IMG/VR virus record: IMGVR_UViG_3300009159_005318
Span: 1-27,238 of that record
Source of the DNA: a virus
DNA: 27,238 bases
Strand: one strand, 5' to 3'
Below the pieces are notes generated by a model. The model was given only the letters and a program-made list of their open reading frames with translations, had not been told where the DNA came from and did no database searches. Positions 1 through 27,238 of the stretch are shown here, one piece after another (position 1 is the first letter of the stretch; each line of letters opens with the position of its first letter). The position numbers and the translations under genes were made by a program.

Positions 1-39
1 AACCCGGAGATGGGAGTTCGATCCTCTCAGGGCCGGCCA
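1..39 (+). tRNA. tRNA, 3' part only (isotype not determinable)
   Basis: The window opens inside a tRNA. A T-arm is visible: GGGAG (12-16), loop TTCGATC (17-23), CTCTC (24-28), with one G-U pair. It is followed by the seven-base 3' acceptor strand (29-35), a G discriminator (36) and an encoded CCA (37-39). Bases 3-7 (CCCGG) fit the 3' side of an anticodon stem. The anticodon and 5' half lie outside the window, so the amino acid cannot be named. tRNA genes with encoded CCA are common in large T4-like phages. Confidence 0.85.
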
Positions 40-42
40 AGC

Positions 43-57
43 ATAAATATCTATAAT
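43..57 (+). promoter_or_regulatory. possible T4-type late promoter box (ATAAATA)
   Basis: ATAAATA at 43-49 followed by TCTATA lies just after the tRNA and about 27 bp before the ATG at 76. A twelve-base stretch, TAAATATCTATA, recurs immediately before the ATG at 14640. T4 late promoters have a TATAAATA box with no -35 element. The link to late transcription is inference from similarity and position only. Confidence 0.3.
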
Positions 58-75
58 ACCTTTAAGGAGATCGAT

Positions 76-399
76 ATGTTTAAAACAAAAGTCACATGGG
101 AATATTCAATTGTTACTCAAGAACAAAAAGATGCAAATCTAGCATTTGAGCAAGCTCGGGCCAGCACCGAAGACAGCACAGTAGCAAGATCAAGTCACCA
201 TGCAGAATTACGGGAAAAATCTACAGAATTATCGGGAGAGACCGGAGACAATACAGCCGTTCTTGAAGTAGAAAAAGACGAGGCTGCTGATATAATTCGT
301 CACCACTGGACCAGGACCTGGCCCGATCTAGCTTCTGCACAGCAATGGATTACTGTTGTATTAGCAAAAGGTGCAAAGTCAGCTGTTATTGTTGAATAA
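76..399 (+). CDS. hypothetical protein, 107 aa
   Basis: I do not recognise this protein. The start at 76 is chosen because AAGGAGA (64-70) sits five bases upstream; a longer open frame reaches back to position 10 but runs into the tRNA. The product is hydrophilic. Its centre (about residues 15-75) is rich in Glu, Ser, Thr and Ala and is probably helical or disordered. A short C-terminal part (about 78-107) carries WTRTWPDLASAQQW and ends in a hydrophobic strand. There are no cysteines, signal peptide or membrane segment. The stop overlaps the next start by one base (TAATG), so translation is probably coupled to the 90-residue gene that follows. Confidence 0.75.
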   Translation: MFKTKVTWEYSIVTQEQKDANLAFEQARASTEDSTVARSSHHAELREKSTELSGETGDNTAVLEVEKDEAADIIRHHWTRTWPDLASAQQWITVVLAKGAKSAVIVE

Positions 400-671
400 T
401 GACTTCCGGTACCAAGTTCTATAAAATAAAACTAATAAACAGATTACTAGAACACACTCACCGAGTGCGGAGCCAATTACTAGATGAACTGACCACAAAC
501 GCAACTGATCCTGTGGTGTTCAAAAGAAGACTCAGAATGTTGCGCCAGGTCAACAGTTATGAAAGTCAACTTTTACAAAAAGTTGAAAACTTTGAAACCA
601 ATGACATGCAAGATTTAGTAAACTTTGATGTTGCTCCTTTTTTCAAAGATATAACCTGGCGTAGTTCATGA
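399..671 (+). CDS. hypothetical helical protein, 90 aa
   Basis: A small basic protein of unknown function. Residues about 8-66 contain regularly spaced Leu, Ile and Val among many Arg, Lys, Gln and Glu (for example KIKLINRLLEHTHRVRSQLL), which suggests a helical hairpin or coiled coil. The C-terminus is more mixed, with DVAPFFKDITW. The gene sits in a tightly coupled string: its ATG overlaps the preceding stop by one base and its own stop overlaps the PP-loop enzyme gene by four bases (ATGA). It could be a small partner of that enzyme, but this is inferred from position only. Confidence 0.75.
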   Translation: MTSGTKFYKIKLINRLLEHTHRVRSQLLDELTTNATDPVVFKRRLRMLRQVNSYESQLLQKVENFETNDMQDLVNFDVAPFFKDITWRSS

Positions 672-1786
672 GACCACTATTGTCTTTAATCAATCCTAAA
701 TATTTTTACAGAATACTAGATTGGCAACACAAACCTTATGAACTGGCAGGTAGCCTTGCCAAGGTCCAAGAGTTTGATCACTACAATAATCTAATTGATC
801 TAAACAGCATATTTTCAACTTTCCCAGCAGGCGATCCTGTAGATCGTACAGAAACTGTTACTGGACCTTTTGCGTTTGCAGTACAGCGGCCTTGGCAACC
901 CGCACAAGCAAAACAAGACTTTAGTGAAGTTATAGCACTACGAGTCAATTACTACCTCAACACAGGCAAGAAATTAAACCTGTGCTGGAGTGGCGGTATT
1001 GACTCAACCTGTTTGGTAGCAGGCTTTTTGCAACATACCGCACATCTAGATCAATTGCGCATATTGTATTCTCCATGGAGTGTGTACGAAAATCGCGAGT
1101 TCTTTGAATACTTAAAAACAAACTATCCTGCATTGGATATGCTAGATATCAGCGGTGATGTGTATTTAGAAACAGTGTTTGATGGCATCATGATCAACGG
1201 CCATGGTGGAGACGAGTTCACTGCTAGTCTTGACGAAAGCTTCTTTGATACCGTTGGATACCAAGGCTTACACCAGCCATGGCAAAGTTTAATAACCGAT
1301 CCAACTCTCCAAGAATTTTGCACAGAATACTTTGCACTTGCGCAACGTCCTATCGATACTGTGTTAGAAGCACGTTGGTGGTTTTATGCCGCTACCAAGA
1401 GCCAAATATTTGCCCCAAGAGATAGTGTGTTTGCAACCAATGCTACCACAAGTGCATTCTTTAACTGTCAAGAATTTGAAGATTATATGTGGCACAATAT
1501 AGACCAAGTTATAGACAACAACAACTATATATCTTACAAACAGTTTATGAAACAATACATATACCGTTTCTGGCCCAACGACAACTATCTCAAACTTGCT
1601 AGAAAAGTAAGCAGTCTACAGTTTGTATTGTACACACGGAAGAAGACAGAACTATTGGGACAGCAATGGATCGCCTATCTAAGTGACGGCACCGCTATAC
1701 GTACCCTTAATTTGCCTTTATTCAGCGAATGTGAATTTAAAAACACCTATGGAGACAGTCTTGAGTATCTATTCAAATATCTTTGA
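668..1786 (+). CDS. asparagine synthetase C-domain-like PP-loop ATPase
   Basis: This 372-residue protein has the ATP-pyrophosphatase P-loop SGGIDST (residues 108-114) and the GHGGDEF segment (178-184) that matches the G-x-GGDE element of asparagine synthetase synthase domains. In that family the domain adenylates a carboxylate and transfers an amino group to make an amide. The N-terminal glutaminase domain (catalytic Cys2) is missing. Residues 1-80 are instead a short unrelated lead-in, so the enzyme would need free ammonia, another amine donor or a partner subunit. Related stand-alone domains occur in glycan and natural-product clusters. Given the sugar-modifying genes at the right end of the window, amidation of a sugar acid or peptide is possible, but that is inference. 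The gene overlaps both neighbours. Confidence 0.85.
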   Translation: MRPLLSLINPKYFYRILDWQHKPYELAGSLAKVQEFDHYNNLIDLNSIFSTFPAGDPVDRTETVTGPFAFAVQRPWQPAQAKQDFSEVIALRVNYYLNTGKKLNLCWSGGIDSTCLVAGFLQHTAHLDQLRILYSPWSVYENREFFEYLKTNYPALDMLDISGDVYLETVFDGIMINGHGGDEFTASLDESFFDTVGYQGLHQPWQSLITDPTLQEFCTEYFALAQRPIDTVLEARWWFYAATKSQIFAPRDSVFATNATTSAFFNCQEFEDYMWHNIDQVIDNNNYISYKQFMKQYIYRFWPNDNYLKLARKVSSLQFVLYTRKKTELLGQQWIAYLSDGTAIRTLNLPLFSECEFKNTYGDSLEYLFKYL

Positions 1787-2246
1787 CGGCAAAACTGCTT
1801 ATTTTAAAACAGCCGTGTTAGAAATAGAATTTTCGGCCACAAGCCAAGATCCTGCCGCACAGGTACATATTGTTATTGATAACCAAGTAATGCTGACAAA
1901 GAAATTTTCAACAGACGTCACCAAGTTTGAATATGATATTCCAGAACCCAAGACTGTGTATGGCAATGACATTTTATCGGAGACAGACATCACCGAGCAC
2001 GAGCTCCGTATTGAGGTCAGTGGACGACCAACCGGTGCTCAGTTACGCATACACAGCATCCGTATTGAAGGCCTGTGCATGCGCCTTACCATGGAAGATT
2101 CAGGCACTTGCGAACTCGACGGTGAGTCTGCTGTGCCATCTGAGTACATGGGCCAAGTGGGCTACCAAAGCCTACGGTTCACCACACCGATTTATCCTTG
2201 GCTCTTGGCCAACGAGCGCAAAGACACATACTATTATCCTCATTAA
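1761..2246 (+). CDS. hypothetical beta-rich protein, about 161 aa
   Basis: The product has alternating polar and hydrophobic strands throughout (for example AVLEIEFSATSQ, QVHIVIDNQVML, ELRIEVSGRPTGAQLRIHSI), suggesting a beta-sandwich such as a carbohydrate-binding module. No catalytic motif is visible. The C-terminus (about 120-161) is aromatic and ends in DTYYYPH. The start is uncertain: a TTG at 1761 has GGAG six bases upstream (1751-1754), whereas an in-frame ATG at 1749 has no visible ribosome site; either way the gene overlaps the PP-loop enzyme. A glycan-binding role fits the enzymatic neighbourhood but is not demonstrated. Confidence 0.7.
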   Translation: MSIYSNIFDGKTAYFKTAVLEIEFSATSQDPAAQVHIVIDNQVMLTKKFSTDVTKFEYDIPEPKTVYGNDILSETDITEHELRIEVSGRPTGAQLRIHSIRIEGLCMRLTMEDSGTCELDGESAVPSEYMGQVGYQSLRFTTPIYPWLLANERKDTYYYPH

Positions 2247-2267
2247 AAAATACAATGGCAAAATGCC

Positions 2268-2297
2268 TTGACATAGCCACCTCCTATACTATATAAT
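2268..2297 (+). promoter_or_regulatory. sigma70-type promoter of the ahpC operon
   Basis: TTGACA (2268-2273) and TATAAT (2292-2297) are perfect consensus boxes separated by 18 bp. Transcription should start near 2304. The leader to the ATG at 2344 can fold a small hairpin (CAGT 2305-2308 with ACTG 2315-2318) and carries AAGGAG at 2333-2338. It lacks the TG extension and 17-bp spacer shared by the other promoters in the window. Confidence 0.75.
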
Positions 2298-2343
2298 AGT
2301 GAATCAGTACAAACACTGAGTTTCATTTAATCAAGGAGAAAAT

Positions 2344-2895
2344 ATGAAAACCGTAGGCGATAAGTTAGAAGCATTTGCCGTGACAGGCGTGAACCCAGGC
2401 AAAGACGATTTCTTTACCATCACAGATAAAAGTTTTGAAGGCAAGTGGAAAGTAATTGTTTACTATCCAAAAGATTTCACATTCGTTTGCCCCACAGAGA
2501 TTGTGGCATACGACAAGTTGTTCCAGGACTTTGCTGACCGTGACGCAGTCCTGCTCACAGGTTCAACAGACAACGAGTTTTGCAAACTGGCATGGCAACG
2601 CAGCCACGAAGACTTGAGCAAGATTCAGCACATTCAGTTTGCTGACACACAACGTTGGAATCCAGATACAGGTGACAATTTGAGTTTGATCGAACAGCTG
2701 GGTGTGTTTTATGCTCCAGCAGGTGCGGCATTACGTGCCACATTTATTGTTGATCCAAGCAATGAAATCCAACACGTTACTGTGAACAACTTGAACGTGG
2801 GTCGTAGCCCAGAAGAAACTCTGCGTGTACTTGACGCATTGCAAACTGGCGAACTCTGTGCATGTAACCGCACAGTTGGCGGCGAGACTCTGTAA
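2344..2895 (+). CDS. ahpC: AhpC-type 2-Cys peroxiredoxin
   Basis: A thiol peroxidase of the AhpC/Prx1 family that reduces hydrogen peroxide, alkyl hydroperoxides and peroxynitrite. The 183-residue length is normal for the family. The peroxidatic cysteine is C49 in FTFVCPTE, with T46 and the conserved R131 (AALRATF) completing the active site. The resolving cysteine lies in GELCACNR (C172/C174). The double-cysteine CAC ending is the form I associate with AhpC proteins that pair with AhpD (as in mycobacteria) rather than with AhpF. An AhpD gene follows two cistrons downstream, supporting that pairing. The gene has its own strong promoter and AAGGAG site, and its stop overlaps the next ATG by one base. 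It may protect the infected cell or the replication machinery from oxidative damage; that role is inference. Confidence 0.95.
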   Translation: MKTVGDKLEAFAVTGVNPGKDDFFTITDKSFEGKWKVIVYYPKDFTFVCPTEIVAYDKLFQDFADRDAVLLTGSTDNEFCKLAWQRSHEDLSKIQHIQFADTQRWNPDTGDNLSLIEQLGVFYAPAGAALRATFIVDPSNEIQHVTVNNLNVGRSPEETLRVLDALQTGELCACNRTVGGETL

Positions 2896-3305
2896 TGTTA
2901 GAATGTTTGATCTTGGGCGATAGCCTAGCAGTAGGAATAGGACAAGTTCGTAAAGAATGCGTTACCTACGCTAAATCAGGTATCAATAGTCATGACTATG
3001 TTAATCGGCATGTACTACGCACCGGCGGTAATAATCAAGCCAAAAGTATTATTATTAGTCTGGGGTCAAACGATCTCAAAAACATTAATACGTTTGAAGA
3101 ACTTGATACGCTTAGACAGCTGGTCAGCGCAGATCGAGTTTATTGGATTTTACCAAACATCAAAGAAACCAAGCGACGGGCGGTATGGGACGTGGCAAAC
3201 AAATACAAAGATTGGGTAATTGATGCCAGGGGATCTGAACGCAGTCCTGACACGGTACACCCTACCTACAAAGGTTATAAGGATATTTCGGAGAAAACAA
3301 AATGA
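2895..3305 (+). CDS. small SGNH/GDSL-type hydrolase
   Basis: This 136-residue protein has the SGNH-hydrolase blocks in order: GDS (residues 8-10, nucleophile Ser10), SLGSNDL with the block-III Asn (N59, D60), and DTVHP with the catalytic Asp/His pair (D119, H122). Block II Gly may be G29. Family members are esterases, lipases or carbohydrate O-acetylesterases. At about 136 residues it is shorter than usual (around 180-220), so it is a minimal version. It has no signal peptide, so it acts in the cytoplasm unless exported by lysis. It lies between ahpC and ahpD and is coupled to both by overlapping stop/start codons. A possible role is hydrolysis of oxidised lipids or an acyl ester, but nothing in the sequence fixes the substrate. 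Confidence 0.8.
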   Translation: MLECLILGDSLAVGIGQVRKECVTYAKSGINSHDYVNRHVLRTGGNNQAKSIIISLGSNDLKNINTFEELDTLRQLVSADRVYWILPNIKETKRRAVWDVANKYKDWVIDARGSERSPDTVHPTYKGYKDISEKTK

Positions 3306-3817
3306 CACAATGGGTAGATCAACTCAAAGAAGGACTTCCTGAGTATGCCAAGGATACCAAGTTAAACTTGGACGCTGTGATTAAACGCAGTACATTGGCG
3401 CCCGAGGAAGCAGAAGCAATTGCATTGGCAGCGGCTTTTGCAACAGGCAATGGCAAATTGATTACTTTTATTAGTAGCAGTATCACTGATATCAAAGAGC
3501 GTGACGCCGCACTCACCGCTGGCTCGATCATGGCACAAAACAACATCTGGTATCCTTATGTTGAAATGGCCGATGATCCTGCGCTAAAAGGATTGCCAGC
3601 ACAGTTACGCATGAACGCTATTGCTAGTCATGGTGGAACAACCAAAGCTCGTTTTGAAGCATACAGCCTGGCCGCTAGCATTGTGGGCAAGTGCCATTTC
3701 TGTGTCAAAGCTCATTATGAAACACTCAAACAAGAGGGTTACACAGTAGAACAACTTCGTGACATTGGGCGAATTGCTTCGGTAATGAACTCGGTTGCAA
3801 AAGTCCTAAACAGTTGA
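3302..3817 (+). CDS. ahpD: AhpD-like alkylhydroperoxidase / AhpC reductase
   Basis: A helical protein of the AhpD / carboxymuconolactone decarboxylase fold, 171 residues (mycobacterial AhpD is about 177). It carries the redox motif CHFC (C131, C134) with H138 four residues on, and E119 upstream (ARFEA); these match the Glu-Cys-x-x-Cys-His proton-relay set of AhpD. AhpD recycles AhpC using electrons from lipoylated host dehydrogenase subunits, so this phage pair would tap host lipoamide. The ATG has GGAG (3291-3294) seven bases upstream and overlaps the hydrolase stop (ATGA). The TGA stop lies inside the -35 hexamer of the next promoter. Confidence 0.9.
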   Translation: MTQWVDQLKEGLPEYAKDTKLNLDAVIKRSTLAPEEAEAIALAAAFATGNGKLITFISSSITDIKERDAALTAGSIMAQNNIWYPYVEMADDPALKGLPAQLRMNAIASHGGTTKARFEAYSLAASIVGKCHFCVKAHYETLKQEGYTVEQLRDIGRIASVMNSVAKVLNS

Positions 3818-3842
3818 CTCGGAGGACGAAACCTGTTATACT
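3814..3842 (+). promoter_or_regulatory. extended -10 promoter overlapping the ahpD stop
   Basis: TTGACT (3814-3819), 17 bp, then TATACT (3837-3842) preceded by TGT, giving an extended -10. The TGA stop of ahpD (3815-3817) is part of the -35. Predicted start is near 3849. The -10 lies in the loop between the arms of the 3823-3854 inverted repeat, so access could be regulated. Confidence 0.75.
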
Positions 3843-3854
3843 AAGTTTCGTCCT
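3823..3854. repeat. perfect 10-bp inverted repeat bracketing a -10 box
   Basis: AGGACGAAAC (3823-3832) and its exact reverse complement GTTTCGTCCT (3845-3854) flank 12 bases that contain the TATACT -10 element. One arm lies in the promoter spacer and the other at the predicted start site. No run of T follows, so it is a poor intrinsic terminator for ahpD. A repressor operator or a hairpin with dual use is more likely. Confidence 0.7.
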
Positions 3855-3855
3855 A

Positions 3856-3863
3856 CTTAAATA
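3856..3863 (+). promoter_or_regulatory. possible late-promoter box CTTAAATA
   Basis: CTTAAATA ends six bases before the ATG at 3869. If it acts like a T4 late box, the transcript would begin at or next to the start codon. It follows the extended -10 promoter, so the gene might have both an early and a late start. This is inferred from motif similarity only. Confidence 0.25.
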
Positions 3864-3868
3864 ACTGT

Positions 3869-4168
3869 ATGAGCAACGATCTAGCCAAATTTATAAACTC
3901 AAAGCGCCGCCACAAAACAGATGTGGCCATATCAAGACAAGTCAAAATTGCCAAGGCACACGGTAGTACGTTGACTGTTAAGCAACCCCATCGACTTGCA
4001 AAACGTCATGCTATGGATTGTGGAAACCCACAATGTTACCTGTGTGGAAATCCACGTAAGACACACAAAGACAAACTTACAGCACAAGAAAAGCGATTGT
4101 TTCAAAACGTAGAAGTAATTCGCGACACACATTCAAATGGTTTAACAACAAAGGAAGATAATGAATAG
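3869..4168 (+). CDS. small basic CxxC protein (conserved phage type)
   Basis: A 99-residue, strongly basic protein. Its centre is RHAMDCGNPQCYLCGNPRKT (residues 46-65), with cysteines spaced C-x4-C-x2-C (C51, C56, C59) plus H47, a likely zinc-binding or redox knuckle. I recall similar H-x-x-D-C-G-x-x-x-C-x-x-C-x-N-P-R-K proteins as conserved hypotheticals in T4-like and alphaproteobacterial phages. The N-terminal 45 residues are Lys/Arg/His-rich and could bind nucleic acid. No ribosome site precedes the ATG. The gene is first in the operon behind the inverted-repeat promoter and overlaps the omega-like gene by eight bases, which makes a transcription-related role attractive but unproven. Confidence 0.8.
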   Translation: MSNDLAKFINSKRRHKTDVAISRQVKIAKAHGSTLTVKQPHRLAKRHAMDCGNPQCYLCGNPRKTHKDKLTAQEKRLFQNVEVIRDTHSNGLTTKEDNE

Positions 4169-4451
4169 CATACAAAATAAACAAGACGCACTTGCATACG
4201 AAGCGACCCTAGGACTTTCAAACGAGGCCGCAGTGGCCGCTGTAGGCAACCGTTATGATTTGGTGCTAATCGGTTCTCGGCGTGCTAGGGAATTAGGGCG
4301 TGGCGACCAGCCAAAAGTTGATGGTCCCAAGCATGGTGCAGTAATAACGGCTCTCAAAGAAATTGAGCTTGGACTTGTTGGTCGAGATTATTTGTACAAG
4401 AAGTTGGACATCGAACCAAGACGTCGTTACAAGGACCATGGCAGCTTCTGA
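4161..4451 (+). CDS. rpoZ: RNA polymerase omega subunit homologue
   Basis: The 96-residue product matches the omega (RpoZ) family along most of its length. It has the hallmark GNRYDLVLIGSRRARELGRG (residues 29-48, equivalent to NRF-x-LV-x-x-A-x-RARQ), then a short linker and VITALKEIELGLV (61-73, equivalent to T-x-x-AL-x-EI-x-x-G). In bacteria omega wraps the C-terminal tail of beta-prime, helps assemble core polymerase and affects sigma choice and ppGpp response. A phage copy could replace host omega and retune host polymerase. Residues 1-20 differ from the usual MARVTVQDC-type start. AAGGAAG lies upstream of the ATG, and the gene overlaps both neighbours. The symbol is by homology; function in a phage is inference. 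Confidence 0.85.
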   Translation: MNSIQNKQDALAYEATLGLSNEAAVAAVGNRYDLVLIGSRRARELGRGDQPKVDGPKHGAVITALKEIELGLVGRDYLYKKLDIEPRRRYKDHGSF

Positions 4452-4923
4452 TCAGCCAAACTCGGCCAAGGGTCGAGACAGTTTTGATGTTGAAACTGGC
4501 AACACCTTAGTACATTTTTTTAACCGTAACGTAACGCCTTACGCTACCAGCACCCAAGGTCCTAAATTTGATCTAGTCCCTGTTGAGAAACAAAAGGACT
4601 TGATGATCAATCATGCCAGGATGTATGCCCAGCAAGAGTATGATCGCATTATGGAACTAGTCACAGTATTAGAAAAACAAGCACAAGATATTCGGCGTAG
4701 ACTTGATGTTACTGATGCTGTATATGCCGCAGAATATAATTTTCAAATTGTCATGGGCAATTGCTACTGGTTGGTATGGCACAAACGACATGAAAAAAAT
4801 CTACTGGTACTCACCGGACCTGCAGATTGGAACACCGGGGTGCCAGATGACTACGAGTACATAATGCAAGTCAAGTACATGGGTGATCACACCTGGCAAG
4901 AAATAATAGTTTCTACTGATTGA
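4438..4923 (+). CDS. DUF2452-like protein, 161 aa
   Basis: Start set at 4438, where AAGGA (4431-4435) lies two to three bases upstream and the ATG falls inside the end of the omega gene. An N-terminal segment (about 15-45) reads TPYATSTQGPKFDLVP. A helical middle (about 46-95) follows, then a strand-rich end containing NFQIVMGNCYWLV, LLVLTGPADWN and GDHTWQEI. This order resembles DUF2452, whose members share TPYAT-x-x-GAP near the N-terminus and a Y-x-L ... FLSLI-P-x-EW ending; I make this link from memory. The molecular role is unknown. It is co-transcribed with the CxxC and omega-like genes, and its TGA stop lies in the next promoter's -35. Confidence 0.75.
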   Translation: MAASDQPNSAKGRDSFDVETGNTLVHFFNRNVTPYATSTQGPKFDLVPVEKQKDLMINHARMYAQQEYDRIMELVTVLEKQAQDIRRRLDVTDAVYAAEYNFQIVMGNCYWLVWHKRHEKNLLVLTGPADWNTGVPDDYEYIMQVKYMGDHTWQEIIVSTD

Positions 4924-4948
4924 CTAAAATCTCCTGTTGTGCTATAAT
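4920..4948 (+). promoter_or_regulatory. extended -10 promoter of the heptose operon
   Basis: TTGACT (4920-4925), 17 bp, TATAAT (4943-4948) with TGC directly before it. The previous gene's TGA (4921-4923) is embedded in the -35. The start should fall near 4955, giving a leader of about 16 bases with GGAG at 4961-4964 before the ATG at 4971. It should drive 4971-7963, since no terminator or other promoter is seen in between. Confidence 0.85.
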
Positions 4949-4970
4949 TGAGTATTAAATGGAGAACACA

Positions 4971-5462
4971 ATGCCCTGGATTGAAAACATACCTTTAGAA
5001 AATGTAGCAACGGGCCGGCATCACGATTGCGGTGCCAACAGTATGCTGATCCAGATTTCAGACCATGACATGGCGTTTCCTACCCCCAGGCATGACTTTA
5101 AAGAAGTACACAAATTTACTTTCTTGGATGTTGAAGAGGATGGCATGACCAATACCGGTGGTGGTCGTTCCATCGACCTTAGTGAGTTTGCTATAACAGA
5201 TGAACAGGCCGCACAGCTGGTACGGTTGTTGCAACATGCACAAGAAAATCGTATGAATGTTGTTGTACATTGTCATGCTGGTATCTGTCGCAGTGGAGCA
5301 GTAGCAGAAGTTGGAGTCATGATGGGATTTGCAGACTGCGAGCGGTTTCGTATTCCTAACTTATTAGTCAAGCACAAAATGATGCGAGCACTGGGGTGGA
5401 CCTACGATGCAGACGAAAAGCCAGACGATGCGGCCTGGCGTAGAATGAACTTAGAGTCTTAA
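4971..5462 (+). CDS. dual-specificity/tyrosine-type phosphatase
   Basis: The product has the cysteine phosphatase P-loop HCHAGICRS (residues 100-108; nucleophile C101, R107), matching HC-x5-R[S/T] of protein tyrosine and dual-specificity phosphatases. A possible general-acid loop is DVEEDG around residues 53-58. At 163 residues it is the size of a minimal DSP. An in-frame ATG at 4959 exists, but the GGAG at 4961-4964 is correctly placed only for 4971. It leads the ADP-heptose operon. It could act on host phosphoproteins, on a phospho-sugar or on RNA 5' ends. The last is possible because DSP folds include RNA phosphatases. The substrate is not visible. Stop and next start overlap by one base (TAATG). 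Confidence 0.85.
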   Translation: MPWIENIPLENVATGRHHDCGANSMLIQISDHDMAFPTPRHDFKEVHKFTFLDVEEDGMTNTGGGRSIDLSEFAITDEQAAQLVRLLQHAQENRMNVVVHCHAGICRSGAVAEVGVMMGFADCERFRIPNLLVKHKMMRALGWTYDADEKPDDAAWRRMNLES

Positions 5463-5854
5463 TGAAACAAATCATAGTCAATGGCACATTTGATATCGTC
5501 CACTCTGGACATCTGGCATTGTTGAATTATGCTCGAAGTCTGGGCGATTATCTTATAGTTGCTATTGACTCTGATCAAAGAGTAAAAGAATTAAAAGGTG
5601 CCGATCGTCCTGTAAATACACAAGCGGAACGGCAAGAACTTTTGAGTAATTTACGCTCAGTGAATGAGGTTAGAATATTTGATTCTGATCAAGAACTTGT
5701 GAACATTATTGCAGAATGTGCTGTAATGGTCAAAGGATCAGACTATCGGGATCGTCCTATTGTGGGGTCAGAAGTTTGTCCAAGCATTGTATTTTTTGAA
5801 AGAATAGATGGTTTCTCAACAACTGAAAAAATTCAACATATTGCTAATAGGTGA
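5462..5854 (+). CDS. hldC: heptose-1-phosphate nucleotidyltransferase (HldE C-domain type)
   Basis: A 130-residue cytidylyltransferase-fold enzyme. It has GTFDIVHSGHL (residues 8-18) containing the H-x-G-H nucleotide motif (H14-H17), ELKGADRP (43-50), VKGSDY (90-95) and STTEKI (119-124), the counterpart of the ISTT signature. In bacteria this domain (RfaE2/HldC, or the C-terminal half of HldE) transfers AMP from ATP to D-glycero-beta-D-manno-heptose 1-phosphate, making ADP-heptose. Length agrees with the single domain. The kinase domain is encoded next to it as a separate gene in the order adenylyltransferase-kinase, the reverse of fused HldE. Glycerol-3-phosphate cytidylyltransferase is a possible alternative, but the kinase, HldD and phosphatase neighbours argue for heptose. 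Confidence 0.85.
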   Translation: MKQIIVNGTFDIVHSGHLALLNYARSLGDYLIVAIDSDQRVKELKGADRPVNTQAERQELLSNLRSVNEVRIFDSDQELVNIIAECAVMVKGSDYRDRPIVGSEVCPSIVFFERIDGFSTTEKIQHIANR

Positions 5855-6557
5855 CGCCTGCATAGATGTGTATCAGTATGGTACCATCGATCGCCTGAGT
5901 CCCGAAGCACCTGTGCCTGTGTTTGTTCCAACCTATCAAGAAGAACGTGATGGCATGGCTGGCAATGTGTTTAATAATTTAGAAACACTAGGGTGTGATG
6001 TAAACTATCTGTTTGGCAAAATATCCAAAAAGACCAGACTGATTGACCAACGTAGTCGTCAACAAATTGCTCGCATTGACAATGATGTACAGTCTGAGCC
6101 TATTAGATTTGAAACTGCAATTCCAACGTATGATGCCATTGTGATCAGTGACTATGCTAAAGGTACAGTAGATTACACTCTTATACACGACATCTTACAA
6201 GAAGTAACCTGTCCAGTGTTTGTTGACACCAAGTTGACTGAACTTGATCGCATGCAAGGTGCATGGGTAAAAGTAAATGAACTAGAATACAGCAAACTCA
6301 AAAGTGAGTGTGCAGGATTGATTGTTACTCGAGGTGCCAAAGGTGCAGATGTACTTCACCACAGCATTCATTGTTCAGCGCCAGCAGTTGAAGTTGTAGA
6401 TGTCACAGGCGCAGGAGATACATTCCTTGCTGCCTTAGTATATCAATATCTAGTAACGCAGGATATCAAATCAGCAGTTGAGTTTGCGACTCGTGCGGCA
6501 TCAATTACAGTACAGCATGTGGGTGTGTATGCACCAACACTAGAACAAATACAATGA
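5808..6557 (+). CDS. hldA: D-beta-D-heptose 7-phosphate kinase (HldE N-domain type)
   Basis: A PfkB/ribokinase-family kinase of 249 residues. It shows GTIDRLSPEAPVPVF (25-39), the segment typical of RfaE/HldE kinases, the Gly-rich GMAGN (49-53), and the catalytic DVTGAGDTF (198-206; base D204). It would phosphorylate D-glycero-D-manno-heptose 7-phosphate to the 1,7-bisphosphate. It is about 70 residues shorter than the usual kinase domain (around 320), with the central lid region reduced, so it is compact. The start at 5808 lies inside hldC (47-base overlap); no clear ribosome site was seen, so initiation may depend on coupling. It ends in an ATGA overlap with the cupin gene. Confidence 0.85.
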   Translation: MVSQQLKKFNILLIGDACIDVYQYGTIDRLSPEAPVPVFVPTYQEERDGMAGNVFNNLETLGCDVNYLFGKISKKTRLIDQRSRQQIARIDNDVQSEPIRFETAIPTYDAIVISDYAKGTVDYTLIHDILQEVTCPVFVDTKLTELDRMQGAWVKVNELEYSKLKSECAGLIVTRGAKGADVLHHSIHCSAPAVEVVDVTGAGDTFLAALVYQYLVTQDIKSAVEFATRAASITVQHVGVYAPTLEQIQ

Positions 6558-6913
6558 CAAGATTAACAGGACGAGTAGAGAAAGGGTGGGGTTCAGAAGA
6601 GATATGGGCAACCAACGACCGGTACTGCGGCAAACTAATGCACTTTATCACTGGTGCAAAGTTTAGCATGCACTTCCATGCAGAAAAAGATGAAACTTGG
6701 TATGTGCTTAGTGGACAGTTTAGTGTGTACTACATTGACACTAATGATGCAAGTGTGCATGTGGCAGAACTAAATCCCGGCGATACTTGGCACAATCGAC
6801 CACTGTTGCCGCATCAATTGGTTTGTGTGGAAGCAGGTACTGTCATCGAAGTCTCAACCCCAGACTCTGTCGAAGACAACTATCGAGTGTTACCAGGAGA
6901 CAGCCAAGCATGA
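6554..6913 (+). CDS. cupin (sugar-phosphate isomerase-like)
   Basis: A single-domain cupin of 119 residues. Metal-ligand positions are H40 and H42 in MHFHAEKDE, E47, and H87 in LLPHQ. The first motif lies after GWGSEEIWATND...CGKLM, an arrangement like the cupin part of type II mannose-6-phosphate isomerase / GDP-mannose pyrophosphorylase. Such stand-alone cupins occur within heptose and mannose nucleotide clusters. No SIS-domain GmhA (sedoheptulose-7-phosphate isomerase) is visible in the window, so this cupin might supply an isomerisation or epimerisation, but that is inference. It is coupled to both neighbours by ATGA overlaps. Confidence 0.8.
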   Translation: MTRLTGRVEKGWGSEEIWATNDRYCGKLMHFITGAKFSMHFHAEKDETWYVLSGQFSVYYIDTNDASVHVAELNPGDTWHNRPLLPHQLVCVEAGTVIEVSTPDSVEDNYRVLPGDSQA

Positions 6914-7224
6914 AATACATCGTTGATATTGATGATACAATAGTGTCAAACACACACAACGGGAATTATCATGAAGCTGTGCCTATGATGGACAGAATTG
7001 CACATTTTAATTTATTGTTTGAGCAAGGTCACGAGATACACTATTGGACTGCACGAGGCAGCCGGACTGGCAGAGATTGGTCTCAGTTGACCAAGCAACA
7101 ACTGGACCAATGGGGTGTAAAATACACCACTGTTGGCACAGGTAAACCGTCATACGACATCTGGATCGATGACAAAGCAATCAACGTGGAGACGTATTTT
7201 GAAAATCTTACTAACCGGGCATAA
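6910..7224 (+). CDS. HAD-superfamily phosphatase (capsule/heptose type)
   Basis: A small 104-residue HAD enzyme. Motif I is DIDDT (D6 nucleophile, D8 acid/base), motif II is WTARGS (T47), motif III is probably K79, and motif IV is DIWIDDKA (D87, D88). It has no cap domain and resembles the small HAD phosphatases of capsular polysaccharide and heptose loci. In the ADP-heptose pathway a HAD phosphatase (GmhB) removes the 7-phosphate from heptose 1,7-bisphosphate between the HldA and HldC steps. GmhB is larger (about 190 residues) with a zinc loop not seen here, so equivalence is likely by context but not by subfamily. Start at 6910 by ATGA overlap with the cupin. Confidence 0.8.
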   Translation: MKYIVDIDDTIVSNTHNGNYHEAVPMMDRIAHFNLLFEQGHEIHYWTARGSRTGRDWSQLTKQQLDQWGVKYTTVGTGKPSYDIWIDDKAINVETYFENLTNRA

Positions 7225-7963
7225 AGGCTTTATTGGTAGCAATCTGTTGCAATCTTTTGAAGCTGACGGACACGAGGTTGACACCTTTGAGTGGGACGAC
7301 GGCAACATGCCCAGCGTTATGGAACAAGACTGGGTGATACATATTGGTGGCATCAGTTCAACTACTGAACGTGACATAGACAAAATTCTAACACAAAACT
7401 TTGATTTCAGCAGACAGTTGTTTGACGCCTGCAAACGTTTTGGTGTTAACATGCAGTATTCTAGTTCGGCAAGCATATATGGCATGGGGCAAGTGTTTAC
7501 CGAAGATGCTCCACCGGATCCACGCACACCGTACGCCTGGAGCAAATACTTGTTTGAACGCTATCACACACAACACCAAGGTGGTAACGTGGTGCAAGGT
7601 TTTAGATATTTCAATGTGTATGGTCCCGGAGAAGATCACAAAGGTAGCCAGGCTAGTCCTTTTCATCAATTTGCAAAACAAGCAAAGGAAACTGGCAGGA
7701 TCAAGATTTTTGAAGGTAGCGAACACTCTCGACGAGACTTTGTGCCAGTACAAGATGTTGTGGCCATGCACTTGAGATTTCTTACCCGACCCACAAGTGG
7801 CATATACAATATAGGAACAGGACAAACTCAGAGTTTTCGAGAAATAGCTGAACAATTTAATGTACCCATTGACGAAATCCCCATGCCCGAAAACTTGAAA
7901 AATAATTATCAACGGTACACTTGTGCTGATATGACTCGAACACATCAGGCACTAAACGGTTGA
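7199..7963 (+). CDS. hldD: ADP-heptose 6-epimerase (HldD-like extended SDR)
   Basis: An extended short-chain dehydrogenase of 254 residues (bacterial HldD is about 310). It has the NAD(P)-binding TGHKGFIG (6-13), the catalytic S88-S90 and Y112-x3-K116 (YAWSK), and long HldD-specific stretches: GGISSTTERD (50-59), FRYFNVYGPGEDHKGS, FEGSEHSRRDFVPV and a QRYT-x-ADM end. HldD converts ADP-D-glycero- to ADP-L-glycero-D-manno-heptose. The start is a TTG at 7199: GGAG (7188-7191) is seven bases upstream and translation then begins MKILLTG, as expected; a longer frame from 7133 would read through the HAD gene. It is the last gene of the operon, and its TGA is embedded in the next -35. Confidence 0.9.
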   Translation: MKILLTGHKGFIGSNLLQSFEADGHEVDTFEWDDGNMPSVMEQDWVIHIGGISSTTERDIDKILTQNFDFSRQLFDACKRFGVNMQYSSSASIYGMGQVFTEDAPPDPRTPYAWSKYLFERYHTQHQGGNVVQGFRYFNVYGPGEDHKGSQASPFHQFAKQAKETGRIKIFEGSEHSRRDFVPVQDVVAMHLRFLTRPTSGIYNIGTGQTQSFREIAEQFNVPIDEIPMPENLKNNYQRYTCADMTRTHQALNG

Positions 7964-7988
7964 CCAATAATTCCCAATTTGCTATAAT
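7960..7988 (+). promoter_or_regulatory. extended -10 promoter (metallophosphoesterase gene)
   Basis: TTGACC (7960-7965), 17 bp, TATAAT (7983-7988) with TGC before it. The hldD stop TGA (7961-7963) is inside the -35. The spacer begins AATAATTCCC, nearly the same as at 8674 and 8939, so these promoters look like copies of one cassette. The leader carries AGGAG at 8003-8007. Confidence 0.9.
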
Positions 7989-8013
7989 TAACAATTAAAG
8001 AAAGGAGCACAAG

Positions 8014-8619
8014 ATGCCATCAGTATTTTTAGTCAGTGACACACACTTTGGACACGCCGGTGTCTGTCGCTTCACTCACCCCGATGACGACACAGTGAAA
8101 TTGCGTCCGTGGGATGACCCTGACGAGATGGACGAAGAAATGGTCCAACGCTGGAACGATCGTGTGCGTCCCAACGACAAGGTGTACCACTTGGGTGACG
8201 TTGTTATCAACCGCAAGGCCTTGAAAACATTGGCCAGGTTGAACGGGGATAAAGTATTGATCCGTGGTAACCATGATATCTTCCGTGACGACGAGTACCG
8301 CGAGTACTTTCGTGAGTTGCGAGCGTACCATGTGATGAATGGAATGATCTTGAGTCACATTCCTGTGCATGAAGCATCGTTGGGCCGATTTGGTGTTAAC
8401 ATTCACGGACACTTGCATGTCAATCGTGTGCGTAAGGCACGTGGTGTTGATGCCAAGACCGGCACTGTATTGTACAGCAAGGAGATTGACCCTCGGTATC
8501 ATTGCGTATGCGTGGAGCAAACTGACTTTGCCCCCATCTTGTTTGAAGACGTGATCAAACGTATCGAAGCAGAAGGTGGTGTAGTTGGGTTCAAATCCGG
8601 CAACGGACCCACAATGTAA
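8014..8619 (+). CDS. calcineurin-like metallophosphoesterase
   Basis: A 201-residue binuclear metallophosphoesterase. Ligand motifs appear in order: SDTHFGH (D9, H11, H14), LGDV (G61, D62), GNHD (85-88), SHIP (H115) and HGHLH (131-135). These proteins hydrolyse phosphomonoesters or phosphodiesters, including cyclic and bis-nucleoside phosphates; phage members are often annotated only as phosphoesterases. The substrate is not predictable here. Strand-rich DVVINRKALKTLARL separates motifs II and III. The gene is monocistronic: its own promoter lies upstream and an intrinsic terminator 22 bases downstream. Candidate roles are nucleotide second-messenger or NAD-derivative turnover, such as counter-defence, as inference only. 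Confidence 0.9.
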   Translation: MPSVFLVSDTHFGHAGVCRFTHPDDDTVKLRPWDDPDEMDEEMVQRWNDRVRPNDKVYHLGDVVINRKALKTLARLNGDKVLIRGNHDIFRDDEYREYFRELRAYHVMNGMILSHIPVHEASLGRFGVNIHGHLHVNRVRKARGVDAKTGTVLYSKEIDPRYHCVCVEQTDFAPILFEDVIKRIEAEGGVVGFKSGNGPTM

Positions 8620-8640
8620 AAAGTAATACTCAAGTACTAC

Positions 8641-8671
8641 AAAAGCCCTACTCTATGTAGGGCTTTTTTTT
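8641..8671 (+). terminator. intrinsic terminator after the phosphoesterase gene
   Basis: An 11-bp perfect stem (8641-8651 with 8657-8667) closes a five-base loop and runs into eight Ts (8664-8671). It is the only classical intrinsic terminator seen in the window. A promoter -35 starts three bases later, so terminator and promoter form one unit. Confidence 0.92.
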
Positions 8672-8673
8672 GG

Positions 8674-8702
8674 TTGACCAATAATTGCCCTTTTGCTATA
8701 AT
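8674..8702 (+). promoter_or_regulatory. extended -10 promoter giving a probably leaderless mRNA
   Basis: TTGACC (8674-8679), 17 bp, TATAAT (8697-8702) with TGC. Seven bases after the -10 is the ATG at 8709, where transcription is expected to begin, so the mRNA would have no leader. Confidence 0.88.
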
Positions 8703-8708
8703 CATAAT

Positions 8709-8942
8709 ATGAAATTAGATACTAACGAAATTTTGCAGTGGGCAGGTGCCGTGTTTATTGTAGCAGGGCACAGTCTCAACGCTGTTGGACCTGCGGCCTA
8801 TCCCTACAATATCCTTACATTTTTTGTGGGAACTATACTGTTTCTAGCATGGACCATCCGTGTTGCAAATAAACCACAGATGTTTGTGAATCTTGTGAGT
8901 GTAGCAATTGGGTTTTCTGGGCTAGTAAAAGCATTTGGTTGA
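8709..8942 (+). CDS. small three-helix membrane protein, 77 aa
   Basis: The product is almost wholly hydrophobic, with three probable membrane helices at about residues 9-29, 33-54 and 57-76, separated by short polar turns (AAYPYN, NKPQM). I do not recognise a named family; small PQ-loop or transporter-like membrane proteins of marine T4-like phages look similar. The start at 8709 is chosen because an upstream in-frame ATG (8685) lies inside the promoter. No Shine-Dalgarno is possible on the predicted leaderless transcript. It could act in the inner membrane on host physiology, lysis or superinfection exclusion. Its TGA stop is embedded in the following promoter. Confidence 0.8.
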   Translation: MKLDTNEILQWAGAVFIVAGHSLNAVGPAAYPYNILTFFVGTILFLAWTIRVANKPQMFVNLVSVAIGFSGLVKAFG

Positions 8943-8967
8943 CCAAATATTCCCAAAATGCTATAAT
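8939..8967 (+). promoter_or_regulatory. extended -10 promoter (8998 gene)
   Basis: TTGACC (8939-8944), 17 bp, TATAAT (8962-8967) with TGC. The stop of the membrane protein (8940-8942) is in the -35. The -10 lies in a 15-base inverted repeat (8959-8973). The spacer resembles those at 7960 and 8674. AAGGAG (8986-8991) precedes the ATG at 8998. Confidence 0.9.
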
Positions 8968-8997
8968 ATAGCATAGATTAACAAAAAGGAGCCAGAA

Positions 8998-9279
8998 ATG
9001 AGTACAGAAACTTACAACCGTTTAACAGAACAAGAAAAACGCCAAGTTGGCATGTATGGTTGCACTGAAGCCCAAATGCGCGAAGCGGTAGAATCGTCAA
9101 TCACTTTCAAGTTCTCCGGACCTGCAATGGTTGCGGCCAGCTTGATGAGTGATGCACAAGAAATGATCAACACTGAGTACGGCGAAGTTGACAGCATGCG
9201 GGCCGAAGATGCTCGCCAGTGCCTGAACCGTGCAAAATTTATTTTATTCACTTACATCATGGACAAGGAGACAGCATGA
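8998..9279 (+). CDS. hypothetical phage protein, 93 aa
   Basis: A soluble, mostly helical protein. Residues 40-60 (GPAMVAASLMSDAQEMIN) and 68-93 (AEDARQCLNRAKFILFTYIM) resemble a type of small conserved protein in marine T4-like phages (S-D-A-Q-E ... A-R-Q-x-L-N-R-A-K), recalled from memory. No catalytic or metal motif is evident; cysteines are C22 and C72. It is transcribed from its own extended -10 promoter with a good AAGGAG six bases upstream. The stop overlaps the start of the next small gene (ATGA). Function unknown. Confidence 0.8.
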   Translation: MSTETYNRLTEQEKRQVGMYGCTEAQMREAVESSITFKFSGPAMVAASLMSDAQEMINTEYGEVDSMRAEDARQCLNRAKFILFTYIMDKETA

Positions 9280-9449
9280 GCCGAATGAGCGAACTTTATC
9301 TGGACATTCAGACCAGGCTGGAAAAAGGCCGGACTGCAATGGACATTGCCCGTGAACTGGAAATCCCAGTGAGTTGGGTTTACGAGGCAGGAGAGACTGT
9401 TGAAGAACCACAAGAAGTTCTTAGTCCTTTTGCTACAATAAACAGTTGA
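9276..9449 (+). CDS. small helix-turn-helix-like protein, 57 aa
   Basis: The sequence RLEKGRTAMDIARELEIPVSW (residues about 14-34) has the spacing of a helix-turn-helix: a first helix with Ala-Ile/Ala, a Gly- or Glu-containing turn, and a recognition helix (IPVSWVYEA). The protein has only 57 residues, so it would be a minimal DNA-binding protein or a fragment of an RpiR/MerR-like fold. The start at 9276 overlaps the preceding stop (ATGA) with AAGGAG at 9265-9270; an ATG at 9285 is an alternative. Its TGA is inside the -35 of the MoxR promoter. It is a candidate regulator of the palindromic promoters in this window, by inference. Confidence 0.7.
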   Translation: MSRMSELYLDIQTRLEKGRTAMDIARELEIPVSWVYEAGETVEEPQEVLSPFATINS

Positions 9450-9474
9450 CGATAAAATCAACATCTGCTACACT
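9446..9474 (+). promoter_or_regulatory. extended -10 promoter of the MoxR gene
   Basis: TTGACG (9446-9451), 17 bp, TACACT (9469-9474) with TGC before it. The upstream gene's TGA (9447-9449) is in the -35. The leader ends in AAAGGCACAGCCC before the ATG, almost identical to the leader of the partner gene at 11316. Confidence 0.8.
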
Positions 9475-9504
9475 ATAGACTTAGTAACTAGAAAGGCACA
9501 GCCC

Positions 9505-10587
9505 ATGTCAGAATCCCGCACCGTCACCGCGCTTCAAGCAAAAAAATCCCTGCTTAAAGCATTTAAAGTCAAACGTCCCTTGTTCTTGTGGGGTCCTCCC
9601 GGCATTGGCAAGAGTGAATTGGTAGAAGGCATTGCCAACGAACTTGGCGGTCTAATGATCGACCTGCGCCTGGGCCAGATGGAGCCCACGGACATTCGTG
9701 GTATCCCGTTCTACAACAAGGACATTGGCAAAATGGATTGGGCTCCACCTGTGGAACTGCCCGATGAAGAGATGGCCAAAGACTATCCTATTGTAATTTT
9801 GTTCTTGGACGAACTTAACAGTGCCGCACCTTCTGTCCAGAGTGCCGCTTATCAACTTATTTTGAATCGACGCATTGGCAAGTATAAATTACCCGACAAT
9901 GTTGTGATGGTTGCCGCAGGTAACCGTGAAAGCGACAAGGGTGTGACCTATCGCATGCCAACTCCGCTAGCAAATCGTTTCATCCACCAAGAGATGAAGG
10001 TAGACTTTGCTTCGTGGCAAGAGTGGGCAGTTAACAACCGTATCCACAAGGACGTGGTTGGTTACTTGAGTTTTGCCAAGCAGGACCTGTACGACTTTGA
10101 TGCAAAGAGTGCCAGCCGTGCCTTTGCTACACCACGCTCGTGGACTTTTGTGAGCCAGTTGTTGGACGAAGGCGATGACGACGACACTATAATGAACTTG
10201 ATTGCAGGTACTGTGGGTGAAGGTCTTGCTGTGAAGTTTATGGCCCATAAAAAGGTTGCCAGCCGCATGCCTAACCCTACAGACATCTTGAACGGCAAAG
10301 TCAAAGACTTGAATGTTAAAGAAGTGTCAGCCATGTACAGCCTGGTGATCTCCATGTGCTATGAGTTGAAGGGTGCAGTAGAGAACAAAGTGGAAGACAA
10401 AAAGTTCCACGAGATGGCCGATAACTTCCTGGGCTACATGATGAAGAACTTTGAGACCGAGTTGACTGTAATGGGTGCTCGTATTGCGTTGACCACATAC
10501 GACTTGCCATTCCTCCCGACCAAGTTGAAGAACTTTGACGAGTTTCACCAACGCTTTGGCAAGTACATCTTGCAGGCGTCGGCCTAA
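9505..10587 (+). CDS. MoxR-family AAA+ ATPase
   Basis: A 360-residue AAA+ protein of the MoxR type. Walker A is GPPGIGKS (30-37), Walker B is ILFLDELN (98-105), sensor 1 is AAGN (137-140), and an arginine finger is probably R158 (LANRF). DLRLGQMEPTDIRGIP (53-68) is the MoxR/CbbQ-like pore and substrate loop region. MoxR ATPases work as chaperones with von Willebrand A domain proteins, inserting cofactors or remodelling complexes. The expected VWA partner is encoded at 11316. CobS, a related ATPase, is frequent in T4-like cyanophages, but this protein has the MoxR rather than the CobS look. AAAGG (9492-9496) precedes the ATG. Confidence 0.93.
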   Translation: MSESRTVTALQAKKSLLKAFKVKRPLFLWGPPGIGKSELVEGIANELGGLMIDLRLGQMEPTDIRGIPFYNKDIGKMDWAPPVELPDEEMAKDYPIVILFLDELNSAAPSVQSAAYQLILNRRIGKYKLPDNVVMVAAGNRESDKGVTYRMPTPLANRFIHQEMKVDFASWQEWAVNNRIHKDVVGYLSFAKQDLYDFDAKSASRAFATPRSWTFVSQLLDEGDDDDTIMNLIAGTVGEGLAVKFMAHKKVASRMPNPTDILNGKVKDLNVKEVSAMYSLVISMCYELKGAVENKVEDKKFHEMADNFLGYMMKNFETELTVMGARIALTTYDLPFLPTKLKNFDEFHQRFGKYILQASA

Positions 10588-10651
10588 GTTTAAGGGGTCG
10601 TGTGGATTAAATACACGGGCTGTGGACACATGGCCCCTTTCTTCCTCTAGT
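10588..10651 (+). other. structured intergenic segment
   Basis: This 64-base gap can fold into a branched structure. AAGGGG (10591-10596) pairs with CCCCTT near 10634-10639, enclosing CGTGT/ACACG and GGGC-TGT/ACA-GCCC hairpins. It is followed by a pyrimidine run without a clean T tract. ATTAAATA (10606-10613), similar to the late-type boxes, is also here. It could be a weak terminator for the MoxR transcript, an RNA element or a late promoter leader; none is certain. Confidence 0.45.
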
Positions 10652-10984
10652 ATGAAATACAAAGTTGTTAAATTAGATGCAAGGTACAGTCATCACACCA
10701 CCTACCAGTACATGATTGAGTTTTCAAAAGGACATTGGATTGGTACTGGTGTGTTGGATTTTGATCGTGCCCGACGTTGGTTCACAACAAATTATGGATG
10801 GGGTCAAGATGTCGACGTACGAAGCGAACTGCTTCGTACCCAACAACACCATGAGGAAGAATTTGAGCCAGATGATATCAACTCCACCTGGTCGTTTAGT
10901 GCCAAATACAATGACTATCGGATCTATGTTGCAACAGATAAAGAACTCAGTTGGTTTTTGTTATGTCATCCCGCATCACAGTAA
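10652..10984 (+). CDS. hypothetical protein, 110 aa (paralogue of next gene)
   Basis: Unknown function. The protein is rich in aromatic residues and His. It contains DFDRARRWF, GWGQDVDVRSELL, an acidic middle (EEEFEPDD) and W-x-F-x-AKY followed by RIYVATDKELSWFLL. The start at 10652 has no Shine-Dalgarno site. A tandem relative follows at 10963: in both, the first Gly of G-x-G (W here, M there) is exactly 51 residues before SWF, and both have W-x-[FW]-x-AK. The two genes sit between the MoxR ATPase and its VWA partner, so they may be adaptor or client proteins for that system. A perfect 9-bp hairpin (10817-10839) lies within the coding sequence. Confidence 0.75.
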   Translation: MKYKVVKLDARYSHHTTYQYMIEFSKGHWIGTGVLDFDRARRWFTTNYGWGQDVDVRSELLRTQQHHEEEFEPDDINSTWSFSAKYNDYRIYVATDKELSWFLLCHPASQ

Positions 10985-11268
10985 AAAAGAACTTGATTGT
11001 GTTTCATAGCCCTGGTGACTGGAGTGCCATTTATACCAGAATTCTCAAAGATTTTGGCATGGGTATGGCAGTGCGTACTCGGCTAAGAAGAGAACTTGGT
11101 TTCACTTATCGCAACTATCAAGAGTGGATCTGGGTTGCCAAAATGGATGGAGGCCACAAGTATTGCAAACAGCAAGTGCATGTTGATTTTTACACAGAAT
11201 CTGCACAAAGTTGGTTCCAGTTAAAGTACTTGAATTTAGGTAATACCCAAGTACTACTTGACCAATAA
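10963..11268 (+). CDS. hypothetical protein, 101 aa (tandem paralogue)
   Basis: Similar in size and layout to the gene before it: a beta-strand start (SRITVKKNLIVFHSPGDW), GMGMAVRTRLRRELGF, W-I-W-V-AK, and a strand ending in ESAQSWFQLKYLN. This suggests an old tandem duplication. The start is taken as ATG 10963, which overlaps the previous gene by 22 bases; TTG 10951 is an alternative with four more residues. No catalytic motif is seen. The gene ends a few bases into the next promoter (stop 11266-11268, -35 at 11258). Function unknown; position suggests a link to the MoxR/VWA pair. Confidence 0.75.
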   Translation: MSSRITVKKNLIVFHSPGDWSAIYTRILKDFGMGMAVRTRLRRELGFTYRNYQEWIWVAKMDGGHKYCKQQVHVDFYTESAQSWFQLKYLNLGNTQVLLDQ

Positions 11269-11286
11269 ATCGTGATCTGCTATAAT
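11258..11286 (+). promoter_or_regulatory. extended -10 promoter of the VWA gene
   Basis: TTGACC (11258-11263), 17 bp, TATAAT (11281-11286) with TGC. The spacer begins AATAA like those at 7960 and 8674. Start expected near 11293; leader carries AAGGA (11304-11308) and ends in ACAGCCC before the GTG start. Confidence 0.9.
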
Positions 11287-11315
11287 ATACACATAAACAA
11301 CAAAAGGAACAGCCC

Positions 11316-12578
11316 GTGACTACCGCTACTACTACTAACAAAAAAGAGTCCGATAAGTTCAAAGATCTTATTGGACCCATGGACACCAAACTTGACAAAG
11401 TTGTGCGTGAAATGTTGATCACTGCCCGTGTGGGTCTGTTGTTGAAGGCCTCATTCTTTGGCAACCTTGCTACTCGTTTGAAACTGGTAAACGGAGATGA
11501 GTGGTGTGCCACTGCCGCAACAGACGGCAGAAACTTCTACTACAATAGTCGCTTTATCAAAATGCTCAAGCCCAAAGAGATTGAATTCTTGTTTGGACAC
11601 GAGGTCCTACATTGTGTTTATGATCACTTTGGGCGTAGGGGCGATCGCGATCCACAGTTGTTTAATATTGCCAACGACTTTGCAGTAAACGGCGACTTGG
11701 TCAAGCACAAGGTAGGTGAGATGATTACATCTGTGCCTTGCTTGTTTGATCGCAAGTATGAAGGCATGAGCTCCGAAGAGATCTATGATGCTTTGTACGA
11801 AAAAGCAGAAAAGATCAATATCAGTGACTTGTTGGACAAGATGATTGATGAGCACATGGATGGTGACAGCGACGGTGATGGCGACAAAGAAGGCAAAGGT
11901 CGTCCCAAGCTCACTCCCGAAGAGCGTCAGCAAATTAAAGATGAGATAAAAGAAGCCATGTTGGCAGCGGCCGCCACTGTAGACGGTGCAGGCAATATTC
12001 CAGCAGGTGTCAAGCGTCTTATACAAGACATGACTGAGCCCAAGATGAACTGGCGAGAACTGTTGCGTATGCAATTAGAAAGCACTATCAAGAGTGACTA
12101 CACCTGGATGCGAGCCAGTCGTAAAGGTTGGCACATGGATGCGGTCATGCCCGGCATGAAACTGGACCCAATGATTGATATTGCTATTGCACTGGATGCG
12201 TCGGGCAGTATCAGCGAAAAGATGTTGAAAGACTTCTTGGGAGAAGTTCAAGGCATCATGGATTCGTTCCCAGCGTATCGTATCCATGTTGTGACTTTTG
12301 ATACCGACTGCTACAATCCTGCACAATACGATAGTGACAATTTGGATGACATCTGTGACTACGAAGTGTCAGGCGGTGGCGGTACTGATTTTGATTGTAT
12401 CTTTACATATTTGAAAGAGAACGAAATTGAGCCCAAGCGTCTGGTTGTGTTTACAGACGGATACCCATTCGGTTCATGGGGTGATGAGAACTATGCGGAT
12501 ACTGTTTGGATCTTGCATGGTACCACAACTATTGAGCCACCTTGGGGTCAACACGCCTACTACGACGAGGCTGAGTGA
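11316..12578 (+). CDS. VWA-domain / putative metallopeptidase partner of MoxR
   Basis: A 420-residue protein starting with GTG. Residues about 25-180 resemble the putative metallopeptidase region found in DUF2201-type proteins, with zinc motif HEVLH (95-99) and a following NDFAVN (120-125). An acidic linker (DGDSDGDGD, about 182-190) and a charged helix follow. Residues about 285-400 are a von Willebrand A domain with an intact MIDAS: DASGS (294-298), T357 in GGGGTDF, and D381 in FTDG. Such proteins are encoded next to MoxR ATPases and receive their remodelling activity. Here the ATPase lies 0.7 kb upstream under a near-identical leader. Whether the metallopeptidase part is active is not known. 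Confidence 0.9.
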   Translation: MTTATTTNKKESDKFKDLIGPMDTKLDKVVREMLITARVGLLLKASFFGNLATRLKLVNGDEWCATAATDGRNFYYNSRFIKMLKPKEIEFLFGHEVLHCVYDHFGRRGDRDPQLFNIANDFAVNGDLVKHKVGEMITSVPCLFDRKYEGMSSEEIYDALYEKAEKINISDLLDKMIDEHMDGDSDGDGDKEGKGRPKLTPEERQQIKDEIKEAMLAAAATVDGAGNIPAGVKRLIQDMTEPKMNWRELLRMQLESTIKSDYTWMRASRKGWHMDAVMPGMKLDPMIDIAIALDASGSISEKMLKDFLGEVQGIMDSFPAYRIHVVTFDTDCYNPAQYDSDNLDDICDYEVSGGGGTDFDCIFTYLKENEIEPKRLVVFTDGYPFGSWGDENYADTVWILHGTTTIEPPWGQHAYYDEAE

Positions 12579-12922
12579 TGATTGACTTTGATAATCTTGA
12601 GCTCAAGCACATGGGCATGGAAGTGCCACATCATACTCGCGAGACCATTGAGAACTACCTGATTCGTGGCTGGGCTCCAGGCGGGTTTGTTGAGTCAATG
12701 ATTGCCCGAGATTACGAACGTGCTTTGTACACCGCTGATACTGGCAACCGTCAAATGTTCTGGGCCATTGCCATGTGGATCAACGAGAGTATGCCTGCTC
12801 AATCACGTGGCAGTTATAAGACTATCGAACAATGGCGTGATGATTTAGGCGGTTGTCGTACTGCATATTGCAGCGAGATAGAGAAGAAGATAGTTTGGAA
12901 AAAACTAAAGGAGGTGGCATGA
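12578..12922 (+). CDS. conserved phage hypothetical protein, 114 aa
   Basis: The segment TRETIENYLIRGWAPGGFVE with SMIARDYERALYTADTGNRQ (about residues 20-60) matches a family I recall as common in tailed phages, with pattern Y-x-x-x-G-x-x-PGGF-x-x-x-x-[IL]-x-[RN]-D-x-x-x-A-x-x-x-AD. Its function is unknown. The C-terminal half has MWINESMPAQSRGS and ends in a basic helix (EKKIVWKKLKEVA). The ATG at 12578 shares its A with the VWA gene's stop (TGATG), so it is probably translated with that gene. The next ATG overlaps its stop. Confidence 0.82.
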   Translation: MIDFDNLELKHMGMEVPHHTRETIENYLIRGWAPGGFVESMIARDYERALYTADTGNRQMFWAIAMWINESMPAQSRGSYKTIEQWRDDLGGCRTAYCSEIEKKIVWKKLKEVA

Positions 12923-13152
12923 TAAATGATTGTATAGAAAAATTTGCACGTGAGTGCGGTGCTTGGAATCAAGTGTATGGCAACAGAACGTTCATGATTG
13001 ACGAACACTTTGATATTGAAAAGTTTGCTGAGTTGATTGTTGAAGAATGTGCTATGATCTCTGATACGGAGAGATCCAATTCACTTGGTTGTGGATATAT
13101 TACTAAAACAAACGGTATGAGAATCAAAGAACATTTCAGAATTAAACAATGA
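12919..13152 (+). CDS. small hypothetical protein, 77 aa
   Basis: Starts at 12919 in an ATGA overlap, preceded by a full-consensus ribosome site AAAGGAGG (about 12907-12914), the strongest in this cluster. It contains IEKFAELIVEECAMI (about 33-47) and ends GMRIKEHFRIK. I recall this pattern (F-A-E-L-I-x-x-E-C ... I-K-x-H-F) in many small phage proteins of unknown role. C5, C13, C45 and C58 are not arranged as an obvious metal site. The next gene carries a related FAHLIIEEL stretch. Probably an early accessory gene. Confidence 0.78.
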   Translation: MINDCIEKFARECGAWNQVYGNRTFMIDEHFDIEKFAELIVEECAMISDTERSNSLGCGYITKTNGMRIKEHFRIKQ

Positions 13153-13289
13153 ACAACGAATTGAAAGCAATAGCAGTTGAAGCCGGTGCACCAGTGGAAG
13201 TGTTGAATACCCTTTGGTTTAGCATCTTTTGTCAGAAGTTTGCACACCTGATTATTGAAGAACTTGAGAAGGATGGAGTTGAACAATGA
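13149..13289 (+). CDS. very small protein, 46 aa
   Basis: A 46-residue gene joined to both neighbours by ATGA overlaps (13149-13152 and 13286-13289). The product has an N-terminal helix (LKAIAVEAGAPVEVLN) and a C-terminal helix with FCQKFAHLIIEELEKDG, related to IEKFAELIVEEC in the gene before it. Coding is supported by the overlaps at both ends and by sensible composition, not by recognised homology. Function unknown; it may be a truncated duplicate of the preceding gene's helical part. Confidence 0.65.
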   Translation: MNNELKAIAVEAGAPVEVLNTLWFSIFCQKFAHLIIEELEKDGVEQ

Positions 13290-13465
13290 CCAAACTTGAA
13301 ACTGCCCTAAAAACTCACGACTGGAGCCTGGACGGATGGAAAACTCGTACTGAACTAGATCGATTGATGAAAGAAAATCCTGACACAGGCAAAGCACTAT
13401 GGGAACAATATTGTCCGTGGAGTGACGCCAATGGTGGATATATCAAATGGAGTCAACATGAATGA
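13286..13465 (+). CDS. small hypothetical protein, 59 aa
   Basis: Starts in an ATGA overlap at 13286. The protein is rich in Trp (four) and charged residues: HDWSLDGWKTRTELDRLMKE is followed by LWEQYCPWS and a GGYIKW end. The W-x-x-x-x-W spacing and hydrophilic character suggest a compact soluble fold. I do not recognise a family with confidence. The next start (13458) lies eight bases inside this gene. Function unknown. Confidence 0.65.
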   Translation: MTKLETALKTHDWSLDGWKTRTELDRLMKENPDTGKALWEQYCPWSDANGGYIKWSQHE

Positions 13466-13604
13466 CTTTTTGCAAGCACTAGCACCTTTTGTGTATGGAT
13501 TTGTGCTGGGATACTTTTGGCATCCTGTATGGAACTTGTGCAAGAGGATTTATCAAGAGGCCAAGTTGGCTAAACAACAATGGAGAAACCCCAATGGAAG
13601 TTGA
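13458..13604 (+). CDS. single-pass small membrane protein, 48 aa
   Basis: Start at 13458, within the end of the preceding gene. Residues about 5-27 (LQALAPFVYGFVLGYFWHPVW) form one likely membrane helix, followed by a basic cytoplasmic tail (CKRIYQEAKLAKQQW), the layout of an N-out/C-in inner-membrane peptide. There is no lysis-specific motif, so holin or superinfection-exclusion roles are speculative. The next gene begins inside its last codons. Confidence 0.65.
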   Translation: MNDFLQALAPFVYGFVLGYFWHPVWNLCKRIYQEAKLAKQQWRNPNGS

Positions 13605-13803
13605 AATGATTGAGAAAACAAAAGATCGCTTTGATCTTGAGCAAGAGATTTTGCAATGCTGGAACGTCACTGACGACATCAAAAACTATGTCAACGAGAG
13701 TGCCACAACAGAAGATTTCAAAGTACTGGCCGAGTACTACGAGCGCAAGTTTGATCGCTTGTGGAATACATTTGAATCAATAGTTCGCGAAAGAAAGATG
13801 TGA
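13594..13803 (+). CDS. conserved small helical protein, 69 aa
   Basis: The start at 13594 is set by GGAG (13582-13585) eight bases upstream. The motif RFDLEQEILQCWNVTDDIKN (about residues 12-31), followed by YYERKFDRLWNTFE (48-61), resembles a small protein widely conserved in T4-like cyanophages; I recall D-L-E-Q-E-I-x-x-C-W-N-[IV]-T-x-D-I. The role is not known to me. The likely helix pair and conserved Trp residues suggest a protein-binding factor. It overlaps the next start (ATGTGA arrangement). Confidence 0.8.
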   Translation: MEVEMIEKTKDRFDLEQEILQCWNVTDDIKNYVNESATTEDFKVLAEYYERKFDRLWNTFESIVRERKM

Positions 13804-13982
13804 GCAAGATTCAACAACGCATGACTGAACTCATGCGTCCGATAGAGCAACAGATCCTCATGTGCGACAGCCGTGAAGATCAATTGATGATGGCTTGTGC
13901 TATGTTACAACGCACAACAGAATTGTTCGACCTTCACATTGGTGAAGACGGACGCAAAACAATGTTTAAGGATTTAATATAA
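13800..13982 (+). CDS. small hypothetical protein, 60 aa
   Basis: A GTG start at 13800, overlapping the preceding stop, gives MSKIQQRMTELMRPIEQQIL and then EDQLMMACAMLQRTTELFDLHIG and GRKTMFKDLI. It is Met-rich and helical. I recall similar pieces (L-M-x-A-C-A-M-L) in T4-like marine phages. No strong ribosome site is visible; an ATG at 13821 would shorten it by seven residues. The stop overlaps the next ATG by one base. Function unknown. Confidence 0.68.
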   Translation: MSKIQQRMTELMRPIEQQILMCDSREDQLMMACAMLQRTTELFDLHIGEDGRKTMFKDLI

Positions 13983-14167
13983 TGTACGCATGGATAATAA
14001 AACATCAAGATGTTATTTCTGGCTTTGTGTCAGGTGTTAGTTTAATGGTTGCCGCAGATTACTTTGCTCGAGGCGACATGGCCTATGGCAGTTTGAGCCT
14101 GTTTGTTTCAGTAGTAAACTTGTTGCTGTCTGGCAAAAAAATGGGTCAGCATAGGCAATCAAACTGA
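13982..14167 (+). CDS. small membrane protein, 61 aa
   Basis: Two hydrophobic segments, about residues 10-27 (VISGFVSGVSLMVAADYF) and 34-50 (AYGSLSLFVSVVNLLLS), suggest a helical hairpin in the membrane. It ends KKMGQHRQSN. A run of seven A (14135-14141) lies at the KK codons. In the +1 frame the sequence continues open into the next gene, so the true C-terminus could differ if the run is miscounted or a shift occurs. Function unknown. Confidence 0.65.
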   Translation: MYAWIIKHQDVISGFVSGVSLMVAADYFARGDMAYGSLSLFVSVVNLLLSGKKMGQHRQSN

Positions 14168-14195
14168 TTACTTCAATCGTATCGGCTACAAGCAT

Positions 14196-14390
14196 GTGTA
14201 CGATATAGGTGATCGAGTGATTGGTAAGTGGAACCGGATCCCGTTTGTGGGCACTGTGGGCAACGATCGACTGATCAATCATGTGATTGGTCCTGAAGTT
14301 ACAGTACACCTAGATTTACCCATCCGGTTTGACAACAAGATATATAACTTTATCATTGTCAAGCACAAGGATATTAAGGAGTATAAATGA
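14196..14390 (+). CDS. conserved phage protein, SH3-like barrel type, about 64 aa
   Basis: The sequence YDIGDRVIGKWNRIPFVGTV followed by GND, then GPEVTVHLDLPI and FIIVKHKDIKEY, resembles a small beta-barrel protein I recall in T4-like cyanophages (G-x-W-N-[RK]-IPF-x-G-T-V-GND ... L-D-L-P-I ... V-K-H-K-D-I). A GTG start at 14196 is used; it has no ribosome site. The frame stays open upstream to 14118 and reads plausibly (IGNQTDYFNRIGYKHV) but has no ATG, GTG or TTG codon, so either the gene starts unusually or it is joined to the preceding gene by a frameshift. RBS AAGGAG for the next gene lies in its end. Confidence 0.75.
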   Translation: MYDIGDRVIGKWNRIPFVGTVGNDRLINHVIGPEVTVHLDLPIRFDNKIYNFIIVKHKDIKEYK

Positions 14391-14602
14391 ACTCAGTTGA
14401 CATGGCCACTAACTTGATCTTTAGGGCAAAAAACTTACAGGAATTTACCGTCACTACGGAAGTGCCAAATGGCGTTAGATTCAACGGCGTTGTTCCATTT
14501 GATATCAACATCACTGGTACCATGTTAGAAGCACGAGTGTGGGCAGTGGACTTCAACGAAGCAGTTGATCGCCTAAACGAGTTTCTCCAAAATGACGATT
14601 AA
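14387..14602 (+). CDS. conserved phage hypothetical protein, 71 aa
   Basis: ATG at 14387 with AAGGAG (14376-14381) five bases upstream and an ATGA overlap. TNLIFRAKNLQEFTVTTEVP (about residues 8-27) with GVRFNGVVPFDINI, and VWAVDFNEAVDRLNEFL at the end, match a small alpha/beta protein I recall in many T4-like marine phages. The terminal VDFNEAVDRL helix is the most family-like part. Function unknown. It closes the chain of tiny genes; a 37-base gap follows. Confidence 0.8.
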   Translation: MNSVDMATNLIFRAKNLQEFTVTTEVPNGVRFNGVVPFDINITGTMLEARVWAVDFNEAVDRLNEFLQNDD

Positions 14603-14626
14603 AATAATTTATATAGGCATTTAGAC

Positions 14627-14634
14627 ATTAAATA
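14627..14634 (+). promoter_or_regulatory. possible late-promoter box ATTAAATA
   Basis: ATTAAATA ends six bases before the ATG at 14640, the distance at which a T4-type late transcript would start. It shares TAAATATCTATA with 43-57. No -35 element precedes it. Inferred only. Confidence 0.35.
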
Positions 14635-14639
14635 TCTAT

Positions 14640-14849
14640 ATGGAAAACGCACAACTTACTATTGCCGATTTGGCATCAATACACACTCTCATCGACGCCG
14701 CTTGCACTCGCGGTGCTTTCAAGGCACCCGAGATGAGCCGAGTTGGCGAAATCTATGACAAACTGACTCGATTCCTTGAGGCTGCCACACAGCAAGCACA
14801 GGAACAAGCAGAACAAGCAGAACCACCACAAGGAGATACTAATGCTTAA
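14640..14849 (+). CDS. small helical protein with Gln/Glu-rich tail, 69 aa
   Basis: Residues 4-48 form two or three amphipathic helices (TIADLASIHTLIDAACTRGA; VGEIYDKLTRFLEAA), followed by a repetitive tail of QAQEQAEQAE. No ribosome site precedes the ATG. If the ATTAAATA box acts as a late promoter, the mRNA would be nearly leaderless. I recall similar L-x-x-I-x-x-x-I-D-x-A-x-x-RGAF-x-[AG]-x-E-M small proteins in T4-like phages. The next gene's AGGAG and ATG are inside its end, so the two are coupled. Confidence 0.75.
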   Translation: MENAQLTIADLASIHTLIDAACTRGAFKAPEMSRVGEIYDKLTRFLEAATQQAQEQAEQAEPPQGDTNA

Positions 14850-15579
14850 ACATATAGGACGACACGGAGACCGCAAGGTTGCACTACTCTTTAGAGAAGT
14901 ACCAGGTGAGGATCACATGTGTCTTGTGGTATATCCCGACACCTTGCCCACACACATTCATAATTCAATTATGGCCACGCTGGAAAGTCCTGCTGGACAG
15001 GCCGCTACCAATCTATCTGAAGTATTGCATCGCAATCTCCTGCCAGATGGTCGTCCACAACTGGAAGCCTTGCACCGAGAAGGCATGATCAAGAAGGTGC
15101 CTACTAATCAAGTTATTGTAACTCCCACCGCACAAAGCAGTGTGAAGTTGGATGAGATGAACAAGATCATTCGCGAAATGGAACAAGGCGGCGAAGCACT
15201 CAAGCGACTGCAAGAAATTGACGCCAGTGCCGGCATTGTTGATCCTGCACAAAAGCGCAAGGCCGAAGCAGAATTCAAACGTAGAGAAGAACGTAAATCA
15301 CAAGACACAGCTACACCTTATGTACCACCACTACAGTCCCCGGATGGTGCTCTGGATGACAAGACTCTTGCGGCCAACATGTTGGCACAGGCCAAACGCA
15401 TGGAAGTAGAAGCCAAAGGTATGATTGCTGAAGCTGCCAGAATGAAAAAACAAGCACAAGGATTGAATCCCAGTGTTAACTTGGCAGACTATGCCATGGC
15501 CGATCCGGTTGTCTCAACGGCACCCCGTAAAGGTCGTCCTCCCAAAGTCAAGCTAGCGACTGCTGATGCCGTTCAGTGA
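14842..15579 (+). CDS. conserved T4-like phage protein, 245 aa
   Basis: The start at 14842 has AGGAG (14831-14835) six bases upstream. The N-terminal domain (1-115) includes MLKHIGRHGDRKVALLFREV, GEDHMCLVVYPD and an MIKKVPTNQVIVTPTAQSS turn. I recall this arrangement in a conserved hypothetical protein found across T4-like cyanophages and pelagiphages. Residues 115-220 are a charged helical region (KIIREMEQGGEALKRLQEID; AQAKRMEVEAKGMIAEAARM) likely to be coiled coil. The tail is Pro/Lys-rich (RKGRPPKVK, about 229-237), an AT-hook-like element that could touch DNA. Possibly a structural or DNA-associated factor; unproven. It overlaps the next gene by 14 bases. Confidence 0.85.
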   Translation: MLKHIGRHGDRKVALLFREVPGEDHMCLVVYPDTLPTHIHNSIMATLESPAGQAATNLSEVLHRNLLPDGRPQLEALHREGMIKKVPTNQVIVTPTAQSSVKLDEMNKIIREMEQGGEALKRLQEIDASAGIVDPAQKRKAEAEFKRREERKSQDTATPYVPPLQSPDGALDDKTLAANMLAQAKRMEVEAKGMIAEAARMKKQAQGLNPSVNLADYAMADPVVSTAPRKGRPPKVKLATADAVQ

Positions 15580-15880
15580 TGAATTTATACAACAGTGGGA
15601 ACACATAATCTCTGAAGTGACCAAGACCGAAGTTCCACTTGAATGCATCAAAAAAGTTGTGATCAAGTTGGATGGTAGCCAAAATGGTCATCGACAAAGA
15701 ACTTTAAATTTAGCCACCTTGCGACGCCAAGGACTTGATGTTGAGGAACTTGAGATGGTGTTATCACGCACACTTACCGAACTTGGAGATCAAGTTCGTG
15801 ATATTGACTTTGTGGTTGATGTTTCAGAAGTTGCCAAAATGGTACAACCTGAAACTGACAAACTATTAAAAGATCTATGA
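15566..15880 (+). CDS. conserved T4-like phage hypothetical, 104 aa
   Basis: An acidic alpha/beta protein. It includes VPLECIKKVVIKLDGSQNG, then LNLATLRRQGLDVEELEMVL and DIDFVVDVSEVAKMVQPETD with a KLLKDL end. I recall this order (I-x-x-L-x-x-QG-L-x-x-EEL-E ... F-x-x-D-[IV] ... Q-P-x-T-D-x-L-L-x-x-L) from a small conserved protein in T4-like marine phages. Its role is unknown. The start at 15566 lies inside the preceding gene, and its stop overlaps thyX in ATGA. Confidence 0.82.
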   Translation: MPFSDEFIQQWEHIISEVTKTEVPLECIKKVVIKLDGSQNGHRQRTLNLATLRRQGLDVEELEMVLSRTLTELGDQVRDIDFVVDVSEVAKMVQPETDKLLKDL

Positions 15881-16563
15881 ATGTTACCCTTCTATCCTAC
15901 AGTCAGCCAACTGAATCATTTAGATCCCAAGGTGTTGACGACGCTCAGGAACTTATCGCGTATTGTGCCCGTGTGTCCAATCCTGCCAACCAATTTAACA
16001 CAGAAACAAGCGAACGACTCATCCGATATCTTATCAAGCATCAGCACTGGAGCCCACTCGAAATGGTCTCCGCCTGTTGCGAAATCGTCACCACCCGCGA
16101 CATTGCCCGACAGATTCTACGTCACAGAAGTTTCAGCTTTCAAGAGTTCTCCCAGCGATATGCTGATCCTACAGCTGAACTCGATGAGGCGTTTGTGCTA
16201 CGTGAGGCACGATTCCAAGACACCAAGAATAGACAGAACAGCGTAGACTTGGACATGGCGGATGAGGAGCAAAAGCTTCTTGCTTATGAATGGGAACGTG
16301 CTCAAAAGCGTGTGTTGTATGCTGTGAAGAAAGAGTACAAGTGGGCAATTGACAATGGCATTGCCAAAGAACAAGCTCGCGCAGTATTGCCCGAAGGTCT
16401 TACTGTGAGTCGCATGTACATGAACGGCACACTTCGTAGTTGGATTCACTACATGGAACTACGTGCGTCAAATGGCACACAAAAAGAACATCAAGAAATT
16501 GCTCAAGCATGTGCTCAAGCCATTGCCGCAATCTTCCCAATGACCTCGACTCTTGTAGCATAA
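15877..16563 (+). CDS. thyX: flavin-dependent thymidylate synthase ThyX
   Basis: The 228-residue protein carries the ThyX signature RHRSFSFQEFSQRY (82-95), that is RHR-x7-S with S92 and R94-Y95. It also has family features: ARVSNPAN near the N-terminus, HQHWSPLEM (55-63) and LRSWIHYMELR toward the C-terminus. ThyX makes dTMP from dUMP using FAD, NADPH and methylene-tetrahydrofolate. It is common in marine phages, where it supplies thymidine for replication. No in-window gene for unusual pyrimidines sits beside it. It starts in an ATGA overlap, and its last codons contain the promoter at 16546. Confidence 0.95.
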   Translation: MNVTLLSYSQPTESFRSQGVDDAQELIAYCARVSNPANQFNTETSERLIRYLIKHQHWSPLEMVSACCEIVTTRDIARQILRHRSFSFQEFSQRYADPTAELDEAFVLREARFQDTKNRQNSVDLDMADEEQKLLAYEWERAQKRVLYAVKKEYKWAIDNGIAKEQARAVLPEGLTVSRMYMNGTLRSWIHYMELRASNGTQKEHQEIAQACAQAIAAIFPMTSTLVA

Positions 16564-16574
16564 TCTGCTACAAT
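16546..16574 (+). promoter_or_regulatory. extended -10 promoter inside the thyX end, probably leaderless
   Basis: TCGACT (16546-16551, one mismatch from TTGACT), 17 bp, TACAAT (16569-16574) with TGC before it. The expected start (near 16581) coincides with the ATG at 16580. It lies in and just after the last codons of thyX and directly abuts the 16574-16593 palindrome. Confidence 0.7.
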
Positions 16575-16593
16575 GTGTTATGGCCATAACACA
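16574..16593. promoter_or_regulatory. 20-bp perfect palindrome over start site and ATG (operator-like)
   Basis: TGTGTTATGG (16574-16583) is followed directly by its exact reverse complement (16584-16593), giving a gapless 20-bp palindrome centred on GGCC. It begins at the last base of the -10 and covers the predicted start site and the ATG at 16580. A gapless palindrome of this length at random is unlikely in a window this size, and the location suits a dimeric repressor or a start-codon hairpin. Confidence 0.7.
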
Positions 16594-16906
16594 CAACGAA
16601 CAAGCCGAGCACTGGCAACCCCAAGAAGTTAAAATTATTGGAGATCGAGCCATACGATTTCGTGATGTATGCGTACACGAGATTCGCATGGGTGATGTAG
16701 AAGATCCAGATTTAATGGTTGCTGACCCAATTTGGAAGTGGCAAGAATCAGATGCTGGACAATTCATAATGGAACATGCCGAAGACAAACCTTACTGGAC
16801 TCGCAGTATGGATCCGCACAGTTATGGGCACATGTACCGCATCATGGCCAGACTCAGCGAACAAAACGAAACTTTTTGGAAACTCAAATGGGGAAACGTT
16901 AAATGA
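16580..16906 (+). CDS. conserved T4-like phage hypothetical, 108 aa
   Basis: The stretch RFRDVCVHEIRMGDVEDPDL (27-46), followed by IWKWQESDAG and KPYWTRSMDPHSYGHMYRIM then FWKLKWG, matches a protein I recall as conserved in T4-like cyanophages (V-H-E-F-R-M-G-D-V-E-D-P-D ... P-I-W-x-W). Its function is unknown; the many Trp, His and Asp residues suggest a compact enzyme-like or binding fold. No ribosome site can precede the ATG on the predicted leaderless transcript. It ends in an ATGA overlap with the epimerase gene, placing the sugar region under the same promoter. Confidence 0.82.
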   Translation: MAITHNEQAEHWQPQEVKIIGDRAIRFRDVCVHEIRMGDVEDPDLMVADPIWKWQESDAGQFIMEHAEDKPYWTRSMDPHSYGHMYRIMARLSEQNETFWKLKWGNVK

Positions 16907-17871
16907 AATTTTTAGTAACCGGTGGTATGGGCCTGATTGGGCACAACGTAGTACAACGTCTAGAAGACCGAGAACACGAAGTTGTGATTGTGGACATCAT
17001 GACCAACTATGGCATTATTCCGCAAGACGAACTAGAGTACTTGTTGGATGAGCGGCGTAAGAAGATTCGAACACAAGACATATATCGTACTGATATTTCA
17101 GATGCATGGGCGTTTGATCGTGTAGTAGAAGAACACAAACCCAATGTGATCATACACATGGCCAGCTTTCCTCGGCAGAAAGTTGTTAATGCCAATCCTG
17201 CCTGGGGTGCCAGAGTCATGATGGAGGGTTTGATCAACGTTTGCGAGAGTGCCAAAAAGCACGGTGTAGAGCGTGTGGTGTACATATCTAGTAGCATGGT
17301 CTACGGAGACTTTGCGGATCAAGTGCTAGAGGATGCTGACTGCCGTCCGATTGGGCAATATGGAATTATGAAATTATGTGGAGAAGATCTTGTTAAAGAC
17401 TATCATCGTCGTGGTTGCTTTGACTACGCTGTTATTCGCCCTAGTGCTGTATACGGGCCCTTGGACGTGGAAGACCGAGTGGTTGCAAAATTCATGCTCA
17501 CCGCCATGCGAGGAGGCGTTCTACGTGTTAATGGGGCAGGGGAGACGTTAGACTTTACCTATGTAGACGATGCTGCGGATGGTATTGTGGCCGCTGCCAC
17601 ACGTATCATGAGTGCTAACAAAACATTCAACATTACCAAATCACACAGTGTTAGTTTATTAGAAGCCGCCGAAATGATTGTGAAGATTGTGGGCCGGGGC
17701 ACAATTGAATGTCGAGATAAAGATGCAGACTTTCCAAGTCGTGGCGCATTAAATATTGATCGTGCAAAGACCATACTTGGATATGATCCCCAGGTAGACG
17801 TTGAACAAGGATTTGAAAATTACTACAACTGGCTTAACAATTCCGTTTACTGGTCTAAAAAAGCAGTATAA
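16903..17871 (+). CDS. NAD-dependent sugar-nucleotide epimerase/dehydratase
   Basis: An extended SDR of 322 residues, the usual family length. The cofactor loop is TGGMGLIG (6-13), the catalytic set is S129-S131 with Y153-x3-K157 (YGIMK), and IRPSAVYGP (about 180-188) and DFTYVDDAADG are the expected substrate-domain segments. The closest general class is the UDP-glucose 4-epimerase/dTDP-glucose dehydratase group; I cannot choose substrate or reaction. It lacks the TxxxE dehydratase signature as far as I can see, favouring epimerase. The next gene, a DegT aminotransferase, overlaps it by about 70 bases, so a keto-sugar made here may be aminated next. Confidence 0.9.
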   Translation: MKFLVTGGMGLIGHNVVQRLEDREHEVVIVDIMTNYGIIPQDELEYLLDERRKKIRTQDIYRTDISDAWAFDRVVEEHKPNVIIHMASFPRQKVVNANPAWGARVMMEGLINVCESAKKHGVERVVYISSSMVYGDFADQVLEDADCRPIGQYGIMKLCGEDLVKDYHRRGCFDYAVIRPSAVYGPLDVEDRVVAKFMLTAMRGGVLRVNGAGETLDFTYVDDAADGIVAAATRIMSANKTFNITKSHSVSLLEAAEMIVKIVGRGTIECRDKDADFPSRGALNIDRAKTILGYDPQVDVEQGFENYYNWLNNSVYWSKKAV

Positions 17872-18913
17872 TAATCTCCGTACAGAAATCCTGGACACAA
17901 CAGATGAAGTGTTGCGTTCAGGTAATCTCATGGGTGGCAACTATACTGCTGAGTTTGAAAACTGGTTGGCCAAACGAAATCACGTGAGTTATGCTGTGAC
18001 TTGTCATTCAGGTACACAAGCACTTGAAATATTAGCCGGATATTATCGCGACAACGATCTTTCTTACATAAATCCTCCCACAGTACTAGTACCAGCATTG
18101 ACTTATCCAGCCACTGCTAATGCTTTCCTACGAGCAGGATGGAAAGTTATAATTGGTGAGACCGACTACTATGGTCAGTTAGATACACGAAAGATACTCA
18201 ATGATATGGACACACACTTTCATGCTGTGTGTGCTGTGGGCTTGTATGGTGCGGCCTTGCATGATATGATACCGGTGCAGAATCGTGCCTTGGTGATTGA
18301 AGATGCGGCCCAGCACTGGTTGAGCAACAATAGTCAAAGATCTGGTGCGGCTGCTGTTAGTTTTGATCCTACCAAGAACTTGGCAAACTATGGCAATGGT
18401 GGTGCTGTGATATCTGATGATAGAAATCTCTTGGACTATGCAAGAGACTGGGTAAACAATGGCAAGCACACACGACATGCCGAAACTGGCACAAACTCCA
18501 GGATGAGTGAAATAGACTGTGCCCAAATGATGATCAAAACCAGATATATTGATTCATGGCAAAAACGACGTGGCGAGATTGCGGCACACTGGATCGAACA
18601 ACTAAAGAAGCGCAATGTACGTTCGTTAATTGACGACAGCAACTTCTCAACTCATTGCTATCACAAGTTTGTGATTGAAGTGGATGCCAGAGATATTGTG
18701 CAACGTAACCTTGCCATATGCAAAATTGAAACCAAAATTCACTATGCTGAACCCCTACATGAATTACCTGCTTATCAGCACCTGGACAATCCCGGCGGGT
18801 TACTAAGTCCAGCATCATCACTAAGCAGACGTTGCCTAAGTTTGCCTATCTACCCTGAACTCACAGACCTTGAAGTAGAATACGTTATTGATCAGTTGTT
18901 AGAAATTGTATGA
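17801..18913 (+). CDS. DegT/DnrJ/EryC1 PLP-dependent sugar aminotransferase
   Basis: A fold-type I aminotransferase of about 370 residues. It has VTCHSGTQAL (66-75), the PLP-phosphate-binding region, IEDAAQHW (166-173, Asp168 on the pyridine nitrogen), and SFDPTKNLANYGNGG (187-201) with Schiff-base lysine K192. Family members transfer an amino group to nucleotide-linked keto-sugars. The conserved fold begins at IPFTGLKKQY (14-23), so the true start is uncertain: TTG 17801 is used, but no ribosome site supports it, and an ATT at 17819 with AAGGA upstream is another option. All choices overlap the epimerase gene, implying coupling. Confidence 0.88.
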   Translation: MNKDLKITTTGLTIPFTGLKKQYNNLRTEILDTTDEVLRSGNLMGGNYTAEFENWLAKRNHVSYAVTCHSGTQALEILAGYYRDNDLSYINPPTVLVPALTYPATANAFLRAGWKVIIGETDYYGQLDTRKILNDMDTHFHAVCAVGLYGAALHDMIPVQNRALVIEDAAQHWLSNNSQRSGAAAVSFDPTKNLANYGNGGAVISDDRNLLDYARDWVNNGKHTRHAETGTNSRMSEIDCAQMMIKTRYIDSWQKRRGEIAAHWIEQLKKRNVRSLIDDSNFSTHCYHKFVIEVDARDIVQRNLAICKIETKIHYAEPLHELPAYQHLDNPGGLLSPASSLSRRCLSLPIYPELTDLEVEYVIDQLLEIV

Positions 18914-19914
18914 TTGAATATGCAAACATAAGAGATGTGCATCTTGAAATATCAACATTTTGCAATGCTGAATGTCCACTGTGTCCAAGAAATTTTCGAG
19001 GGTATCCTTACAACGATGGATATCCCGAACTCAATTTTACATTAGCCCACGCACATAAAATCTTTGATACTGAGTTCCTAAAGCAGTTAAAAAGAATTCA
19101 AATCAATGGCAACTACGGTGACATTATTATGAATCCCGAAGCTGTGAAAATTGTGCGTTATTTTAGAGAACACAACAAAACTCTTGCTATTGACATTAGC
19201 ACAAACGGATCTGCTAGGAATCAAACTTTTTGGCAAAACTTGGCCGCGCTTGATGCTCATGTATTATTTTGCCTTGACGGACTAGAAGATACACATCACT
19301 TGTATAGACAAAATACTGTTTGGTCAACGATTATCAAAAATGCAAAAACATTCATTACAGCAGGAGGTCGTGCAACATGGAAGTTTGTTAAATTTGATCA
19401 CAATGTGCATCAACTTGACGCATGTAGGCAAATGTCGAAGGACCTTGGGTTCATTGGATTTCAATCTGTTGACCATGGAAGGAACATAGGACCTGTGTTT
19501 GACCGACACGGAAATCACACCCATGTCATAGGAAAATACTCTGGGCCAACAGAGTTCAAAGTGTTATTTCATAAAAAACAAACAGACGAAGTACTGTTAG
19601 AAGACATAACCGATGTGCGGGTACCAAAGAAAGTTATCAGTTGCTCCGCAATCAACAATCGTAGCATCTACATTGCCGCCAACGGAGATGTTAGTCCATG
19701 CTGTTGGACTGGCTTCTACCCACAAACATACGGATCTGGTGAGTATCATCAAGCAGTAAACGCACAATTAAAACCACTGAGTGCAAAAAACAATGCACTA
19801 GAATATTCTCTAGAAGAATGTGTCCAATGGTTCAATAACATAAAACAAAAGTGGGATATTGATTCTTACGAAAACGGACGGTTGGTAGTATGCGATGACC
19901 ACTGCGGTCGTTAA
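18910..19914 (+). CDS. radical SAM / SPASM-type enzyme
   Basis: A 334-residue radical SAM protein. The cluster motif is CNAECPLC (C18, C22, C25; C-x3-C-x2-C), followed by QINGNYGD as the SAM-binding glycine stretch, and C-terminal cysteines in VISCSAIN, SPCCW and CDDHC that fit an auxiliary SPASM-like cluster. Related enzymes modify peptides, sugars or other small molecules. In glycan clusters they can epimerise or deoxygenate sugars, but the substrate here is unknown. It starts in an ATGA overlap with the aminotransferase. Its TAA stop shares a TTAA with the stop of the convergent minus-strand gene (19911-19914). Confidence 0.9.
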   Translation: MIEYANIRDVHLEISTFCNAECPLCPRNFRGYPYNDGYPELNFTLAHAHKIFDTEFLKQLKRIQINGNYGDIIMNPEAVKIVRYFREHNKTLAIDISTNGSARNQTFWQNLAALDAHVLFCLDGLEDTHHLYRQNTVWSTIIKNAKTFITAGGRATWKFVKFDHNVHQLDACRQMSKDLGFIGFQSVDHGRNIGPVFDRHGNHTHVIGKYSGPTEFKVLFHKKQTDEVLLEDITDVRVPKKVISCSAINNRSIYIAANGDVSPCCWTGFYPQTYGSGEYHQAVNAQLKPLSAKNNALEYSLEECVQWFNNIKQKWDIDSYENGRLVVCDDHCGR

Positions 19915-22127
19915 CTAGACACTAGCGATCGTTTAACAAACGCATAACTTGCAAGCCATGCCCACTCGTAGCTCTTGCGGAGTTCAGTGGGATCGCCTTT
20001 GACCTCTTCATAGTATTCCACAGCGTCTTGAGCACCCTTAGAGCTCCAATGTCCGTTGGCAATGGCACCAGAGTCTTCCTTTAACCATACCTTTAGTCTA
20101 TATTCATTTTCCACGTCGGGCAAGCTGGCACGTAGTTTAAGTGCTTCACGGAAAGCAGTTCGCCAGGCCATCCAAGGTGTTTCAGCATACATGGCTGTGC
20201 CACTGAGAATAGGTACAACTTCGTGTGCTTGATCTAGAGTAAAATCCAGGCCAACACCTGTGTTCTCCAACGCCAATTGCCGGTTGTAGGCAATCATGGC
20301 CTGGTGGCCGTACACCAATCCATTCACAGGATTACCAGCATGGAAAATATAGTGTTTGGGCTGTTGCATACGATCAGGTTGCCAGGTCCAATCAAACATT
20401 TGAGTTACTTCTAGCTTGGCAAACACAGCAAAGAACCAAGGTGTGGTGCTGGCTCTAGCCGCTGTGTGGTATGCTGCCACTCGTCCGTTTACACCTTCTA
20501 CTAAGTGAACGCGGTTTGTGTATTTTGACTCGTTGGCCAGATACATTGTCATCTGCAAATAATTAGATCTGGCATTGGGTTCGCCATTTGCAATAAACAC
20601 AATATCCAGGGGCTGTTCCTTTAACATGCGATGTGTTCGGTCTATGAAAGGATAATCATACAACTGTGTTTGTATGTCTCCGACTGCGGCCTTGGGCACA
20701 ATCACACTTGATGCTCCTACACTGAGTGGCACAATAGTTTTGGTTTCCTGGCGCCATAGCGGGACTGTTGCTAGATTACCTGGCACATAATCTGTTGTGG
20801 TATACACAGCAAGCGGACCATCAAACGGTAATGCACGTACTGCTTCAGCTTGACTGTCGTAGTTGTGTTGTATCACGGGCATGGGCTTGCGTGGTACACT
20901 TGTATCCACAAAGTTCACATCATACCATTCCAACAAGGCTTTCCGATCGCCGTACTCAGCAAATGTAGGTACATGCATGAAGAATGTATCACCAAACTTC
21001 TCGCCATCGCTGGCAAACACATGAAGCATTGTGGCCTGCCAATCTTCTGGGTGCCATGTGAAGTCAAAGTTGGTGTAATCACAAATGCTTGAGCATATCC
21101 ATGCATACTCATGTTCGCCCACTAGACTCTTTGCTATGCGTACCAAGGTATCGCGATAGTTGTCAAAGTAACGCACACGCCTTGTGGTGTTGGCAATTTT
21201 CCCTGCAGACCCATCCAAATGATCTATTTCAATTAGGGCTGTGGCTCGGCCTGCTGTTTGTACTTTTAGTTCTGCTAGATACTTGGTTTCTACAGCACCA
21301 GGGACTGTGTACACAGGCCCGCCGGTCTTTTGATGCTGTGTGGCAAACTGATATCGATAAGGAGGATCTCCTGGATCAGGAACCCAGGAATAATCTACAC
21401 CAGCAGGGTCAACAGAATCGGGCACAGTCCAGTTGGCAGTGTTAGGCAATAAATCAGCACGTGGCCAGCGCACATACTTGCGTTCTGTTGCTCCTGGCAT
21501 ACGATACTCCACAGTAGGCATCTTCTCTGCTGGCCACCACTGATTGCCAAACACATAGATATAAGGTGGGTCTCCAGGATCTGGCACCCAACTGTAGTCC
21601 ATGTCACTTTCAATCACATTGTACCAGGGTCGATTGGGGTTCTCAGCCAACTCAGCCCGCGGGCGATCCATGTACTTGCGTTGGGTTGCACCCGGCACGG
21701 TGTATTCTACTGTGGGCATTTTCTCAGCAGGCCACCACTGGTTACCGAACACATAGATGTAAGGAGGGTCATGTGGATGCGGAGCCCAGGTGTAATCAAA
21801 GTCCACACTCTTGACCAAGATATCAAACTCAGCAGGCGTATCTCGATTGGGAATAATCTTGCTGTGAAAGTGATACTTGATCTCACCCGATCGTGGCACA
21901 AGGTATGTGCCCGAATATTCATGATGTTGACTGGGCCATACATGTGTGTATTCGCGTTGCCATGGCACAGGTTGAAAATCCCAGTCATGTGTGCTATAAT
22001 TACATAAGTATGAGATCCACCAGAAATACTCAGTACGACACAACTGTTGAGCGTGAGCAATCGAATCAGCTTCGCGCTCATGTGCAAAACAACCGGGTTT
22101 CTTTCCTGAATAGAATACGTCAAACAT
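19911..22127 (-). CDS. repeat-containing glycosyltransferase-like protein, 738 aa
   Basis: The largest gene in the window. The N-terminal two-fifths contain modular repeats: FDYTWAPHPHDPPYIYVFG (about 110-128), DYSWVPDPGDPPYIYVFGNQ (177-196) and DYSWVPDPGDPPYRYQF (245-261), each followed by a P-T-V-E-Y or similar strand and PGA-x-x-x-KY. Longer degenerate copies begin near 33, 339 and 563, with [YW]-W-x-x-x-x-x-CDY-like lead-ins and F-D-[WFY]-x-W-x-P. Residues about 505-640 include LDIVFIANGEP, GVNGRVAAYHTAA and WFFAVFAKLEV, resembling a GT-A-type glycosyltransferase-like domain that I recall from uncultured marine phages. The repeats may bind glycans or protein. The gene runs opposite to most neighbours and has no visible ribosome site. 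Confidence 0.85.
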   Translation of the reverse strand: MFDVFYSGKKPGCFAHEREADSIAHAQQLCRTEYFWWISYLCNYSTHDWDFQPVPWQREYTHVWPSQHHEYSGTYLVPRSGEIKYHFHSKIIPNRDTPAEFDILVKSVDFDYTWAPHPHDPPYIYVFGNQWWPAEKMPTVEYTVPGATQRKYMDRPRAELAENPNRPWYNVIESDMDYSWVPDPGDPPYIYVFGNQWWPAEKMPTVEYRMPGATERKYVRWPRADLLPNTANWTVPDSVDPAGVDYSWVPDPGDPPYRYQFATQHQKTGGPVYTVPGAVETKYLAELKVQTAGRATALIEIDHLDGSAGKIANTTRRVRYFDNYRDTLVRIAKSLVGEHEYAWICSSICDYTNFDFTWHPEDWQATMLHVFASDGEKFGDTFFMHVPTFAEYGDRKALLEWYDVNFVDTSVPRKPMPVIQHNYDSQAEAVRALPFDGPLAVYTTTDYVPGNLATVPLWRQETKTIVPLSVGASSVIVPKAAVGDIQTQLYDYPFIDRTHRMLKEQPLDIVFIANGEPNARSNYLQMTMYLANESKYTNRVHLVEGVNGRVAAYHTAARASTTPWFFAVFAKLEVTQMFDWTWQPDRMQQPKHYIFHAGNPVNGLVYGHQAMIAYNRQLALENTGVGLDFTLDQAHEVVPILSGTAMYAETPWMAWRTAFREALKLRASLPDVENEYRLKVWLKEDSGAIANGHWSSKGAQDAVEYYEEVKGDPTELRKSYEWAWLASYAFVKRSLVSS
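20286..22031 (-). repeat. six degenerate F-D-[WFY]-x-W-x-P modules in the 738-aa protein
   Basis: Approximate copies, minus strand: 21888-22031, 21684-21803, 21483-21602, 21285-21398, 20952-21113 and 20286-20441. The second and third are near-identical (PPYIYVFGNQWWPAEKMPT in both), with DNA spacing of about 200 bases. The first, fourth, fifth and sixth are diverged; the first, fifth and sixth share a longer aromatic lead-in. Confidence 0.8.
21972..22000 (+). promoter_or_regulatory. extended -10 promoter inside the minus-strand gene
   Basis: TTGAAA (21972-21977), 17 bp, TATAAT (21995-22000) with TGC. It lies inside the coding end (N-terminus) of the opposite-strand 738-aa gene and points to the right. 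Predicted start near 22007, about 119 bases before the ATG at 22126, so the leader is antisense to the first 40 codons of the minus gene. Confidence 0.75.
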
Positions 22128-23268
22128 GATTAGAATAGATGAAATTTACAACAATACTTTTTGGCCTTGGTTGCGCCAACACCGTCCCGGTGTACGTGCA
22201 TTGATGTGTGATCCGTTTGGACGTAGTGATCCTGATAGCGTTATTGGGTATGGTAGAGAAGATATGCACGAATACAATTATATATTCTTTTTTGACCAAG
22301 AGCCTATTCATTTGAGCATACACCAGCCAACTTTCCTTAAGATATTTGAGGATAATGGAGATATAACGCATACAAACGGTCTCTCGAACCCGCCCACACA
22401 AGTTGCTGGATATCTTTGTACCAGTGAACGAGATAGCGAAAACGTACAGCAGATATGTGCCAAATATAATTGGAAACCACTGTATTATTTCTTTCATGGG
22501 TGGGCCGCACTGGATTGGTATCGTGGTTACGATCGAACATTCTTAATTACACCGCCAAGCAAACGTCGCATCACAAAGACTTTTATTGCGCCCAACCGTA
22601 TCATTGCAGGTGAACGTCAACATAGATTAGAAGTGCTGTATCACATATTCCGGAACGAACTTATTGACAATCACATCAGTTGCCCAGATGTGTGTCCGGC
22701 TGAAGACATCTCAATATACGAGGCTATCAAACCTTTGGCTCAGAAGTATCCAGACATTGAAACTGTGTTTGCCAATGCATCATTGCCCATGAGCTTTAGG
22801 GGCGAAACAGATCATCCCATGCATTCATGCTGGCTGAGCCTGTTTGACGAGTCAGCAGAGAGTTTGTTATACTTGGTTACCGAAACTGTGGCCACAGGAC
22901 GCAGGCATCACATTACTGAAAAAACATTCAAACCCATTGCCCTGGGCATGCCTTTTGTTATTGTGGGCACTCGGGGCAGTCTCGAGTATTTGCGCAGTTA
23001 TGGTTTCCGTACATTTGAAGGCATATGGGACGAAAGCTATGACTCAGCAGAGGATGATGTGCGTATTGCACGTATTGCTAGTTTGTTGCGGAGCCTAGAC
23101 GAGCTGTCACCAGCAGGCAAACAACACTTGTTTGATGCTGCACAAGAAGTTATCAAGCACAATTGGAATCACTTTTACAACGGCGGCTTTGAAGCTGTGT
23201 TGTGGCAAGAACTACAGGAGATGTTGAATGGCATTAACACTGATAGCGGACCAAATAGTCAAGGGTAA
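22126..23268 (+). CDS. exostosin-like / phage glycosyltransferase, 380 aa
   Basis: The C-terminal third carries ITEKTFKPIALGMPFVIVGT (about 268-287), then RGSLEYLRSYGFRTF and DESYDSAED. This pattern, T-E-K-x-F-K-P-I ... P-F-[IV]-x-x-G-x-x-x-S-L-x-x-L-x-x-x-G-[FY]-x-x-F, is shared with exostosin-like and GT10-like glycosyltransferase domains. The next gene is a paralogue over the same stretch. The N-terminus (YIFFFDQEPIHLS) resembles the acceptor domain of such enzymes. Its ATG (22126-22128) overlaps the minus-strand start codon in CATG. No ribosome site is seen. The donor sugar is unknown. Confidence 0.8.
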   Translation: MIRIDEIYNNTFWPWLRQHRPGVRALMCDPFGRSDPDSVIGYGREDMHEYNYIFFFDQEPIHLSIHQPTFLKIFEDNGDITHTNGLSNPPTQVAGYLCTSERDSENVQQICAKYNWKPLYYFFHGWAALDWYRGYDRTFLITPPSKRRITKTFIAPNRIIAGERQHRLEVLYHIFRNELIDNHISCPDVCPAEDISIYEAIKPLAQKYPDIETVFANASLPMSFRGETDHPMHSCWLSLFDESAESLLYLVTETVATGRRHHITEKTFKPIALGMPFVIVGTRGSLEYLRSYGFRTFEGIWDESYDSAEDDVRIARIASLLRSLDELSPAGKQHLFDAAQEVIKHNWNHFYNGGFEAVLWQELQEMLNGINTDSGPNSQG

Positions 23269-24415
23269 AATATATCCTGCGTTTGCTCAACACGAGGGCA
23301 GACCATTCACCCAGAGCTGGCGTGAGTTTGGTTCACACTGGCCTTATACCATCCCGTTGCGATTGCAAGAGTACTGTGACCATCATGCAGTCCGACTGAA
23401 CATTGTGGGGTTGCATGATACCTGGCCAGCAGATGCTGTGTATCCTGTGGGACTAGGATTCTTTGATTTTGCTATAGACTATTTTGAACTGTTGCCTGAA
23501 CGTGTGATGACTGAACTATGGTGGAGTCATATTCGCATATTGTTTTACTATCACGAAGGGGACAATCCTGAACGTATAAAACAAAGACTAGATGCGTTGG
23601 TCAAACAACATCAGTTGCCCCAGAAATGCTATGTGTTTGTCAGTGCCAACACTGCCGCACGTGATATTCCTGGTTTTATTTATTTCAATGACTTTGAACT
23701 TTGGTATTACCAACGCAATCGTAACGTCGCACCATTGGAAATACACGGCCGGCCTCGCTCCCGAGACTTCACTGCCCTGGTACGTTTACACAAACCCTGG
23801 CGGGCAATGGCCATAGCCGATCTGCAACAAAATAAACTGCTGGACAACAGTTACTGGAGCTATTGCGAAACTGTAACTGAGCCTGTGGATTTTGCTGAAA
23901 GCCCCATTGAAATAGACAGCATCAAAAATCTACGTGAGTCAACTCAACTGTTTTTATCTCAAACTCCTTATGTAAGTGATGAGTTATCTGATAGTGACCG
24001 CAACAACCACAGCATGATAGAACCCAAGTATCATGTAGATAGTTACTGTAACATAGTGTTTGAAACGCACTTCGATGCTGATCAATCAGGTGGTACATTC
24101 TTGACAGAAAAAACTTTCAAACCAATCAAACACGGACAGTTGTTCTTCGTAGCAGGTTGTGCTGGCAGTCTAGAGCTGCTGAGATCTCAAGGATATCGTG
24201 TGTTTGACAACGTGTTAGATAACACATATGATCGCCTTGAAGACAATACCGAACGTTGGGTACGTCTTTGTACCGCCATTAAAGAATCACAGCATCGCCT
24301 GGCCGACAGATTTGCCACAGCACAAGAAGACATCATGCACAACCAACAGTTATTTCTTGAACTCAAGACTGCTCGCTTAAATATCCTACTCGAGCAAATT
24401 GATGAATCCTATTAA
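23228..24415 (+). CDS. exostosin-like / phage glycosyltransferase, 395 aa (paralogue)
   Basis: Paralogous to the preceding gene. It contains FLTEKTFKPIKHGQLFFVAG then CAGSLELLRSQGYRVFD and DNTYDRLEDN, in the same order and spacing, and a similar C-terminal helix (QEDIMHNQQLFLEL). The two proteins differ in their N-terminal halves. The start at 23228 is supported by GGAG (23217-23220), seven bases upstream; the gene begins 41 bases inside its neighbour. This suggests two transfer steps in one glycan. Family assignment is by pattern only, with no search. Confidence 0.78.
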   Translation: MALTLIADQIVKGKIYPAFAQHEGRPFTQSWREFGSHWPYTIPLRLQEYCDHHAVRLNIVGLHDTWPADAVYPVGLGFFDFAIDYFELLPERVMTELWWSHIRILFYYHEGDNPERIKQRLDALVKQHQLPQKCYVFVSANTAARDIPGFIYFNDFELWYYQRNRNVAPLEIHGRPRSRDFTALVRLHKPWRAMAIADLQQNKLLDNSYWSYCETVTEPVDFAESPIEIDSIKNLRESTQLFLSQTPYVSDELSDSDRNNHSMIEPKYHVDSYCNIVFETHFDADQSGGTFLTEKTFKPIKHGQLFFVAGCAGSLELLRSQGYRVFDNVLDNTYDRLEDNTERWVRLCTAIKESQHRLADRFATAQEDIMHNQQLFLELKTARLNILLEQIDESY

Positions 24416-25439
24416 TTCCTACACAAGTTGGCAACCCCTTGAAGAAGTCATAGTCGGCCGTGCGTACAGCCCAGACTATTTTGACTTCATCGAGAACGCA
24501 CAGGTGCGCAATCAGTTGCAACAAATCCTTTCGGAAACTGAAGAAGATCTTGCCAACTTGCAACGCACAATAGAAAAGTCGGGTGCTCGAGTACGTCGTC
24601 CTGACTTGCCCAACCGTGAACACTTTATTCAATCACAGGTTCACGGCAGTGGTGCACCACTGCCTCCACTCACACCACGTGACTGGCAAATCACACTGGG
24701 CGACAAACTGTTGCGTGTGTTGGCCATGCCGGAACTGGATGGTCTGTGCGGCGAGTATGAGTCTGCAGGCGGCACAGTGATCAATCCGCATGGTCCTACA
24801 GGCTGGGATGAGAACTGTATTCTCAATCAAGCGAGTGCAAGTTGCATTGTGCGTGTGGGTCGTGATGTGTTCTTTGACAACTCAGACTTTTTAAAGCCCG
24901 AACAGACTCGCTGGATTGTGGACACGGTGCTGGGTCCTGAATATCGCATTCATGAAGCTGTCACTGACGGCCATGGAGATGCTGTGTTTGCTATTCTCAA
25001 GCCTGGAGTGTTGCTGAGTTCCAAGCACGATGTTAACTTGGACTTGGCCCGAGACTTTCCCGGCTGGGACGTATGCAAGATATGGGATTCAAGTATCTGG
25101 GCTGCCATGGAAGTGGGCAAGTTCAAGTACGAACAAAGCCCAGGTGCTTGGTATGTGCAAGGACAAACGCCCACTCCAGAGTTCACACAGTTCGTGGACA
25201 CATACCTAACTAAGTGGACCGGCTTTGTGGCCGAAACTGTGTTTGATGTCAACTGCTTGGTACTAGACGAAAACCATGTGATCTTTTCAGCGTACAACAA
25301 GGAAGTGTTTGACTACTGCCGTAAACATAAGATAGAGCCTATCATTAGTGAACTGCGTCATTCGTACTTCTGGGACGGTGGTATCTCATGCTGCACACAA
25401 GACATCCGTCGCAGAGGCGGACTAGAAACTTACCTTTAA
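24402..25439 (+). CDS. amidinotransferase (glycine amidinotransferase-like)
   Basis: A 345-residue protein of the arginine:glycine amidinotransferase / guanidine-group-modifying fold. The end GGISCCTQDIRRRGGLETYL (326-345) aligns with the GATM active-site segment G-G-F-H-C-W-T-x-D-V-RRRG; C330 is the nucleophile. The proton-relay His is H191 in TDGHGDAVF, with D189 and D193 near. The Ser at 329 replaces the usual His beside the nucleophile. Such enzymes move an amidino group from arginine to an amine. Related genes occur in cyanophages. Here it may amidinate an amino sugar from the DegT step. ATG at 24402; stop shares TTAA with the convergent FkbM gene. Confidence 0.9.
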   Translation: MNPINSYTSWQPLEEVIVGRAYSPDYFDFIENAQVRNQLQQILSETEEDLANLQRTIEKSGARVRRPDLPNREHFIQSQVHGSGAPLPPLTPRDWQITLGDKLLRVLAMPELDGLCGEYESAGGTVINPHGPTGWDENCILNQASASCIVRVGRDVFFDNSDFLKPEQTRWIVDTVLGPEYRIHEAVTDGHGDAVFAILKPGVLLSSKHDVNLDLARDFPGWDVCKIWDSSIWAAMEVGKFKYEQSPGAWYVQGQTPTPEFTQFVDTYLTKWTGFVAETVFDVNCLVLDENHVIFSAYNKEVFDYCRKHKIEPIISELRHSYFWDGGISCCTQDIRRRGGLETYL

Positions 25440-26215
25440 ATCTTGCCGTCCACATAGAATCGTTGTGGACGATCATCAGCGCCTTGCACTGGCTCCATTG
25501 GCAAGGGATCATATTGACCAGGCCAAGCCAGAATACTCATCAAGGCAGAGTCAAGATATATGTTTTCTTGTTCACCCAAAAAGTTGGCAGGGTTGTAGTT
25601 TCGCACACACATCCAATACAACCGATAGTCCAGGGCTGTGAGCATATGGTAGATATCGCCAAGATTGGGAGTTTCTATTGCTTCGTAATATATCACAGGA
25701 CGGCGGCTTTTCAACAAGTGTACACAGCCTTGTAACACCTCGTACTCATGACCCTCTACGTCTATCTTGATCAGGTCCGGTGGCTCATGACTCAAAGAGT
25801 CCAAGGTCATGCAAGGTACTTGTACCCCTGAAGTGCCCATGGTCATGTGACCAAAGTTGCCATACACCGAGGGATCAAAATCAGCAATGTAGCCTATGCC
25901 AGCAGTGTTTGATACTGCTGCTTGATATCTTGTGATTCGATCGTGGTCCGCTGTGTTTTGTTGCAACAGTGCAAAATTTTGTGGATTGGGTTCAAAACTG
26001 ATCACTCGCCGGGCTCGACTGGCAAAGGCTGTGGTATGATATCCAACATTGGCACCCACATCATACACCACACTGTCGGGAGTTAGTATGCTGAGTAAAA
26101 ACTCCAACTCCAGCTGTTGGTATTCTCCGTAGCGTTGTAGGCTACTGCCAATCATTTCGTCATTAACAAAGTAAGAAAAATTGTTGTGATATCTTGTGCG
26201 AGTTTGTGCAATCAT
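25436..26215 (-). CDS. FkbM-family SAM-dependent methyltransferase
   Basis: A 259-residue methyltransferase. Motif I is VYDVGANVGYHT (50-61), the acidic ribose ligand is E75 in SFEPNP, and the FkbM-specific LIKIDVEGHEYEVLQG (148-163) is intact. Members O-methylate sugars, polyketides and other small molecules. Residues 1-45 carry a helical lead-in (NFSYFVNDEMIGSSLQRYG). It is read from the minus strand directly after the carbamoyltransferase, whose stop overlaps its ATG by four bases (TCAT on the plus strand at 26212-26215). O-methylation of a phage-made glycan is likely but unproven. Confidence 0.9.
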   Translation of the reverse strand: MIAQTRTRYHNNFSYFVNDEMIGSSLQRYGEYQQLELEFLLSILTPDSVVYDVGANVGYHTTAFASRARRVISFEPNPQNFALLQQNTADHDRITRYQAAVSNTAGIGYIADFDPSVYGNFGHMTMGTSGVQVPCMTLDSLSHEPPDLIKIDVEGHEYEVLQGCVHLLKSRRPVIYYEAIETPNLGDIYHMLTALDYRLYWMCVRNYNPANFLGEQENIYLDSALMSILAWPGQYDPLPMEPVQGADDRPQRFYVDGKI

Positions 26216-27238
26216 GAGCAGACCTTTACGCTGTACCGGGCTTCAAAACGATCAGCATCCTCTCGATCATTCACCATGGGTTCTCCACGTATGTTTAATG
26301 ATGTGTTAAGCAACATGGGACAACCTGTCATCACATACCACTTTTCCAGCAGTTCTCTTATGCCCGATCCGTCCTGGGGAACAGTTTGTACACGACTAGT
26401 GCCATCAACGTGAACGATAGCAGGAAATAGGTCAGGTAACCTACAACGAGCGATTGTTTGCATATACCTACTGTTACTGAAACCCCTAGGCATATCAAAG
26501 TACATGTCAGCCAGCTCCTCCAGAATAACAGGTGCAAAGGGTCTGAACTGTTGTCTACGTTTGATCTCATTTACTTTCTCCTTGATCTCGCTGCCTCTAG
26601 GATCTGCAAGGAGGCTACGGTTTCCCAGTGCTCTGGGGCCAAACTCGGCTCGTCCGGAGGCAACTCCAACAATCTGTTCAGTAAGTAGCCGATCCAAAAG
26701 GCCATCAACGGGATAAGGCCCAGGAATATCAGTCCCAAGATAAGCACTGGCCCAGTTAATTCTACGTCCATAAGCCAGAGCGGCAGCACCAAGGCTACTA
26801 CCGGCGTCACCAGGACAAGGCATAATCCAAATATTTTCAAAGTAATCGCCCAGCTTTCTATTGGCAAGACAGTTAAGTGCAACACCACCCATATACACTA
26901 AATTTGAGCTCCACTCAAAGTTCCTGGCTCGTTGCATTACATTATATATCAACTCTTCGCAAACCGCTTGGGCACTAGCTGCTAGATCCACATCCGGCGC
27001 ATGATTTAAAAACATTGGATCTATACCTATATGCAAATTTTCTTCAGACAAAATACGCATGGTATCTACATATCTGGGTTGGCCCCAAGCGGCCATGCCC
27101 ATTGTTATATATTCTTCGTCTAATGGGTGTAGGCCAATGCGGCTAGTGCATGCACTATAGAACAACCCAATGGAGTGCGGATAAACTTGTCTCCATAATC
27201 TTTTATACTTTGCCACGCCTTTTTTATCATATTCTGCA
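26212..27238 (-). CDS. NodU/CmcH-type carbamoyltransferase, 5' end outside the window
   Basis: The C-terminal about 340 residues of a carbamoyltransferase. It contains LVYMGGVALNCLANRKL, then IWIMPCPGDAGSSLGAA, the ATP-grasp-like YrdC/NodU nucleotide site, and later RAEFGPRALGNRSLLADPR, RQQFRPFAPVILEE and MLLNTSLNIRGEPMV, all hallmarks of the NodU family. Full proteins are about 550-600 residues. The frame is open to the window edge, so the start lies outside, and the GTG at 27216 is not the real start. The family carbamoylates hydroxyl groups on sugars, antibiotics or hydroxymethylated bases. It is co-directional and overlapping with FkbM. Confidence 0.9.
   Translation of the reverse strand, partial: AEYDKKGVAKYKRLWRQVYPHSIGLFYSACTSRIGLHPLDEEYITMGMAAWGQPRYVDTMRILSEENLHIGIDPMFLNHAPDVDLAASAQAVCEELIYNVMQRARNFEWSSNLVYMGGVALNCLANRKLGDYFENIWIMPCPGDAGSSLGAAALAYGRRINWASAYLGTDIPGPYPVDGLLDRLLTEQIVGVASGRAEFGPRALGNRSLLADPRGSEIKEKVNEIKRRQQFRPFAPVILEELADMYFDMPRGFSNSRYMQTIARCRLPDLFPAIVHVDGTSRVQTVPQDGSGIRELLEKWYVMTGCPMLLNTSLNIRGEPMVNDREDADRFEARYSVKVCS

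Follow-up and report, generated by a model that had tools for sequence, protein, structure and literature searches.

Phages bind, modify, inhibit or bypass the RNA polymerase of their host, and the T4 proteins AsiA and RpbA, P7 of Xp10 and Gp2 of T7 are small phage proteins that modify it. Giant viruses carrying Rpb6 encode a complete polymerase. In the bacterial enzyme, residues 2-5 of the omega subunit (RpoZ) together with R417 and K615 of beta' hold the phosphates of ppGpp at site 1, and when residues 2-5 of omega are missing, the Kd of the polymerase for ppGpp exceeds 100 uM (PMC7676912). The MAR motif predicts ppGpp site 1 across bacteria (PMC6912228). This site governs elongation and backtracking, not the starvation response, is reportedly dispensable for the stringent response, and contacts ppGpp partly through the main chain (PMC10191844). 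Deletion of omega is tolerated in E. coli (PMC7676912).

Our analysis identified a viral omega homologue in the window, by which we mean the whole stretch of 27,238 bases of IMG/VR virus record IMGVR_UViG_3300009159_005318, a fragment. The features of the locus are the following.

3814-3842, plus strand: sigma70-type promoter, TTGACT-17-TATACT, with TG before the -10 box
3823-3854, no strand assigned: 10-bp inverted repeat around the -10 box, arms 3823-3832 and 3845-3854
3869-4168, plus strand: small basic CxxC protein (phrog_4499, function unknown), with invariant C51, C56 and C59 and GNPR
4161-4451, plus strand: omega (RpoZ) homologue of 96 aa, on profile, fold and alignment evidence
Residues 1-16 of omega: extra N-terminal helix (AlphaFold prediction)
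Residues ~18-73 of omega: omega core
Residues ~74-96 of omega: GRDYL motif and basic tail
4441-4923, plus strand: DUF2452 protein (PF10504; 32.6 bits, cut-off 25), third gene of the operon

A sequence-only reading had claimed that 4161-4451 encodes a 96-aa RpoZ-like protein and had quoted its motifs; this held, with exact coordinates. It had named beforehand two outcomes that would refute a phage omega, namely the lack of an RpoZ profile match and a fold unlike omega. Neither came true, and the identity was supported by both profile and fold searches. The ATG at 4161 is preceded by AAAGGAAG, and no alternative ATG occurs upstream of it in the same open frame. The product matched Pfam PF01192 (RNA_pol_Rpb6) with 41 bits (cut-off 26, E=1.9e-10) and NCBIfam TIGR00690 (rpoZ) with 34.4 bits (cut-off 23.6); it scored under the cut-offs of two narrower NCBIfam omega equivalogs. 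PF01192 was matched by 23 of 23 family members. In PDB searches the single window sequence retrieved E. coli omega (E ~7e-8 to 1e-7), and a profile of the viral family retrieved V. cholerae omega as the best match (6e-18) and E. coli omega at ~1e-16. The beta'-binding core motifs GNR[FY]DLVL, RRAR and ALREIE are all present in the alignment.

An AlphaFold model built on an alignment of 23 viral sequences reached a pLDDT of 87-94 (~90) in the core over residues 21-50; the extra N-terminal helix (residues 2-16) was predicted with modest confidence only (pLDDT ~76). All of the top 50 Foldseek rows and the 50 VIA rows for this model were bacterial RNA polymerase omega chains, with a TM by target of 0.67-0.71 in the best Foldseek rows and a best VIA Z of 8.5, to V. 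cholerae omega. For helical proteins such a Z (near 8) is only moderate, yet every listed row was omega. In the structural alignment, residue 17 of the window omega falls on E. coli omega residue 2. Pairwise dN/dS against eight relatives was 0.11-0.13. Thus, the protein is maintained and under purifying selection, and the product of 4161-4451 is a true omega homologue by sequence and predicted fold.

The wide spread of such genes in uncultured large phages and the remodelling of both protein ends were absent from the sequence-only reading. Successive IMG/VR searches gave 21, 186 and 307 relatives, that is at least 300, on contigs of up to 364 kb. That the gene is phage-encoded, as had been claimed, held as well: the window is a virus record, and relatives with the same gene order lie on contigs with a T4-type capsid gene. 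The T4-type major capsid gene gp23 was found on 19 distinct omega contigs, among them L038 (178 kb), which combines gp23 with the order CxxC-omega-DUF2452 and an omega 79% identical to that of the window. The window itself encodes a MoxR ATPase and a VWA protein (PHROGs 1297 and 1314), a pair known from large phages. By capsid protein the nearest isolates are Sinorhizobium phage Phosso (72%) and the PA5oct/MIJ3/Paride group (69%); by VWA protein they are Arenbergviridae and relatives (43-48%). Occurrence of omega is patchy, as it was detectable in only 2 of 14 partial contigs picked by capsid alone.

A search of 84,980 bacterial and archaeal genomes, which was pattern-based and may miss relatives, returned only alphaproteobacterial omegas at 33-40% identity. 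When four viral omegas were compared by tblastn with 50,697 phage records, mainly omegas of E. coli/Salmonella, Acinetobacter and Enterococcus were hit. No isolate phage with a viral omega was found among these records, the inspected matches being bacterial by sequence or context; this verdict does not extend to other short or unannotated matches. The omega profile gave no match in the six large isolates PA5oct, Phosso, 2.275.O, 121Q, RaK2 and GAP32. This search had no positive control of its own; the same profile matched two known positives separately.

Several database records deserve mention apart from the viral clade. Three entries filed as phage contain omegas of bacterial type: CAKLQH020000003 (a bacterial omega in the order gmk-rpoZ-spoT), MG065691 (E. 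coli-type) and OR846588 (Firmicutes-type). A far more divergent phage omega of 73 aa, P0002, is encoded on the minus strand of contig L313 at 1504-1725 (PF01192, 29.5 bits, cut-off 26) and has relatives of 31-66% identity in further IMG/VR contigs. Hence, phage omegas are more diverse than the main clade.

The viral omegas are a single clade, separate from the omegas of Pseudomonadota. In a tree of 86 viral and 47 bacterial rows they occupied one side of a branch with a support of 100/99, and without the N-terminal columns they still formed one group (87% SH-aLRT). The alignment comprised only 72 columns. Since the bacterial rows are almost all from Pseudomonadota, the tree leaves the donor lineage undecided. 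In the full tree, the subclade of the window held together with all of its 55 members (99/91). A single loss of MAR was considered and could not be shown, as the tree without N-terminal columns requires 5-6 changes.

Both ends of the protein differ from those of bacterial omegas. All 43 Pseudomonadota omegas start with MAR, compared with 25 of 88 distinct viral omegas; including close forms the viral number rises to 28 of 88 (~30%). The viral omegas of MAR type have exactly 13 residues before the core, the same as E. coli omega, and those without MAR mostly have 18-31 (three have 14, and one is cut by a contig end). Viral omegas that kept MAR (MARISSELAA..., MARITSE...) were found outside the subclade of the window, on L089, L158, L160-L162, L165, L168 and others. 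The window omega lacks MAR: after an extension of 16 residues, L17-G18-L19-S20 take the structurally aligned positions, with a glycine at that of R3. For its subclade, an N-terminal extension instead of MAR is thus described, the helical nature of which is a model prediction. At the other end, a GRDYL-type motif (G[RK]xYL) occurs in 68 of 88 viral but in none of 43 bacterial omegas. Median tail length is 27 residues in viral versus 80 in bacterial omegas, and median net charge of the tail +2 (neutral to basic) versus -22 (mostly acidic). Because alphaproteobacteria, whose tails are very acidic, are heavily represented in the bacterial sample, the magnitude of the charge contrast calls for caution. 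Viral omegas keep the beta'-binding core, and a short tail bearing GRDYL replaces the long bacterial one.

A three-gene operon with a basic CxxC protein, and a promoter bracketed by an inverted repeat, had also been claimed for this locus. Both claims held: the genes at 3869-4168, 4161-4451 and 4441-4923 overlap end to start, by 8 nt between the 3'-end of the CxxC gene and the start of omega, and the 10-bp repeat surrounds the -10 box. A CxxC reading frame lies directly upstream of omega at 70 of 81 loci, although these contigs are not independent. The third gene varies, being DUF2452 in the group of the window and a 428-aa or a phosphatase-like protein elsewhere. The AlphaFold model of the CxxC protein was poor (pLDDT 56) and the search for a solved relative gave none; hence, no function is proposed for it.

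In 12 hand-picked promoters, three of them imperfect, complementarity of the arms was 8.2 out of 9 within a promoter versus 4.9 with arms swapped among relatives, and 0 of 10,000 shuffles scored as high. Such covarying arms indicate that the palindrome itself is under selection. More distant relatives have the promoter alone, so that the palindrome is not universal. A role as intrinsic terminator was rejected, as there was no terminator match in the region. A DNA operator is more likely because the predicted transcription start falls in the right arm; we infer that the palindrome probably serves as operator for a dimeric regulator. A shorter palindrome of the same kind (8 bp, sigma70-type promoter, -10 box as loop) was observed at 8939-8967 of the window.

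Further genes of the window were noted in passing. A VWA-type protein (PHROG 1314) is encoded near an AAA/MoxR ATPase (11316-12578 and 9505-10587). PHROG 1314 and many phage records name it 'HNH endonuclease', but the actual match is to a DUF2201 metallopeptidase-VWA protein (133.7 bits), and the name is likely a misannotation that has spread across phages. A peroxiredoxin (AhpC/TSA) and a carboxymuconolactone decarboxylase-family protein, possibly AhpD-like, are encoded two genes apart (2344-2895 and 3302-3817) and may be a phage peroxide defence pair. Sugar-nucleotide genes (cytidylyltransferase, PfkB kinase, cupin, epimerase, DegT aminotransferase) at 5462-7963 and 17801-18913 possibly point to phage remodelling of a host surface sugar or of an own glycan.

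No polymerase or sigma factor of the omega phages was found with the families searched. The beta' family PF00623 had no match in any of 29 omega contigs, the largest of 364 kb, and was detected in 14 of 14 control genomes; these records may fall short of full genomes, and the search could have overlooked a split or very divergent beta'. PF04545 was not found in 16 omega contigs, a search which gp55-like late sigma factors would escape. Because the omega contigs lack a beta' match, we infer, with the same reservation about incomplete records, that the host polymerase is the only available partner. The sigma70-type promoter of the operon also points to the host enzyme. MazG was considered as a sign of ppGpp handling and rejected as a consistent partner (over cut-off in 4 of 16 contigs, below cut-off in 2 more).

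We propose that the phage omega binds host beta' via the conserved omega core and would displace or supplement the host subunit by exchange. The host polymerase would thereby gain a phage-specific surface, the short neutral-to-basic GRDYL tail, which is common to the viral family and may dock other phage factors. In the subclade of the window, the helical extension would replace the ppGpp-coordinating residues, by which site 1 would be abolished or blocked and elongation on phage genes no longer slowed by the alarmone. Binding of ppGpp at site 1 is not expected, as inferred from the replacement of omega residues 2-5 by the helix. The proposal as a whole, that is binding to host beta', displacement or supplementation of host omega and loss of site 1 in the subclade, is an inference without binding or ppGpp data, and we favor it by a modest margin. 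A bolder joint reading, in which T4-type phages swap the host omega, the helix fills or destroys site 1, phage elongation escapes the alarmone and the phage-specific tail recruits phage factors, seems rather more doubtful, and taken together we would not yet count on it.

Several points limit the proposal. As MAR or a near variant is retained in about 30% of viral omegas, losing site 1 cannot be what the family as a whole is for. A changed N-terminal sequence alone is no proof of such a loss, since the contacts are partly main-chain. A selective gain is not obvious given that E. coli tolerates the loss of omega. Against the proposal also stand the lack of any experiment or complex model, the modest confidence of the helix, and the patchy occurrence of omega.

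Other explanations have to be weighed against this exchange of subunits. The phage omega might merely be an ordinary replacement or extra dose, a beta' chaperone that aids assembly or stability of the host polymerase during a long infection and leaves regulation unaltered. The beta'-binding core is indeed the most conserved part (NRYDLVL, RRxREL, EIE), and the MAR-type viral omegas share the exact pre-core length of 13 residues with E. coli. However, both ends are remodelled in a clade-specific, conserved manner, and the fixed N-terminal extension would be left unexplained, so that we consider this explanation unlikely. Still less credit is given to a poison or decoy omega that binds beta' or the partners of host omega and inhibits host transcription. 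Many phage proteins inhibit host polymerase, and a small gene behind a strong sigma70-type promoter would fit; but phages without an own polymerase core depend on that of the host, and strong purifying selection preserves the entire omega core.

That the omega gene stems from contaminating bacterial DNA, or is a host gene that recently strayed onto a phage contig, can be regarded as refuted and is all but excluded. It gains some support from the inspected omega-positive records of phage collections, which were bacterial (CAKLQH020000003, MG065691). In contrast, hundreds of viral relatives form one clade (100/99) apart from bacterial omegas, the closest bacterial omegas returned from the 84,980 genomes were only 33-40% identical, and gp23 lies on the same contigs as omega. 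Furthermore, among the genes examined no gmk or spoT neighbours were seen, their place being taken by CxxC, DUF2452 or other phage genes. The exchange of host omega for a remodelled viral one remains our preferred reading.

The claim that a phage omega is unusual held, with no PHROGs family for it, no isolate phage and no open paper found. The viral clade was not reported in the open-access full texts searched (subscription papers and preprints were outside the scope), and the word omega is absent from the main text of a huge-phage survey (PMC7162821). Hence, omega is a known family, and its viral clade appears undescribed, though automatic annotation has already met two entries. Viral omegas that naturally have or lack the ppGpp site would provide a ready-made series on the role of site 1 in infection. 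Paride, whose replication in dormant hosts requires ppGpp signalling (PMC10761892), is among the nearest isolate relatives, but its close relative PA5oct has no detectable omega.

Among known systems, bacterial RpoZ (PF01192, TIGR00690) shares with the viral omega the core sequence, the predicted fold, and the order and spacing of the beta'-binding motifs. It differs in its adjacency to gmk and spoT, the lack of a GRDYL motif, and a MAR start in place of the extension seen in the subclade of the window. The UniProt entries A0A6J5T227 and A0A6J7WH19, 'DNA-directed RNA polymerase [uncultured Caudovirales phage]', have the same fold as the window omega, to which the former is 53% identical over the aligned part; both carry automatic database names from uncultured phages, and no study of either was found. 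Arenbergviridae and relatives (PA5oct, MIJ3, Paride; Phosso) are the nearest isolates, with PA5oct and Phosso lacking a profile-detectable omega. AsiA, RpbA, P7 and Gp2 share the target predicted for the phage omega, the host polymerase, but are not homologues of a core subunit. A phage beta' is defining for multisubunit phage polymerases of the phiKZ/AR9 kind, in contrast to the omega contigs without a PF00623 match. Rpb6 of giant eukaryotic viruses (for instance Marseillevirus LCMAC103) is a virus-encoded member of the omega/Rpb6 superfamily and gave a weak fold match; unlike these viruses, the omega phages have no beta' that was found. This comparison suggests, by inference, that the omega phages exchange a single part of the transcription machinery of the host instead of supplying a complete one. 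If this is true, replacement of a core subunit by a viral homologue, with the rest of the enzyme absent, would be a different phage strategy.
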